From the NCBI GenBank assembly GCA_030841035.1, contig JAVEDI010000079.1, positions 1 to 63,681 on the forward strand: a stretch of DNA of 63,681 nucleotides, given 5' to 3'. The position numbers and the translations under genes were made by a program. This DNA comes from Actinomycetota bacterium (GTDB lineage Bacteria; Actinomycetota; Actinomycetes; JACCUZ01). The notes below the pieces were generated by a model that worked only from the letters and a program-made list of their open reading frames with translations, did no database searches and was not told where the DNA came from. Each line of letters begins with the position of its first letter. Positions within the stretch are counted from its first letter, which is position 1. Below are positions 1 through 63,681 of the stretch, piece by piece.

Positions 1-3
1 CCC

Positions 4-33
4 ACCAGGCCCGCGCGACGGAGCGGGCCTGGT
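4..33. terminator. Terminator-like hairpin
   Basis: Perfect 11-bp inverted repeat (arms 4-14 and 23-33, 8-base loop) made of G/C plus two A/T pairs. No U-tract follows (the next bases are a G-run), so if it terminates transcription it would be a GC-hairpin type common in actinomycetes. It lies beyond the stop of the small minus-strand gene at 92-238, so it could end that transcript or one entering from the left. Confidence 0.5.
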
Positions 34-91
34 CGGACGGGGGTGGGCTTGGGCACCCGGCTGATCGCCGGCTGCAGGGGCAGGGGCGGGG

Positions 92-238
92 CTAGTAGTA
101 GCGGCGGCGGGTGCCGCCGATCGGCACGAGGTTCAGGACGAGCCCGACGATGAGCAGGATGACGCCGATGATGAGCAGGAACTTCAGGCCCGCGACCAAC
201 AGCCCGAGCAAGATCAGGATGATGCCGAGGATGACCAC
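92..238 (-). CDS. Small membrane protein, DUF6131-like
   Basis: 48-residue protein. Nearly the whole length is hydrophobic: two short Ile/Leu/Val/Gly stretches (residues about 2-14 and 17-34) connected by a small Gly/Lys turn, ending in a basic-aromatic tail (TRRRYY). This is the layout of the DUF6131 mini-proteins of actinobacteria, whose function is unknown. The reading frame stays open upstream, but I chose the GTG at 238 because GGAGG lies 6-7 bases before it and the upstream extension has no hydrophobic or conserved character. It probably sits in the cytoplasmic membrane. It is transcribed away from the phosphatase gene at 414. Confidence 0.7.
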   Translation of the reverse strand: MVILGIILILLGLLVAGLKFLLIIGVILLIVGLVLNLVPIGGTRRRYY

Positions 239-413
239 TGCCGCCTCCGAAGGTAGGTCCGGTTCACCACCGGGTTGATCATGGTTTTCCCACCTCCCGC
301 CCGGCCACACCTGTCGGGGGACAACGGATGGTTGATCGCCCACGCCCTACAGTGACCCCGACCACCCGCAGGAGGGACCGACAGGTCGGGTCCCGCGACG
401 AACGGCGAGACGA

Positions 414-1664
414 ATGGCGACGGTGCAGCTCATCCCCGCGGATGAGGACGCCCGGATGGCGGCCGTGCGCCGCTACGACATCCTCGACACCCCGCCGGAC
501 GGAGCCTTCGACCGGATCGCGGCGGCTGCCGCGGAGGTGTTCGACGTGCCCATCGCGATCGTGAGCATCGTCGACAGCGACCGCATCTGGTTCAAGTCCC
601 ACCACGGCCTCGACGGTGTCAGTGAGATCGGCCGCGAGCCGGGCCTGTGCGCCTCGGCCATCCTCGGTCACGAGCCATGGCTGGTGACCGACGCGGCCGC
701 CGACCCCCGGACGCTGGCCAACCCGCTGGTCGCGGGCGACTTCGGGCTGCAGTTCTACGCGGGTGCGCCCCTGACCACCGCGGACGGCTACAACCTGGGG
801 ACGCTGTGCGTCCTGGACCTGGCGCCCCGCCAGGTCACCGAGGCCCAGACGCGCATCCTGAGCCACCTCGCGACGCTGGTCGTCGACCAGCTCGAGCTGC
901 GGCTGAGCGCGCGCCGCGCGGCCTCCCTCTCCGAGGACCGGCTCGAGGAGATGCAGGTCCTGGCCGGCGCTCTGCAGCGCAGCCTGCTGCCGCCCGCGCT
1001 GCCGGCGATCCCGCACGTGGCACTCGCAGCCGCCTACCGTCCGGCGAGCCGCTACCAGGTCGGCGGCGACTTCTACGACATCTTCCCGATCGACGGTGCC
1101 ACGTGGGGACTGACCATCGGCGACGTGTGCGGCAAGGGGCCGGAGGCGGCCGGTCGCACCTCCTGCGCCCGCTACAGCATGCGAGCCGCTGCGATCCACG
1201 AGGACGACCCGTCGCGCGTCCTGGACCTGGTGAACCAGGCACTGCTGGTCGATGCCGGACCGTTGCTGGAGGCGCCTTTCGTGACGGCGCTGTTCGCCCG
1301 GCTGCACCCGCACCCGCGGGGCGCCACCGTCGCGTTCGCCTCGGCCGGTCATCCACTGCCGACGGTGTTGCGAGCCGACGGGACCGTCAGCCAGGTCGGG
1401 GCCCCCGGCACGCTGCTGGGCGTGTTGGCGCAGATCCGCACCGCGCAGACGACCGTCGAGCTCGAGCAGGGGGACACGCTCGTGCTGCTCACCGATGGCG
1501 TCCTGGACTCCGGTCAGCCGCGCCTCGAGCAGGAAGGTGTCGAGGCCGTCCTGCGCACCTGCCAGGGGCTGCCGCCGGAGCTGATCGCGGCCCGCGTCGA
1601 GGCGGCGGTCACGTCGGGGCAGGCCGACGACGTCGCCGTCCTGGTCCTGACGGCTCAGGGCTGA
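414..1664 (+). CDS. GAF domain SpoIIE/RsbU-type serine phosphatase
   Basis: 416 residues. A GAF sensor domain (about 8-155, with the usual ILDTPPDGAFDRIAAAAAE start and CVLDL end) is followed by a short helical linker and a PP2C-type SpoIIE phosphatase domain (about 195-414). Metal-binding signatures are present: GGDFYD, GDVCGKG, SAGHPLP, LTDGV and a closing QADDVAVLVL. Proteins of this build dephosphorylate anti-anti-sigma factors and so release stress or developmental sigma factors. The GAF ligand is unknown. One oddity: the helix after GDVCGKG reads PEAAGRTSCARYS where most members have AAxxTAxxR, but metal ligands are intact. Single-gene unit; no anti-sigma partner is adjacent. A second SpoIIE protein is at 50281. 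Confidence 0.93.
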   Translation: MATVQLIPADEDARMAAVRRYDILDTPPDGAFDRIAAAAAEVFDVPIAIVSIVDSDRIWFKSHHGLDGVSEIGREPGLCASAILGHEPWLVTDAAADPRTLANPLVAGDFGLQFYAGAPLTTADGYNLGTLCVLDLAPRQVTEAQTRILSHLATLVVDQLELRLSARRAASLSEDRLEEMQVLAGALQRSLLPPALPAIPHVALAAAYRPASRYQVGGDFYDIFPIDGATWGLTIGDVCGKGPEAAGRTSCARYSMRAAAIHEDDPSRVLDLVNQALLVDAGPLLEAPFVTALFARLHPHPRGATVAFASAGHPLPTVLRADGTVSQVGAPGTLLGVLAQIRTAQTTVELEQGDTLVLLTDGVLDSGQPRLEQEGVEAVLRTCQGLPPELIAARVEAAVTSGQADDVAVLVLTAQG

Positions 1665-1692
1665 GCGGGCCTGCCGCTACGTGCCGCGGCCG

Positions 1693-1812
1693 CTACTTGC
1701 CCTGGCGGCGCGTGGCCGGCGGCACGATGCTCGAGCCGACCGGTGACTCCTTGGCCTTCTTCGGCTGCTTGGGTTTGCGGATCTCCCGGCCACCCTTGTT
1801 CTTGCCTGCCAT
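1693..1812 (-). CDS. Small basic hypothetical protein (39 aa)
   Basis: ATG at 1812 preceded by CAGGAG at a proper distance, and an open frame of 39 codons ending in TAG. The product starts MAGKNKGGREIRKPKQPKKA and is very rich in Lys/Arg, with a Pro-rich middle and no hydrophobic segment. Short Lys-rich MAGKNKGG-type proteins are widely annotated as hypothetical in actinobacteria and proteobacteria; the role is unknown. The gene is convergent with the phosphatase gene, its stop lying 28 bases beyond the phosphatase stop. I call it real from the ribosome-binding site and the family-like N-terminus. Confidence 0.72.
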   Translation of the reverse strand: MAGKNKGGREIRKPKQPKKAKESPVGSSIVPPATRRQGK

Positions 1813-1867
1813 GCGAGGACTCCTGAGTCGTAGGGGGCGTGCGCCGCGGAGCTCCTGCGCCTCGGTG

Positions 1868-2110
1868 TCAGTCGCTTTCGACAGTACGGCGTCGCGGGAC
1901 CCGGCGATAGTGCCGTGCCGCGCGTGGCGGCCAGGAACCCGGTTCGTCCCGTAGCGAGCGGCCCAGCAGCGCGTCCGCAGGCGGGTTGGCCATCGCTGCC
2001 ATCTGCGCGTTCACCCGTGCGTAGCGCAGCTGGGCGTCGAAGACGAGCAGGCCGTGCGACTGGTCCCAGACGGCCTCGAGGACGCCCAGCAGCTGGGCCG
2101 ATGTCCTCAC
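1868..2110 (-). CDS. Short PAS-domain protein, possibly truncated
   Basis: From the GTG at 2110 an 80-residue product carries a recognisable PAS N-terminal half: LLGVLEAVWDQSHGLLVFD, then LRYARVNAQMAAM and ALLGRSLRD, which match the first strands and helices of PAS sensor domains in actinobacterial phosphatases and kinases. After that it ends in an Arg-rich stretch (AARHYRRVPRRR), so the second half of the PAS fold and any output domain are missing. It may be a 5' remnant of a longer PAS-SpoIIE or PAS-ANTAR gene, or a stand-alone half domain. The start is uncertain because no strong ribosome-binding site is visible. Confidence 0.45.
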   Translation of the reverse strand: MRTSAQLLGVLEAVWDQSHGLLVFDAQLRYARVNAQMAAMANPPADALLGRSLRDEPGSWPPRAARHYRRVPRRRTVESD

Positions 2111-2294
2111 GCCAGAGCCTCGGCCGGCTCCCTCGTCATGGCTCGCCGCGTCGTCGTACGACCGGTGACCCTGGTCTGGACGCGAACGGATGCTGCACCT
2201 TGCAGCCTGACCCCGCCCTTGTCCACTCGCTGCCCGTTCCGCCGGCGCCCCGGCGGCACGGTTCGGGATCCCCCACCCGGGTATTGCCCGGTCC

Positions 2295-2996
2295 ATGGAG
2301 CCGATCCCGGAGGTGCGCGGGCAGCTGGACCGGCTCTCCGCGTTGGTGGGGGACGGGACCGACGTCGGTGCCTACCTGATGGCCGTCGCCAAGGTCGCGC
2401 AGGCCGTGGTCCCGTCCTGCGTCGGCGTCAGCATCACCATCGTGATTGACGGCGAGCCGTACACCGTGACCGCCACCACCCCGGAGACCGCGCAGCTCGA
2501 CGCGGTGCAGAACATGACCGGCGGCCCATGCGTCGATGCCGTGGCCACGGCACGCGAGATCGAGGTGGCCGATGTCCTGGACGAGCAGGCCTGGCAGTTC
2601 TTCGCACAGGCTGCGACAACCTCCGGCATCCGCTCCACGCTCTCTTTCCCGATCCGCGACGTGGACGACATGGTGGCGGGCGGGGTCAACATGTACGCCT
2701 CGGAGCCCGACGCCTTCGCGGGGGACCGGCGGATGATCGAGGTCGCCTTGAGCGCCGACCTGTCCGAGGTGGTCTCCAACGCAGACCTGTCCTTCCGCAC
2801 CCTCGAGGCGGCTCGCCGGCTGCCGGAGCGGCTGGACGCCAAGGAGAAGGTCGACGACGCCGTCGGCGCCCTCGGTGAGCTGCTCGGCTGGCACCCGGAC
2901 CTGGCCCGGGCCCGGCTGGGGAAGGCGGCCACCCTGGCCGGCGTCCCCGCCGAGCGGGTGGCCGACGTGCTGATGGCCGTGATGACCGACGGCTGA
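2295..2996 (+). CDS. GAF domain protein with ANTAR-like C-terminus
   Basis: 233 residues. Residues about 10-165 form a GAF domain of the type found in actinobacterial GAF-ANTAR regulators (ALVGDGTDVGAYLMAVAKVA start, GGPCVDAV, STLSFPI, GGVNMYA). The last 55 residues (KEKVDDAVGALGELLGWHPD onward to VADVLMAV) have the spacing of an ANTAR three-helix RNA-binding domain but lack the usual AKGxLM core, so RNA binding is doubtful. ANTAR proteins act as transcription antiterminators by binding paired hairpins. The gene stands alone and is divergent from the PAS fragment at 1868-2110. The ATG at 2295 is the first in frame and leaves a normal-length GAF domain. Confidence 0.8.
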   Translation: MEPIPEVRGQLDRLSALVGDGTDVGAYLMAVAKVAQAVVPSCVGVSITIVIDGEPYTVTATTPETAQLDAVQNMTGGPCVDAVATAREIEVADVLDEQAWQFFAQAATTSGIRSTLSFPIRDVDDMVAGGVNMYASEPDAFAGDRRMIEVALSADLSEVVSNADLSFRTLEAARRLPERLDAKEKVDDAVGALGELLGWHPDLARARLGKAATLAGVPAERVADVLMAVMTDG

Positions 2997-3051
2997 GCAG
3001 CTGACCCCGACAGGTCCTCGGGCATAGACCGGTTCCCGGCCGCGTTGTAGA

Positions 3052-3069
3052 TGGTTGTTCCGTCAACTA
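3052..3069. promoter_or_regulatory. Inverted-repeat operator candidate upstream of the flavin pair
   Basis: Imperfect palindrome TGGTTG-N6-CAACTA, 38 bases before the ATG at 3107, in a locally AT-richer stretch. TAGTTG/CAACTA-type palindromes are typical MarR-family operators in actinobacteria, but no MarR gene lies next to it here. One base differs between arms. Confidence 0.4.
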
Positions 3070-3106
3070 AACTGGGCTGACGCGGACCGGGAGCCAAGGA
3101 GCACAC

Positions 3107-4222
3107 ATGCAGGTGGGGATCTTCTCCGTCGGTGACGTCACCACCGACCCGACCAACGGTCGTACGCCGAGCGAGGCGGAGCGGATCAAGGCGATGGTGA
3201 CCATCGCCCTGAAGGCCGAGGAGGTCGGCCTGGACGTCTTCGCCACGGGCGAGCACCACAACCCGCCGTTCGTGCCGTCCTCGCCGACGACGATGCTCGG
3301 CTACCTCGCCGCCCGGACCGAGCGGCTGATCCTCTCGACCGCCACCACGCTGATCACGACGAACGACCCGGTGAAGATCGCGGAGGACTACGCGATGCTC
3401 CAGCACCTCGCCGGCGGCCGCGTCGACCTAATGATGGGCCGCGGCAACACCGGCCCGGTCTACCCGTGGTTCGGCCAGGACATCCGCAACGGCATCCCCC
3501 TCGCGGTGGAGAACTACGCCCTGCTGCGCCGGCTGTGGCGCGAGGACGTCGTCAGCTGGGAGGGAACGTTCCGCACCCCGCTGCAAAGCTTCACCTCCGT
3601 GCCGCGTCCGCTGGACGGCGTGGCGCCCTTCGTCTGGCACGGCTCCATCCGCAGCCCCGAGATCGCCGAGCAAGCCGCGTACTACGGCGACGGCTTCTTC
3701 CACAACAACATCTTCTGGCCGATGGAGCACACCCGGCAGATGGTGGCGCTCTACCGCAGGCGGTACGAGCACTACGGGCACGGGCAGGCCGACCAGGCGA
3801 TCGTCGGGCTGGGTGGCCAGGTCTTCATGCGCAAGAACTCGCAGGACGCCGTGCGCGAGTTCCGGCCCTACTTCGACAACGCTCCCGTCTACGGTCACGG
3901 CCCCTCGCTCGAGGACTTCACCGAGCAGACGCCGCTGACCGTCGGCAGCCCGCAGGAGGTCATCGAGCGGACACTCGCCTTCCGCGAGGAGGTCGGCGAC
4001 TACCAGCGCCAGCTGTTCCTGATGGACCACGCCGGTCTGCCGCTCAAGACGGTGCTCGAGCAGCTGGACATCCTGGGCGAGCAGGTCGTACCGGTCCTGC
4101 GCAAGGAGTTCGACGCGCGCCGGCCGGCTCACGTCCCGGAAGCGCCGACGCACGCCAGCCTGGTGGCGGCAGCATCCGCGACCGCTTCGCAGGGTGCGAC
4201 GACGGGAGCGCTGAGTCGATGA
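3107..4222 (+). CDS. FMN-dependent luciferase-like monooxygenase, CE1758 family
   Basis: 371 residues, full length for the bacterial luciferase-like (LLM) TIM barrel. N-terminus MQVGIFSVGDVTTDP, then the family blocks FATGEHHNPPF, STATTLITTNDPVKIAEDYA, LAGGRVDLMMGRGN and VWHGSIRSPEIAEQAAYYGD. This matches the CE1758 family, always found beside a dedicated FMN reductase, here the next gene, whose ATG overlaps this stop by 4 bases (ATGA). The pair presumably supplies reduced FMN for oxygenation or detoxification of an unknown substrate. AAGGAG stands 6 bases before the ATG. The C-terminal 35 residues are low-complexity Ala/Thr/Ser. Confidence 0.92.
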   Translation: MQVGIFSVGDVTTDPTNGRTPSEAERIKAMVTIALKAEEVGLDVFATGEHHNPPFVPSSPTTMLGYLAARTERLILSTATTLITTNDPVKIAEDYAMLQHLAGGRVDLMMGRGNTGPVYPWFGQDIRNGIPLAVENYALLRRLWREDVVSWEGTFRTPLQSFTSVPRPLDGVAPFVWHGSIRSPEIAEQAAYYGDGFFHNNIFWPMEHTRQMVALYRRRYEHYGHGQADQAIVGLGGQVFMRKNSQDAVREFRPYFDNAPVYGHGPSLEDFTEQTPLTVGSPQEVIERTLAFREEVGDYQRQLFLMDHAGLPLKTVLEQLDILGEQVVPVLRKEFDARRPAHVPEAPTHASLVAAASATASQGATTGALSR

Positions 4223-4839
4223 CCGACCGGACCCTGGCCGTCGTCACCGCCGGTCTGAGTCAGCCCTCTTCGACGCGCCTGCTGGCTGACCAGCTGGCCG
4301 CCGCGGCAGACGAGGCGCTGCGCGAGATCGGGGTGACGACACAGGTCGAGATCGTCGAGCTGCGCGAGCACGCCCACGACCTCATCGACAACCTGCTGAC
4401 CGGTTTCCCGAGCCCTGCGCTGGGCGCTGCCCTCGACACGGTCCTCGGCGCCGACGGGCTGATCGCGGTGACGCCCGTCTTCACGGCGTCCTACAGCGGG
4501 CTGTTCAAGACGTTCGTCGACGTCCTCGGTCCGGACGCGCTGACCGGCATGCCGGTGCTCATCGCCGCGACCGCGGGAACCGCCCGCCACTCGCTGATCC
4601 TCGACCACGCCATGCGGCCGTTGTTCTCCCACCTGCGGGCTGTGGTCGTGCCGACCGGAGTGTTCGCGGCCGCGGACGACTGGGGCAGCGGCGACGGTAC
4701 GGCGACCCGCGCGCTCGCCGACCGGGTCAAGCGGGCGGCCGGTGAGCTGGCACCGCTGATCGCGGCCCGCGAGCCGCGCGGGCCGCTCGACCCCTTCGCG
4801 GTCCCGATCCCCTTCGAGCAGCTGCTGGCCGGCGGTTAG
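4219..4839 (+). CDS. LLM-partnered NAD(P)H:FMN reductase, CE1759 family
   Basis: 206 residues with a flavodoxin-like NADPH-dependent FMN reductase fold: TLAVVTAGLSQPSSTRLLAD forms the flavin phosphate loop, and TPVFTASYSGLFKTFVDVL is the conserved core of this family. It probably reduces FMN for the monooxygenase at 3107-4222, with which it is translationally coupled (ATG at 4219 inside the upstream stop region). No signal peptide. The C-terminal PFAVPIPFEQLLAGG is typical of the CE1759 group. Confidence 0.9.
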   Translation: MTDRTLAVVTAGLSQPSSTRLLADQLAAAADEALREIGVTTQVEIVELREHAHDLIDNLLTGFPSPALGAALDTVLGADGLIAVTPVFTASYSGLFKTFVDVLGPDALTGMPVLIAATAGTARHSLILDHAMRPLFSHLRAVVVPTGVFAAADDWGSGDGTATRALADRVKRAAGELAPLIAAREPRGPLDPFAVPIPFEQLLAGG

Positions 4840-4895
4840 GCCCGGGCCCCGACCCCCCGCGGAGAACAGCGGGACACCTTTCTACCGTGGGATGC

Positions 4896-5726
4896 ATGGA
4901 CATAGGTGTCGGCTTCTTCGCCACGCACGACGCGATCGACCCCGGCTCCCTCGCCCGGCTGGCCGAGGCGCGCGGTCACGAGTCCCTCTTCTTCGCCGAG
5001 CACACGCACATCCCCGCGGAGCGGCGCACGCCGTACGCCGGGGGTGCGCAACTGCCGCGCAAGTACTGGCACACCTACGACCTGTTCGTCACCCTGACCG
5101 CCGCCGCCGCGGCGACCAGCAGGCTGCGGGTCGGCAGCGGCATCTGCCTCGTGGTCGAGCGGGACCCGATCACCACGGCGAAAGAGGTGGCCAGCGTCGA
5201 CGTGCTCTCGGGCGGACGGCTCGAGTTCGGCGTCGGTGCGGGGTGGAACCGTGAGGAGATGCTCAACCACGGCACCGACCCGCGCCACCGGATGGCCGTC
5301 CTCCGGGAGCGCGTCGAGGCCATGAAGGCCATCTGGACACAGGACGAGGCGACCTATCACGGTGAGCACGTCTCCTTCGACCGCATCTGGTCGTGGCCCA
5401 AGCCGGCGCAGCGCCCGCACCCGCCGATCCTGGTCGGCGGAAGCGGCAAGACCGTGCTCGATCGCGTCCTGTCCTTCGGTGACGCCTGGTTCCCCAACTA
5501 CGCCCCGCACGGGATCATCGAGCGCGCCCAGGAGCTGCGCGACCGGGCCGAGCGGCACATCGACGTCATGGTCATGGGGGTCCCCGCCGACCCGCGAGTC
5601 CTCGAGCAGTACGAGTCGGCCGGGTTCCGCCGCGCCGTGCACTGGCTCCCCTCCTACCAGCGCGGGCCCGTGGAGCGGGAGCTGGACCGTTGGGAGTCCG
5701 CGGTCGCCGACCTGCACGGCGAGTAG
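4896..5726 (+). CDS. F420-dependent LLM oxidoreductase
   Basis: 276 residues, TIM-barrel luciferase-like oxidoreductase. N-terminus MDIGVGFFATHDAIDPGSLA and the HTHIPAERRTPY block are typical of the Rv2161c-type subfamily (TIGR03619), which is believed to use coenzyme F420. Further family blocks: LRVGSGICLVVERDPI, EVASVDVLSGGRLEFGVGAG and PILVGGSGKTVLDR. The frame opens at a GTG at 4887, but I chose the ATG at 4896 from family length. It is transcribed in the same direction as the FMN pair, 56 bases downstream, and may be co-transcribed. Substrate unknown. Confidence 0.88.
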   Translation: MDIGVGFFATHDAIDPGSLARLAEARGHESLFFAEHTHIPAERRTPYAGGAQLPRKYWHTYDLFVTLTAAAAATSRLRVGSGICLVVERDPITTAKEVASVDVLSGGRLEFGVGAGWNREEMLNHGTDPRHRMAVLRERVEAMKAIWTQDEATYHGEHVSFDRIWSWPKPAQRPHPPILVGGSGKTVLDRVLSFGDAWFPNYAPHGIIERAQELRDRAERHIDVMVMGVPADPRVLEQYESAGFRRAVHWLPSYQRGPVERELDRWESAVADLHGE

Positions 5727-5889
5727 CCGACCGGAGCGCAGGGCCGGACCCACCTGGTGCCGATCGTGTTCGCGGTCAGCGCCGACCTGGTCGGCAGCGG
5801 TGGTGCCCGGAAGTCGCGGGATCAGGGGATCACCGCGCGCCCGGCAGCGCCTAGCGTGCCTGGGCGCGCTGCCGCGGCAGGGCGCCACT

Positions 5890-8304
5890 GTGGAAGGACG
5901 GTGCAGCACGACTGACGCCGCGCGACAGGAGCTGCACATCCGCGTCGTCGGCCGGCTGGCCGTCGAGACCCGGCTGGGCCTGCCACGGGGCCGGGCGCGC
6001 CGCTTGCTCGGGCTGCTCGCGGCGTACGCCGACGACGACGTACTGGTCGAGGACCTCGTGCAGACCCTCTGGGGCGGTGTCGCGATGCCCCGCGAGCCGA
6101 CCCGGGTGATCGCGTCCCTGGTGAGCCGGTTGCGCGCGGCCATCGGCCGTGACCAGGTGTCCGGCGGTCCCCGCGCCTACCGGTTGCTCAGCGGGCCGGC
6201 CACGACCGTGGACCTCGGTTCGGCCCGCCTGCTGGTCGCCACGGCGGAGAGCGCACTGGCCGCGCACCGCTGGCCCGACGCGTTGGGCGCTGCGACGTCC
6301 GCGTCCCGGTTGCTCGCCGCAGGCGAGGTGCTCCCCGACGAACCGGGCACCGGCCTGGTCCAGCAGGCCCGCCGGACGGCGGCCGCAGCGCTGCACCGGG
6401 CACGGGTGGTGACCTGGGTGGCGGCGCTCTACCTCGGACACCGGGAGACCGCCCTCGACGCCGTCGGGGCAGCGCTGGAGCTGGCCCCGCATGACGAGGC
6501 GGCTGTCCGGGCCGGCATGGTCGCGCACGCTCACGCGGGGCGCGTCCCGCAGGCACTGCGGATGTTCGAGGCGCTGCGCGTGCGGCTCGCCGACGAGCTC
6601 GGTGCCGATCCGTCACCCGCGACGGCTGCCGTGCACCTGGCGTTGCTGCGCGGCGAGCTCGTGCCGGCTAGCCAGGCCGAGGACGCGCCGCGCGCGGCGC
6701 AGCTGCCCGGGGGGACGCCTGCCGCCGTCGTGCACCTGCTCAGCGGTGCCGCGGTGCTGGGGCGCAGGTTCGACCCGCGGACGCTGGCGCTGCTCGCCCG
6801 CGAGGACCCCGAGGACGTCGAGGCGCTGCTCGGGTCCGCCCACGAGTCGGGACTGCTGGTGCCCTCCGGCCGGGACTGGAGCTTCGTCGACGACAACGTG
6901 CGGCTGGCCGTCTACCTGGCGATGCCCGAGCCCACCCGGGCCAGCCGGCACCGGCGGGCGGCCGACCTCGCGGCAGGGACGCCCGAGGTGCAGGCGCCGC
7001 ACTGGGCGGCCGCGGGCGAGGACGCCGCGGCCGCCGCCGCGTGGGAGCGCGCGGCGCTCGCTGCCGGGGACCAGCCCGAGGTGCGGGAGGCCCTGCTCAC
7101 CGAGGCCGTGGCCGCCGCCGCGCGGGCCGGCGACCCGCGGCTGGAGGCCCGGCTGCTGCTGCGGCGCAGCGTCGTACGCCTGGACCTCGACCGGTTCGCC
7201 CAGGCCGCGCTCGACGCGCAGGCCGCCCTCGACCTGGCCCGTCGCTGCGGTGACGGCGACCTGGAGGCCGAGGCGCTGGAGGCGCTGGGCTGGACCGCGC
7301 TGCACACCCGGGACGCGGACGCGGCGCTGGAGCTGGCCCGACGGGTCCGCGAGCTGGCGGAGTCGGCCGCGGCGTCACCCCGGCCGGCCGTCGGTGCGCT
7401 GCTGGTCCTCGGTCGGGTGCGGCACTGGGACGGCGACATCGCGGGCGCCGACCGGGCCTTCCGTGCGGCCTGGGCGCTGCGACCCGACGCCTGGCACCGC
7501 GCCGTGGCGATGTCCTTCCGGGGCGCGCTGCTGGAGCACCAGGACGACTACGCCGCGGCCCGGCGCACTCTCGACGGCGCCGCCCGGGCGTGCGCCGCGG
7601 TCGGTGCCTTTCGGCCCTGGCTGCAGAGTCTCTTCTTCGGGGCGCTGGCCCGGGGCAACGCCGGGGACCTCGCCGGGGGTCTGCGGCTGGTCACCGAGGC
7701 CACGGCCCTGCTCGACGAGCGCGGGCTGGACTACTACCGCCCGGGACTGGACGTGACGGCGTCGTGGCTGTGGCGCGAGCTGGGCGAGCCGGCTCGCGCC
7801 GAGGAGCTGGGTCGCCGGGCGCTCGAGCTCACCCGGCAGCGGGGCCGGGTCCGAGAGCTGGAGCAGGAGCTGCACGCGCTGCTCGCGGTCGCCGAGTGCC
7901 GCATCGAAGCAGGCGACCGTACGGCGGCGGCGGTGCTCGTGCACGAGGCGCAGCAGCGCCTCGACGGCGGGGTGACGTTCGCCGGGCGCGCCCGGCTGAG
8001 GGTGCTCGACGTGACCAGCAGGCTGTACCCGCAGGCCGCGCCGGAGCTGCTGCAGGCAGCCCGGGACATGGCGTCGCCGAAGTACGAGGCGCTGGCTCTC
8101 GGGCGGCTCGGCCGGCTTGCGCAGGCGCGTGAGGTCGCCGCTCGCACCGGCTCCGACCTGCTGCTGGGCGTGGTCGACGACGGGCCCGCAGGACGAGCGG
8201 CGCGGGAGCGGATCATCCGGCGACTGCCCCCGGCCCTGCGCGCGACCCGGGCGCGCCGCGCCGGGCCGGGCGCGTCATGCCAGCCGGCGGACCTTGATGG
8301 GTGA
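5890..8304 (+). CDS. SARP/AfsR-type transcriptional regulator with long TPR region
   Basis: About 804 residues. An OmpR-type winged helix (about 15-95: RVVGRLAVE, DDVLVEDLVQTLWGG, LVSRLRAAIG) is followed by a bacterial transcriptional activation domain (about 100-245: TALDAVGAALELAPHDEAA, RMFEALRVRLADELGADPSP), the SARP hallmark. The rest is Ala/Leu/Arg-rich helical repeats (TPR-like). No P-loop NTPase is present, which separates it from AfsR or full-length LuxR/MalT relatives, although the segment VVHLLSGAAVLGRRFDPRTL resembles the post-ATPase helical region of such proteins, so a STAND ATPase may have been lost. The GTG at 5890 is a guess; the frame is open far upstream but overlaps the previous gene. 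SARPs usually activate nearby biosynthetic genes, but none is evident here. Confidence 0.82.
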   Translation: MEGRCSTTDAARQELHIRVVGRLAVETRLGLPRGRARRLLGLLAAYADDDVLVEDLVQTLWGGVAMPREPTRVIASLVSRLRAAIGRDQVSGGPRAYRLLSGPATTVDLGSARLLVATAESALAAHRWPDALGAATSASRLLAAGEVLPDEPGTGLVQQARRTAAAALHRARVVTWVAALYLGHRETALDAVGAALELAPHDEAAVRAGMVAHAHAGRVPQALRMFEALRVRLADELGADPSPATAAVHLALLRGELVPASQAEDAPRAAQLPGGTPAAVVHLLSGAAVLGRRFDPRTLALLAREDPEDVEALLGSAHESGLLVPSGRDWSFVDDNVRLAVYLAMPEPTRASRHRRAADLAAGTPEVQAPHWAAAGEDAAAAAAWERAALAAGDQPEVREALLTEAVAAAARAGDPRLEARLLLRRSVVRLDLDRFAQAALDAQAALDLARRCGDGDLEAEALEALGWTALHTRDADAALELARRVRELAESAAASPRPAVGALLVLGRVRHWDGDIAGADRAFRAAWALRPDAWHRAVAMSFRGALLEHQDDYAAARRTLDGAARACAAVGAFRPWLQSLFFGALARGNAGDLAGGLRLVTEATALLDERGLDYYRPGLDVTASWLWRELGEPARAEELGRRALELTRQRGRVRELEQELHALLAVAECRIEAGDRTAAAVLVHEAQQRLDGGVTFAGRARLRVLDVTSRLYPQAAPELLQAARDMASPKYEALALGRLGRLAQAREVAARTGSDLLLGVVDDGPAGRAARERIIRRLPPALRATRARRAGPGASCQPADLDG

Positions 8305-8502
8305 GGAGCGCACGCGGTGGTCGCTGGTCACGACGCCGCCGGCCGCGCGCAGGCTCCGATGATGCACGGCGTAGTGGTGGCGGCACCACAGCAGGTAGCG
8401 ACCGCTGGGCAGCCGCACGTTGACGAAGGCCTGCATGCCGCAGCGGTCGCAGCGGTCCGTGGGGTGCAGGCGCGGCGAGCGCACATGGACGAGGATGGTC
8501 AC
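8275..8502 (-). CDS. DUF7455-like zinc-ribbon protein
   Basis: 75 residues from the GTG at 8502. The core PTDRCDRCGMQAFVNVRLP, then LLWCRHH and HHRSLRAAGG, is the pattern of small DUF7455 proteins of actinobacteria, with a CxxC and a CxxH pair that could bind one zinc. Function unknown. An upstream ATG at 8565 in frame would add 21 residues; neither start has a clear ribosome-binding site. The 3' end overlaps the end of the SARP-like gene by 30 bases in convergent orientation, and it follows the universal stress gene on the same strand. Confidence 0.65.
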   Translation of the reverse strand: MTILVHVRSPRLHPTDRCDRCGMQAFVNVRLPSGRYLLWCRHHYAVHHRSLRAAGGVVTSDHRVRSSPIKVRRLA

Positions 8503-8660
8503 CGGGCGGCCCCGGAACGCTGTCGGGCTCGGACCTCTGTCCGGCGGGTAGTCGCAGGCATCCATCCAGTGACACCGCTCGGCGTTGCACCGGTGTTGCA
8601 GACCCCGTCGGGATCGCGGTCGCGGTCGTGGCGGCGCCGCCGGTGGCCGCGGACATCGCG

Positions 8661-9149
8661 CTAGCGGGTGGCGCGCTCGCGGACCACGACGACGGGGCAC
8701 GGCGACCGGCGTAGCACCGCCGTTGCCGTCGTGCCGAGCAGGATCTCGCTGAGCCGGCCGTGGTTGTGCGCGCCGACGACCAGGGCGGCGGCGTCGACGT
8801 CGCCGGCCACCCGGACCAGCGTCGCGGGCACGTCCGCGTCGTCGGCCACCGCCAGCCCTTCCGCGTCCAGGCCCAGGCTCTCGGCCAGCGACGCGCCCTG
8901 CTGGGCGAGCTGCTGGGCCTCGCGGTACATCGCTTCCTCGACCTCGAGCGCGGTGCGGATGTCCAGCGTCGTCGCCGGCGTCTCGAGGATGCGCGAGGGG
9001 GGTTCGAGCAGCTCGTAGGCACGCCCGGGCTCCCAGACCACCACCACGATGGCCCGACGCGGCCTCAGCAGCTGCGCCGCCTCCTCCAGTGCCACCCTGG
9101 ACGCGGGGGTGCCGTCGAAGCCGATCAGGGCCGGTCCGGCAGGTGACAT
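8661..9149 (-). CDS. Universal stress protein (UspA family)
   Basis: 162 residues, one complete Usp domain. The N-terminal strand reads ALIGFDGTPASRVALEEAAQ, and the C-terminal nucleotide loop reads VVGAHNHGRLSEILLGTTA, followed by RRSPCPVVVVRE. The G-x2-G-x9-G-(S/T) ATP-binding pattern is nearly kept (GAHNHG...LLGTT), so it may bind ATP. Such single-domain proteins respond to hypoxia, starvation or heat in actinobacteria. It is divergent from the histidine phosphatase gene at 9287, with 137 bases between them. Confidence 0.92.
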   Translation of the reverse strand: MSPAGPALIGFDGTPASRVALEEAAQLLRPRRAIVVVVWEPGRAYELLEPPSRILETPATTLDIRTALEVEEAMYREAQQLAQQGASLAESLGLDAEGLAVADDADVPATLVRVAGDVDAAALVVGAHNHGRLSEILLGTTATAVLRRSPCPVVVVRERATR

Positions 9150-9286
9150 ACCGACAGAGTGGGAGCGCCACCGCCGCGGGGCATCCCCGATCGGGGGGCA
9201 GTCGGGGACGCCAGATCCGGGCGCCGAGCCTGCTTCTCCTCGACACCGGCGGGTTTGCCGGGACGCTGGTCGGTCATGGGACGGGC

Positions 9287-10039
9287 ATGCCGCAGCGCCC
9301 GCAATTGCCCCTGCCGCGCCGCCTGTGGCTGGTCCGCCACGCCGAGAGCGAGGGCAACCTGGCCGACCGGGAGGCGCTGCGCCAGGAGGCGGACCGTCTG
9401 GCGCTCAGCCACCGCGACGCCGACATGCCCCTCTCGGACACCGGCCGGCGGCAGGCCGCGGCGCTCGGCGCGCACTGGCGCACCTGGTCCCCGGACCAGC
9501 GGCCCACCGTGGTGGTGACCTCGCCCTACGAACGCGCCGAGCGCACCGCGCGGATCGCCCTCGAGGAGGCGACCTGGGACATCCAGCTGGTGCGTGACGA
9601 GCGGCTGCGCGAACGCGAGCTGGGCGTGCTCGACGGGTACACCAAGCACGGGATCGAGAGCCACTTCCCCGACGAGGCCACCCGCCGGGCCTGGGTCGGC
9701 AAGTTCTACTACCGGCCTCCCGGTGGTGAGAGCTGGGCCGACGTCGCCGGCCGGGTCCGCGCCTTCCTGCTGTCCGCGCGGCTCGACTGCGGCGGCGAGC
9801 GGGTGGTCGTGGTGAGCCACCAGGCGGTCATCCTGCTGTTCCGCTACGTGCTGGAGGACCTGACCGAGCGGCAGATCCTCGAGATCGACCGCGGCTCGAG
9901 GTTGGCCAACACGGCCGTGACGTCCTACGTCGGCGACGGCTCGGCGCTGCGCCTGGAGGCCTTCAACGACACCGCTCATCTTCATGAGCAGGAGGAGCCG
10001 GTCACCAATGAGCCAGACGCCGCCACCGTCGCCCGCTGA
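9287..10039 (+). CDS. Histidine phosphatase family protein (phosphoglycerate-mutase-like)
   Basis: 250 residues. The catalytic RHG-type motif is present as LVRHAESEGN, with the second Arg block SPYERAERTARIAL, the acid residue block RLRERELGVLDG and the second catalytic His in VVVVSHQAVILLFRYVL. This is the cobalamin-phosphatase/phosphoglycerate-mutase fold; the substrate is not evident. ATG 9287 is the only sensible start. Its last 32 bases overlap the start of the NAD(P)H-hydrate dehydratase gene, and that gene's ribosome-binding site lies inside this coding region, so the two are probably translated together. The pairing hints at a shared role in metabolite repair. Confidence 0.9.
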   Translation: MPQRPQLPLPRRLWLVRHAESEGNLADREALRQEADRLALSHRDADMPLSDTGRRQAAALGAHWRTWSPDQRPTVVVTSPYERAERTARIALEEATWDIQLVRDERLRERELGVLDGYTKHGIESHFPDEATRRAWVGKFYYRPPGGESWADVAGRVRAFLLSARLDCGGERVVVVSHQAVILLFRYVLEDLTERQILEIDRGSRLANTAVTSYVGDGSALRLEAFNDTAHLHEQEEPVTNEPDAATVAR

Positions 10040-10919
10040 CGGCGTCGAGGTCACCCCGGCGCTGCTGCGCGGCTGGCCGCTGCCGCAGCCCGGCGGCGGC
10101 AAGGAAAGCCGCGGACGGACGCTGATCGTCGGGGGCTCGGCCGAGACCCCCGGGGCAGTGCTGCTCGCCGCCGAGGCAGCCCTGCGCTCAGGCGCGGGCA
10201 AGCTGCAGGTCGCGACGGCGGCCTCGGTAGCGCCGGCGCTCTCGGTCGCCGTGCCCGAGGCCCTGGTCCGCGGTCTCGAGGAGACGCCCGCCGGCGCGGT
10301 GGCGGCGTCCTCGGCCGTGGAGCGCATCGCCGACCTCGCCGGCGAGGCGGACAGCGTTCTCGTCGGGCCCGGCCTGGCGGACCCGCCGGAGGCCGGTCGC
10401 CTGTTGCGCCTGCTGCTGCCGCACGTGTCGTGTCCCCTCGTGGTCGACGCACTGGCCCTCGCAGCGGTGAGGGAGGACGTCACGTGTCTCGCGCCGCTCG
10501 CCGGGCGGGTCGTCCTCACCCCGAACCAGCAGGAGCTCGCGATCACGCTGCACCGGGACGAGGAAGATCACGAGGCGGACGAGTGGCTGCGCGACGCGGC
10601 ACTCGAGCTCGCCGCGCGCAGCGGCGCCGTGGTGTCGGTGGGCGGCGTCACGTCCTACGTCGCGGCGCCCGACGGACGCGTCTGGGTGGACCGCTCCGGC
10701 GGAGCCGGCCTCGGCGTGTCCGGTTCCGGCGACGTACGGGCCGGCCTGGTGGCCGGGCTGGTGGCCCGCGGCGCCGACGTCGCGCAGGCCGCGGTCTGGG
10801 CGGCGCACGTCCACGGTCGGGCAGGCGAGCGCCTGGCGTCGCAGATCGGCCGGCTCGGCTTCCTCGCCCGTGAGCTGCTCCCGACGGTGCCCCCCGTGGT
10901 TGCCGAGATCGAGCAGTAG
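10008..10919 (+). CDS. nnrD: ADP-dependent NAD(P)H-hydrate dehydratase
   Basis: 303 residues, ribokinase-like fold of the YjeF C-terminal/CARKD family. It dehydrates the damaged cofactor S-NAD(P)HX back to NAD(P)H using ADP. Landmarks: TLIVGGSAETPGAVLLAAEA, GAGKLQVAT, LVGPGL, VLTPNQQEL and the anion-hole/active-site loop SGSGDVRAGLVAGL (most members have GTGDVLAG). The ATG at 10008 is chosen over an in-frame ATG at 9984 because AGGAGGAG lies about 9 bases upstream. The epimerase half (NnrE), fused in many bacteria, is missing here and must be elsewhere. Follows the histidine phosphatase gene with overlap. Confidence 0.9.
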   Translation: MSQTPPPSPADGVEVTPALLRGWPLPQPGGGKESRGRTLIVGGSAETPGAVLLAAEAALRSGAGKLQVATAASVAPALSVAVPEALVRGLEETPAGAVAASSAVERIADLAGEADSVLVGPGLADPPEAGRLLRLLLPHVSCPLVVDALALAAVREDVTCLAPLAGRVVLTPNQQELAITLHRDEEDHEADEWLRDAALELAARSGAVVSVGGVTSYVAAPDGRVWVDRSGGAGLGVSGSGDVRAGLVAGLVARGADVAQAAVWAAHVHGRAGERLASQIGRLGFLARELLPTVPPVVAEIEQ

Positions 10920-10967
10920 CGGCCGCCCCCGCGGTTCGCCGGTGTCCCACCGGGTAGGCGCAGGCCC

Positions 10968-11258
10968 ATGAGTGACACACCAGACACCGCGGACGACGCT
11001 CAGGAGACTGCGCAGCGCAGCCCCTTGCGCGGCAACCTGACCAACAACGCTCTCGACGCAGACCTGCACGACATGGGCGGCGACATCGGACCGGCGTCGG
11101 ACGCCACGGCGGCCGCCGACCCTTCCGAGCCGAGCGACGGGCTGCGTCAGGCGCAGGGCCGTGCGGTGGAGAGCGGCGCCGTGGCCGTGGACAGCCCACC
11201 CTCGGGTGCCGGTCGCGACGACCCCGACGACCAGGCCGGCGGCGACGTCACCAGGTAG
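10968..11258 (+). CDS. Acidic, probably disordered hypothetical protein
   Basis: 96 residues, rich in Asp, Ala, Gly, Ser and Pro with no hydrophobic segment and no recognised domain. A central block RSPLRGNLTNNALDADLHDMG is the least repetitive part. Composition suggests an intrinsically disordered cytosolic protein. It lies 48 bases downstream of nnrD on the same strand, and its last 11 bases overlap the stop of the GH6 gene in convergent orientation. I do not recognise the family. Confidence 0.55.
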   Translation: MSDTPDTADDAQETAQRSPLRGNLTNNALDADLHDMGGDIGPASDATAAADPSEPSDGLRQAQGRAVESGAVAVDSPPSGAGRDDPDDQAGGDVTR

Positions 11259-12252
11259 CGCGCTTGCCGAGCCCGACGGCGTAGGACGTCCAGAACTGTC
11301 CGGCGGGCGGTCCCGAGTTGCAGGTGCCGTCGGACTCGCCCGGGCGCTTGACCCACAGGAACGCGTCGATCAGCTTGTCCCCGGTGACCGAGCCCGGCAG
11401 CGCCCCCAGCGCGCGGCCGCCCGGGTTGCACCAGCTGCCGTCCGGGGCGGGGCCGAGACCGTTGCGCGAGGTGTCGATGACGACCCGCTTCCAGCCGATC
11501 GCGGGAGCGATCGCGCGGGCGTAGGCCAGCTCGTTGCTCGTGGTGTCGTAGTTGCTGACGTTGAGCGCGATCCCTCGGGCAGCGGCGACGCCGGCCGCCT
11601 TGAGTCGGCTCACCATCGTCGCCGGCCTGATCCAGCCGGCGTGCCCGGCGTCGACGTACACGGCGACGTTCGGCTTGCGCCCGAGCGTCTCGACGGCGTA
11701 GCGCACCAGCGACAGGCGCACCTGCTGGTCGGTGCTCGACAGGCAGCCCAGCTGGGCGAGTGCGTCCGGCTCGACGACGACCGCCGTCCTGGCGGTGCCC
11801 ACGCCGGCGGCAAAGGCGTCGATCCACGCGCGGTACGCCGCGGGCGAGCTGGCCCCGCCGGCCGAGTAGCTGTGGCAGTCCCGCTGGGGGATGTCGTAGG
11901 TCACGAACACCGGCATGGCACCGGCCGCGGTGATGGTGCGCGATCGCTTGGCGACCGCGGCTGTCACCGTCGAGGTGGAGTTCCAGTCGCCGAACCAGTC
12001 GGCGGTCGCGCCCGCCGCGACCTTGCGCAGTGCCGCCGAGTCGGCCGGGTCGGCGGCGGTCGAGGCCGCGACGCTGGCATCGGATCTCGGGTCGGCGTAC
12101 AGCTTGGCTCCGGCGAACGGGTTCTCGCTCAACCTGGTGAAGCCCGCGAGCATGCTGTGCGGGGCCGCGGCCGGCTGGGCGGCGAGAAGCCCGACGGTGA
12201 AGGCTGCGATGACGGCCAAGGCCAGCTGTGCCAGATGACGGTGGGGGAGCAC
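11248..12252 (-). CDS. Secreted glycoside hydrolase family 6 (beta-1,4-glucanase/cellobiohydrolase)
   Basis: 334 residues with an N-terminal signal peptide (hydrophobic about 8-27, AQPAAA cleavage region). The GH6 catalytic domain fills the rest: FVTYDIPQRDC, AVVVEPDAL (the catalytic acid Asp lies in this block), VYVDAGHAGWI, ALNVSNYDTT, VIDTSRNG, WCNPGGRALG and DAFLWVKRPGESDG. GH6 enzymes cleave beta-1,4-glucan with inversion. No cellulose-binding module or linker is present, so it is a minimal catalytic-domain enzyme, perhaps for soluble glucans. GTG start at 12252, with GAGG upstream. No sugar-uptake genes are adjacent. Confidence 0.92.
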   Translation of the reverse strand: MLPHRHLAQLALAVIAAFTVGLLAAQPAAAPHSMLAGFTRLSENPFAGAKLYADPRSDASVAASTAADPADSAALRKVAAGATADWFGDWNSTSTVTAAVAKRSRTITAAGAMPVFVTYDIPQRDCHSYSAGGASSPAAYRAWIDAFAAGVGTARTAVVVEPDALAQLGCLSSTDQQVRLSLVRYAVETLGRKPNVAVYVDAGHAGWIRPATMVSRLKAAGVAAARGIALNVSNYDTTSNELAYARAIAPAIGWKRVVIDTSRNGLGPAPDGSWCNPGGRALGALPGSVTGDKLIDAFLWVKRPGESDGTCNSGPPAGQFWTSYAVGLGKRATW

Positions 12253-12338
12253 GAACGGTCGATCCTCTGCGCAGGAGACGGGGGTACTCCCTTGTCGACG
12301 CGTTCGCGCGCGGACTGAAGCGGTGCGGCGGCCCCCTT

Positions 12339-13507
<1,169 letters not shown>

Positions 13508-13511
<4 letters not shown>

Positions 13512-14047
13512 GGGCGCACGTTCCGCGCCTCGTCCTCCGTGAGCGGCTGGCCGGGGTGCTGCTCGAGCAGCCCCGCGGTGTGCGCGCCGTCGGGCGTTCC
13601 CTCCGACCGCACGACCTCGCCGACCTCCATCACCTGCTTGAAGCGCCGGAGGTCGTCGTCGACCTGCTGCTGCGGCTCCTCACCGAACAGCTTCGCGACG
13701 AGCGTCCCCAGGGGTCCTCCTGGCGGCGTGTACTCGATCTCGACGCGCACCTCCGTGCCCCGGTCGCCGGGAGCGGGCGAGAACCGCACCACCCCGCGGT
13801 TGGCCACGTCGGCGCCTTCCGCGGACTGCCAGGCGATCAGCTCGTCGGGCCGCTCCTCGGTGACGATCGCGTCCCACTCCACCGTCTTGCCGGCGGGGCC
13901 CGCCGCGCGCCAGTGGGAACGCGTGTCGTCGTAGACCTTCACCTCGAGCACGTGCTGCATGAACTGCGGGAAGTTCCCGAAGTCACGCCAGAAGCCGTAG
14001 ACCTCGTCGATCGGTCGCAGGACGGTTACGGCGCTGTTGGCATGCAT
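13508..14047 (-). CDS. SRPBCC family (START-like fold) protein
   Basis: 179 residues. Residues 1-145 have the polyketide-cyclase/START-like pattern of cyclase/dehydrase proteins: VTVLRPIDEVYGFWRDFGNF, PQFMQHVLEVKV, WDAIVTEERPDELIAW, GVVRFSPAPGDRGTEVRVE and FGEEPQQQVDDDLRRFKQVM. These bind small hydrophobic ligands. The C-terminal tail carries a short Glu/Pro-rich stretch. It is the promoter-proximal gene of a two-gene operon with the alcohol dehydrogenase (4-base ATGA overlap), a pairing seen repeatedly in actinobacteria. Confidence 0.88.
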
Positions 14048-14239
14048 GGTCGCGACTCCTCGTGGTCGTGTTCACGGTGGGCCGGTCATGGCTCAGGGCG
14101 CACGTGCCCGGCGTCGCAGGCACCAAACGCCACCTCGCAGGCGAGGGCCCTCACTCACCACGACAGGGGATGGCCGCGGCCGTCGCGGTTGTGCGGGCGG
14201 GGAAGGTTTGACGCGTGAGCGGTGGGCCACCACGCCACC

Positions 14240-15055
14240 ATGACAACCGGCGAGCTGACTTTCATCGGGACGGCGACGACGCTCCTTCGGCACGGCCCGT
14301 TCACTGTGCTGACCGACCCGAACTTCCTGCATCGCGGGCAGTTCGCCTACCTCGGCAAGGGCCTCGTGTCGCGCCGACGTACGGAGCCCTCGATGCAACC
14401 GGCGGACCTGCCGCCCCTCGACGCGGTGGTGCTCTCCCACCTGCACGGCGACCACTGGGACCGCGTGGCGCGCCGGGGCCTCGACCGGGGGACCCCGGTG
14501 GTCACGACGCCGCACGCGGCCCGCCGGTTGCGGAGCCGGCAGGGATTCGGCCGGGCGCAGGGACTCGGGACCTGGGAGAGCTGGGAGCTGGTGAAGGACG
14601 GTCGCCGGCTGCGAGTCACCGCTGCCCCCGGGCGGCACGCCGGCGGCACTCTCCAGCGACTGCTCCCTCCGGTGATGGGCAGCGTCCTGGAGTTCGGTGA
14701 CGCCGACGGTCGGGTCGACACGCTTGTCTACCTGACGGGTGACACGTTGCTGTACGACGGGCTGGGCGAGGTGGCGACGCGGTACCCGCGGCTGGACACC
14801 TGCGTGCTGCACCTCGGCGGCACCACGCTGCCCGGTGGTCTCCTCGTGACCATGGACGGCGAGCAGGGCGTCGGTCTGCTCGAGCTGGTCCGGCCCGCTC
14901 AGGCGGTGCCGATCCACTACGACGACTACGGCGTCTTCAAGAGCCCGCTCGAGGACTTCCGTCGCGCGGTGCAGCGCCGGGGGTGGCGAGGCGACGTCTC
15001 CTACGTGGAACGCGGGGAGACGGTGGCGTTCGGTCAGGTGCCCAGGGGAGCCTGA
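14240..15055 (+). CDS. Metallo-beta-lactamase-fold hydrolase (UlaG-like)
   Basis: 271 residues. The two-metal site is visible as LSHLHGDHWDRV, with further ligands in APGRHAGG, LTGDTLLYDG and VPIHYDDYGVFKSP. Begins MTTGELTFIGTATTLL, the standard start for this UlaG-like group, hence ATG 14240 rather than the GTG at 14222. No clear ribosome-binding site is seen, so translation may be leaderless or weak. The substrate is unknown. Its last 22 bases overlap the 3' end of the LmeA-like gene in convergent orientation. Confidence 0.88.
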   Translation: MTTGELTFIGTATTLLRHGPFTVLTDPNFLHRGQFAYLGKGLVSRRRTEPSMQPADLPPLDAVVLSHLHGDHWDRVARRGLDRGTPVVTTPHAARRLRSRQGFGRAQGLGTWESWELVKDGRRLRVTAAPGRHAGGTLQRLLPPVMGSVLEFGDADGRVDTLVYLTGDTLLYDGLGEVATRYPRLDTCVLHLGGTTLPGGLLVTMDGEQGVGLLELVRPAQAVPIHYDDYGVFKSPLEDFRRAVQRRGWRGDVSYVERGETVAFGQVPRGA

Positions 15056-15747
15056 CGCAGCCGAGCCGCCGCCGCGGTGTCGGACAGCGTCACGTCATGA
15101 CCTGAGAGGGTGACCACGAAGCCGTCGTCGGCCGCCGTGATGCGGTCGATCCGCACGCCACGAGGCAACCCCCGCACCGGGTAGGTCAGCGAGAGCCGGT
15201 CGGTCAGCGAGGCGGCCAGCGGCGGGCTCACGGCCCCTCCGCCCTGCAGCTGCAACCCCCGTGGCACCACGCGGATCCGGCGGCCGTCGGCCTCGACGCG
15301 CCCGCGGGCGGAGACGGCCACGGTCTGCCCGAGCACGGTGATCTCGCGTCGCAGGGTCACCTCGTCGCCGCTCGCGCGACGCAGGGTGAGGCCCCGCTGA
15401 CCCGCCTGGCGCAGCACCTCGGTGTAGGAGATGGTGCCGCGCGCGGTGATGGTGCCGACGACGACCCGCCCGCCCTGCGGCACGTGGACGTCGGTGGCAG
15501 TGGCGCTGACCGACTTGGCGCGTACGCGGTCGCGGGTCAGGGCGGGACCGGCTACCCGCACCTGATCGAAGCGTCGCGCCAGCAGCTGGGTGAGGAACGG
15601 AAAGCCGGTGACCTCGACGGACGGGTCGGACAGACCCTGCGCGCGCAAGCGCTTCTCGGCCTCGTTGGTGACGAGGTGGTGCGCGACCCGGTCGCCGACC
15701 ACCCCGAGCAGAGCCACTGCGAGCACGAAGACCAGGAGCTTGCGCAT
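15034..15747 (-). CDS. LmeA-like (DUF2993) membrane-anchored protein
   Basis: 237 residues. An N-terminal signal anchor (residues about 3-22) is followed by a DUF2993 domain: GFPFLTQLLARRFDQVRV is the family signature, then repeated beta strands. The best studied relative is mycobacterial LmeA, a periplasmic protein needed for lipomannan/lipoarabinomannan elongation. The domain faces outside the membrane. It runs in the same direction as the NhaA-DsbA gene, whose stop is 76 bases upstream, so they may be one transcript. Confidence 0.85.
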   Translation of the reverse strand: MRKLLVFVLAVALLGVVGDRVAHHLVTNEAEKRLRAQGLSDPSVEVTGFPFLTQLLARRFDQVRVAGPALTRDRVRAKSVSATATDVHVPQGGRVVVGTITARGTISYTEVLRQAGQRGLTLRRASGDEVTLRREITVLGQTVAVSARGRVEADGRRIRVVPRGLQLQGGGAVSPPLAASLTDRLSLTYPVRGLPRGVRIDRITAADDGFVVTLSGHDVTLSDTAAAARLRQAPLGT

Positions 15748-15823
15748 CGGCCCATGTTGTCAGGCGTCCCGGTGACGACCACCACCTGCGTCGACATCGA
15801 CCCGCGGCCGACCGGCGGCGTCC

Positions 15824-17707
15824 TCACTGCTGCAGGAGAGTGCGGGTCCGCGCCGCCTGGACGGCCTCCCTGAGCGCGCCGAGGTCGTAGGCGCCGTGGT
15901 GCCGCCGTCCGTTGACGAAGAACGTCGGTGTGCCCACCACGCCGCTGTTCGCTGCCTGCTCCATGTCCTCGGCGATGCGTCCTTCACCGGTGTGCCGCCG
16001 CAGGTCCTCGGTGAACCGCTCGACGTCGAGGCCGAGCCCCTCGGCGTAGGACACGAGGTGCTGGGGCGTCAGCGCGCCCTGGTGGGACAGCAGCAGGTCG
16101 TGCATCGGCCAGAAAGCGCCCTGCCGGTCAGCGGCCTCGGCCGCGAGCGCCGCCTTGTGAGCGTTCGGGTGCACATCGGTCAGCGGCAGGTGCCGCCATA
16201 CGTAGCGCACGTCGCCGGACCCGGCGAGCAGGTCGCGCACGGCCGACTCCGCCTGTCCGCAGTACGGGCACTCGAAGTCCGCGTACTCCACCAGCGTCAC
16301 CGGCGCGTCGGGTGCCCCGCGGATGTGGTCGCGGTGCGGGTCGACGGGGTCGGCGAGGTCGACGAGCGGTTCGGCCCGGCCGGCCAGCACCCGCGCCTGC
16401 AGCTGTTCGGGCAGGGCGCCGGCGATGCGGAAGACCAGCCACGTCAGGGCGGCCGAGAGCAGCGCCGCGGCAAGGATGCCGAGCGTCGCGTCGTCGAGGG
16501 CGGTGCCGTGGAAGGCCAGCGACGCGATCAGCAGGGCGACGGTGAACCCGATGCCCGCGCTGGTGCCCGCGCCGAGCACGCCGACCCAGCCCACGGGCGG
16601 TCGCAGCCGACCCCGGGTGAGCACGGTGCCCAGCCAGCAGGTCAGCAGCACGCCGGCCGGCTTGCCCAGCACGTAGCCCACGATCACACCCAGCGTCACC
16701 GGAGAGTGGGCCGCCCGGGTCAGGGTCGCGCCGTCGATGACGATGCCGGCGTTGGCGAGGGCGAACAGTGGTACGACGACGTAGCTGGTCCAGGGGTGGT
16801 ACAGGTTCTGCAGCCGGGCGTTCGGCGACACCGCCGCGTCCAGGCCGACTCTCGCCGAGCGCGCCAGCTCGGAGGTCGGCTGCTCGCGGAAGAGCCGGAA
16901 CAGGTCCGTCGCCCGCTCCAGCTCGTCGCGACCCGCGGGCAAGGCGTAGGTGATCAGGCCCATCGCGAGACCGATCACGAGCGGGTCGACGCCCGACTCG
17001 AAGAGTGCCACCCAGGCCGCGACGCCCAGCGCGAGGTAGACGAGCCCGCGCCGCACGCGCAGCCTTCGTGCCAGCAGGACGAGGACGAACAGCAGCGCAG
17101 AGGCCAACAGGGGGCCAGCCTGCACCCGGTGGCTGTAGACGGTCGCGATGACCAGCAGGGCGAGGATGTCGTCGACGACCACGATGGTCAGCACGAAGGA
17201 CCTCAGACGCTGGGGGAACCTGGGACCCACCATCGCGAGCACGCCGAGCGCGAAGGCGGTGTCCGTCGACATGGCGACGCCCCAGCCGCCTGCGGTCGGG
17301 CGCCCGGCGTTGACGGCCAGGTAGCCCCCCACTGCGAGCAGCATGCCGCCCGAGCCGGCGAGGACCGGAAGTGCGACCCGGCTGCGCTCGCGCAGCTCGC
17401 CCAGATCGAACTCGCGACGAGCCTCGAGGCCGATGACGAAGAAGAAGAAGGTCATCAGCCCGTTGTTCACCCACCCGCGCAGGTCCTGGGAGAGCACCGC
17501 GTCGCCGAAGCGCACCGCTGCCTCGGTGCGCCAGAGCCGGTCGTAGGAGCCCGTGCCGAGGTTGGCCCAGGCCAGGGCGGCGAGCGTCGCGGCGAGCAGG
17601 ACCGCAGCGCTGCCGGTCTCGGTGGCCAGGAAGCGCAGGACGGGGGTGTCCCGCCGCAAGGTCCATGGCGTGCGGTCGTGCGACTGCGGCTTCTCCTGCT
17701 GCGCCAC
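15824..17707 (-). CDS. nhaA: Na+/H+ antiporter NhaA fused to DsbA-like thioredoxin domain
   Basis: 627 residues. Residues about 15-395 are a complete NhaA with 11-12 membrane segments; the essential Asp residues are visible in STDTAFALGVLAM and TIVVVDDILALLVI, and ELERATDLFRLF and GIGFTVALLIASLAF are also family blocks. Residues about 440-625 are a DsbA-type thioredoxin fold with the active site VEYADFECPYCGQAES and the cis-Pro region VVGTPTFFVNGR. Such NhaA-DsbA fusions occur in actinobacteria. NhaA exports Na+ in exchange for protons; the topology of the redox domain is not certain. GTG 17707 is chosen because GGGGAGG lies just before it. Confidence 0.92.
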   Translation of the reverse strand: MAQQEKPQSHDRTPWTLRRDTPVLRFLATETGSAAVLLAATLAALAWANLGTGSYDRLWRTEAAVRFGDAVLSQDLRGWVNNGLMTFFFFVIGLEARREFDLGELRERSRVALPVLAGSGGMLLAVGGYLAVNAGRPTAGGWGVAMSTDTAFALGVLAMVGPRFPQRLRSFVLTIVVVDDILALLVIATVYSHRVQAGPLLASALLFVLVLLARRLRVRRGLVYLALGVAAWVALFESGVDPLVIGLAMGLITYALPAGRDELERATDLFRLFREQPTSELARSARVGLDAAVSPNARLQNLYHPWTSYVVVPLFALANAGIVIDGATLTRAAHSPVTLGVIVGYVLGKPAGVLLTCWLGTVLTRGRLRPPVGWVGVLGAGTSAGIGFTVALLIASLAFHGTALDDATLGILAAALLSAALTWLVFRIAGALPEQLQARVLAGRAEPLVDLADPVDPHRDHIRGAPDAPVTLVEYADFECPYCGQAESAVRDLLAGSGDVRYVWRHLPLTDVHPNAHKAALAAEAADRQGAFWPMHDLLLSHQGALTPQHLVSYAEGLGLDVERFTEDLRRHTGEGRIAEDMEQAANSGVVGTPTFFVNGRRHHGAYDLGALREAVQAARTRTLLQQ

Positions 17708-17814
17708 GCTGGCCTCCCCGGTCCTCCGTCGAGTGTGCCGCGGGTACGTCGCGGCCTGGCCCGGCTCCAACCGCAGGTAGCCAACGGGTCGGGCCAGGAC
17801 CGTCTCGGGTCGGC

Positions 17815-17837
17815 GCGCCTGCGCCGCGCGCAGGCGC
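17815..17837. repeat. GC-rich hairpin upstream of nhaA
   Basis: Perfect 10-bp inverted repeat (17815-17824 and 17828-17837) around a 3-base loop, about 110 bases upstream of the NhaA start. It could be an operator or the end of a convergent transcript; no further evidence. Confidence 0.5.
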
Positions 17838-17878
17838 CGAGCCCTCCGCCGGCCTCCGCCTCGCCTCCGTCCTTGCGG

Positions 17879-17961
17879 TGATCGTGAGGGGGATCGGCAC
17901 CCCCCTGCCGTGATCGTGAGGGAGATCGGCACCGAATACGTGCCGATCCTCCTCACGATCA
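17879..17961. repeat. Repeat arm plus long imperfect palindrome, copies 1 and 2
   Basis: 17879-17900 is a 22-base arm beginning TGATCGTGAG and ending ATCGGCAC. 17911-17932 and 17940-17961 carry the same arm in inverted orientation around a 7-base loop (CGAATAC); the two arms of this copy differ at two facing positions. Together with 18126-18176 this gives five copies of one 22-base element within 300 bases. This resembles a REP/palindromic repeat family rather than a transcription terminator, because no T-tract follows. Confidence 0.8.
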
Positions 17962-17964
17962 GTG

Positions 17965-18090
17965 GCCGGCGGGGCCGGCGGGGTGGATGGCTCAGTGCCG
18001 GGGGGCCGGCGCGGCGGATGGCTTAGTGACCGGGGGGGCCGGCGGGGCGGATGGCTCGGCGGCGGGATGGACGGCTCGGCGGTGGGTCCG
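17965..18090. repeat. Imperfect G-rich tandem repeats
   Basis: Three to four degenerate units of about 30 bases built on GGCCGGCGGGGCGGATGGCT followed by a short variable piece (CAGTGCCG, TAGTGACC, CGGCGGC). On the plus strand G greatly exceeds C. No coding pattern. Confidence 0.65.
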
Positions 18091-18125
18091 GGTGGTCGCT
18101 GACCTCCGCCGGGCCGCCTCTTCCA

Positions 18126-18176
18126 TGATCGTGAGGGGGATCGGCACCGAATGCGTGCCGATCCCCCTCACGATCA
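18126..18176. repeat. Perfect 22-bp long palindrome, copy 3
   Basis: Arms 18126-18147 and 18155-18176 are exact reverse complements, around a 7-base loop (CGAATGC). The arm sequence is the same as in the copies at 17879-17961, and the loop differs from that of copy 2 at one position. As RNA or single-stranded DNA this gives a 22-bp uninterrupted stem. Confidence 0.9.
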
Positions 18177-18213
18177 CCGAAGGGGGGTGGCCGGGGGGCG
18201 GGGGCCGGTGGTC

Positions 18214-18259
18214 TGCGAGTGGCGGTGGGCGGGGGCTGCGAGTGGCGGTGGGCGGGGGC
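18214..18259. repeat. Exact 23-base tandem duplication
   Basis: Two adjacent identical 23-base units starting TGCGAGTGGC and ending GCGGGGGC. Both lie in the strongly G-biased strand segment. Confidence 0.85.
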
Positions 18260-18463
18260 TGAGCCCGCAACGCCCGACGGCGGCCGCCCACGTGGAGGGC
18301 ACCTCGGTCATGGGCCATGGCCCCTTGTCTCCATGCCCTACGCATGTTCCAGCTCCGGGGAGCGTGCGACACGCCGACGGGTCGGTCGAGATGACCATGA
18401 TTTGACCAAATTGATCTCGTCGGCGGTTCAGATCACCGAGCAGCTTGTCGAGGACGTTCTTGC

Positions 18464-18510
18464 GCGTCGGGGGGAAGCCGACGCCTGACAGGCGTCGAGG
18501 TCAGGGGAGA
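18464..18510 (+). promoter_or_regulatory. Leader with mutually exclusive hairpins overlapping the RBS of the LysM gene
   Basis: Three perfect stems compete just before the GTG at 18518. Stem 1 pairs 18464-18470 with 18478-18484 (7 bp). Stem 2 pairs 18479-18485 with 18491-18497 (7 bp). Stem 3 pairs 18484-18489 with 18500-18505 (6 bp) and buries the start of the ribosome-binding site (AGGGGAGA, 18503-18510). Stem 2 excludes both others; stems 1 and 3 share only one base. This is the geometry of an on/off translation switch. What triggers it is unknown. Confidence 0.5.
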
Positions 18511-18517
18511 CAGACTC

Positions 18518-19936
18518 GTGTATCGGGTGTTCGGTAGGTCACGGCGTGACCGCGGGCAGGGTGGCGCGCGTCGAGGTGTGGCAGCTGCGGTCCTCTCGCT
18601 CGCTCTGAGCGTCGGACTGCTGGCGGCCGGCGCCGCGGGTGCCACGGCCGCTAGCGCCGCGGTGCCGGACCCGGTCTCGCCGGTGGGCGCGCCCCCGGTG
18701 GTGGAGGGCTTCGCTCCGTATCTGCCGCAGACCTCGTGCGACCCGGTCATCAAGCCGGGCACCGCTGCGCTGCGCGCCATGCTGCTGGCGTCGTACGGCG
18801 GTCGCGACCTGGGCATCACGCGGGCCTGCACCCTCGGGTCGCTCAGCGAGCACAAGGAGGGTCGAGCCTTCGACTGGGGGCTCAGCGCTGCCGTCTCCGC
18901 CGAGAAGGCGATCGCCGACCAGTTCCTGACCTGGCTGATCGCCCCAGGACCACAGGGCGAGCCCGGCTACAACGCCAAGCGTCTCGGCGTGATGTACGTC
19001 ATCTGGAACGGCAAGATCTGGGGTTCCTACCGGGCGGCCGAGGGGTGGCGTCCCTACAGCGGCGGCGAGGCACACGCCGACCACATCCACATCTCCCTCG
19101 CCTGGACCGGCGCGACCAAGCGCAGCTCCTGGTGGACCGGAACGGTACCGCCCGTCGACTACGGCCCCTGCCCCGCGATCGCGGGGGAGATGGCGCCCCG
19201 CTGGACGGCTCCTCGCCTCACGCCGTGCCCGGCACCGACGCCGATCATGAGCCTCACCGGCACACCGCTGCTCGCCCTGAGCTCCACCGGCCCCTACGTC
19301 AAGCAGCTTCAGCAGCTGCTGAAGGTCTCGCCGATCAGCGGCACGTTCGGCGCGCTCACGGACTCCGCGCTGCGGGCCTTCCAGGCCGGCCGCGGGCTCG
19401 CAGTCACGGGGCAGACCAGCGACGGCACCTGGTCGGCGCTGCGCACCCCGGCCACGACGGCCCCGGTGCCCGCGCAACCGGCGCCGCCCGCCAGGACCCC
19501 GCCCGCCAGGACCCCGCCCACCACGAGCACGAGGCCGGCCGCCCCGTCGGCGAGCGTGCTGCCCAAGCTGCTGTCCCGCATGACCTACCGCGTCGTCCGC
19601 GGGGACACCGTCGCCAGGATCGCCGCGACGTGGCACTCGAACGCCGCCGCGATCGTCGCGGTCAACCACCTGGGGGGCAAGAAGATCCGTTCCGGGCAGG
19701 TCCTCAGCCTCCCGGTGAAGTCCTGGCTGACCCGCTACAGCCGCACGACGGTGCGCAAGGGCAACCGCAACCAGGCGGTCAGGGCGCTGCAGACCGGTCT
19801 GCGGATGCCGGCCGCCTACCGGACCGGCGTCTACGGCGACGTCACGGTTCGCTACGTCAACCGGTTGAAGGCCCGATACGGCTGGAAGCAGGACGGCGTG
19901 GCCGGGCCGGGCGTGTGGCGCAAGCTCGGTGCCTGA
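18518..19936 (+). CDS. Secreted cell-wall protein with LysM and peptidoglycan-binding domains
   Basis: 472 residues. Signal peptide (about 20-46, ending ATAASAA). Residues about 60-225 form an extracellular catalytic-like domain with SEHKEGRAFDWGL and HADHIHISLAW, similar to the ARB_07466-type domain of actinobacterial cell-wall proteins; the His/Asp residues could hold a zinc. Next comes a peptidoglycan-binding helical domain (about 255-310: VKQLQQLLKVSPISGTFG), a Pro/Ala/Thr linker with repeated PPARTP units, a LysM domain (about 358-405: YRVVRGDTVARIAATWH) and a second peptidoglycan-binding-like end (GNRNQAVRALQTGL). Probably a wall hydrolase or remodelling factor. GTG start with AGGGGAG upstream; see the leader feature. 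Confidence 0.85.
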   Translation: MYRVFGRSRRDRGQGGARRGVAAAVLSLALSVGLLAAGAAGATAASAAVPDPVSPVGAPPVVEGFAPYLPQTSCDPVIKPGTAALRAMLLASYGGRDLGITRACTLGSLSEHKEGRAFDWGLSAAVSAEKAIADQFLTWLIAPGPQGEPGYNAKRLGVMYVIWNGKIWGSYRAAEGWRPYSGGEAHADHIHISLAWTGATKRSSWWTGTVPPVDYGPCPAIAGEMAPRWTAPRLTPCPAPTPIMSLTGTPLLALSSTGPYVKQLQQLLKVSPISGTFGALTDSALRAFQAGRGLAVTGQTSDGTWSALRTPATTAPVPAQPAPPARTPPARTPPTTSTRPAAPSASVLPKLLSRMTYRVVRGDTVARIAATWHSNAAAIVAVNHLGGKKIRSGQVLSLPVKSWLTRYSRTTVRKGNRNQAVRALQTGLRMPAAYRTGVYGDVTVRYVNRLKARYGWKQDGVAGPGVWRKLGA

Positions 19937-19965
19937 CCGGCCGACCGGGCGTCCCGCGCCGCCGG

Positions 19966-22494
19966 CTACAGCTGGTTGACGTCGGTGACGACGACAGCGG
20001 CCGCGCCGAGCTCGTCCGAGGCGGCGAGATCGACGACCGCGCTGATGCCCCAGTCGTGGTCGTCCGCGGGGTCGGCGAAGATCTGCCGAACGACCCACCG
20101 GTGCGGCTGCTCCTCGACCATGAGCAGGTGCGGCCCGCGGGCGTCGGGGCCGGTGCCGAGCTCGGCGTGCTGCTCGAAGTACGCCGACATCGCCTCCGCC
20201 CAGCGCCCCGCGTCCCATCCCGCCTCGACGTCGAGCGCGCCGAGGTCGCCGTAGCGCCCCAGCGCGGCCAGCTCGACCCGACGGAACATCGCGTTGCGCA
20301 CCAGCACGCGGAACGCCCGCCTGTTTCTCGTCACCGGCGCCGGCCGGTCCTCGGCCGGCGCCGCCGGCCCCTCGAGGGCCTCGGGTGAGGAGAGCCGCTC
20401 CCACTCGTCGAGCAGGCTCGAGTCCACCTGGCGCACCAGCTCGCCGAGCCACTCGGTGAGATCGACGAGCTCGTCGGTGCGAGCCGACTCGGGGACGGTG
20501 TCGCGCAGCGCCTTGTAGGCGTCGGCGAGGTAGCGCAGCACCAGACCCTCCGAGCGGGCCAGGCCGTAGAAACCGATCAGCTCCACGAACGTCATCGCCC
20601 GCTCGTACATGTCGCGGGCGACCGACTTGGGCCGCAGCTCGTGGTCGGCTACCCAGGGGTGCCCCCGCCGGTAGGACTCGAAGGCGTGCGTCAGGAGCTC
20701 GGCCAGCGGCTGCGGGTGCCCGACGCTCTCGAGCAGCTCCATCCGCTGGTCGTAGTCGAGTCCCTCCGCCTTCATCTGCGCGACCGCCTCGCCGCGGGCC
20801 TTCGACCGCTGCGCCGAGAGGACGGGCCGGGGGTCCTCCAGGGTGGACTCGAGCACCGAGAGAACGTCCAACGCGTACGTCGGCGCCTCGCGGTCGAGCA
20901 GGTCCAGCGCGGCCACCGCGAACGGCGACAGCGGCTGGTTGAGAGCGAAGTTGGGCTGCAGCTCGACGGTGAGGCGCACGCTGCGGCCGTCGGCCTCGGG
21001 CGCGTCGAGGCGTTGCACGACTTCTCCGGCGAGCAGCGCACGGTAGATGGCGATGGCGTGGCGGATGTGGCGCCGCTGGGCTGCGTCGTCCTCGTGGTTG
21101 TCGGTCAGGAGCTTCCTCATCGCGGTGAACGGGTCGCCCCGCCGCGCGATGACGTTGAGCATCATCGAGTGGGTGACGCCGAACGTCGACGTCAACAGCT
21201 CCGGTTCACCCGTCATGAGGCGTTCGAACGTCGACTCACCCCAGGAGACGAACCCCTCGGGCGGCTTGCGACGTACGACCTTGCGTCGCTTCTTCGGGTC
21301 GTCCCCTGCCTTGGCCAGTGCACGCTCGTTCTCCACGACGTGGTCGGGCGCCTGGACCACGACCGTTCCCGCCGTGTCGAAGCCGGCGCGGCCCGCCCGA
21401 CCGGCGATCTGGTGGAACTCGCGGATCTTCAGGTGGCGGGTGCGCGTGCCGTCGTACTTGCTCAGAGCGGTGAGCAGCACCGTACGGATCGGCACGTTGA
21501 TGCCGACGCCGAGGGTGTCGGTGCCGCAGACGACCTTGAGCAGCCCGGCCTGCGCGAGTGTCTCGACCAGCCGTCGGTAGCGCGGCAGCATCCCTGCATG
21601 GTGCACACCGATGCCATGGCGGACCAGCCGGGAGAGCGTCTTGCCGAAGCCGGCCGAGAAGCGGAAGCCACCGATCAGCTCGGCGATGGCGTCCTTCTCC
21701 TCGCGGGTGCAGACGTTGATGCTCATCAGGGCCTGCGCGCGCTCCAGCGCCGCGAGCTGGGTGAAGTGCACGACGTACACCGGGGCCTGGCCGGTTGCGA
21801 GCAGCTCCTCCAACGTCTCGTGCACAGGCGTCGTGGCGTAGTAGAAGTGCAGCGGTACGGGGCGGTCGGTGGAGCTGACGAGGGCGGTCGGTCGGCCCGT
21901 ACGTCGGGTGAGGTCGGCCTGGAGACGCGACATGTCGCCGAGCGTCGCCGACATGAGCAGGAACTGCGCCTGGGGCAGCTCGAGCAGGGGGACCTGCCAG
22001 GCCCAGCCGCGCCCGGGCTCGCTGTAGAAGTGGAACTCGTCCATCACGACGAGCCCCACATCGGTGTCGGCGCCCTCGCGCAGGGCGAGGTTCGCCAAGA
22101 CCTCGGCCGTCGCCGCGATGATCGGCGCACCCGGGTTCACCGACGCGTCACCGGTGAGCATGCCGACGTTGCCGGCGCCGAACATGCGGCACAGGGCGAA
22201 GAACTTCTCCGACACGAGGGCCTTGATGGGCGCGGTGTAGAAGCTGCGCCGACCGGCGGCCAGCGCGGCGAAGTGAGCCCCGGCCGCGACGAGACTCTTG
22301 CCCGAACCGGTGGGTGTCGCAAGGATCACGTTGGAGCCGGACACCAGCTCGATCAGTGCCTCGGTCTGCGCCGGGTAGAGGTCCAGGCCCTGCTCGGCCG
22401 CCCACACCGCGAAGGCGTCGAACACGGCGTCGGGATCGGGACCCGGGTCGCTGCCGGCGGGGACGTCGGCGGGCAGGCGGTCGAGGAGAGACAT
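19966..22494 (-). CDS. DEAD/DEAH-box RNA helicase with DUF3516 C-terminus
   Basis: 842 residues. Superfamily 2 helicase core: Q-like DLYPAQTEALIEL, Walker A ATPTGSGKS, motif II as VVMDEFHFY (DEFH), motif III LLMSATL, motif V VCGTDTLGVGINVPI and motif VI HQIAGRAGRAGF. The C-terminal half after about residue 420 corresponds to DUF3516, found in this actinobacterial family of SKI2/HelY-like helicases. Probable role in RNA unwinding or turnover. Start: ATG 22494 (MSLLDRLP, usual for the family) or ATG 22506; neither has a strong ribosome-binding site. Confidence 0.92.
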   Translation of the reverse strand: MSLLDRLPADVPAGSDPGPDPDAVFDAFAVWAAEQGLDLYPAQTEALIELVSGSNVILATPTGSGKSLVAAGAHFAALAAGRRSFYTAPIKALVSEKFFALCRMFGAGNVGMLTGDASVNPGAPIIAATAEVLANLALREGADTDVGLVVMDEFHFYSEPGRGWAWQVPLLELPQAQFLLMSATLGDMSRLQADLTRRTGRPTALVSSTDRPVPLHFYYATTPVHETLEELLATGQAPVYVVHFTQLAALERAQALMSINVCTREEKDAIAELIGGFRFSAGFGKTLSRLVRHGIGVHHAGMLPRYRRLVETLAQAGLLKVVCGTDTLGVGINVPIRTVLLTALSKYDGTRTRHLKIREFHQIAGRAGRAGFDTAGTVVVQAPDHVVENERALAKAGDDPKKRRKVVRRKPPEGFVSWGESTFERLMTGEPELLTSTFGVTHSMMLNVIARRGDPFTAMRKLLTDNHEDDAAQRRHIRHAIAIYRALLAGEVVQRLDAPEADGRSVRLTVELQPNFALNQPLSPFAVAALDLLDREAPTYALDVLSVLESTLEDPRPVLSAQRSKARGEAVAQMKAEGLDYDQRMELLESVGHPQPLAELLTHAFESYRRGHPWVADHELRPKSVARDMYERAMTFVELIGFYGLARSEGLVLRYLADAYKALRDTVPESARTDELVDLTEWLGELVRQVDSSLLDEWERLSSPEALEGPAAPAEDRPAPVTRNRRAFRVLVRNAMFRRVELAALGRYGDLGALDVEAGWDAGRWAEAMSAYFEQHAELGTGPDARGPHLLMVEEQPHRWVVRQIFADPADDHDWGISAVVDLAASDELGAAAVVVTDVNQL

Positions 22495-22599
22495 CAGAGT
22501 GCCCATGGTGGCGTGCCCGTCAAGCCGAAACGGTGCACCCTGCACGCAACGGCCGACGGACGCCGCGGCGGGGCCGGCCGGAGCCCGATCGTCGCCGCG

Positions 22600-22752
22600 T
22601 CAGTCGGTGAGCTCGGCGTCCTCCTGATCGGCATCGACGGGCACGGAGTCCACCTGGGTGTCCTGCGCGCCGGCGTCGGCGTCGAGGACCGGGTCCCCGT
22701 GCCGTGGTGTCGTCTCGCCCCGGTCCTGCGGCTGTTCTGGCGTCTCTGTCAT
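22600..22752 (-). CDS. Small acidic hypothetical protein (50 aa)
   Basis: An ATG at 22752 opens 50 codons ending in TGA. The product begins MTETPEQPQDRGETTPRHGD and is rich in Asp, Glu, Pro, Gln and Thr, with no hydrophobic part; it should be soluble and disordered. No family is recognised. It lies just before the helicase gene on the same strand (105 bases apart) and after the dimeric-barrel-like gene, so it may belong to the same transcript. No clear ribosome-binding site, so confidence is moderate. Confidence 0.5.
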   Translation of the reverse strand: MTETPEQPQDRGETTPRHGDPVLDADAGAQDTQVDSVPVDADQEDAELTD

Positions 22753-22830
22753 GGCCGGCGTCTACCCCACGGTGGGCGCGGGAACCGTCCCCTGCCGGTC
22801 GCCGTCAGACCGGCGCGTGGGCCGCGACGG

Positions 22831-23472
22831 TCACCGGTGGGAGGACGTCATGGGTACCTCGGCCCCGAGGGCTGCGGTGCTGAACACCAGCACGTACTCC
22901 TCGATCGCCCGGATCGCTCCGCCGGTCGCGGCCACGGCGTCGGCGCGGATGGCGGCCGCGGTGCTGCGGCTCTGGGCCATCGCCTGCCGGCTGCGCCACA
23001 GCGTCTCCACCACAGCGCGGCCGGTCGCCCGGTCGATGAGCAGCACCGTGCCACAGAACCCGTCGGTCTCGGTGAGCCACGGCACCACGGTGTCGTCGTA
23101 GGCCGCGACCGCCGCGTCGAGCGCGCCCGCCTCGATGTCGCAGCGCGTCACGCGCACACCGGCACCAGGTCCGGCGGTGGCTGTCCGCAGCTGGCTCGCG
23201 ACCCGGAACTGCTCGGTCGAGACGGTGCCACCGCCCCGCCGGGCAGCCTCCTCGCGGGTCGAGGCGACGGTGCGCTCGCTCTCGCGCATCGCGTCGGCCG
23301 AGACCCAGAACGACTCGACGACGGCCAGCCCCTTCTCTGCGTCGGTAGCCATCGCCATGCCGAGGTTGCCGAGCTTTCCCTCGATCCGTGGCCGCGCGTC
23401 CTCCATGACGTAGCGGACGACGTCGTCGAGGCGGGCGGGGTCTGCCGCGATGAGGCTCAGCCTGGCGTGCAT
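22831..23472 (-). CDS. Dimeric alpha-beta-barrel-like hypothetical protein
   Basis: 213 residues in two similar halves, each with the pattern of an antibiotic-monooxygenase/ferredoxin-like barrel: residues 1-100 (MHARLSLIAADPARLDDVVR ... GLAVVESFWVSADAMRESER) and 110-205 (RVTRCDIEAGALDAAVAAYD ... GRAVVETLWRSRQAMAQSRS). The internal duplication suggests a pseudo-dimer in one chain. A paralogue occurs at 54998-55621. Enzymatic role is unproven. ATG 23472 is favoured over upstream starts; GGGAG lies about 12 bases ahead. Divergent from the DUF5335 gene. Confidence 0.72.
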   Translation of the reverse strand: MHARLSLIAADPARLDDVVRYVMEDARPRIEGKLGNLGMAMATDAEKGLAVVESFWVSADAMRESERTVASTREEAARRGGGTVSTEQFRVASQLRTATAGPGAGVRVTRCDIEAGALDAAVAAYDDTVVPWLTETDGFCGTVLLIDRATGRAVVETLWRSRQAMAQSRSTAAAIRADAVAATGGAIRAIEEYVLVFSTAALGAEVPMTSSHR

Positions 23473-23593
23473 GGCATTGACGCTCCCGCCGCATCGACGT
23501 GGCTGCATCCCGTGCACGAGGGATGTGCGCTACCACCGGGGTGCCGAGGATGGGCCGACGACCCTCTGGTCGACACCACACGGGAGGACTGTG

Positions 23594-23980
23594 ATGACCG
23601 AGACCACATCCACGGGGAGCACCTCGACCGACACGAGCGCGACCGACCGCGGACAGTGGGAGTCCCGGCTCGACGATCTGACCCGTGAGCAGGAGGGCCG
23701 GAACGTCACCATCGAGGTGCTCGACGAGGAGTACGGCGACGCGCACGAGGCCGAGCAGCTGCCCTTCAGGTCCGCGACGTACGACCGGAAGGACGACGTC
23801 GTGGTGGTGGCGGTGGGCGGTCGCGGCCGGGAGTACCCGGTGGTGCTGCGGCACATGATCTGGCACCCCACCGAGGTCCTGATCGACTCGGCGGGAGGAG
23901 CTCCCGCAGTGCGGGTGACCGAGCCCGACGCGACCGTGACTCTCCTCACCTTCTTCCCCGACGAGAGCTCCCCGCGGTAG
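23594..23980 (+). CDS. DUF5335 family protein
   Basis: 128 residues. After a Thr/Ser-rich N-terminus the domain reads VTIEVLDEEYGDAHEAEQLP, then DVVVVAVGGRGREYPVVLRH, the signature of DUF5335, small cytosolic proteins found in actinobacteria and other stress-hardy bacteria. Function unknown. ATG 23594 has GGGAGG 7 bases upstream. The gene precedes the stress block at 24154 and runs in the same direction. Confidence 0.82.
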   Translation: MTETTSTGSTSTDTSATDRGQWESRLDDLTREQEGRNVTIEVLDEEYGDAHEAEQLPFRSATYDRKDDVVVVAVGGRGREYPVVLRHMIWHPTEVLIDSAGGAPAVRVTEPDATVTLLTFFPDESSPR

Positions 23981-24153
23981 CTGCTCGGCGGGGCCGTTGC
24001 GGCGGCCCGAGGGCCCTGCGGGGCGCGTGGCGAGGCCTGCTCGGTCAGGAGCCCGTGGCGCTGTCGAGGACCACAAGTTCGGGGGATGCGTCAGGTGCCC
24101 GGCGGTCGCGAGCGTAGGGACCGATCTCGTCGAGCCAACCGCAGGGAGGACCC

Positions 24154-24624
24154 GTGACGTCCACCTCGGCCGACAGGACCGGCCATGGCCGGCCCCTCGG
24201 CAGCTACCCCACCTACGAGGAGGCGCAGCGCGTCGTCGACCGGCTCGCCGACCTCAAGTTTCCCGTCGAGCACGTGACAGTCCTCGGTCGCGACCTGACT
24301 CTCGTGGAGCACGTGGTCGGCCGCCTGACGATCGGCCGCGCCGCGCTGGCCGGCATGGCCACCGGTGTCTGGTTCGGGCTCTTCCTCGGGCTCGTCTTCT
24401 GGATCGTGTCCCCGTGGGCACCCGGTGCCGTGTTGGCCGCCGTCCTTCTCGGAGCGGCGTTCGGCGCCGTCTGGGGCGCCATCGCGCATGCCATGACCCG
24501 TGGACGACGCGACTTCGCGTCGGTGCAGGGCCTCGACGCCCGGTCCTTCGACGTGATCGTCGACGAGGAGTACTTCGACGAGGCCATGCGTCTGCTGCAA
24601 GCGCCCGCCCCCGCCACTACCTGA
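24154..24624 (+). CDS. General stress protein 17M-like membrane protein
   Basis: 156 residues. The N-terminal GSP17M/YflT domain (GSYPTYEEAQRVVDRLADLK, FPVEHVTVLGRDL) is followed by two membrane segments (about 66-84 and 88-110) rich in Gly and Ala, then a soluble tail ending DVIVDEEYFDEAMRLLQ. In Bacillus related proteins are sigma-B controlled; the biochemical role is unknown. GTG start with GGGAGGACCC upstream. It leads the same-strand stress block. Confidence 0.85.
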   Translation: MTSTSADRTGHGRPLGSYPTYEEAQRVVDRLADLKFPVEHVTVLGRDLTLVEHVVGRLTIGRAALAGMATGVWFGLFLGLVFWIVSPWAPGAVLAAVLLGAAFGAVWGAIAHAMTRGRRDFASVQGLDARSFDVIVDEEYFDEAMRLLQAPAPATT

Positions 24625-24660
24625 CCCAATGCCCGCCCACAGCTATCGGAGGTCCCCACC

Positions 24661-25158
24661 ATGGTCATGCGCTTCGATCCCTTCCGCGACGTCGACCGCC
24701 TTGCCCAGCTGTTCAACCAACAGGCGTCGTCGGTGAAGCACGCCGCGATGCCGATGGACGCCTACCGCGAGCAGGACCAGTTCATCGTCACGTTCGACCT
24801 CCCAGGCGTCGACCCCGGCTCCATCGACCTCACCGTCGAGAAGAACGTCCTGACCGTGCGCGCCGAGCGCACCTGGGAGCCCCGGCCCGGCCAGGAGGTC
24901 ATCGTCCAGGAGCGCCCGCAGGGCATCTTCTCCCGCCAGCTGTTCCTCGGCGAAGGTCTGGACGCGGACGCCGTACAGGCGTCGTACGACCTCGGCGTCC
25001 TGACCCTCACGATCCCGGTCGCTGAGCAGGCCAAGCCGCGCAAGGTCTCGGTCACGGCGGGAGAACGCATGAGTCCCGCGATCGAGGCCAACCGTGTGGA
25101 CGACGGCGCCTCGAACCAGGCCACCGCCACCAGTCAGCCCAGCCCCGCGAACGCCTGA
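24661..25158 (+). CDS. Hsp20/alpha-crystallin small heat-shock protein
   Basis: 165 residues with the alpha-crystallin domain at about 35-130 (MPMDAYREQDQFIVTFDLPG, SIDLTVEKNVLTVRAER, and the RQLFLGEGLDADAVQASYDL / GVLTLTIPVAE end). An ATP-independent holdase that keeps unfolding proteins soluble for the DnaK/ClpB team encoded just downstream. MVMRFDPFRDVDRLAQL is the usual N-terminus. 36 bases after the GSP17M gene and 58 bases before dnaK. Neither a CIRCE nor a HAIR operator (HspR-type) is visible in either gap. Confidence 0.93.
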   Translation: MVMRFDPFRDVDRLAQLFNQQASSVKHAAMPMDAYREQDQFIVTFDLPGVDPGSIDLTVEKNVLTVRAERTWEPRPGQEVIVQERPQGIFSRQLFLGEGLDADAVQASYDLGVLTLTIPVAEQAKPRKVSVTAGERMSPAIEANRVDDGASNQATATSQPSPANA

Positions 25159-25216
25159 CCCGCCACCCGCACCGCCTCGCACGCAAGCCCGCTCGACGTA
25201 GACCGGAGGAGCCCTG

Positions 25217-27136
<1,920 letters not shown>

Positions 27137-27154
27137 CCGCGAGGGGGCAACGAC

Positions 27155-27694
27155 ATGGCCGAGCAGGACGTGGCGAGGCCGCCGGACGACGTGGCGGACG
27201 CAGGACCGCAGAAGAGGCAGGAGGACGACCCCGAGGTGCGGGGCGGGCGCAGCGACGCCGAGTGGCAGGCGCAGGTCGAGGAGATGGCCGACCGGTGGCG
27301 TCGTACCGCCGCCGATCTGGACAACTACCGCAAGCGCGTCTCGCGCGACGCCGCGCAGGCCCGGGAGGACGAGCGGGCCCGCGTTGCGGCGCAGTGGCTG
27401 CCCGTGCTGGACAACCTGGAGCTGGCGATCGCTCATGCGGGTGCGGAGTCCGGCAGCGTGATCGACGGCATCCGTGCCGTCCGCGAGCAGGCGATCGCCG
27501 TGCTGGCCGGGCTCGGCTTCCCGCGGCGGGACGACGTGGGCCGGCCCTTCGACCCCAGCCACCACGAGGCGGTGGCGACCGTTGCCGACGCGGCGGCGCC
27601 GCCGGGGACCGTCGTACACGTGGCCCGTCCCGGTTACGGCCCCGACGACCGTCTGCTGCGTCCCGCCTCCGTCGTCGTCGCGACGGAGCGCTGA
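27155..27694 (+). CDS. grpE: Nucleotide exchange factor GrpE
   Basis: 179 residues. The N-terminal charged/coiled-coil part ([37 protein letters not shown]) is followed by the beta domain ending [12 protein letters not shown] and [20 protein letters not shown], the canonical GrpE signature. It releases ADP from DnaK. 18 bases after dnaK; the dnaJ GTG begins 2 bases after its stop. A shortened C-terminus is usual. Confidence 0.95.
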
Positions 27695-27696
27695 CC

Positions 27697-28692
27697 GTGG
27701 CGCGGGGTGACTTCTACGGGTCGTTGGGGGTGGGACGGTCGGCGAGCCAGGACGAGATCCAGCACGCCTACCGCAAGCTGGCCCGGCAGTACCACCCCGA
27801 CGTCAACAAGGACCCGTCGGCGGAGGAGCGGTTCAAGGAGATCTCCGAGGCCTACGACGTGCTCTCCGACCCCGACCAGCGCCGGCGTTACGACGCCTTC
27901 GGCGCCGACTTCCGCCAGGTGCCCGAGGGAGCCGACCCGCAGACCTGGGCGCGCGCCCGGGCCGGCGCCGGCGCGGGCGGTGGACCGCGCGGTGGTGGCT
28001 GGCGGACCGCCGGCCCGGAGGGAGAGCGGGTCTACACCGGCGGCATGGGTGGTGTGGGCGGCGAGGGCGTCGACATCGACGAGATCCTCGAGGGGATCTT
28101 CGGTGGCCGCGCCGGGCGCGGGCGCGGCGCCCGCGGCGGATGGGGGCCGATCCCGGGCGCCGACCAGGAGGCCGAGCTGGTCCTCACGGTCGAGGAGGCC
28201 TACCGCGGCGGGCAGCGGACGGTCACCCTCGCGGGCCCGGACGGCACCCGCACGCTGGACGTCACCATCCCGCCCGGAGTCACCGACGGCCAGCGGATCC
28301 GCCTGGCCGGCCAGGGCGGTCAGGGCACCGGCGGCGCGCGGCCGGGCGACCTCTACCTGGTGGTGCGACTGGCGCCCCATCCGCGCTACCGCGTCGAGGG
28401 CAGGGACCTGTACGTCGACCTCCCGCTCGCACCGTGGGAGGGCGCCCTCGGTGCCTCGGTCCCCGTCGACACCCCCGGCGGCGAGGCCACCGTCACGGTC
28501 CCGAAAGGCACCTCGACCGGGCGTCGGCTGCGGCTGCGCGGCCGCGGCCTGCCCGACCCGCGCGGCAAGCCCGGTGACCTGTTCGCGCAGGCCAAGATCA
28601 TGGTTCCCCGCAAGCTGACCAAGGAGGAGCGCCACCTCTTCGAGGAGCTGGCGGGCACCTCCAAGTTCGACCCGAGGCGGGGCTCGTCGTGA
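27697..28692 (+). CDS. DnaJ/CbpA-type co-chaperone lacking zinc finger
   Basis: 331 residues. J domain about 5-70 ([20 protein letters not shown], the HPD motif in YHPDVNKDP), a Gly/Arg-rich linker with GGG runs (about 85-145), then two C-terminal substrate-binding beta domains ([56 protein letters not shown]). No CxxCxGxG zinc repeats, so it is a type II DnaJ, like E. coli CbpA. Start GTG 27697. Coupled by GTGA overlap to the CbpM gene, its expected partner. Confidence 0.93.
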
Positions 28693-28993
28693 CCAGCGCG
28701 CTCGCGCGGGTCACGCGCCTCGACCAGGACGCCTTGGCGCGCGCCACCGGGCTGCATCCGGACATGGTCGGGCGCTGGACCGCCCTGGGCCTGCTCGACG
28801 CGACCCGGGACACCGCCGGGCGGCTGTGGTTCGCGCCGTCGCAGATCCTGGCCGTCGCCCGGCTGCAGCGGCTGCGCGCCGGCTTCTCGCTCAACTACGC
28901 CGCCCTCGGCCTGGTGGCCGACCTGCTGGACCGCATCGCCGCGCTCGAGGCGAGCGCCGCCCGCAACCGCACCCGAGGTAAGGGAGAGCCCCC

Positions 28994-29012
<19 letters not shown>
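28689..29012 (+). CDS. CbpM-type chaperone modulator (MerR-like)
   Basis: 107 residues. [20 protein letters not shown] and [20 protein letters not shown] are a MerR-like winged helix followed by a helical tail ([20 protein letters not shown]), as in CbpM, which binds the J domain of CbpA and tunes it. HspR regulators of heat shock share this fold, so a repressor role is the alternative. GTG 28689 overlaps the dnaJ stop by 4 bases, and the 3' end overlaps the clpB start by 19 bases. Confidence 0.85.
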
Positions 29013-31644
<2,632 letters not shown>

Positions 31645-31648
<4 letters not shown>

Positions 31649-32106
31649 GCACCGTCGGGGTGGTGCCGACGCGGGTGGTGGCCTGCGAGCACTGCGGCCG
31701 CAGGAACCGCGTGCCGGCCGTTGCCGAGGGCGTCCCGCGGTGCGGCAACTGCCACAACGCCCTGCCCTGGGTGGCAGACGCCGACGACCAGACGTTCGCG
31801 CAGGTGGCAGAGGCCACCTCGTTGCCGGTGCTCGTCGACCTCTGGGCGCCGTGGTGCGGGCCCTGTCGCATGGTCAGCCCGGTGCTCGAACAGCTGGCGC
31901 GCGAGCGCGCCGGGCGGCTCAAGCTGGTCAAGGTCGACTCCGACGTCGCCCCGCAGGTGTCGCGGCGCTTCGAGGTGCAGGCCATCCCCACCCTCGTCCT
32001 GCTCAAGAACGGCCGCGTCCTCGCTCGTCAGGTCGGGGCAGCTCCGGCCCCGACGCTGCGAGCCTGGCTCGACCAGGCGCTGCCCGAGGAGGAGCAGCCC
32101 TCATGA
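31645..32106 (+). CDS. Thioredoxin 2 (TrxC type, with N-terminal zinc finger)
   Basis: 153 residues. An N-terminal CxxC pair ([12 protein letters not shown]) and a second pair ([10 protein letters not shown]) form the zinc-binding region that defines Trx2/TrxC. The thioredoxin fold follows with the active site [17 protein letters not shown] and the cis-Pro [14 protein letters not shown] reductant for protein disulfides under oxidative stress. Embedded between clpB and the UBP-finger gene with 4-base overlaps on both sides, so it is made with the chaperones. Confidence 0.95.
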
Positions 32107-32378
32107 GCGCCGTGCCCCAGTACCGCGTCGACCCGCACGTCCGCTACATCCGCCCGGTGCGGCCCCGCACGCCGCAAGGCTGCGAGGACTGCCTGCGGCT
32201 GGGCACGCCGTGGGTCCACCTGCGGCTGTGCCTGACGTGCGGGCACGTCGGGTGCTGTGACTCGTCGCCGATGAAGCACGCCCGTGCGCACGTGCACACC
32301 TCCGGTCACCCCATCGTGCAGTCGCTGGAGCCCGGCGAGGACTGGCGCTGGTGCTACATCGACGAGACGTACGTCTGA
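32103..32378 (+). CDS. UBP-type zinc finger protein
   Basis: 91 residues. A UBP-type zinc finger: CEDCLRLGTPWVHLRLCLTC, then HVGCCDSSPMKHARAHVHTS, with the usual Cys/His zinc ligands, and HPIVQSLEPGEDWRWCY. In eukaryotes this fold binds ubiquitin; in actinobacteria, which lack classical ubiquitin, its role is unknown but it often sits with redox genes. Overlaps the thioredoxin stop by 4 bases, and the TrxR-like fusion gene begins 6 bases after its stop. Likely a cytosolic redox or quality-control accessory. Confidence 0.88.
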   Translation: MSAVPQYRVDPHVRYIRPVRPRTPQGCEDCLRLGTPWVHLRLCLTCGHVGCCDSSPMKHARAHVHTSGHPIVQSLEPGEDWRWCYIDETYV

Positions 32379-32384
32379 GCCGCC

Positions 32385-34127
32385 ATGACCACATCACCTC
32401 CCGACGCCACGGCGAGCCCAGTGACCGCAGGTCCAGCGACCGACTCGGACCTGCAGGAGACGCCCGACATCCACGGTGCCTACCCCCGGCTCACCGACGA
32501 CCAGATCGCCGAGCTGGAGAAGCGCGGCCAGCGGCGCCCGACGGTGCAGGGCGAGGTGCTCTACCGGTCCGGCGACATCGGCTGCGACTTCATCGTGGTG
32601 CTCACCGGACTCGTCGCGGTGACCGAGGGGTTCGCCTCGCCCGACGACGAGCCGCCCCCGCGGGTCATCGCGGTGCACGGCCCGAAGCGCTTCCTCGGTG
32701 AGCTCTCGGTCCTGACCGGCCAGGCCGTGCTGCTCAGCGCCGTCGTACGGGCGCCGGGTGAGACGCTGGTCGTGCCGATCGAGGGACTGAAGGACGCCGT
32801 CGCCCAGGACGCCGCACTGGGCGACCTGATCCTGCGGGCGCTGATCATCCGGCGCAACCTGCACATCGGGCTCGGTGCCGGGCTGCGTGTCCTCGGGTCG
32901 CGCTTCTCGCCCGACGCCCGCCGGCTGCGCGACTTCCTTGCCCGCAACCGGGTGCCGCACCGCTGGATCGACCTCGAGACCGACCAGGAGGCGGAGGCGA
33001 TGCTGCGTCACCTGGGTGTCTCGCCGGAGGAGACCCCCGTCGTGATCTGGCGCGGCCAGCAGGTACTGCGCAACCCCACCAACGCCGCGCTCGCCGAGCT
33101 GCTCGGGCTACGGCAGGGACCTGAGCGCTCGGTGTGCGACCTCGTCGTCGTGGGTGCCGGACCGGCCGGTCTGGCCGCTGCGGTCTACGGTGCGTCCGAG
33201 GGTCTTGCGACCGTCGTCGTGGAGTCGGTGGCGGCGGGTGGTCAGGCCGGCACGTCGTCGCGGATCGAGAACTACCTCGGCTTCCCGGCCGGGATCTCCG
33301 GCGCGGAGCTGGCCGACCGCGCGGTCATCCAGGCGCGGCGGTTCGGGGCACACATCACGGTGCCCGCCACCGCGCTGGGGCTCAGCGGCAACGGCGGCCA
33401 CCACGTGCTGCGGCTGGACGGGACGGAGGAGGTGCTCGCCCGCGCGGTGCTGATCGCGACCGGGGCGCAGTACCGGCGGCTCGAGGTGCCGGGGGTCCAG
33501 GAGTTCGAGAGCAGTGTCTACTACGCGGCGACCGAGATGGAGGCGGCGTACTGCCGCGAGGAACCCGTCGTCGTGGTCGGCGGCGGCAACTCGGCCGGCC
33601 AGGCGGCGTGCTTCCTGGCTGATCATGCGGCACAGGTACACGTCGTGGTGCGCAACCCCGACCTGGAGACCGACATGTCCCGCTACCTCGCCGACCGCAT
33701 CCGTCGCAGTCCACGGATCACCATCAGTCTCAACACCGTGGTCGCCCGGCTGGAGGGCTCCCGCGTGCTGGAGCGCGTCGTGCTCGAGAACGTCGTCACG
33801 CAGGAGGAGACTGTCGTGCCCGCGCACGCCCTGTTCGTCTTCATCGGCACCCAGCCGCACGTCCAGTGGCTGGGCTCGTCGGTGGCGCTGGACCCCGAGG
33901 GGTTCGTGCTGACCGGAGAGCCCGCCGAGGACGCGCTTCCGGCCGAGCCCGACGACGGCGTACGCACCCGGTTGCTCCTCGAGACCACGGCCCGAGGCGT
34001 CTTCGCGGCCGGCGACGTACGCAGCGGCTCGGTCAAGCGCGTGGCGGCCGCCGTCGGGGACGGTGCACTCGCCGTACGTCTCGTGCACGAGCACCTGGAG
34101 CGTGCCGGGGTCGGGGTGCACGTCTGA
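32385..34127 (+). CDS. cNMP-binding / thioredoxin-reductase-like fusion protein
   Basis: 580 residues in three parts. About 40-150: cyclic-nucleotide-binding (Crp) fold, GEVLYRSGDIGCDFIVVLTG and GPKRFLGELSVLTGQA. About 165-240: a thioredoxin/glutaredoxin-like half (FLARNRVPHRWIDLETDQEA, SPEETPVVIWRGQQ). About 250-575: FAD/NAD(P)-binding thioredoxin reductase fold ([54 protein letters not shown]). The reductase's CxxC redox pair is missing: only one Cys (EAAYC) is found where it should be, so it cannot reduce thioredoxin by the standard route. It follows the thioredoxin and UBP-finger genes in the same operon. Confidence 0.9.
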   Translation: MTTSPPDATASPVTAGPATDSDLQETPDIHGAYPRLTDDQIAELEKRGQRRPTVQGEVLYRSGDIGCDFIVVLTGLVAVTEGFASPDDEPPPRVIAVHGPKRFLGELSVLTGQAVLLSAVVRAPGETLVVPIEGLKDAVAQDAALGDLILRALIIRRNLHIGLGAGLRVLGSRFSPDARRLRDFLARNRVPHRWIDLETDQEAEAMLRHLGVSPEETPVVIWRGQQVLRNPTNAALAELLGLRQGPERSVCDLVVVGAGPAGLAAAVYGASEGLATVVVESVAAGGQAGTSSRIENYLGFPAGISGAELADRAVIQARRFGAHITVPATALGLSGNGGHHVLRLDGTEEVLARAVLIATGAQYRRLEVPGVQEFESSVYYAATEMEAAYCREEPVVVVGGGNSAGQAACFLADHAAQVHVVVRNPDLETDMSRYLADRIRRSPRITISLNTVVARLEGSRVLERVVLENVVTQEETVVPAHALFVFIGTQPHVQWLGSSVALDPEGFVLTGEPAEDALPAEPDDGVRTRLLLETTARGVFAAGDVRSGSVKRVAAAVGDGALAVRLVHEHLERAGVGVHV

Positions 34128-34128
34128 G

Positions 34129-35169
34129 ATGAAGGCCGTCCGTGTGCACGCCTACGGGCAACGACCGAGCGTCGACGACGTCCCCGAGCCGACCGTCAGC
34201 GGACCGTGGGACGTGCTCGTCGAGATCGGCGCTGCGGGACTGTGCCGCACCGATCTGCACGTGATCGAAGGGCAGTGGGCGGACAAGGCCCGCGTCGCGC
34301 TGCCCTACGTCCTCGGCCACGAGAATGCGGGGTGGGTCCGCGAGACCGCCGGCGCCGTGACCAACGTCGCTCCCGGTGACGCGGTGATCCTGCACCCGCA
34401 CGTCACGTGCGGGCTCTGCCGGGCCTGCCGGTCGGGTGACGACGTGCACTGCGAACGACGCCAGTTCCCCGGCATCGACCGGGACGGCGGCATGGCGCAG
34501 CTGCTGCTGACCACGGCGCGGTGTTGCGTGAGACTCGACGACGGACTGGCCCCCGCGGACGTCGCGGCTCTCGCCGACGCGGGACTGACGGCCTACCACG
34601 CGGTGCGCAAGGCGCTGCCGCTGTTGTTCCCGGGCACGACCTGCGTGGTCGTCGGTGCCGGCGGCCTGGGCCACATCGGCATCCAGTGCCTCGCCGCCGT
34701 CAGCGCCGCCCGCATCGTGGTCATCGACCGCAACGAGGAGGCCCTCGCCCTCGCGAAGAAGCTCGGTGCGCACGAGACGGTGCTGGCCGACGGCGGGCAC
34801 GTGGACCGGGTCCTCGCGATGACCGGGGGACAGGGTGCGCACGTCGTGCTCGACTTCGTCGGGGAGCGCGGGGCAGAGGCCGAGGCGTGGGCGATGACCC
34901 GCCAAGCCGGGTCGGACTTCGTGATCGGCTACGGAGGCGAGATCCGCATCCCCACCATCGACATCATCTCGAGCGAACGCAACGTCATCGGCAACCTCGT
35001 CGGCAGCTTCAACGACCTGGCAGAGCTGATGTCGCTCACCGCCGAGGGCCGCGTCACGCTGCACACCCGGACCTACCCGCTGGACGCGGTGAACGAGGCC
35101 ATGGACGACCTGGAGGCCGGCCATCTCGCCGGCGCCCGCGCGATCCTGGTGCCCGACCGGCTGTCGTGA
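34129..35169 (+). CDS. NAD(P)-dependent zinc alcohol dehydrogenase
   Basis: 346 residues, medium-chain alcohol dehydrogenase. Zinc and substrate sites: GLCRTDLHVIEGQWA and GHENAGWVRETAGAV; structural zinc in THVTC-like block HVTCGLCRACRSGDDVHCER; cofactor loop VVGAGGLGHIGIQCLAAV. One base separates its ATG from the preceding stop, so it closes the stress/redox operon. Possible role: aldehyde detoxification or NAD(H) balancing under stress. Convergent with hrpA, whose stop is 11 bases away. Confidence 0.9.
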   Translation: MKAVRVHAYGQRPSVDDVPEPTVSGPWDVLVEIGAAGLCRTDLHVIEGQWADKARVALPYVLGHENAGWVRETAGAVTNVAPGDAVILHPHVTCGLCRACRSGDDVHCERRQFPGIDRDGGMAQLLLTTARCCVRLDDGLAPADVAALADAGLTAYHAVRKALPLLFPGTTCVVVGAGGLGHIGIQCLAAVSAARIVVIDRNEEALALAKKLGAHETVLADGGHVDRVLAMTGGQGAHVVLDFVGERGAEAEAWAMTRQAGSDFVIGYGGEIRIPTIDIISSERNVIGNLVGSFNDLAELMSLTAEGRVTLHTRTYPLDAVNEAMDDLEAGHLAGARAILVPDRLS

Positions 35170-35180
35170 GCGAGCGACCT

Positions 35181-38100
35181 CTAGCCGCGTAGCCGCGCAG
35201 CGGTCTGCTCCATCGCTCGCCTGATGCGCTGGGGCGAGACCGGCGACGGTGTCCCGAGGGTCTGGGCGAACAGGCTTACGCGCAGCTCCTGCATCATCCA
35301 GCGCAGCTCGTGCACCGAGGGGTCGTCGCGGACCGACTCGGGCAGTGCGGCGCGCCAAGCGGCGTACTCGGCGTCCATCGCCTGCACCTGCGCCAGCAGC
35401 ACCCGGTCGCGATCCGGCCTGCTGTCCAGGCTCTCCAGGCGACGTTCGGCCGCGCGCAGGTAGCGGTGGACGTCGCGCAGCCGACCGCGTCCCGTCGCGG
35501 CAACGAAACCGGGCCGCACGAGCGAAGCGACCTGTGCGCGGACGTCGACGAGTGCGGGCAGCAGGACCGCGCTGGCGGTGCTGCCCGCGCGCAGCTCCAC
35601 CTCGCGCGCGGTCGTGAGGATCGCGGCGACCTGGCGTACGACGTCGAGCAGCGTGCCGGGCAGCTCGGCCGCCACCGCGTCGCGCAGCCGGGCGAACCCG
35701 TCTGCGTCGCGCACGATGCCGCCCTGCTCGCTCATCAGCGCGTCGACCGCGCAGGTGAGGCAGTCGTCGAGCAGGGCCGGCACGCTGCCGTGCCGGTTGT
35801 GGCCCAGCGCCAGCTTGGTCGCGTTGTCCAGGCGGCCCACCACGCCCACCAACGGCGAGGTCACCTGCAGCAACAGCAGTCGGCGCGTGCCGGCCCAGGT
35901 GGCTCGTGATGCCTGCGCCGAGGACCCGAGCACCCGCACCGCCACCGTCTCGCCCTCGTCCACCAGGGCCGGGAAGCCGCGCACCTCGTGCCCGTCGCGC
36001 GTACCGGTGAACGACGCTGGCAGCTCCCCGAACGACCAGTCGCGCAGCGCCGCGACCTCGACGTCGGCAGCCGCCTGCGACACGGTCCTCGCCACCGTCG
36101 GCTGCAGGGCGCGCTTGAGGGCGGTGAGGTCCTTTCCCTCGGCCAATCGCCGGCCGCGCTCGTCCTCGACCCGGAAGGTCAGGCGCAGGTGGTCCGGCAC
36201 ACGGGACAGGTCCCACGCGTCCGGCGGTACGTCGACGCCGGTGCGGGCCCGCAAGCCGCGCGCCACCGCGTCGGTCAGCGCGCCACCGTCGGGCGTCAGC
36301 TGGTCGACGAGGGCGCGCGCGTGGTCGGGCGCCGGCACGAGGCTGCGCCGCAGCGGCTTGGGCAAGGACCGCAGGAGCGCCGTGACCAGCTCCAGGCGCA
36401 GGCCCGGCACCTGCCAGTCGAAGCCGCGTGCCTCGACCTGGTTGAGCACCGGCAGAGGCACGTGCACGGTGACCCCGTCGGCGTCCGCGCCGGGCTCGAA
36501 CTGGTAGGTCAACGGCAGCACCTGACCGCCCGTTCGCCAGGCGTCCGGGTAGTCGTGCCCGCTCACCTGGCGCGCGTCGTCGCGCATCAGCATGGCGGGC
36601 TCGAAGGCGAGCAGGTCGGGCTGCGTGCGGCGGGTCTTCTTCCACCAGGCGTCGAAGTGTCGCGCCGACACGACATCGGCAGGCACCCGCCGGTCGTAGA
36701 AGTCGAACAGCGTCTCGTCGTCGACCAGGATGTCGCGACGTCGCGCCCGGTGCTCCAGCTCCTCGACCTCCTCGAGCAGCTCACGGTTGGCGTGGAAGAA
36801 CCGGTGGTGCGTGCGCCACTCGCCCTGCACGAGCGCGTGACGGATGAACAGCTCGCGCGACAGGCCGGGATCGATGCGCCCGTAGGTGATCCGCCGCGAC
36901 GCCACGATCGGCACGCCGTACAGGGTGACCTTCTCGTAGGCCATCACGGCGCCCTGCTCGCGGGACCAGTGCGGCTCGCTGTAGCTGCGTCTCACCAGGT
37001 GCTCGGCGAGCGGCTCCACCCACTCGGGCTCGATCCGCGCCAGGTCACGGCCCCACAGCCGCGAGGTCTCGACGAGCTCTCCGGCCATCACCCAGCGCGG
37101 CGGCTTCCTGACCAGCGCGGACCCGGGCCACGGAGCGAACCGCGCGCCACGGGCGCCGACGTACTCCCGCTTGTCCTGCTCCCACAGGCCGACGTGGGAG
37201 AGCAGCCCCGCGAGCAACGCGGTGTGCAACGGCCGAAGCAGTGCGTCGGGGTCGCGCGCCTCCGGCACGTGGCGGGACGGTGACGTGATGCCGAGGGAGC
37301 GGGCCACCGAGCGCAGCTGCCCGTAGAGGTCCTGCCACTCGCGGACGCGCAGGTAGTGCAGGAACTCCGCCTTGCACAGCCGCCGGAAGGCGCTGGAGCT
37401 CAGCTCGTCCTGCTGCTGCTGCAGATAGGTCCAGAGGTTCCAGTAGGTCAGGAAGTCGGAGCGGTCGTCGGCGAAGCGGCGATGCTTGTCGTCGGCGGCC
37501 TGCTGCTTGTCGGCCGGCCGCTCCCGCGGATCCTGCACGGACAACGCGGTGGCGATCACCATCACCTCCTCGACGCAGCCGTTGCGGTCGGCCTCCAGCA
37601 CCATGCGCGCGAGCCGCGGGTCCAGCGGCAGCCGGGCCAGCCGTCGGCCCAGCGGGGTCAGCCGGCGTCGCTCGTCGCCCGAGCCCGGCTCCAGCGCGCC
37701 CAGCTCCTCGAGCAGCGCGATGCCGTCGCGAACCTGTCGGCGGTCGGGCGGCTCGACGAACGGGAACGCCGCTATGTCACCGAGGCCCAGCGCGGTCATC
37801 GCCAGGATGACGGAGGCCAGGTTCGTGCGAAGGATCTCCGGTTCGGTGAACTGCGGCCGCGAGAGGAAGTCCTGCTCGCTGTAGAGCCTGATGCAGATGC
37901 CCTCCTCGACGCGACCGCACCGGCCCTTGCGCTGGTTCGCCGAGGCCTGCGACACCTTCTCGATGGGCAGCCGCTGCACCTTGCGCTGGTGGCTGTAGCG
38001 CGAGATGCGGGCCGTGCCCGGATCGACGACGTAGCGGATGCCGGGCACCGTCAGGGACGTCTCGGCGACGTTGGTCGCGAGCACCACCCGACGGCCTGCG

Positions 38101-38990
38101 TGCGGCGCGAACACCCGGTGCTGCTCGGCCGCGGACAGCCGCGCGTAGAGGGGCAGGATCTCCGCGTCGCCGCCGACGTGGCGGCGCAGCGCGTCGGCCG
38201 TGTCGCGGATCTCGCGTTCCCCCGAGAGGAACACGAGTACGTCACCCGGCCCCTCCAGCGACAGCTCGTCCACCGCATCGACGATCGCCTGGACCTGGTC
38301 ACGCTCCTCCCCGTCCTCGCTGTCGGGGTCGACCACGGGGCGGTAGCGGACCTCGACCGGGAAGGTGCGCCCCGACACCTCGACGACCGGCGCGTCGTAG
38401 AAGTGGCGGGCGAAGCGCGCGGTGTCGATGGTGGCGGAGGTGATGACGACCTTGAGGTCCGGCCGGCGGGGCAGCAGCGCCTTGAGGTAGCCGAGCAGGA
38501 AGTCGACGTTCAGGCTGCGCTCGTGCGCCTCGTCGACGATCAGGGTGTCGTACGCCGAGAGGGTGCGGTCGCGCTGGATCTCGGCCAGCAGGATGCCGTC
38601 GGTCATCAGCTTGATCCGGGTGTCCGGGCTCGACCGGTCGTTGAAGCGGACCGTGTAGCCGACGTCCGTCCCGAGCGGCGTGCCCAGCTCCTCGGCGATG
38701 CGCTCGGCCACGGCCCGGGCTGCGATCCGCCGCGGCTGGGTGTGACCGATCATGGCGGATTCCCCGCGACCGAGCTCCAGGCAGATCTTCGGGAGCTGCG
38801 TCGTCTTCCCGGAGCCGGTCTCGCCGGCGAGGATCACGACCTGGTGGTCGCGGATGGCCGCCGCGATCTCCTCCCGGCGCTGGCTGACCGGGAGCTGCGC
38901 GGGATAGCGGATCGGCGGCAGCGCGCGGCGGCGGGGCTCCGGAGAGGTACCGCGGCCGGCCGGGGGAGAGGGGGAGCTGGGGGCGCGCAT
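35181..38990 (-). CDS. hrpA: ATP-dependent RNA helicase HrpA (DEAH box)
   Basis: 1269 residues, matching the family's usual 1280-1300. DEAH-box core: AGETGSGKTTQLPKI, GHTQPRRIAARAVAERI, LIVDEAHERSLN, VITSATIDTARF, SANQRKGRCGRVEEGICIRL; then the HA2/OB domains and the long C-terminal HrpA-specific region (DUF3418) to the end. Used in mRNA processing and ribosome rescue from stalled mRNA in E. coli. ATG 38990 (MRAPSSPSPP) is favoured over longer upstream frames that would run into the divergent GGDEF promoter region. Confidence 0.95.
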   Translation of the reverse strand: MRAPSSPSPPAGRGTSPEPRRRALPPIRYPAQLPVSQRREEIAAAIRDHQVVILAGETGSGKTTQLPKICLELGRGESAMIGHTQPRRIAARAVAERIAEELGTPLGTDVGYTVRFNDRSSPDTRIKLMTDGILLAEIQRDRTLSAYDTLIVDEAHERSLNVDFLLGYLKALLPRRPDLKVVITSATIDTARFARHFYDAPVVEVSGRTFPVEVRYRPVVDPDSEDGEERDQVQAIVDAVDELSLEGPGDVLVFLSGEREIRDTADALRRHVGGDAEILPLYARLSAAEQHRVFAPHAGRRVVLATNVAETSLTVPGIRYVVDPGTARISRYSHQRKVQRLPIEKVSQASANQRKGRCGRVEEGICIRLYSEQDFLSRPQFTEPEILRTNLASVILAMTALGLGDIAAFPFVEPPDRRQVRDGIALLEELGALEPGSGDERRRLTPLGRRLARLPLDPRLARMVLEADRNGCVEEVMVIATALSVQDPRERPADKQQAADDKHRRFADDRSDFLTYWNLWTYLQQQQDELSSSAFRRLCKAEFLHYLRVREWQDLYGQLRSVARSLGITSPSRHVPEARDPDALLRPLHTALLAGLLSHVGLWEQDKREYVGARGARFAPWPGSALVRKPPRWVMAGELVETSRLWGRDLARIEPEWVEPLAEHLVRRSYSEPHWSREQGAVMAYEKVTLYGVPIVASRRITYGRIDPGLSRELFIRHALVQGEWRTHHRFFHANRELLEEVEELEHRARRRDILVDDETLFDFYDRRVPADVVSARHFDAWWKKTRRTQPDLLAFEPAMLMRDDARQVSGHDYPDAWRTGGQVLPLTYQFEPGADADGVTVHVPLPVLNQVEARGFDWQVPGLRLELVTALLRSLPKPLRRSLVPAPDHARALVDQLTPDGGALTDAVARGLRARTGVDVPPDAWDLSRVPDHLRLTFRVEDERGRRLAEGKDLTALKRALQPTVARTVSQAAADVEVAALRDWSFGELPASFTGTRDGHEVRGFPALVDEGETVAVRVLGSSAQASRATWAGTRRLLLLQVTSPLVGVVGRLDNATKLALGHNRHGSVPALLDDCLTCAVDALMSEQGGIVRDADGFARLRDAVAAELPGTLLDVVRQVAAILTTAREVELRAGSTASAVLLPALVDVRAQVASLVRPGFVAATGRGRLRDVHRYLRAAERRLESLDSRPDRDRVLLAQVQAMDAEYAAWRAALPESVRDDPSVHELRWMMQELRVSLFAQTLGTPSPVSPQRIRRAMEQTAARLRG

Positions 38991-39097
38991 GCGCCGTCCA
39001 GCGTAGGTGAGGCGCCACCGCGGCGGCGAAACGGTTTGCCGCTGCATGCTCAACCCCGGCGTTTCCCGGCCGATGTACCCGTTGACGGAGGTGAGGC

Positions 39098-41377
39098 ATG
39101 CGCGAGGCGAGGCCACGGAGGCCGGGCCTGCCGGCAAGCGTCGCGTGGCTGTATCTCGGCTTCTGCGTGCTGATGGCGGTGGGGCTCGTCGCCCTGCGCG
39201 GATCTGCGCTGGTCGCCGCGCCGTTCGCGCTCACAGGTGTCGGTACGACGGTCGCGGTGCTCGTCGGCCGTCGGCTGAACCGCCCCGCGGTGACCCTGCC
39301 CTGGACGGTCTGCGCCGTCGCGTGCACGGCCTTCATCGTCGGCGCCGTGCTGCGCCAGGTGCTCGCCGGACAGCCGCTGGCCCCCCTCGCCGACGCGGCG
39401 ACGCTCACCGGCTACGCGGGAACGTTGACCGCCTTCATCGCGCTGACCCTCAACCGCAAGGGCGCTGGGCGTGCGCTGCACGAGCTGGTCGACGGGCTCA
39501 TCGTGCTCGCCGCGACCGGCTCCGCGGCCCTCGTCTTCTTCACCCTGCCGACCGCCCACGTGATGGGCCTCACACCCTTCGCCGTGCTGCAGGGCGCCTA
39601 TCCGGTCATCGACGTCGCTCTCGCCTTCGTCACCCTCCTGCTCTCGTTCACCTCCGCCAACCGGGCGGCGTCCTTCTGGCTGCTGGCCCTCACCGTGCTC
39701 GGCATCCTCGTCGGCGACATCGGCTACGCGCACATCGGCACGCAGGGTCACACGATCGGCTCACCCCTGCTGGACCTGCCGTTCGTGCTCGCCTTCGGCT
39801 GTTTCGGGGCGGCCGCCCTGCACCCGTCGATGGTGTCGCTCTCGGCCATCCAGACGCGCCCGGTGCAGGCGTGGTCGGGCGGTCGCCTCGCTCTGCTCGT
39901 GCCCGCTCTGCTGCTACCGCCTGCTGTCGTGATCGTGGGCAACACGACCGAGGCGGCGTGGATCGGGGGCACCGGCGCCGCTCTGGTGGCCGTCCTTCTG
40001 CTGCTGCGCGCCCTGGGCGCGGTGCACGAACACGCTGAGTCGCAGCACGGGCTGCGCTACCAGGCCACTCACGACGCACTGACCGGTCTCGCCAACCGCG
40101 CCGCCCTGGTGACTCGCGTCGAGGACATGCTGCGCGTCACCGAACGCGAGGACTGCCGCGTCGACCTGCTCTTCCTCGACATCGACTCCTTCAAGCTGGT
40201 CAACGACACCTGGGGCCACCAGGTCGGTGACCGGGTGCTGCGCATCGCGGCACAGCGGCTGCAGGCGGTGGCCGGGCCCTCCGACGTACTGGCCCGCATC
40301 GGTGGCGACGAGTTCGTGGTGGCCCGCCTGGTCGCGCCGACCATGTCCCGCAGCGGCGAGGACCTGGCGGCGAGCATCATGGAGTCCTTCCATGTCCCGC
40401 TGCCGGATCTGGAAGGTGCGCTCGTCGCGACCGTGTCGATCGGCCTCGTCCGCTCGCAGCACCCGGCGACCGCCGAGGGCCTGCTGCGCGACGCCGACAC
40501 GGCGATGTACCGGGCCAAGGGCGTGGGCAAGAACCGGTGCGTCGTCTTCGACTCGTCGATGCATGACGCAGTGCGGCAGCGCGTCGAGACCGAGCTCGCG
40601 CTGCGGACGGCGCTGTTTCGCAACGAGCTGCTGCTGCACTACCAACCGATCGTGTCCCTGCACGACAGCGAGGTGCGCGGTGTCGAGGCGCTGCTGCGCT
40701 GGGCGCACCCGCGGTTCGGCATGGTCTCACCGCTGGACTTCATCCCGGTCGCCGAGGAGACCGGTCTCATCGTCGAGATCGGCGAGTGGGTCGTCTCCGA
40801 GGCGGTCCGCCAGCTGAGCTCGTGGCGGGCGAGCGGGGCGCGTGACCTGTGGGTCTCCGTCAACGTCTCTGCGAGGCAGCTGCGCGACAGCAGCCTGGTC
40901 GGGCACGTCGAGCGTGAGCTGCGCAGGCACAACGTGCCCGCCGACTGCCTCCTGATCGAGATCACCGAGTCGGCGATGATGGCCGACGAGGACGCCTCGG
41001 CAGAGGTGCTTGAACGGCTACGGCGGCTGGGCGTCTCCCTCGCGGTCGACGACTTCGGCACCGGCTACTCGTCCCTCGGGCACCTGCGGCGCTTCCCGGT
41101 GTCCAAGGTCAAGATCGACCGCGGCTTCGTGTCCCGCGTGGACGTCGACAGCGGCGACGCCGCCATCGTGCGTGCGGTCGTCGCGATGTCACACGCCATG
41201 GGCCTCGAGGTCGTGGCCGAAGGCATCGAGACCGAGTCGCAGCGGGCGCTGCTGGAGCGCTCGGGCGTCTCGCTGGGCCAGGGCTGGCTGTTCGGCCGGC
41301 CGCTGGCGGCCGAGGACTGCGGGTTCGTCGACCGCGAGTCGGATCAGGCGCTGCGGGCGAAGTCGTACCCGATGTAG
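39098..41377 (+). CDS. Membrane-bound GGDEF-EAL cyclic-di-GMP protein
   Basis: 759 residues. Up to eight membrane segments in residues 10-310. GGDEF domain about 325-485 with an intact RIGGDEFVVA active site but no RxxD inhibitory site 5 residues before it. EAL domain about 505-750 with all catalytic blocks: VEALLRWAHP, NVSARQL, EITESAMM, DDFGTGYSSL, KIDRGFV, AEGIET, GQGWLFGRPL. It may synthesise or degrade c-di-GMP; the balance cannot be read from sequence. Sits alone; divergent from hrpA. Its last 34 bases overlap the acyltransferase gene in convergent orientation. Confidence 0.94.
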   Translation: MREARPRRPGLPASVAWLYLGFCVLMAVGLVALRGSALVAAPFALTGVGTTVAVLVGRRLNRPAVTLPWTVCAVACTAFIVGAVLRQVLAGQPLAPLADAATLTGYAGTLTAFIALTLNRKGAGRALHELVDGLIVLAATGSAALVFFTLPTAHVMGLTPFAVLQGAYPVIDVALAFVTLLLSFTSANRAASFWLLALTVLGILVGDIGYAHIGTQGHTIGSPLLDLPFVLAFGCFGAAALHPSMVSLSAIQTRPVQAWSGGRLALLVPALLLPPAVVIVGNTTEAAWIGGTGAALVAVLLLLRALGAVHEHAESQHGLRYQATHDALTGLANRAALVTRVEDMLRVTEREDCRVDLLFLDIDSFKLVNDTWGHQVGDRVLRIAAQRLQAVAGPSDVLARIGGDEFVVARLVAPTMSRSGEDLAASIMESFHVPLPDLEGALVATVSIGLVRSQHPATAEGLLRDADTAMYRAKGVGKNRCVVFDSSMHDAVRQRVETELALRTALFRNELLLHYQPIVSLHDSEVRGVEALLRWAHPRFGMVSPLDFIPVAEETGLIVEIGEWVVSEAVRQLSSWRASGARDLWVSVNVSARQLRDSSLVGHVERELRRHNVPADCLLIEITESAMMADEDASAEVLERLRRLGVSLAVDDFGTGYSSLGHLRRFPVSKVKIDRGFVSRVDVDSGDAAIVRAVVAMSHAMGLEVVAEGIETESQRALLERSGVSLGQGWLFGRPLAAEDCGFVDRESDQALRAKSYPM

Positions 41378-41892
41378 CTCTGCGCGTCCAGGGTCACGGT
41401 CTGCACGTGTGACGACCACGTCGAGGCCAGCCAGTGGATCGCACGCGGCAGGTGCAAGCGGTCCTTGTTGTGGTTGCAGACGTCGACCACCGCGATGCCG
41501 TCGACCTTGGAGACCATCTCGGTCATCGCCTTGACCAGCTCGCCGAAGATGCCCGACCCGTGCGAGTCGGGGTGCACGGCGACGAACCCGATGTAGAAGA
41601 CCTCGCCGGCCAGGTAGCGCTCCGGCCAGCGGTGCGCGAAGTAGTCGGCGGACACCAGCGGCATCGACAACAGCTCGGTCGTGATGGTCCCGATGCCCTG
41701 CAGCGAGCCGTGGTCGTCGAAGATCAGGTACTTGTCGACGCGTGCGTCGGCCATGACGGCGTCGAACTCGTCGGAGTACATGACGTGCCGCTGCACCGCA
41801 AGGTGACGCAGGTCGTCGAACGACTGCTGGTAGAGCTTCCAGGCGTCCTCGCGGAGATCGTCCGCAACCACCTGCTGAGTCCTGACTGACAT
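41344..41892 (-). CDS. GNAT-like N-acetyltransferase
   Basis: 182 residues. VSADYFAHRWPERYLAGEVF, then the acetyl-CoA-binding region VFYIGFVAVHPDSHGSGIFGELVKAM, a GNAT P-loop variant. Followed by GIAVVDVCNHNKDRLHLPRA and a Trp-rich end. The substrate is unknown. The ATG at 41892 has GGGGAG about 7 bases upstream and is preferred over the in-frame start at 41910. Confidence 0.78.
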   Translation of the reverse strand: MSVRTQQVVADDLREDAWKLYQQSFDDLRHLAVQRHVMYSDEFDAVMADARVDKYLIFDDHGSLQGIGTITTELLSMPLVSADYFAHRWPERYLAGEVFYIGFVAVHPDSHGSGIFGELVKAMTEMVSKVDGIAVVDVCNHNKDRLHLPRAIHWLASTWSSHVQTVTLDAQSYIGYDFARSA

Positions 41893-42097
41893 CTTGCGCT
41901 CCCCTTGCATCGGTGGAGGAGGACCGGTGCGACAAAAGAGAGGCTATGGGGCAAGTTGCCACTCCGGGAGGCACCTGACCGAACGTTGGTAAAGACCAGC
42001 CGTTCGGGCTATCAAGGTGACACGTTCTGCTCAGATGGCCTAATCAGCCGTGCTTGGCTGACCCGTACGGGTGACACCCGATCGGATGCAGGCGCGC

Positions 42098-42124
42098 TGT
42101 CGATTTCGGCGCTCGTCGATCGTC
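42098..42124 (+). promoter_or_regulatory. Candidate ECF42-type promoter
   Basis: TGTCGA (42098-42103), a 17-base spacer, then CGTC (42121-42124), about 40 bases before the ATG of the DGPF gene. This fits, from memory of the published ECF42 group, a -35 TGTCGA with a -10 CG(A/T)C. The neighbouring ECF42 sigma gene is downstream in the same operon, so autoregulation is the likely arrangement. Confidence 0.6.
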
Positions 42125-42164
42125 GGATCGGTGTCCGAGCCGCTTCGAGGTCGAGGAGACCGCC

Positions 42165-42512
42165 ATGGCCCAGTACCTGATCCTGATCTACGAGAACGAG
42201 AGCAGCTACGCCGAGCCCGCCCCCGAGGTGTGGGAACAAGCCATGCAGGCGCACGGCCGCTTCGCCGAGCAGATCGTCGAGCAGGGCGCCAAGATGCTGG
42301 GGGGCAACGCGCTGCAGCCCACCACGACGGCGACGAGCATCCGCGGCGACGTCGTCACCGACGGCCCGTTCGCCGAGACCAAGGAGGCGCTCGGTGGCTA
42401 CTACCTGATCGAGGCGGCCGACCTCGACCAGGCACTCGCCGTCGCCCGGCTCTGCCCCGCGCCGTACGGCGGCGTCGAGGTGCGCCCGGTCCTGGACACG
42501 TCCGGGGGGTGA
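42165..42512 (+). CDS. YCII-related DGPF-domain protein
   Basis: 115 residues, small ferredoxin-like barrel. AQYLILIYENESSYAEPAPE, then NALQPTTTATSIRG, and VVTDGPFAETKEALGGYYLI with the DGPF motif. Proteins of this sort are the regular partner of ECF42 sigma factors. The biochemical role is unknown. GGAG upstream of the ATG. The next gene starts with a 4-base GTGA overlap. Confidence 0.93.
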   Translation: MAQYLILIYENESSYAEPAPEVWEQAMQAHGRFAEQIVEQGAKMLGGNALQPTTTATSIRGDVVTDGPFAETKEALGGYYLIEAADLDQALAVARLCPAPYGGVEVRPVLDTSGG

Positions 42513-43804
42513 GTCCCACGCAGGAGCGCGGCGCGGCCGGCCAGGCCGACGGGTCGGACGAGGTCGGCCGCGCCGTGGCCCGGGCGCACCGGCGGGAGTG
42601 GGGCTACGTGCTGGCCTCGACCGCCCGGGTCACCCAGGACCTCGGTGTCGCCGAGGAGTGCGTCCAGGAGGCGTACGGCGTCGCGCTGCGCGCGTGGCGC
42701 CGCGACGGCATACCCGCCAACCCGGCGGCCTGGCTCACCACGGCCGCCCGGCGCAAGGCGATCGACCGGCTGCGCCGCGAGCAGTCGCTGCGCGCCAAGC
42801 TGCCGCTGCTGCTCGAGCCGGAGGCGACGCCGTACGCACCCGTGGCCGCTGAGGAGGCAGGCGTGCTCACCGACGACCGGTTGCGGCTGGTCTTCACCTG
42901 CTGCCACCCCGCCCTCGCCCGCGAGGCGCAGGTGGCGCTCACCCTGCGGCTGCTGTGCGGGCTCAGCACGGCGGAGATCGCCCGGTCCTTCCTGGTCCCG
43001 GAGCCGACGATGGCGGCTCGGCTGACCCGGGCGAAGAAGAAGATCGCGGCGGCGCGGATCCCCTACCGGGTGCCCGGCGAGACCGAGCTGCCGGAGCGCC
43101 TGGACGCGGTGCTGACCGTGGTCCACCTGCTGTTCACCACCGGGCACGCGGCCCCCGCCGGCGACACCCTGGTGCGGGCCGACCTCGTGGAGCGGGCGAT
43201 GGAGCTGGGCAGGGTCCTCGTGGACCTCATGCCCGACGAGCGCGAGGCGCGCGGGCTGCTGGCCCTCATGGTGCTCACCGACGCGCGCCGACCGGCCCGC
43301 ACGGGCGCGGACGGCCGGTTGCTGCTGCTCGAGGAGCAGGACCGATCGCTGTGGGACCGCGGCGCGCTCGACGAGGGCCGCCGGCTGGTCGTCGAGGCGG
43401 TCCGCTCGGCGCGGCCGGGGCGCTTCACGCTGCAGGCCGTCGTCGCGGCGCTGCACGCGGACGCGCCCAGCTATGCGACGACCGACTGGCCTGCGCTGCT
43501 GCGGGTCTACGACGCCCTGCTGGAGGTGTGGCCGACCCCTGTCGTGGCGCTGAACCGCACGGTGGCACTCGCGATGGTGGCCGGTCCCGCCGTGGCGCTG
43601 CGCGAGGTGGAGGCGCTGGAGGCCGCCGGGCGGCTGGAGGGCTACCGCTACCTGCCCGCCACCAAGGCCGACCTGCTGCGCCGCCTGGGCCGCTACGAGG
43701 AGGCCCGGGCGGCGTACCACGCCGCGAACCGGCTGTCCGACAACGGGGCCGAGCGGGCGTTCCTCGCCCGGAGGCTGGCTGAGGTGGGCCGTCAGCAGGC
43801 GTAG
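42509..43804 (+). CDS. ECF42-group RNA polymerase sigma factor
   Basis: 431 residues from the GTG at 42509. Sigma-2 region about 25-90 (RREWGYVLASTARVTQDLGV, ANPAAWLTTAARRKAIDRLR), sigma-4 region about 130-185 (EAQVALTLRLLCGLSTAEIA, FLVPEPTMAARLTRAKKKI), then a long C-terminal helical extension of TPR type (DUF6596; EARGLLALMVLTDARRPART ... LNRTVALAMVAGPAVALREV) characteristic of ECF42. The extension is known to be needed for activity. Pairs with the DGPF gene. Its last 13 bases overlap a convergent gene end. Confidence 0.94.
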   Translation: MSPTQERGAAGQADGSDEVGRAVARAHRREWGYVLASTARVTQDLGVAEECVQEAYGVALRAWRRDGIPANPAAWLTTAARRKAIDRLRREQSLRAKLPLLLEPEATPYAPVAAEEAGVLTDDRLRLVFTCCHPALAREAQVALTLRLLCGLSTAEIARSFLVPEPTMAARLTRAKKKIAAARIPYRVPGETELPERLDAVLTVVHLLFTTGHAAPAGDTLVRADLVERAMELGRVLVDLMPDEREARGLLALMVLTDARRPARTGADGRLLLLEEQDRSLWDRGALDEGRRLVVEAVRSARPGRFTLQAVVAALHADAPSYATTDWPALLRVYDALLEVWPTPVVALNRTVALAMVAGPAVALREVEALEAAGRLEGYRYLPATKADLLRRLGRYEEARAAYHAANRLSDNGAERAFLARRLAEVGRQQA

Positions 43805-44769
43805 CGGCAGGGGTACATGTCCCAGAACCGCAGGTCACCCTGCGGGTCGAACAGCCAGGCACCGTCACCCATCCAGGTCGGTGCGCCGGTGACGTTGGCG
43901 AAGGCCGGCATGCTCAGACCCCAGTACTGGGTGTCCGCGGTGTTGGTGCCCTGCCCCACGCGCAGGCGGAGGTTTCCGCCCGGCTGGACCACGCTGCCGG
44001 GCGGGAACACGTAGCCGTGGGCCTTCACGCCGCGGTAGGCGGCGTCGCGGACCCACCAGCCGTCCAGGCTGACCGGCGCGGCACCGTGGTTGCTGATGTC
44101 GATCCACTCGCCGTTGACGTTCACCGCGTCGTTGCCCGCGGCGTCCCAGTTGATGTGCACCGACAGCTGCGCGTCCTGCGCCGGACCGACGCCGCAGTGC
44201 GTCGGGTCGCCCCACATGCCCACATGGGCAGCGGCGGCCCGCTGGGCCCGGACCATGTAGTCCAGGTTGTGCGTGTACTCGTCGCCGAGCAGGTCGGGCA
44301 GCCCGAGGCCCGCGTCCAGCTGCAGCCCCCCCGTGTCGACCCACCCGCCGGCTTGCAGCACCTCGACGGATCGGCGGGGTCGGATGTTCTTCATCGAGTG
44401 ACTGCTCGCGTGCTGCGAGGTGAGCCGGACTCGCCGGTGGTTGATGAGTGCGTACAGGTTCTTGGCGGCCTCGACGCCCCAGCACTCGCCGCGATAGCCA
44501 CTGGGCTTGAGGCTGTAGACGTGCAGCTCCATGGCCTGCAGACCGATGTAGCGGACGCGGACCGGTGTGGAGGTCCGGTCACCGGCCACGTCGACGTCGA
44601 CCGTGTCACCGTCGTCCACCAGCTTCACCATGCCGTACCGTGCCCCGCCCGCCGCCGCGGAGGGTGCTCCGGTGAGCAGGACCGGACCGAGCAGGCCGCC
44701 GGTGGCCAGCAGCGCGGCCACGAGGGCACGCAGTCGCAGGCGGCGACACGATCGCGCAGGTCGGGACAT
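43792..44769 (-). CDS. Secreted thermonuclease-like protein with lamin-tail domain, copy A
   Basis: 325 residues. Signal peptide about 15-40. Residues about 45-190 look like a staphylococcal-nuclease OB fold: MVKLVDDGDTVDVDVAGD followed by VRVRYIGLQAMELH, with the Asp/Thr metal-site block and Arg/Glu present, and RVRLTSQHASS. Residues about 205-315 are a lamin-tail domain (NVNGEWIDISNHGAAPVSLD, GYVFPPGSVVQPGGNLRLRV). A conserved end, DPQGDLRFW..YPCRYAC, is shared with the next gene. ATG 44769 is chosen; an in-frame GTG at 44796 would overlap the upstream gene. Probable extracellular nuclease, unproven. Confidence 0.8.
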   Translation of the reverse strand: MSRPARSCRRLRLRALVAALLATGGLLGPVLLTGAPSAAAGGARYGMVKLVDDGDTVDVDVAGDRTSTPVRVRYIGLQAMELHVYSLKPSGYRGECWGVEAAKNLYALINHRRVRLTSQHASSHSMKNIRPRRSVEVLQAGGWVDTGGLQLDAGLGLPDLLGDEYTHNLDYMVRAQRAAAAHVGMWGDPTHCGVGPAQDAQLSVHINWDAAGNDAVNVNGEWIDISNHGAAPVSLDGWWVRDAAYRGVKAHGYVFPPGSVVQPGGNLRLRVGQGTNTADTQYWGLSMPAFANVTGAPTWMGDGAWLFDPQGDLRFWDMYPCRYAC

Positions 44770-44777
44770 GACGCGGT

Positions 44778-45731
44778 TCAGCACCCGAACCGGCACGGGT
44801 ACATCTGCCAGAACCGCAGGTCACCCTGGGGGTCGAACAGCCAGGCGCCGTCGCCCATCCACTGCGGTGCGCCCGTCGCGTTGGCGAAGACGGGAGAACG
44901 AAGGCCCCAGTGCTGCGTGGTCGCCGTGCGGCCCCCGCGCCCCATGCGCAGCCGCAGATGGCTGCCCGGGGCGATCACGGTGCCGGCGGGGAACACGTAG
45001 CCGTGGGCCTTCACGCCGCGATAGGCAGCGTCGCGGATCCACCAGCCGGCGAGGGTCACCGGCGCGGCGCCGTGGTTGGTGATGTCGATCCACTCTCCGT
45101 TGACGTTGCGCGCGTCGTTGCCCGCGGCGTCCCAGTTGATGTTGACCGACAGGACCGCGTCCTGCGCCGGACCGTATCCGCACTTGACGGGGTTGCCCCA
45201 CATGCCGACGTGGTTCGCCGCTGCCTCCTGAGCCCGGCCCAGGTAGTCCAGGTTGGGCGCGTACTCATCTCCGAGCAGGTCGGGCAGCGCGAGGCCGGCG
45301 CTGATCAACAGGGCGCCGGTGTCGGTCCAGACCCCGTTCTGCAGCACGGCCACCGAGCGACGCAGCCGGCCGTTGCCGGCCCGGCTGCTGTCGTGGCGCG
45401 CCGTGAGCATCACGCGCTTGCGGTTGGTCAGCGAGTAGAGGTAGCGGGTCGCGTCGACGCCCCAGCATTCGCCGCGGATCTTGGACAGGGAGTGGCTGTA
45501 GCGATGCAGCTCCATCGCCTGCACCCCGATGTAGCGCACGCGCGCCGGTTGCGACGTGCCGTCACCGGCGATGTCGACGTCGACGGTGTCGCCGTCGTCC
45601 ACGAACGTCACCTTGCCGTAGCGGGCACCGCCCGCCTCGGCGGGGGCCGCGCCGCTCAGCGCAGCGGGCACCAGCAGGGCGGCGGTGGCCACCAGGGCCG
45701 CGGTGAGGGTACGGATTCGCTGGAGGTGCAT
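44778..45731 (-). CDS. Secreted thermonuclease-like protein with lamin-tail domain, copy B
   Basis: 317 residues and the same plan as copy A: signal peptide (about 8-30, AALSGAAPAEA), SNase-like part (KVTFVDDGDTVDVDIAGD, VRYIGVQAMELHRYS), central lamin-tail (NGEWIDITNHGAAPVTLAGW, GYVFPAGTVIAPGSHLRLR), and the end GDLRFWQMYPCRFGC. DNA identity between the copies is very high at the 3' end. 8 bases separate this stop from the start of copy A, so they are co-transcribed. A tandem duplication. Confidence 0.8.
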   Translation of the reverse strand: MHLQRIRTLTAALVATAALLVPAALSGAAPAEAGGARYGKVTFVDDGDTVDVDIAGDGTSQPARVRYIGVQAMELHRYSHSLSKIRGECWGVDATRYLYSLTNRKRVMLTARHDSSRAGNGRLRRSVAVLQNGVWTDTGALLISAGLALPDLLGDEYAPNLDYLGRAQEAAANHVGMWGNPVKCGYGPAQDAVLSVNINWDAAGNDARNVNGEWIDITNHGAAPVTLAGWWIRDAAYRGVKAHGYVFPAGTVIAPGSHLRLRMGRGGRTATTQHWGLRSPVFANATGAPQWMGDGAWLFDPQGDLRFWQMYPCRFGC

Positions 45732-45812
45732 CTATCGCCTGTTCGCGTCGTGGCGGCTGTGCTGTCTCCAGACAAATCGGCAGCAAAGGCTACCGACTTG
45801 AGGCGCAAGGCC

Positions 45813-46037
45813 TCAGCCGTCACGACGGTCGAGGAACAGGGCTCGTCGTGGACAGCCGGCGACCGCCTGACCCGCGCGGCGCTGCTCGCGGGCGTCCAGG
45901 TCGCGCTCGGCGACGATCGGGTAGCCCCAGGAGTCGAGGCGCACGAGCCCCGCAGCCAGGTGGGCGCACATGCCCACGCCGTCGCAGGCCACCGGGTCGA
46001 CGCGCAGCCGCGTCGACGTCCGGTCCGGCGCGCCCAT
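45813..46037 (-). CDS. Three-cysteine ferredoxin
   Basis: 74 residues. RVDPVACDGVGMCAHLAAGL, later AGCPRRALFL: Cys-x5-Cys...Cys-Pro, with Gly where the second Cys of a CxxCxxC cluster would be. This is the pattern of actinobacterial 3Fe-4S (or Asp/His-liganded 4Fe-4S) ferredoxins that serve P450s and redox enzymes. Cytosolic. Its ATG overlaps the NuoF-like gene's stop by one base (TGATG), which makes it the last gene of the six-gene minus-strand operon. Confidence 0.9.
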   Translation of the reverse strand: MGAPDRTSTRLRVDPVACDGVGMCAHLAAGLVRLDSWGYPIVAERDLDAREQRRAGQAVAGCPRRALFLDRRDG

Positions 46038-47359
46038 CAGGACTGCACCGGGACCGGCAGCACGGGCGGGTGCCCGACGCCGGCGCACGGTCGGCCCCGC
46101 CGGTGCGCCTCCACGTCCGCGGCGAACGTGCGCAGCGCGCTGAGCGTCATGCGGACCGTGCCGTCCGGGTGGTGGCACCCGCCGCGCCCCGACACCTCCT
46201 CGGCCCAGCGCCGCAGCCGCTTGAGGTCGGCGCGGCCGGCCCGGCCGTCGACCAGCTCGGCGACGACGCCGGAGATGGCGGGCAGCCCGAACACGCAGGG
46301 GCCGCACTGCCGCGCGCTGCTCGCCGCGAGGTACGCCGACACCCGGGCCGTCTCCGCGAGGCCGCACGCGCCGGGAGGCAGCAGCGCCACGACACCGGCA
46401 CCCAGCGAGACGCCGGCCGCGCGCATCGCGGCCTCCTCCACCTGCAGGTCCGCGGCCTGTGACCACGGCAACCAGCTGCCGCCGTACCCACCGAGGAGCA
46501 CCGCCTGCGGCTCGTGGCCGATCGGCCACCCGCCGGCCAGCGCGGCATCGCGCAGCCGCCAGGTCGGCGCGGCCTCGAGGACCGTGCGCCGGCCCTCGGC
46601 GAGCACCGTGACCAGGCTGGAGGGCCGGTGCCCCTCGGCGCCGGTCCGGGCGGCCAGGGCGGCCCGCGCGAGGGTCTCCACGTTGTTGACCAGCGTCGGG
46701 CGCCCGCGGACCCCGTCGACCGCCGCCGGCAGCCGGCGGAACTCCGGCAGCGCCGGGCCGCCGGACAGGGCCCGGACGATCACGCTGGACTCGCCGCTGA
46801 GGTAGCGAGCGGGGCCGGTCACCAGCCGCACGGACGGCTCGACGAGCCCGGCGGCCCGTCGCTCGGCGAGGGCCTGCACGAGGACCCGGTGCAGCTCGTG
46901 CGAGTCGCCGTGGGTCCAGACGACCACCTCGCCCGCGCCGACCGTCTCGGCGGCCAGGGCCAGGCCGTCCAGCACGAGGTGCGGCCGGTGCGCCAGCAGC
47001 GCGGCGTCCTTGGCGCTGGCGGGTTCGCCCTCTGCGGCGTTCGCGACGACAACGGCGGCCTGGCCGCTGCGACGTACGGCGTCGCGCGTCGCGCGCCACT
47101 TGCGGGCCGCCGGGAAGTGCCCGCCGCCGCGGCCGGAGAGGGCCAGCGCGTCGAGCAGCTCGAGCATCGTCTCGGCCGCCGGCCGCGGTCGCGCCCCGAA
47201 CGACTCGAGGTGGTCGGTGAGGCGCTCGGTGACCTCCAGCACGCCGAGGTGCCCCGCCGGGACGACGACCGGTCCGTCCAGCAGGGACGGCAGGGTCAGC
47301 GGATCGGGTGCCGCGTCGGGGCGTGCGGGCAGGTGAGCGACGACGGGCGCGACGGTCAT
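46037..47359 (-). CDS. NuoF-like flavo-iron-sulfur protein
   Basis: 440 residues, related to the NuoF/HoxF subunit that accepts electrons from NADH through FMN. FMN/NADH region: LSGRGGGHFPAARKW and VVVANAAEGEPASAKDAALL, followed by NNVETLARAALAA. The C-terminal Fe-S region reads SSARQCGPCVFGLPAISG and SGRGGCHHPDG. NuoF normally has CxxCxxC plus a fourth Cys; here the first position is Ala, leaving three. The FMN-binding Gly-rich loop is kept. 4-base overlap with the upstream membrane gene. Likely cytosolic donor or acceptor with the ferredoxin. Confidence 0.88.
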   Translation of the reverse strand: MTVAPVVAHLPARPDAAPDPLTLPSLLDGPVVVPAGHLGVLEVTERLTDHLESFGARPRPAAETMLELLDALALSGRGGGHFPAARKWRATRDAVRRSGQAAVVVANAAEGEPASAKDAALLAHRPHLVLDGLALAAETVGAGEVVVWTHGDSHELHRVLVQALAERRAAGLVEPSVRLVTGPARYLSGESSVIVRALSGGPALPEFRRLPAAVDGVRGRPTLVNNVETLARAALAARTGAEGHRPSSLVTVLAEGRRTVLEAAPTWRLRDAALAGGWPIGHEPQAVLLGGYGGSWLPWSQAADLQVEEAAMRAAGVSLGAGVVALLPPGACGLAETARVSAYLAASSARQCGPCVFGLPAISGVVAELVDGRAGRADLKRLRRWAEEVSGRGGCHHPDGTVRMTLSALRTFAADVEAHRRGRPCAGVGHPPVLPVPVQS

Positions 47360-48120
47360 GACCGCTCACCGCCGTGCGGGGTCGCGACGGCGTGCATGCC
47401 GTGCCGGGTGGCCGAGCCCGGTGCCGCCGCGAGCTCGGCGACCCGGTCGGCCGGTGTTCGCGCGACGTAGCGCCAGACGGCCAGCGCCAGCACCGCCACG
47501 CCCGTGGCGACGTAGAGCCCCATCAGCGCCGGCGTGTCGATGCCCGCGTAGACGCCGTGCGCCCACACGAGCACCAGTGAGACCGACGCCACCTTGTGCA
47601 CCGGCCACCACAGGCGGGCGATCAGCCGCCGGCCCGAGAAGGCGGCGGTGAGGCCGGCCAGCAGGCCGGCGTAGACGCCGAGCACCCCGAGCGTCACGGC
47701 CACCGGCCGGTAGTCCGCGCCCATCGGCACGAAGGTGCCTCGCCAGCCGACGTGCGCGTAGGAGTCGGTGGCCAGCACGACCACGTGCAGCACCGTGAGC
47801 GCGAGCGTGAACACCGCGAGGCTGACGTGCAGCCGGATGCGGGTCACCGCGCTGGGCCGGCGCAGTCGGCTGCGCGCCGGGTGCGAGAGCACGAGGCCCG
47901 TGGCCACCAGCAGCAGCAGCAGGACGTAGGACGACAGGCCGGCAGCGCGGCCCAGGATCCACGGCGCGTTGCGGTTGCCCGACACCGACTGTGCCGCGGT
48001 GCCGACGAACCAGCCGGTCAGGCCGGCGCTCACCGTCGTCGCGACCACGACGAGCAGCGTCGTCACCGCGCGCCGGGTCGCCCGGCGAGCGGTCAGCGGG
48101 GCGTCCAGATCACCGGTCAC
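47356..48120 (-). CDS. Ferric-reductase-like transmembrane protein
   Basis: 254 residues. Six hydrophobic segments between about 18 and 235; conserved His in RIRLHVSLAVFTLALTVLHV and LWWPVHKVASVSLVLVWAHG are candidates for haem b ligands. No FAD or NAD(P) domain is attached, so electrons must come from a partner, presumably the NuoF-like protein and ferredoxin in the same operon. Start GTG 48120 overlaps the upstream ApbE gene by 11 bases; the stop overlaps the NuoF-like gene by 4. Confidence 0.88.
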   Translation of the reverse strand: MTGDLDAPLTARRATRRAVTTLLVVVATTVSAGLTGWFVGTAAQSVSGNRNAPWILGRAAGLSSYVLLLLLVATGLVLSHPARSRLRRPSAVTRIRLHVSLAVFTLALTVLHVVVLATDSYAHVGWRGTFVPMGADYRPVAVTLGVLGVYAGLLAGLTAAFSGRRLIARLWWPVHKVASVSLVLVWAHGVYAGIDTPALMGLYVATGVAVLALAVWRYVARTPADRVAELAAAPGSATRHGMHAVATPHGGERS

Positions 48121-49072
48121 GCGACACCTGCCAGGAGACGTAGGGGCGCATGGCACGGCTGAGTCCGACGCTGCCGTCCGAGCCGACGAGCATGGCCGCG
48201 AGCCCCTGCTCGTCGGCGACCTGGCGGACCCGGCCGCGACCGGCCAGGAACAGTGCCTTGCTCCAGACCTCGGCGAGGGCCGGGTCCGCGGCGACGACGG
48301 TGACCGACAGCAGCCCGCTGCGGGCCGGCCGGCCGGTGCGCGGGTCGATCAGGTGGTGCACGTCCTGGCCGTCGACGCGCCAGTGGCGCAGCCGAACCGA
48401 GGAGGTCGCACACGCGAGATCGCTCAGTGTCAGGACGGCAAGGGGCTCGTCGCCGCCGCGCGGGTCCTCGACCGCCACGTTCCAGCCGGCGCCCTCGGGT
48501 CCGGACCCCGCGGCGTAGAGGTCGCCCCCGGCCTCGACCAGGCCGGCGCGGCCGGCACCGGCCAGCTCGCGGGCAGCCCAGCGGACGGCCAGGCCCTTGC
48601 CGATGCCGCCGAGGTCGACCGGCACGGGGCCGAGGCGCACGGCGTGCTGCCGCTCGTCGAAGCGCGGACGCCAGGTCCGCCGTCCGGGCGGTCGTGGCGG
48701 TGCGGCCGGGCCGGCGGCCACCGCGACCGCGCCGCTGCGGAACGGCAGCGACCGGTCGTAGCCCCACGAGGTGAGGGTCTCGAGCACCCGCGGGTCGAAC
48801 GCGCCGCCGGTCAGCCGGTAGGCGTCGTACGCCTCGCGCAGGGCGGCGTACAGCTCGGCCGGCACCCGGTGCCACTGCCGGGGCGCCGCGTTGACGCGCA
48901 TCAGCGCGCTGCTCGGGTCGAACCGGGTGCAGGTGCTGGCCACGGCGGCCACCACGTCCTCGGCCCGCTGCAGGGCGGCGCGCGCCGCCGCGGTGGGGTC
49001 GACGACATGCAGGTGTACGTCGGTGGCCATCGCGCGGAACGTGTGCTGCAGGTCGGCGGTCGCGGTCGTCAC
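48110..49072 (-). CDS. apbE: FAD:protein FMN transferase (ApbE), copy 1
   Basis: 320 residues. ApbE domain: [78 protein letters not shown] and a C-terminal AEVWSKALFLAG. These bind FAD and Mg2+ and attach FMN to a Thr/Ser of a target protein outside the membrane. No target with an SGAT site is visible in this operon. GTG 49072 overlaps the preceding stop by 4. No clear signal peptide, although family members usually act extracytoplasmically. Confidence 0.9.
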   Translation of the reverse strand: MTTATADLQHTFRAMATDVHLHVVDPTAAARAALQRAEDVVAAVASTCTRFDPSSALMRVNAAPRQWHRVPAELYAALREAYDAYRLTGGAFDPRVLETLTSWGYDRSLPFRSGAVAVAAGPAAPPRPPGRRTWRPRFDERQHAVRLGPVPVDLGGIGKGLAVRWAARELAGAGRAGLVEAGGDLYAAGSGPEGAGWNVAVEDPRGGDEPLAVLTLSDLACATSSVRLRHWRVDGQDVHHLIDPRTGRPARSGLLSVTVVAADPALAEVWSKALFLAGRGRVRQVADEQGLAAMLVGSDGSVGLSRAMRPYVSWQVSRDR

Positions 49073-49509
49073 GAGGCGCCTGTCTTCGTGTGCGCCTTCG
49101 GCGCCGCTGGTGCCGGGCGGCGCACCACCGGTGGCCGGGCGACGTGCACGGTGCCGCTCGAGCGCGGAAGGACCCGGCTGACCGTCGAGCCGCCGGAGCC
49201 CAGCGACTGCCGGGACGGGAGCGGTGCCTGGCGCACCGCGGCGAGCTGGCCCCGCAGCCTGGCCAGTGTCCGGTCCAGCCGCAGGACGCGGGCCCGCTCG
49301 GCCACCGCCGCCTGGCTCAGGGCGAGGTCGCTGCGGCTCAGCCGGCTGTGTGGCGTCGCCGCGGCCGGTGCGGCGCTGACGGGCGTGCTGGACGCCGTCG
49401 GGTCGTGCTGCAGCGCCCACCCGGTGGACAGGGCCATGGCCGCCGCGGCGGCCGGCGCGACCACTGCGGCGACACCCCAGTGGGCTGCCGAGCCGCGCGC
49501 GTCAGTCAT
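49069..49509 (-). CDS. Exported coiled-coil hypothetical protein
   Basis: 146 residues. One hydrophobic segment at about 12-32 (AAVVAPAAAAAMALSTGWAL), then a helical, Arg/Leu-rich part (SQAAVAERARVLRLDRTLAR, LRGQLAAVRQ) that should form a coiled coil, and a Pro/Ala/Ser/Arg-rich end. No cofactor motif (no CxxCH, no SGAT) and no recognised domain. Position two in the operon, with 4- and 8-base overlaps on either side, argues it works with the ApbE/ferric-reductase set, perhaps as a membrane-bound spacer or assembly factor. Confidence 0.7.
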   Translation of the reverse strand: MTDARGSAAHWGVAAVVAPAAAAAMALSTGWALQHDPTASSTPVSAAPAAATPHSRLSRSDLALSQAAVAERARVLRLDRTLARLRGQLAAVRQAPLPSRQSLGSGGSTVSRVLPRSSGTVHVARPPVVRRPAPAAPKAHTKTGAS

Positions 49510-50002
49510 CGCCGTGCTCGTGGTCGTCGTGCTCGTGGTGGTCGTCGCGACTGTCGGACGCGGACCTGGGGTGGCTCACCGGCACCGACGTGCGACTGAC
49601 CGGGAGGGTGTGGGAGACCCGCGCCGGTTCGGGGCGCTGCTGAGCGGCTGCGACCGCGGCTGCTCGCGCCTGAGCCGCGACGCGCGCCTTGGCCCGCGCG
49701 ACCCGCCGCTCGTGTCGAGCCTTGGCCTTCGTCAGCTGCTGGCGGGTGGCAACGACCCGCTCGTCGAGCGCCGTGCGGGCCGCGTGCATGTCGGCGACGT
49801 AGTCCGTCAGGGCCTGCCGCTGCTGGTCGGCGGCCTGCGCGGCCGGGTCCGCGGCTTGGACGGCGAGCGCGCTGGAAGTCCCGGTGGTCGTCGCGGGTCC
49901 GGCGGCACCGACGTGACCGACGGTCACGACGGTGGCTGCGGCGCCCGCGAGGATCCCCGTTGCTGCGGCGACCGTGAGGGCGACGCGACGGGTCCTGTTC
50001 AT
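49502..50002 (-). CDS. Exported coiled-coil protein with His/Asp-rich tail
   Basis: 166 residues. Signal segment MNRTRRVALTVAAATGILAG and onward to about 32. Central Ala/Arg/Lys-rich helix (about 65-130: VVATRQQLTKAKARHERRVA and similar), then a Pro/Ser linker and a C-terminal tail DDHHEHDDHEHGDD with alternating His and Asp that could bind divalent metal ions. First gene of the six-gene operon. Start ATG 50002 has AGGGGGG directly upstream; an in-frame GTG at 50071 is rejected because it extends across promoter-like sequence. No known family. Confidence 0.72.
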   Translation of the reverse strand: MNRTRRVALTVAAATGILAGAAATVVTVGHVGAAGPATTTGTSSALAVQAADPAAQAADQQRQALTDYVADMHAARTALDERVVATRQQLTKAKARHERRVARAKARVAAQARAAAVAAAQQRPEPARVSHTLPVSRTSVPVSHPRSASDSRDDHHEHDDHEHGDD

Positions 50003-50280
50003 GGATCCCCCCTGGGTGACGTGTGTCTGCTCGGACGTGTTCTGACCGTGCCCGTGTGGTGTCGCGATCACGGGGACATGTGCTGGTTCCTACGCTTCGG
50101 CCTGCCACCCGGGCCTCACAACGCGCTTAGTGCTCCGTTAACCGCACAGGGGGAGACCTTTGAGGAAACTCCCGCGGTCCGCCCCGCGCCGTCGGCTGGC
50201 ATGATGATCGAATCCGCCGTCCACCAGCGCGCCGGAGGTGCGACTCGGCGTCGGCGGGACGACAGGAGCGGGGAGGACGG

Positions 50281-52269
50281 GTGAGCGGCGGGTCCCCAGG
50301 GTCTCTCGACCCGGAGGCGCTGGAGGTCGCGCTGCGGGAGCTCGACGAGGGCTTCGCCAGCCTCGACCGCGACCTGCGCTTCCGGTGGGTCAACGACCTG
50401 GCCGCGCGGCTGCTGCGCCGCCCCGCCGATGTCCTGGTGGGTCGGCTGCTGTTCGAGCTGTTTCCCGAGGGCCGGGAGACCGTCGCGTGGTCCGCCCTGC
50501 ACGAGGCGCTGGCGACCGGCCAGGTCCGGGCGTTCCAGCTGTGGTACGGCCCCCTGGAGGGCTGGTTCCGGGTCCGGGCGGTGCCGGTCCCGGGCGGCCT
50601 CGCCCTGTGGCTGCGCAACGTCGATGACGAGCAGGCGGCGGCGGCGGCCCACGAGCAGCTCGTCGAGAGGCAGGAGCGCGCCGACGAGCGGGCCGACCGG
50701 CTGCTGCAGGTGACGGCCGCGCTCTCCAGCGCGCATACGTTGCCCGCCGTGATCGACGTCGTGATCGACAAGGGCTTCAGCCTGCTGGGCGGGTACGGCG
50801 GCGGCGTGGGCCTGGTGAGGGAGGCGCGCGGCGAGCTGGAGATCGTCGACCTGCGCCACCTGGGCGGGGACATCCGTGAACGGTGGGTCGGCGTCTTCCC
50901 GCTGGACACGGACCTGCCGATGATGATCTCGGCGCGCGAGGGTGAGCCGCTGTTCTACGAGACCATCCAGGCAGTGCGCGATCGCCACCCGGACCACACG
51001 CGCGACTTCGGGGCGCGCACCCAGGCGTTCGTCTCGTTGCCGCTGTGGCTGGCGCAGCGGACCATCGGCGCGCTGGTCGTGATGTTCGACGAGGCGCGCG
51101 AGTTCTCCGAGGACGACCGCAACTTCATGATGACGCTGGCCGGCCTGTGTGCCCAGGCCTTGGAGCGGGCCCGGCTCAACGCCCGCGAGGGCGAGATCGC
51201 GCGCACCCTGCAGCGCAGCCTGTTGCCGGTGCTCGACGTGCCGCCGCAGGTGGAGGTGGCGGTCCGGTACCTGCCCGGTGGCGCGGGCTCCGAGGTCGGC
51301 GGCGACTGGTACGACGTGCTCGGGCTGGGGGCGGGTCGCGTCGCGGTCGCCGTCGGCGACGTGATGGGCCGTGGGGTCGCGGCGGCGGCCCTCATGGGGC
51401 AGGTGCGCGCCGCCATGCGGGCCTACGCGCTGCTGGACCTGGCGCCCTCGCTGCTGCTCGACCGGCTCGACCTGGTCGTGCGCGACGTCGCCGAGGGCGC
51501 GTTCGTCACGTGCATCTACGCGCTGTACGACCCGGCCGACCGGACGCTGACGTTCTCCAGCGCCGGACATCCGCCGCCGCTGGTCGGCAGCGCGGCCGGT
51601 GCCAGCGCCGTGCAGCTGGAGCCCGGGCCGCCGCTCGGGCTCGGGCTGGGCGGGCGCAACGAGCAGGTCGTCGTGGTCGAGCCGACCGATGTGGTCGCGC
51701 TCTACACCGACGGGCTCGTCGAGACCCGCGAGCGTGACGTCGACGAAGGCGTCCGGGTCCTCGCCGACGTCCTCGCCCGGCCGCCCGCCGACCTCGAGTC
51801 GCTGGGCACCCGGGCGGTGGCGGCGCTGGTGGCGCCCGAGCACGACGACGACGTCGCCCTGCTGCTGCTACGGCCGCTGGGCGACGCCATCGGGGTCGCC
51901 GCCCCCTGGGTCACCCTGCCCCGCGACCCGGCGGCTGTCGCCGATGCCCGCGCCCTGACCTGGCGGACGCTCGCGGCGCGCGGAGCGGCCCCTCGGCTGG
52001 GCGAGGCCGTGACCCTGGTGGTCAGCGAGCTGGTCACCAACGCGATCCGGCACGGGCGGGGCGACCCGCGGCTGCGGGTCCGCGTCGCCAGCCCGCACGT
52101 CGTGATCGAGGTCGAGGACGAGGGTGGTCACCTCCCGCAGCGGCGGTTCGCCACCGCCGACGACGAGGGCGGGCGGGGGCTGGAGCTGGTCGCCCTGGTG
52201 GCCGGGCGCTGGGGATGGCGGCCGACCGCGTCCGGCAAGGTGGTCTGGGCAGAGCTGCCCACGCGCTGA
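50281..52269 (+). CDS. PAS-GAF-SpoIIE phosphatase with C-terminal HATPase switch
   Basis: 662 residues, four parts. PAS domain about 10-110 (LDEGFASLDRDLRFRWVNDL), GAF about 150-295 (ALSSAHTLPAVIDVVID), SpoIIE phosphatase about 300-515 (RTLQRSLLPVLDVPPQVEVA, GGDWYDV, GDVMGRG, SSAGHPPPLV, LYTDGLVETR, DDDVALLLLR) and a RsbW/SpoIIAB-like ATPase about 530-662 (LVVSELVTNAIRHGRG, EVEDEG, GGRGLELVALVAGRWGW). It may act as both phosphatase and anti-sigma/kinase on one chain, an actinobacterial design. GTG 50281 follows GGGGAGG. No anti-anti-sigma gene is beside it. Confidence 0.92.
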   Translation: MSGGSPGSLDPEALEVALRELDEGFASLDRDLRFRWVNDLAARLLRRPADVLVGRLLFELFPEGRETVAWSALHEALATGQVRAFQLWYGPLEGWFRVRAVPVPGGLALWLRNVDDEQAAAAAHEQLVERQERADERADRLLQVTAALSSAHTLPAVIDVVIDKGFSLLGGYGGGVGLVREARGELEIVDLRHLGGDIRERWVGVFPLDTDLPMMISAREGEPLFYETIQAVRDRHPDHTRDFGARTQAFVSLPLWLAQRTIGALVVMFDEAREFSEDDRNFMMTLAGLCAQALERARLNAREGEIARTLQRSLLPVLDVPPQVEVAVRYLPGGAGSEVGGDWYDVLGLGAGRVAVAVGDVMGRGVAAAALMGQVRAAMRAYALLDLAPSLLLDRLDLVVRDVAEGAFVTCIYALYDPADRTLTFSSAGHPPPLVGSAAGASAVQLEPGPPLGLGLGGRNEQVVVVEPTDVVALYTDGLVETRERDVDEGVRVLADVLARPPADLESLGTRAVAALVAPEHDDDVALLLLRPLGDAIGVAAPWVTLPRDPAAVADARALTWRTLAARGAAPRLGEAVTLVVSELVTNAIRHGRGDPRLRVRVASPHVVIEVEDEGGHLPQRRFATADDEGGRGLELVALVAGRWGWRPTASGKVVWAELPTR

Positions 52270-52305
52270 GCGGCTGGCTGCGAGCGGCGGCACCGGGCGG
52301 CGCCC

Positions 52306-53499
52306 TCAGCCGTCCCGGTGGTGGCGCAGCGTCTCGTGGTGGTCGGTGGTCCCCGGTGCGGGGTCGGCGTGCACGAGGGCGGCGCTCAGGCGCGGTACGT
52401 CGTGCAGGAGTCGATGCTCGGCCGCCTCGGCGATGTGGTGTGCCCGGACCAGGCTGAGGTCGGCGTCGACGACGATCTCCAGCTCGGCCCTCAGCCGGTG
52501 CCCGATCCAGCGCAGGCGCACGGTGCCCACGTCCAGGACGCCGTCGGTGTCCCTCGCGATCCTCTCCACCTGGTCGACCAGCTGCGGGTCGACCGCGTCC
52601 ATCAGCCGGCGGTAGACGTCGCGTACCGCGTCGCGCAGCACGCTCAGGACGGCGAGGGTGATCAGCAGGCCGACGATGGGGTCGGCCGCCTCGAGGCCGA
52701 ACCCCGCGGCCACCGCACTGAGCACCACCCCGAGCGAGGTCAGTCCGTCGGTGCGCGCGTGCAGCCCGTCGGCCACCAGGGCGGCAGAGCCGATGCGGCG
52801 GCCCACCGTGATGCGGTAGCGCGCGACCAGCTCGTTGCCCGCGAAGCCGACGAGGCCGGCCGCCGCCAGCAGCAGGAGGTGGTCCAGCGGGCGCGGGTCG
52901 AGCAGCCGGCGGACGGCCTCGTAGCCGGCCAGCACCGCGGACGCGGCGATGACCAGCACCACGAAGAGCCCGGCCAGGTCCTCGGCGCGCCCGTAGCCGT
53001 AGGTGTAGCGCCGGCTCGCGGCCCGGCGCCCGAGGACGAAGGCCACCGCGATAGGTACGGCGGTGAGGGCGTCGGCCACGTTGTGCAGCGTGTCGACCAG
53101 CAGGGCGACCGAGCCGGTGAGCGCCACCACCACGGCCTGCAGGAGAGCAGTGACCATCAGGACGACGAAGGAGATCAGCAGCGCCCGCATGCCCTGCTGG
53201 CTGGCCTCGAGCTCGTTGTCGACGGCCAGGGCAGCGTCGTGGCTGTGCGGGGCGACAAGCTGGCGCAGGGCAGCGAACCGGCCTGCAGCGTGCTCGTGGC
53301 CGTGGTGGTCGTGGTGCCGGTCATGGTCGTCGTGCCGGTCATGGTCGTCGTGCCGGTCATCGTCGTGGTGCTGGGCGTGGCGCTGCGCGTGGTGCCCGTG
53401 AGTGCCGTGGACCGCGTGGTTGCCGTGGTTGCGATGCGGTTCGGGCTGGCCGTGCTCGGTGTGCGGCCCGTGCCGGGCCGCGCGGTGCCTGGCCGTCAT
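52306..53499 (-). CDS. Cation diffusion facilitator family transporter with His-rich N-terminus
   Basis: 397 residues. The first 65 residues are strikingly His/Asp/Arg-rich, with tandem units such as HDDHDR repeated three times, and would bind several metal ions in the cytosol. Six membrane segments follow (about 107-320), with the CDF metal sites in LLVDTLHNVADALTAVPIAV and VADGLHARTDGLTSLGV, then a C-terminal cytosolic domain (VERIARDTDGVLDVGTVRLR). Exports Zn2+, Co2+ or similar in exchange for protons. The start is not certain: ATG 53499 lacks a clear ribosome-binding site. Confidence 0.9.
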   Translation of the reverse strand: MTARHRAARHGPHTEHGQPEPHRNHGNHAVHGTHGHHAQRHAQHHDDDRHDDHDRHDDHDRHHDHHGHEHAAGRFAALRQLVAPHSHDAALAVDNELEASQQGMRALLISFVVLMVTALLQAVVVALTGSVALLVDTLHNVADALTAVPIAVAFVLGRRAASRRYTYGYGRAEDLAGLFVVLVIAASAVLAGYEAVRRLLDPRPLDHLLLLAAAGLVGFAGNELVARYRITVGRRIGSAALVADGLHARTDGLTSLGVVLSAVAAGFGLEAADPIVGLLITLAVLSVLRDAVRDVYRRLMDAVDPQLVDQVERIARDTDGVLDVGTVRLRWIGHRLRAELEIVVDADLSLVRAHHIAEAAEHRLLHDVPRLSAALVHADPAPGTTDHHETLRHHRDG

Positions 53500-53684
53500 G
53501 GCCCGCGTCGAGGGAGCCGGCCGCTGGAGCCAGCCGGGCAGCCGGGGCGCCCACGCCTTCACGCTGCCATCGTGCCCGAGCCGCACCGCACAAGCCGTCA
53601 ACCACACGCCGACGCGCCAGAGACGGTCACGCCAGATGGGTCGATGTGCTCCATATCGGGCCGCAAAGGCCCGACAATGCCGCA

Positions 53685-54443
53685 GTGAGCATCTTCCCTC
53701 GGGGCACGTCGCGGCTCGTCGCACTTGTGAGCGCCCTGCTGCTCGTCGGGCTGCTGGCGCCGGCGAGCGCGCTCGCCGGCGCGACGGCGCGACCCTCGCA
53801 GCCGGCGTACACCGCGCCCGACTTCGCGACGGCCGTCCCGGCCACCGCCACGCAGGTCGTGCGCACCGTACGCACCAACCGGTGGTGCTCGCGCGTGTGG
53901 TGCACGGTCACCCAGGCATGGCACAAGCGCGGCGGCCGTTGGCGCATCGTGCGGCTCCCCTCCGGCGAGCGCGCGGTCTTCCGATCGTCGGTCGGGCCCA
54001 AGGGTTTCGCTGCGGTGGGCGCCAAGCGCCAGAGCGACGGCCGTACGCCGAGCGGCGTCTTCCCCATCGCGGTCACCTTCTCGACCTCGGCCACGGCGCC
54101 GGGGGCGATGCCCTGGCGACGCCGGCTGCCGACGTCGAACGTGACCAACTACAAGGGGCTGCTCTACAACACGTGGATCGAGGAGAGTGGGCGGACGGAC
54201 GGCACCCGGCCCTCGATGCGCTGGGGGTTCTGGGTGGGCTACAACCACCCGCGACTGCAGGTCGGTGTCGGCCCGCAACCGGTGCAGGGCATGGGAAGCG
54301 GCATCTTCTACCACACCTCGCGGGCCGGCTACCGGTGGAACCCGACGGAGGGCTGCACCAACATCGGTGACCCTGCCCAGATGCGTTGGGTGCTGACCTG
54401 GCTGCGTCCCGACGCCGACCCGCGAGTCGTGCAGCACCGGTGA
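53685..54443 (+). CDS. Secreted L,D-transpeptidase-like (YkuD-type) protein
   Basis: 252 residues. Signal peptide about 9-35 (ALLLVGLLAPASALA). Catalytic end: SGIFYHTSRAGYRWNPTEGC, then TNIGDPAQMRWVLTWL, with the His and Cys of the YkuD HxxxxxxxxxT/SxGC motif in place, and VAVGAKRQSDGRTPSGVFPI upstream. Such enzymes make 3-3 cross-links in peptidoglycan or anchor proteins; no LysM or Ig domain is present. GTG 53685 is preferred; an earlier in-frame GTG at 53646 would precede the signal peptide. Divergent from the CDF gene. Confidence 0.82.
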   Translation: MSIFPRGTSRLVALVSALLLVGLLAPASALAGATARPSQPAYTAPDFATAVPATATQVVRTVRTNRWCSRVWCTVTQAWHKRGGRWRIVRLPSGERAVFRSSVGPKGFAAVGAKRQSDGRTPSGVFPIAVTFSTSATAPGAMPWRRRLPTSNVTNYKGLLYNTWIEESGRTDGTRPSMRWGFWVGYNHPRLQVGVGPQPVQGMGSGIFYHTSRAGYRWNPTEGCTNIGDPAQMRWVLTWLRPDADPRVVQHR

Positions 54444-54915
54444 GTCGGTCCACATCGTGGACACGGGCCGCACGGCCTGTGGATGTCCCGGTGGACGAAG
54501 CGGTGGACGACCGGCTCGGACGGGGGACAACCGGGCCCGCGACTGTGGAGATCTTGGGGACGACGCAAACTTTCCGAACTGGCTCGGGTCAGACCCTTGT
54601 GCCGCCCCTCGCCGGGCACTAGAAATCTCCTCACGTCACCGGAAACGGAGACCGATCCCGAGGGAGACCTCGGGTGGCTCGAGGAAAGCTTCGCGGTTGC
54701 GCAGCCGCCGGGAAACCGGTGGGTGCCGGCTCACGGAGACACCGCGAGAGGCAGGAGCCGCCGGGCAACCGGAGGCGCCGGCCCTCACGGGAGACCTCGA
54801 GGCGTACAGGCAACCGGGCGACCGGATGCAGGTGCGCAGTCACCGTCGACCGCGTGGCAGGTCCCGCAGGCGCGGGCGACCGAGCGATCGGACGCCGAGC
54901 GAGGCGAGACCGGGC
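54444..54915 (+). ncRNA. Candidate structured non-coding RNA or long 3' UTR
   Basis: 472 bases with no convincing coding sequence (open frames here give Arg/Gly-rich translations without ribosome-binding sites). The plus strand can fold into a row of short hairpins capped by GNRA tetraloops: 54657-54674 (7 bp, loop GAGA), 54705-54722 (7 bp, GAAA), 54757-54776 (GCAA), 54814-54825 (GCGA) and 54880-54891 (GCGA), plus 54863-54876 (AGGC loop). A duplicated element GCCGCCGGGNAACCGG is followed in both copies by CTCACGG(G)AGAC. A terminator-like hairpin follows at 54916. I do not recognise any known RNA family. Confidence 0.4.
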
Positions 54916-54948
54916 GAGGCCCCTCCATCTCATGCATGGAGGGGCCTC
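54916..54948. terminator. Terminator hairpin between convergent genes
   Basis: Perfect 12-bp stem (54916-54927 with 54937-54948) and a 9-base loop. Neither side is followed by a long T-run (plus strand continues CGTCGTCGT), as usual for GC-rich actinomycetes. It can end transcription from the L,D-transpeptidase/ncRNA side and, on the minus strand, from the gene at 54998. Confidence 0.75.
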
Positions 54949-54997
54949 GTCGTCGTACGGCCCCCTCGACTCGCCCGGGCCCTCTCGAAGGGGGGTC

Positions 54998-55621
54998 TCA
55001 GCCCCGCCCGTCCCGCGTGGCCGCCTCCGCGATCGCCACGGTCAGCTCGGTCACCTCGACGGGCCGGGCGCGCGCCTTCTCCATCGACATCTGGCGGATC
55101 TCGGCGGCCGCCCGCCGGCTGCGGGTCATGGCCGAGTGCGACGTGAAGGTCGCCGACCACACCGCGACACCGCGCGACCGGTCGACCAGCAGGGTCGTGC
55201 CGCAGAGCATCGGCAGCAGGTCCGTGGCGGGCAGCGTCGTGGAGCGGAACGTCTCGACGAGCAGGTCGACGTCGGCCGGCGGGAACTCGATGCGTGTCGA
55301 GCGGTCGGTCGCGCCGACCGCCAACGGCCGGCGCCGGTGGCGCTCCACGACCTCCCAGGACTCGGTCGTCACGGTGGTGCCGGGCACGGCGCAGGCCTGC
55401 TCCCGCAGCGCATCGAGGACCGGTTCATCAGCTGCCATGCGCGTGGGCGTCCCCCAGAGCGAGGCGACGACCACCCGGCCGGCCTGCTCGCCGACCAGGA
55501 CCAGGACGCCGACGTTGCCGGGCAGCGCGGCGAGCTGCGGCACCACGCTGACGCGCAGCCAGGGCAGCCGCTCGGCGAGGCGACGGGGGTCGCAGGCGAT
55601 CGTGCTGGTCCGCAGGATCAT
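54998..55621 (-). CDS. Dimeric alpha-beta-barrel-like hypothetical protein, paralogue
   Basis: 207 residues. Two similar halves like the gene at 22831-23472: GRVVVASLWGTPTRMAADEP and, later, LCGTTLLVDRSRGVAVWSAT followed by SHSAMTRSRRAAAEIRQM, matching FCGTVLLIDRATGRAVVETL and SRQAMAQSRSTAAAIRAD in the other copy. Sequence similarity is clear though not high, so the two are old paralogues. Function unknown; probably cytosolic. ATG 55621 with GGAGGGGG about 8 bases before it. It follows, on the same strand, the DUF2630 gene at 55761. Confidence 0.75.
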   Translation of the reverse strand: MILRTSTIACDPRRLAERLPWLRVSVVPQLAALPGNVGVLVLVGEQAGRVVVASLWGTPTRMAADEPVLDALREQACAVPGTTVTTESWEVVERHRRRPLAVGATDRSTRIEFPPADVDLLVETFRSTTLPATDLLPMLCGTTLLVDRSRGVAVWSATFTSHSAMTRSRRAAAEIRQMSMEKARARPVEVTELTVAIAEAATRDGRG

Positions 55622-55760
55622 CGTGCCCCCTCCGGCGCTCGCGCAGTCCGTCGGCGCACGCTGCGCCCGACCGCCCCTGCCACCGTGCGCCGTCGAGGCC
55701 GGTAGGACAACCCCCGACGGGGCGATGTCAGCCGCCGCGCGCGGGAGGGTTCCCCCGGGG

Positions 55761-55991
55761 CTACTGCAGGTAGCCCTCGACCTCGCGGGTCGGCCGCTCG
55801 TGCGCCTGGCCGGGGTCGGCGCCGGCCTCACGCAGGGCCTGCCGCTGACGGAGCAGGTCCCAGCACTGGTCGAGGTGCTCCTCGATCTGCTCGAGCCTGC
55901 GGCGTTGCTCGTCCTCGACGCCCCCTTCCCGGAGCCGGTGCTCCTCCTCGACCAGGGCGGAGATGGTCGTGCGGATGTCGGTGTCGTCCAT
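55761..55991 (-). CDS. DUF2630 family protein
   Basis: 76 residues, all helical and charged: TTISALVEEEHRLREGGVED, QIEEHLDQCWDLLRQRQALR, ending REVEGYLQ. These blocks, in particular LDQCWDLLRQR and EVEGYLQ, define the small DUF2630 proteins of actinobacteria. Function unknown; probably a cytosolic helical hairpin. ATG 55991 is favoured as the family start. Divergent from the ferric-reductase fusion at 56155. Confidence 0.9.
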   Translation of the reverse strand: MDDTDIRTTISALVEEEHRLREGGVEDEQRRRLEQIEEHLDQCWDLLRQRQALREAGADPGQAHERPTREVEGYLQ

Positions 55992-56154
55992 GGGTCGTCC
56001 CCGTAGGTGTCCGGCGTCGGTCGAGCAGGGTAGGTCCTGCGTCACGCGAGCGTACGCCGCCGCGCGGACCGCCCGGTGCCGGGCGGCGGCGGCCCCTATC
56101 GGGTGTCCAGCGGACACACAGCCAACGTCCAGGCTCGGCCCCGAGAGTCCTCGC

Positions 56155-57504
56155 ATGACGTCGAACGCGATCCCCGGCGGCGCCCTGGCCAGTCTGTCGG
56201 TGGTGACCGCCCTGTGGGCGGCCAACCACGGCCTGACCGACCTGGCCTCCGGCGGCGGAACGGCGCTCATCTCCGCAGGCCGCCTGACCGGCCTGCTCGC
56301 CGCCGACGTGCTGTTGCTGCAGGTGCTTGCCATGGCCCGCATCCCCTGGGTGGAACGGACCTACGGCCAGGACCGCCTGGCGCGCTGGCACCGGCTGGCG
56401 GGGTTCACCTCGTTCAACCTGATGCTCGGGCACATCGTGCTGGTGACCTTCGGCTACGCCGCCACCGGTCGCGTCGCTGTCCTCTCCCAGCTCTGGGACC
56501 TGGTCCGGACCTATCCCGGGATGCTGCTCGCGAGCGCCGGGACCGGCCTGCTCGTCGCGGTGGTGGTCCTCTCGGTCAAGGCGGCCCGCCGCCGGCTGCG
56601 CTACGAGTCGTGGCACCTCATCCATCTCTACGCCTACCTCGGCGTCGGGCTCGCCCTGCCGCACCAGCTCTGGACGGGCACCGACTTCGTCAGCTCGCCC
56701 CCGGCGCGCGCCTACTGGTGGACGCTGTACGCCGGCACGCTCGGCGCCGTCCTCGTCTTCCGGGTCGGCGTGCCCGTGTGGCGCACCCTGCGGCACCGCC
56801 TGGAGGTGACGGGCGTCGTCGAGGAGTCACCGGGCGTGGTGTCGGTGCACCTGCGCGGTCGTCACCTGCACTCCTTGCCCGTGCGGGCGGGGCAGTTCTT
56901 CCTCTGGCGCTTCCTCGACGGAGAGGGCTCCTCGCGCGCGCACCCGTACTCGTTGTCCGCGGCACCGCACCCCGACGTGCTGCGCATCACGGTGAAGGAC
57001 CTCGGTGACGGAAGCCGCGCCCTCGCCGGCGTACGCCCGGGAACCCGTGCCGTCATCGAGGGGCCCTACGGCCGGCTGACCGCCGACCTGCAGAGCCGCC
57101 GTCGCGTGACGCTGCTGGCGGCCGGCATCGGGATCACGCCGATGCGGGCGTTGCTCGAGGAGCTGCGGTACGCCCCCGGCGACGCGACGCTGCTCTACCG
57201 CGCGCGTTCCGAGGAGGAGCTGACCTTCCGCGCGGAGCTCGACGCGCTGGCGAAGCGTCGCGGTGTGCGCGTGGTCTACCTGACCGGGCGCCGCGCGGTG
57301 GAGCCCGGCGAGGACGGCTCGTGGCGGCCCGAGTCGCTCGGGCACTTCACCGACGCGGAGGCCCTGCGCTACCTCGTGCCCGACATCGCCCGTCACGACG
57401 TCTTCCTGTGCGGGCCCGACGGCTGGACAGCCGCGGCCCGGGCCGGCCTGCGCAGGGCCGGCGTCCCCGACGCGCACGTGCACGAGGAGCGGTTCGCATG
57501 GTGA
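56155..57504 (+). CDS. Ferric-reductase/ferredoxin-NADP reductase fusion
   Basis: 449 residues. N-terminal half (about 10-205): six membrane segments with paired His (RWHRLAGFTSFNLMLGHIVL, ESWHLIHLYAYLGVGLALPH) typical of haem-b ferric-reductase-like proteins. C-terminal half: FAD-binding (AHPYSLSAAPHPDVLRITVK), Gly-rich NAD(P) site (VIEGPYGRL, LLAAGIGITPMRALLEEL) and the CGPDG end (DVFLCGPDGWTAAARAGL). This is a self-contained NAD(P)H-to-membrane electron carrier. First gene of a three-gene unit with an FMN-binding protein and ApbE, the standard flavin electron-export set. Confidence 0.93.
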   Translation: MTSNAIPGGALASLSVVTALWAANHGLTDLASGGGTALISAGRLTGLLAADVLLLQVLAMARIPWVERTYGQDRLARWHRLAGFTSFNLMLGHIVLVTFGYAATGRVAVLSQLWDLVRTYPGMLLASAGTGLLVAVVVLSVKAARRRLRYESWHLIHLYAYLGVGLALPHQLWTGTDFVSSPPARAYWWTLYAGTLGAVLVFRVGVPVWRTLRHRLEVTGVVEESPGVVSVHLRGRHLHSLPVRAGQFFLWRFLDGEGSSRAHPYSLSAAPHPDVLRITVKDLGDGSRALAGVRPGTRAVIEGPYGRLTADLQSRRRVTLLAAGIGITPMRALLEELRYAPGDATLLYRARSEEELTFRAELDALAKRRGVRVVYLTGRRAVEPGEDGSWRPESLGHFTDAEALRYLVPDIARHDVFLCGPDGWTAAARAGLRRAGVPDAHVHEERFAW

Positions 57505-57553
57505 GCCGCGCCCGACGACCCGTCCCGCACCTCGACACCACCAGGAGCCACCG

Positions 57554-58012
57554 ATGCGCCGCATAGTGCTCGCGATCGTCTCGACGATCGCCGGGCTGAT
57601 CCTGCTGTTCGGCTACCGCACCTCGACCATGGGCGCCACGGTGGTCGACCAAGGGTCGACCACCGCGTCCTCGTCCGGCCAGACCCAGGCGCCGCAGAGC
57701 ACGACGTCGGGAAGCGGTGGCGGCGCGGGCGCCGGCGACGGCACGTTCACCGGCGACACGGTGGCGACACGCTGGGGCCCCGTGCAGGTCCGCATCACCG
57801 TGTCCGCCGGCCGGATCACCGCCGCCACGGCGGTCACCTACCCCGACGGCAACGGACGTGACCAGCAGATCAACGCCGTCGCGCTGCCGGTGCTCGCCCA
57901 GGAGGTGCTGACCAGCCAGAGTGCGCGGATCGACCACGTCTCCGGCGCGACGGTGACCAGCGAGGGCTACATCGCCTCCCTGCAGTCGGCCCTCGACCAG
58001 GCCAACCTCTAG
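57554..58012 (+). CDS. Membrane-anchored FMN-binding domain protein
   Basis: 152 residues. N-terminal signal anchor (about 3-20), then a Ser/Gly/Thr linker, then an FMN-binding domain (about 65-150) ending DHVSGATVTSEGYIASLQSA. The SGAT motif, with Thr at about residue 133, is the site where ApbE attaches FMN by a phosphodiester bond. Acts outside the membrane as an electron carrier from the fusion protein encoded upstream. AGGAG 6 bases before the ATG. The ApbE gene follows 17 bases downstream. Confidence 0.94.
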   Translation: MRRIVLAIVSTIAGLILLFGYRTSTMGATVVDQGSTTASSSGQTQAPQSTTSGSGGGAGAGDGTFTGDTVATRWGPVQVRITVSAGRITAATAVTYPDGNGRDQQINAVALPVLAQEVLTSQSARIDHVSGATVTSEGYIASLQSALDQANL

Positions 58013-58029
58013 AGGAACCCGGTGCCGAG

Positions 58030-58857
58030 ATGACGACGGTCACCATGCCGCGGCGTGCCTGGGTCGAGCAGGTCATGGGCCTGCCGGTGAGCATCCACCT
58101 GCGAGGCGCCGCCGTACGCGACCCGGGGGTCGCGCACGCGGTTGCGGCGAGCTTCGCCGAGCTTCGGATGATCGACGCGCTCTTCAGCACGTACCGCACC
58201 GACAGCGAGGTGAGCCGGGTCAACACTGGGCAGCTCGCGCTGGCCGACGCGCACCCGATGCTGCGGGAGATCGCCGAGCTGTGCGAGCTCGCCCGCGACC
58301 GCACCGACGGCGGCTTCGACGCGCGCCTGCCCAGCCCGCGCGGCGGGACGTGGTGGGACCCGTCCGGCGTGGTGAAGGGCTGGGCCACCGAGCGCGCCGC
58401 CCGATCCCTCGCCGCGGTCTCCACGCTCGCCGGGCACGACGTCAGCGTCAACGCCGGCGGCGACATCGCCGTCTCCTCGGGGCGGCGGGACTCCACCGGG
58501 TGGCGCATCGGTGTCGAGGACCCGGACCGGCCTGGACGGCTGCTGCTCGTCGTGCCGCTGCGGCAGGGCGGGGTCGCCACCTCGGGCACGGCGGCGCGCG
58601 GCCTGCACATCCACGACCCGCGCACCGGTCGGCCGGCGCAGGCGCTGCGTGCGGCGACCGTCGTGGGACCGTCGCTGCTGTGGGCCGACGTCTACGCGAC
58701 CGCGGCCATGGTCCGCGGGACCGGCGCGCAGGCCTGGCTCGAGGGCCTCCCGGCGTACGACGGCGTGCTGGTCACGGCCGAGGGCCGGGTGACCGCGACC
58801 TCGGGCCTGGCGGGCTTGGCTCCCGGGCAGCCCGAGGTGCTAGCGGCGGACCGCTGA
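58030..58857 (+). CDS. apbE: FAD:protein FMN transferase (ApbE), copy 2
   Basis: 275 residues. ApbE fold with [74 protein letters not shown]. Compared with copy 1 at 48110 it is shorter and reads [11 protein letters not shown] in the FAD/Mg block. Its substrate is presumably the SGAT-bearing FMN-binding protein encoded directly upstream. The 3' end overlaps the aldo/keto reductase gene by 18 bases in convergent orientation. Confidence 0.93.
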
Positions 58858-59817
58858 CATGTCCGGGTAGCGGTCGCCGGCCGTGGCGCCGGGGGGAGCC
58901 GCGGCGTCCAGCCGTGCCAGGTCCTCGGCGCTGAGCCGGATGTCGGCCGCCGCGGCGTTCTCCTCCAGGTAGCGCACCCGCTTGGTGCCCGGGATGGCCA
59001 CCACGTCCTCGCCCTGGTGCAGCACCCACGCCAGGGCGAGCTGGCTCGCTGTCACGCCCTTGTCCGCCGCGATCTCGCGGACCCGGTCGACCAGCCCGAG
59101 GTTCTTCTGGAAGTTCTCGCCCTGGAAGCGCGGGTTCTGCCGGCGGAAGTCATCGGGCTCGAGGTCGTCGATGCTGCGGATCTGCCCGGAGAGGAAGCCG
59201 CGGCCGATGGGGGAGTAGGCCACGAAGCCGGCGCCGATCTCGCGGACCGTGTCGAGAACGCCGTCGTCCTGGGGGTCTCGCGTCCACAGCGACAGCTCGG
59301 TCTGCACGGCGGTCACGGGGTGCACCGAATGGGCCCTGCGGATGGTCTCCGGCGCAGCCTCCGAGATCCCCAGGTAGCGCACCTTGCCGGCGTCGACCAG
59401 CTCCTTCATCGCGCCCCAGGTCTCCTCCACGGGGGTGTCGGGGTCGACGCGGTGCTGGTAGTAGAGGTCGATCACCTCGACGCCGAGGCGCTGCAACGAC
59501 GCGTCGGCCGCCCGGCGTACGTACTCGGGCCGGCCGTTGACGCCCTTGCGGCTGCCGTCCTCGCCCCGCTCGTTGCCGAACTTCGTCGCGAGCACCACCC
59601 CCTCGCGTCGACCCTCGATCGCGCGGCCGACCAGCCGCTCGTTGGTGAACGGGCCGTACATGTCGGCGGTGTCCAGGAAGGTGACGCCCAGGTCGAGCGC
59701 CCGGTGGATGGTCGCCAGAGCCTCGCCCTCGTCGGCCGTGCCGTAGAACTCGCTCATCCCCATGCAGCCCAGGCCGAGGGCCGGCACCGCCAGGTCTGCC
59801 AGATGTCGTGTCTGCAT
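58840..59817 (-). CDS. Aldo/keto reductase
   Basis: 325 residues. TIM-barrel NADPH-dependent aldo/keto reductase: [33 protein letters not shown] with the catalytic Asp/Tyr, [59 protein letters not shown] and a C-terminal cofactor part [20 protein letters not shown]. Similar to the AKR13 group that reduces various aldehydes. ATG 59817 with no strong ribosome-binding site. Divergent from the HtrA gene. Confidence 0.94.
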
Positions 59818-59910
59818 CCGTGCATGCTGCCCCACCGGGTCGTCACGCCGCACAGCAGGCTCACAGCAAGGGAGCAGGCGCCCGCCAGGCGGCGGGCCGA
59901 CAGTCAGGAC

Positions 59911-61230
59911 ATGAGCACTCCACAGGACATCAGCACCCCACAGGACATCAGCACGCCGCAGGACACGAGCACCCCACAGGACGCGAGCACCCCGCACGAC
60001 ACGGACCCGTCCGCCTCGCCGTGGTGGGCGCAGCCGAGCACCGCCACCGCCGAGCTGCCGCCCCCGCAGCCACCGCAGCCACCGCAGCAGCCCCCGGCTG
60101 CGCCGGGCCCCTCCTCCGGCCCGCGCCGCCCGCGCGCCGGGCTGGCGGTGGCGGCGGCCGGGGTGGTGCTGGCTCTGGCCCTGGGCTCCGGGGTCGCCGG
60201 AGCCGAGATCGCCATGCACCGCGGCTCCGTCACGACGGCGACCGTCGCCGGCGCCACCGTGGTCAAGGGCGGCACGAGCCCGACCGAGACGCTCGCCAAG
60301 GTGGCCGCTGCGGTGCGGCCCAGCGTCGTCTCGATCACCGTGTCGGCCGGCGGTGGCACCGACGAGGGCTCGGGTGTCCTGATGCGCTCCGACGGCACGA
60401 TCCTGACCAACAACCACGTGATCGCCGCGGCCGCGTCGGGCGGCGACATCACGGTCACGTTCTCCGACGGCAAGACCGCGAAGGCGAGCATCGTGGGCCG
60501 TGACGCCTCGACCGACCTGGCCGTCATCAAGGCCGCCGGGGTCTCGGGGCTGACTCCCGCGACGTTCGGCGACAGCGACAGCGTGCACGTCGGCGACACC
60601 GTCCTGGCGATCGGCAGCCCGCTGGGCCTGGAAGGCTCGGTGAGCGCCGGCATCATCTCCGCACTGCACCGCCCGGTGGACGTCGGCAGCAGCGACCAGC
60701 AGCAGGACCCGTTCGGCGGCCAGCAGGGCAGCGGGTCGGGCGCCAGCACCGTGCTCAGCGACGCGATCCAGACCGACGCCCCGATCAACCCGGGCAACTC
60801 CGGCGGCCCGCTGGTCGACGCGCAGGGCCGGGTCATCGGCATCAACTCGGCCATCGCCTCGCTGTCCAGCGGCACCGGCCAGTCGGGAAACATCGGGGTC
60901 GGCTTCGCCATCCCGGTCAAGGAGGCCACCCGTGTCGCGGGGCAGCTCCTCGACGGCCAGACCGTGACCCACGCCGTCCTGGGCGTCCAGGTCAGCGACG
61001 TCGACGGCGGCGGGGCGCGCGTCGAGGCGCTCACGTCCGGCGGTGGCGCCGAGCAGGCCGGCATCAAGGTCGGTGACGTGATCACCGAGGTCGACGGGAC
61101 GCCGGTCGACGACGCGACGGCGCTCACCGCGGCGGTCCGTGCCCACCGGGGCGGCGACACGGTTCGGCTGCGTCTCACCCGCAGCGGCACGTCCCGGACC
61201 GTCACCGCGACCTTGGGGTCCGGCTCGTGA
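59911..61230 (+). CDS. HtrA/DegP-type membrane serine protease
   Basis: 439 residues. An N-terminal tail of repeated STPQD pentapeptides, a Pro-rich stretch, one membrane segment (about 82-103), then a trypsin-like protease domain with His about 169 ([10 protein letters not shown]), Asp about 202 ([12 protein letters not shown]) and Ser about 297 ([11 protein letters not shown]), and one PDZ domain (about 350-435: [34 protein letters not shown]). Orientation should place the protease outside. Like PepD of mycobacteria, it sits with a response regulator and sensor kinase; the response-regulator GTG overlaps its stop by 4. Confidence 0.95.
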
Positions 61231-61997
61231 CGGCGCTGCGGTGGGACGATGGCCAGGTGACCGCAGCACGCGTGCCCCGTGCGGCAGCGGCCCAGCCTCT
61301 CCCGGAGGCGCGGCTGCTGGTCGTCGACGACGAGCCGAACATCCTCGAGCTGCTCGCCACGAGCCTGCGTTTCGCCGGGTTCGAGGTGACCACGGCGACC
61401 AACGGCCGCGAGGCGCTCACCTCGGCCCGCACGGTCCGACCCGACCTTGTGGTGCTCGACGTGATGATGCCCGACATGGACGGCTTCGACGTCGTGCGTC
61501 GGATGCGCGGCGAGGGCGCGACGGTGCCCGTCCTGTTCCTGACCGCGCGCGACGCCACCGAGGACAAGGTCGCCGGTCTGACCGTAGGCGGGGACGACTA
61601 CGTCACGAAGCCGTTCAGCCTCGAGGAGATCGTCGCGCGGATCCGCGCCGTGCTGCGCCGTGCGGCCGGCCGCAGCGGGGGCGCCGACCTGGAGTCGCGG
61701 CTGGTGTTCGCCGACATCGAGCTCGACGACGACACCCACGAGGTGTGGAAGGCCGGACGTCTCGTCCAGCTCTCGCCGACAGAGTTCAAGCTGCTGCGCT
61801 ACTTCATGCAGAACGCCGGGCGGGTGCTGTCCAAGTCGCAGATCCTCGACCACGTGTGGCACTACGACTTCGGCGGTGACGCCAACGTCGTCGAGTCCTA
61901 CGTCTCCTACCTGCGCCGCAAGCTCGACACCTCCGAGCCGCGGTTGCTGCACACACTGCGCGGCGTCGGCTACGTGCTGAGGATGCCCCGTGAGTGA
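61227..61997 (+). CDS. OmpR/PhoB-family response regulator
   Basis: 256 residues. Receiver domain about 30-145: acidic pocket [10 protein letters not shown], phospho-acceptor Asp about 78 in [20 protein letters not shown] and the KPF Lys. Winged-helix DNA-binding domain about 160-252 ([50 protein letters not shown]). Similar to MprA/TrcR-type regulators. The GTG at 61227 overlaps the protease stop; a GTG at 61257 is an alternative start that gives a more usual N-terminus. Confidence 0.95.
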
Positions 61998-63552
61998 CAG
62001 ATCCGTCCTCACGCGGCTGCGCGCCATCCCGCGCCGTACGCCGCTTCGGGTGCGGCTGGTCGTCGCGCTCCTGGCGCTGGTCGCCCTCGCCCTGGTCGTC
62101 ACCGGCGTGGTGGCGACCACGGCGCTGCACGGGTACCTCGTGCAACAGGTCGACCGCGACCTGACGGCCGGAGGCCCCGACCTGGGCGGGCCCCCGGCCG
62201 GCGGTGACGACGAGTCGCCGTTCCGCAGCGGGCGGGCCGAGTGGCTGCGCTTCACCTCGCTCGATGTCGCGCGGCTCGGGCCCGCCACCCTCACCGGTCC
62301 GGCGACGTCGCCGCCGGTGGTGACGCGCGCGATGATCCGCTCCGCTGCCGTCGAGGGCCGGGCGTTCACGGTCCGGTCGCGTGACGGCGCTTCGGACTGG
62401 CGGGTGGCGGTGCAGCCTGAGCGGTTCCGCGGCGTCGGACCCGTCCTGCAGGTCCGGGCGATCTCGCTGCGCGACGTCGACAACACGGTGCACCGTCTCG
62501 TGGTGATCGAGACGATGGTCGGCGCGCTCGTGCTGCTCCTGCTCGGTGCCGCGGGCTACTTCGTGGTCCGCTCGAACCTCAAGCCGCTGGTCGAGGTCGA
62601 GCGAACCGCGGAGTCGATCGCGGGTGGTGACCTGACCCAGCGGGTGCGCGAGCACGACCCGCGCACCGAGGTGGGCCGGCTGGCCCGGGCGCTGAACGGG
62701 ATGCTGGCGCAGATCGAGTCGGCGTTCCGGTCGCGAGAAGCGTCCGAAGCCGCCGCCCGCGCCTCGGAGGAGCGGATGCGCCGGTTCGTCGCGGACGCCA
62801 GCCACGAGCTGCGCACGCCGCTGGCCACCATCCGCGCGTACTCCGAGTACGCGACGCGGGCTGACCGCGCCCTGCCCGATCCGGCCCAGCAGGCCTTCGA
62901 TCGCATCGACGCCGCGGCGATCCGGATGACGCATCTCGTGGACGACCTGCTGCTGCTCGCCCGCCTCGACGCCGGGCGGCCACTGGCGCGCGAACCCGTC
63001 GACCTCACGCAGGTGGTGGTGGAGGCGGTCGCCGACGTGCGGGCGGCCGGCCCTGGTCATCGCTGGCGCCTCGACCTGCCCGACGAACCGGTACCGGTCA
63101 TCGGCGACCCGCACCGGCTGCACCAGCTCGTACTGAACCTCCTGGCCAACGCGCGGGCGCACACACCGGACGGCACGACCGTCACCGCCACCCTCATCGT
63201 CGTCCACGGCGTCATCCGCATCGAGGTGGCCGACGACGGTCCCGGCATCCCGGCCGAGCAGCAGGAGGCGATCTTCGATCGGTTCACCCGGCTCGACGAG
63301 TCGCGCGGCCACCCGACCCGCTCGGACGACTCCGGCTCCAGCAGCCACGCCAGCAGCGGGCTCGGACTGGCGATCGCGCGCGGCATCGCCGTGGCGCACT
63401 CGGCGACGCTGAGCGTCCGCAGCCGCCCCGGGCGCACCGTCTTCACGATCGAGATGCCGGACCGGCAATCGGACGAGCGATCGGACGGTCAGGCGGACGG
63501 TCAGGCGGACGCCGAGGGTGACCTGCCCGACACTCCTCTCGATCCGATCTGA
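61990..63552 (+). CDS. Sensor histidine kinase
   Basis: 520 residues. Two membrane segments (about 24-45 and 176-195) enclose an extracytoplasmic sensing region, followed by a HAMP domain (about 198-250), an H box with the phosphorylated His about 272 (FVADASHELRTPLATIRAYS), and ATPase boxes: NLLANARAHTP (N), VADDGPGIP (G1), FDRFTRLDESRG (F), SGLGLAIARG (G2). The C-terminal tail is Asp/Gln/Gly-rich with a repeated GQADGQAD unit. Overlaps the response-regulator stop by 8 bases. Likely senses envelope stress, with the HtrA protease as target or partner. Confidence 0.95.
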   Translation: MSDRSVLTRLRAIPRRTPLRVRLVVALLALVALALVVTGVVATTALHGYLVQQVDRDLTAGGPDLGGPPAGGDDESPFRSGRAEWLRFTSLDVARLGPATLTGPATSPPVVTRAMIRSAAVEGRAFTVRSRDGASDWRVAVQPERFRGVGPVLQVRAISLRDVDNTVHRLVVIETMVGALVLLLLGAAGYFVVRSNLKPLVEVERTAESIAGGDLTQRVREHDPRTEVGRLARALNGMLAQIESAFRSREASEAAARASEERMRRFVADASHELRTPLATIRAYSEYATRADRALPDPAQQAFDRIDAAAIRMTHLVDDLLLLARLDAGRPLAREPVDLTQVVVEAVADVRAAGPGHRWRLDLPDEPVPVIGDPHRLHQLVLNLLANARAHTPDGTTVTATLIVVHGVIRIEVADDGPGIPAEQQEAIFDRFTRLDESRGHPTRSDDSGSSSHASSGLGLAIARGIAVAHSATLSVRSRPGRTVFTIEMPDRQSDERSDGQADGQADAEGDLPDTPLDPI

Positions 63553-63585
63553 CGACCCGACCGATTCCCCGGGGGTTCGCGGGGT

Positions 63586-63600
63586 GAGTCGGAGCGACTC
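63586..63600. repeat. Short inverted repeat after the kinase gene
   Basis: GAGTCG-GAG-CGACTC, a perfect 6-bp stem with 3-base loop, 33 bases after the kinase stop. It may serve as a terminator or operator. Beyond it TTGACC (63626-63631) could be a -35 element of a gene outside the window; the remaining 80 bases show nothing else. Confidence 0.4.
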
Positions 63601-63681
63601 GGCTCCGCGCCGGCTATGAGGGGGTTTGACCGGTATCGCCGCCGGAGACCGAAACGAGACGCCTACCCCCGATCGAGGAGT

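What the first reader, a model, noticed from the sequence alone, without database searches (positions are those of the whole stretch)
45813..50002. Six-gene overlapping operon for an unusual flavin/iron-sulfur electron route with a metal-binding exported protein
Order: exported coiled-coil protein with His/Asp tail, exported coiled-coil protein, ApbE, ferric-reductase-like membrane protein without its own flavin domain, NuoF-like protein, three-Cys ferredoxin. Every junction overlaps by 1 to 11 bases, so the parts are meant to be made together. ApbE is present but no protein here carries an SGAT flavinylation site, and two exported proteins with no known domain take the place where the flavinylated carrier would be. 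The His-rich tail suggests metal (iron, copper or zinc) handling outside the membrane. I infer a NAD(P)H- or ferredoxin-linked electron exporter or metal reductase; this combination is not one I can name.
Basis: partly seen in the sequence, partly recalled or inferred. Interest (0 to 1): 0.8.

Follow-up and report, generated by a model that had tools for sequence, protein, structure and literature searches.

The report
Flavin on an unfolded membrane tether
Six overlapping bacterial genes appear to build an electron-export line across the cell membrane whose flavin carrier is not a folded protein but the bare tail end of a small unfolded membrane-anchored protein, which would be a new kind of target for the flavin-attaching enzyme ApbE.

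Summary
The six genes and their 1-11 base overlaps are as described. The order ApbE, ferric-reductase-like, NuoF-like, ferredoxin recurs in more than 70 loci. Upstream of ApbE lies a small membrane-anchored low-complexity protein. In 66 of them the only column above 90% identity is the last Ser of [ST]-x-[GA]-S (44 of 76 exactly at the terminus; 2.6 expected by shuffling); three Streptomyces homologues end in the perfect motif DSTSGAS. No FMN-binding domain was found in the operons, and seven near-complete genomes have the operon but no such domain anywhere. In the window the genome's only FMN-binding protein lies 8 kb away beside its own ApbE. Operon ApbEs form lineages with changed metal-site residues that match the tail motif. 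Best reading: a NAD(P)H-to-outside electron exporter whose flavin rides on an unfolded tether. Flavinylation is inferred, not shown; the altered ApbE metal site is the main doubt. The acidic, often His-rich tail of exp1 may bind metal.

The parts
49502..50002 (-). exp1: N-terminal membrane anchor or signal, helical middle, acidic His/Asp tail ending DD; companion of exp2 in this subtype
   Evidence: counterparts in 14 other loci of the subtype, six of them with an own TGAS-like site
49069..49509 (-). exp2: proposed ApbE substrate, membrane anchor (7-34), one helix (56-93), unfolded tail
49069..49083 (-). C-terminal proposed flavinylation site of exp2 (KTGAS plus the stop overlap); FMN proposed on Ser146
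48110..49072 (-). ApbE1, FMN transferase family, no signal peptide, metal-site residues E and K in place of D and T
   Evidence: PF02424 6.6e-55; 1vrm 4.5e-30; tree and residues; N-terminus
47356..48120 (-). ferric-reductase-like transmembrane protein with four invariant heme His (98, 112, 175, 188), no FAD/NAD domain
46037..47359 (-). NuoF-like NAD(P)H/FMN/Fe-S protein with three-Cys cluster motif
45813..46037 (-). single-cluster ferredoxin with three Cys (CDGVGMC...C)
   Evidence: Fer4_15 5.6e-7; conserved position in the operon
56155..57504 (+). neighbouring classical cluster (not part of the operon): ferric reductase with NAD-binding domain
   Evidence: PF01794 1.3e-15, PF00175 1.7e-8
57554..58012 (+). 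neighbouring classical cluster: FMN_bind protein with DHVSGATVTS, the only FMN_bind of the genome
58030..58857 (+). neighbouring classical cluster: ApbE2 with canonical metal residues D and T

Best explanation
A transmembrane electron exporter with a domain-less covalent flavin carrier. In the cytosol NAD(P)H reduces the FMN of the NuoF-like protein; electrons pass through its Fe-S cluster to the small ferredoxin, then to two hemes b of the ferric-reductase-like membrane protein, and leave on the outer side to an FMN that ApbE1 has attached as a phosphoester to Ser146, the last residue of exp2. exp2 is a membrane anchor, one long helix and an unfolded tail, so the flavin sits on a flexible tether that can reach from the membrane protein into the cell wall and pass electrons to an outside acceptor (metal ion, quinone or partner protein). 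ApbE1 has no signal peptide, so flavinylation probably happens in the cytosol before the tail is exported. exp1 is a companion anchored protein whose acidic/His tail may hold a metal that is reduced. Shown by sequence: gene order and its conservation, the conserved C-terminal motif, heme His, absence of FMN_bind, N-in/C-out charge bias, lack of an ApbE signal peptide. Inferred: flavinylation itself, direction of electron flow, acceptor, metal role.
For: Operon order conserved in more than 70 loci. C-terminal [ST]x[GA][ST] exactly at the end in 44 of 76 small proteins against 2.55 expected; perfect D-x-x-[ST]-G-A-[ST] in 4 against 0.03 expected. Ser146 is the only column above 90% in an alignment with 13% mean identity. 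A motif-bearing small protein occurs in 50 of 70 loci with ApbE and 4 of 31 without (Fisher p=5e-8; opposite strand 2 of 70 and 0 of 31). Seven operon genomes that are 95-100% complete have no FMN_bind, and NqrB/RnfD or DUF2271 are not above cut-off. Tail motif and ApbE lineage co-vary. Tail outside by charge bias in 72 of 76. Not explained by ribosome-binding sites. Published: a seven-residue motif at a terminus suffices for ApbE and loss of its Asp has minor effect (PMC12052999). Four invariant heme His in 83 homologues; fold nearest STEAP1/NOX5/cytochrome b561.
Against: No experiment. ApbE1 has E and K, and other operon ApbEs N and T, where the Asp and Thr metal ligands of known ApbEs sit; alanine at that Asp abolishes or greatly lowers activity in FmnB (PMC8906456). 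The window's motif has His, not Asp, six residues before the Ser; Ser is a poorer acceptor than Thr. Signal-less ApbE and an outside tail need export after modification. Window exp1 lacks the motif that six relatives have. Some loci end otherwise, e.g. Acidimicrobia.
Confidence: 0.7

Rival explanations
1. ApbE1 flavinylates the FMN_bind protein of the neighbouring classical cluster in trans, and the small proteins are unmodified structural or metal-binding parts.
For: An FMN_bind protein with DHVSGATVTS lies 8 kb away and is the only one in the genome.
Against: That protein has its own adjacent ApbE2 with canonical residues; FMN_bind-linked ApbEs form a separate clade; seven near-complete genomes with the operon have no FMN_bind.
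Confidence: 0.08
2. The operon ApbE is no longer a protein-FMN transferase (altered metal site): it acts as an FAD pyrophosphatase that supplies FMN to the NuoF-like protein, and the C-terminal motif serves another purpose such as docking to the membrane protein.
For: E/K or N/T at the metal-1 ligands; FAD pyrophosphatase activity is known in some ApbE (PMC4767422).
Against: The motif has the form of the ApbE target, including perfect matches in Streptomyces; it is rare where ApbE is absent; it co-varies with the ApbE lineage; His and Ser of the catalytic triad are kept.
Confidence: 0.15
3. Metal-handling reductase: exp1 binds iron or copper outside and the membrane protein reduces it; flavinylation is secondary.
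For: Acidic, often His-rich exp1 tails ending DD in the subtype; PF01794 proteins are linked to iron reduction (PMC8238504); a His-rich cation efflux gene is nearby.
Against: exp1 exists only in the subtype while the single small protein with the motif is universal; some tails lack His; no metal transporter is conserved in the operon.
Confidence: 0.3
4. The conserved C-terminus is a DNA-level effect of translational coupling (stop/start overlap, ribosome-binding site for ApbE).
For: The last codon often reads TCA/TCG so that TGA overlaps an ATG/GTG start.
Against: Only the third base is so constrained; many loci do not overlap yet keep Ser; Shine-Dalgarno-like sequence in 3 of 59 and all four Gly codons in use; the same motif lies inside some exp1 far from any start and in Chloroflexi with ApbE elsewhere.
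Confidence: 0.03

Closest known systems
MsrQ-like flavinylation clusters, those with a NuoF-like protein (Meheust et al. 2021, PMC8238504)
   Same: PF01794-type membrane protein, ApbE, NuoF-like NAD(P)H entry, mainly Actinobacteria.
   Different: No FMN-binding domain protein; a small unfolded protein with a C-terminal motif instead; ApbE without signal peptide, which that survey's filter removed; separate three-Cys ferredoxin.
Known ApbE substrates (FMN_bind, NqrB/RnfD, DUF2271, DUF3570, Flavodoxin_4, FMN_red extensions; PMC8238504, PMC11334425)
   Same: [ST]GA[ST]-like site next to apbE; FMN_red substrates also have a site on an unstructured C-terminal extension.
   Different: All of these hold the flavin in or beside a folded domain or membrane protein; here there is no such domain.
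Flavin-tag (Tong et al. 2021, cited in PMC12052999)
   Same: A seven-residue motif at a protein's terminus is enough for ApbE.
   Different: An engineered tag; here it would be natural, with a physiological role.
Listeria flavin-based extracellular electron transfer (PplA/FmnB)
   Same: Gram-positive; covalent flavins outside the membrane made by an ApbE-family enzyme.
   Different: PplA has two Thr sites in FMN-binding domains and FmnB is exported (own knowledge); no NuoF-like, ferredoxin or ferric-reductase-like partner (own knowledge).

Membership tests
MsrQ-like flavinylation system | PF01794 membrane protein next to apbE | tested here: inconclusive
   26.9 bits against a cut-off of 28, but four heme His invariant in 83 homologues and STEAP/NOX-like fold
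MsrQ-like flavinylation system | FMN-binding domain protein in the cluster (typical, not always required) | tested here: not met
   none in the operon; 0 of 66 small proteins match FMN_bind
MsrQ-like flavinylation system | NAD(P)H entry by a NAD-binding domain or NuoF-like protein | tested here: met
   PF01512 and PF10589
ApbE FMN transferase | PF02424 above cut-off | tested here: met
   186.9 bits against 25.6
ApbE FMN transferase | catalytic His and Ser | tested here: met
   HHLIDPRTG and ATSS aligned to 1vrm
ApbE FMN transferase | metal ligands Asp and Thr | tested here: not met
   E and K in 14 of 14 of this lineage
ApbE FMN transferase | transferase activity | not testable with these tools
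   needs an assay
ApbE substrate motif D-x-x-[ST]-G-A-[ST] | [ST]GA[ST] | tested here: met
   TGAS at residues 143-146 of exp2
ApbE substrate motif D-x-x-[ST]-G-A-[ST] | Asp six residues before the acceptor | tested here: not met
   His140 in the window; Asp present in L104, L110, L111, L138, L141
NuoF of complex I | TIGR01959 cut-off and CxxCxxC cluster motif | tested here: not met
   150 bits against 559; first Cys replaced in the whole family

The most novel reading that the evidence does not exclude
A widespread, undescribed class of ApbE substrate without any flavin-holding domain: a natural 'flavin on a string', with FMN on the C-terminal Ser of an unfolded membrane tether. It is served by signal-less ApbE lineages with rebuilt metal sites, in one of which a Lys may stand in for a metal ion.
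Probability: 0.6. Interest if true: 0.85.

Novelty: new variant of a known kind. Interest (0 to 1): 0.75.

Why it matters
Known flavinylated carriers hold the flavin in or beside a folded domain that tunes it. A bare flavin on a flexible tail would be a far simpler way to carry electrons across a Gram-positive wall. It would give a substrate to many apbE genes in Actinobacteria, Acidimicrobia, Solirubrobacterales, Dormibacterota and Chloroflexi that domain-based and signal-peptide-based surveys pass over. The lineage-specific metal-site residues of ApbE, matched to the substrate motif, make enzyme-substrate co-evolution directly testable with peptides.

Tried and rejected
FMN_bind in the operon: none. 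Use of the neighbouring FMN_bind protein in trans: unlikely. Other known substrates NqrB/RnfD and DUF2271: none above cut-off in 12 genomes. DNA-level explanation of the C-terminus: rejected. Twin-arginine export signal: RR before the TM in 60 of 75 against 48 expected by shuffling, too weak to claim. Plain homology searches with exp1 or exp2: mostly low-complexity noise, so synteny had to be used. One literature query failed on syntax; the others found no description of such a substrate, but only open-licence papers are held.
Full report
Observation. All six genes exist as described on the - strand, with overlaps of 8, 4, 11, 4 and 1 bases and third-position GC of 0.87-0.95. Pfam names ApbE, a ferric-reductase-like membrane protein (just below the family cut-off), a NuoF-like protein and a single-cluster ferredoxin; exp1 and exp2 match no family, and NCBIfam adds nothing for them. 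The NuoF-like protein is far below the NuoF cut-off (150 against 559 bits), and its family has lost the first Cys of the CxxCxxC motif.

A scan for [ST]GA[ST] shows that exp2 ends in AHTKTGAS. The only FMN_bind domain of the genome is in the same window (57773-57997 +), in a protein with DHVSGATVTS, preceded by a ferric reductase with NAD-binding domain and followed by a second ApbE. So the window holds two flavinylation systems about 6 kb apart: a classical one, and one without FMN_bind.

Conservation. NuoF-like relatives were found in related genomes and in named genomes. Around them the order ApbE, ferric-reductase-like, NuoF-like, ferredoxin recurs in more than 70 loci of Actinobacteria, Acidimicrobia, Solirubrobacterales and others; some Chloroflexi have ApbE after ferredoxin. 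Directly upstream of ApbE there is a small low-complexity protein with one N-terminal membrane segment. Two forms exist: a single small protein (most loci), and the window's subtype with exp1 and exp2 (16 loci examined, exp1 seen in 15).

The C-terminus. With a selection rule that ignores the C-terminus, 44 of 76 small proteins end exactly in [ST]x[GA][ST] (2.55 expected from shuffles of the same tails), 35 have [ST]G[AG][ST] within the last eight residues (1.5 expected), and four have the complete D-x-x-[ST]-G-A-[ST] (0.03 expected). In an alignment of 66 with 13% mean column identity, the only column over 90% is the window's last residue, Ser146 (63 S, 1 T); position -3 is S or T in 62 and position -1 is G or A in 61. 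Three Streptomyces loci end in DSTSGAS and one Actinomycetota MAG in DAYTGASGG. The published minimal motif is D-x-x-[ST]-G-A-[ST] with FMN on the last residue; a seven-residue tag at a terminus suffices, and loss of the Asp had minor effects in one system (PMC12052999). Ribosome-binding sites do not explain it.

Controls. The same detector finds a motif-bearing small membrane-anchored protein in 50 of 70 loci with ApbE and 4 of 31 without, and in 2 of 70 and 0 of 31 on the opposite strand. Streptomyces-type loci with ferric-reductase-like, NuoF-like and ferredoxin genes but no ApbE have none, whereas Chloroflexi and Dormibacterota with other gene orders have it (VSGGS, VSGASH, VTGGS, ITGGS). 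FMN_bind is absent (E up to 0.1) from whole genomes G005, G012, G017, G026, G032, G038 and G050, 95-100% complete, which carry the operon; NqrB/RnfD and DUF2271 are not above cut-off there.

The enzyme. ApbE1 is a long-form ApbE; 71 of 76 operon ApbEs, this one included, lack a membrane or signal-like segment near the N-terminus. It keeps HHLIDPRTG, the ATS Ser and the GGIGKG loop. In a tree of 90 ApbEs, all 20 FMN_bind-linked ones form one clade (support 0.998) with D(0)/T(+4); the window's lineage is another (0.996) with E/K in 14 of 14; the remaining operon ApbEs have N/T in 55 of 55 readable ones. D280 and T284 are metal ligands in E. coli Ftp (PMC4767422), and metal-binding Asp301 is needed in FmnB (PMC8906456). 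The tail follows the lineage: Ala before the Ser in 14 of 16 of the E/K group against 6 of 50 in the others (p=5e-8). This is both the best hint of enzyme-substrate co-evolution and the main doubt about activity.

The wire and the topology. Four His (98, 112, 175, 188) are invariant in 83 ferric-reductase-like proteins. The AlphaFold2 model (pLDDT 84) is a helical bundle whose nearest solved folds are STEAP1, NOX5 and cytochrome b561, with weak E-values but probabilities near 1. In 72 of 76 small proteins the side before the membrane segment is the more positive, so the tail should be outside. exp2 is modelled as a membrane helix (7-34), one further helix (56-93) and an unfolded remainder.

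Mechanism (inferred). NAD(P)H, FMN and Fe-S of the NuoF-like protein, ferredoxin, two hemes b, FMN on exp2 Ser146, outside acceptor. Because ApbE1 looks cytosolic, the tail would be flavinylated before export, which spares the cell an FAD exporter. exp1 shares the anchor-helix-tail build; its tail is acidic, often with His, mostly ending DD, and in six relatives carries its own TGAS-like site. Metal binding is plausible and untested.

What is known. Meheust et al. 2021 describe MsrQ-like clusters in Actinobacteria, 31 of them with a NuoF-like protein, but their search dropped ApbE and FMN_bind genes without signal peptide or lipidation site. Later work added folded substrates (PMC11334425). 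I found no account of a domain-less C-terminal substrate, within an open-licence library.

Limits. Loci share ancestry, so p-values overstate independence. Small genes were picked by rule, not by curated annotation. Flavinylation, direction of flow and acceptor are not shown.

Noticed in passing
window 56155-58857 (+): A classical flavinylation cluster: ferric reductase with NAD-binding domain, FMN_bind protein with DHVSGATVTS, and a second ApbE, about 6 kb from the operon and on the other strand.
   Followed up: partly
window 46037-47359 (-) and relatives in alignment A1: The NuoF-like family has lost the first Cys of the CxxCxxC cluster motif (SAGQCGPC ... GRGACxHPDG), leaving three Cys and a conserved nearby His; its cluster type is open.
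   Followed up: partly
loci L122, L123, L132, L133, L135, L139, L150: Mostly Acidimicrobia: the small protein ends in C-[YT]-[TS]-[TS]-PSG-x-x-x-C-x, a possible disulfide hairpin, instead of SGGS; unexplained variant next to the same ApbE.
   Followed up: no
window 52306-53724 (-): Cation diffusion facilitator (Cation_efflux, ZT_dimer) with a long N-terminal His/Asp repeat, between the two flavinylation clusters.
   Followed up: no
window 43792-44796 and 44778-45731 (-): Tandem paralogous secreted proteins (the second one scanned: lamin-tail domain with a weak nuclease-like match) whose genes overlap by 19 bases, directly downstream of the operon.
   Followed up: no
loci L118, L125, L145, L148, L149, L155, L156, L163: Streptomyces and other actinomycetes have a related ferric-reductase-like, NuoF-like and ferredoxin set with no ApbE in the locus and no motif protein; in some the membrane protein has a long low-complexity C-terminal extension.
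   Followed up: partly
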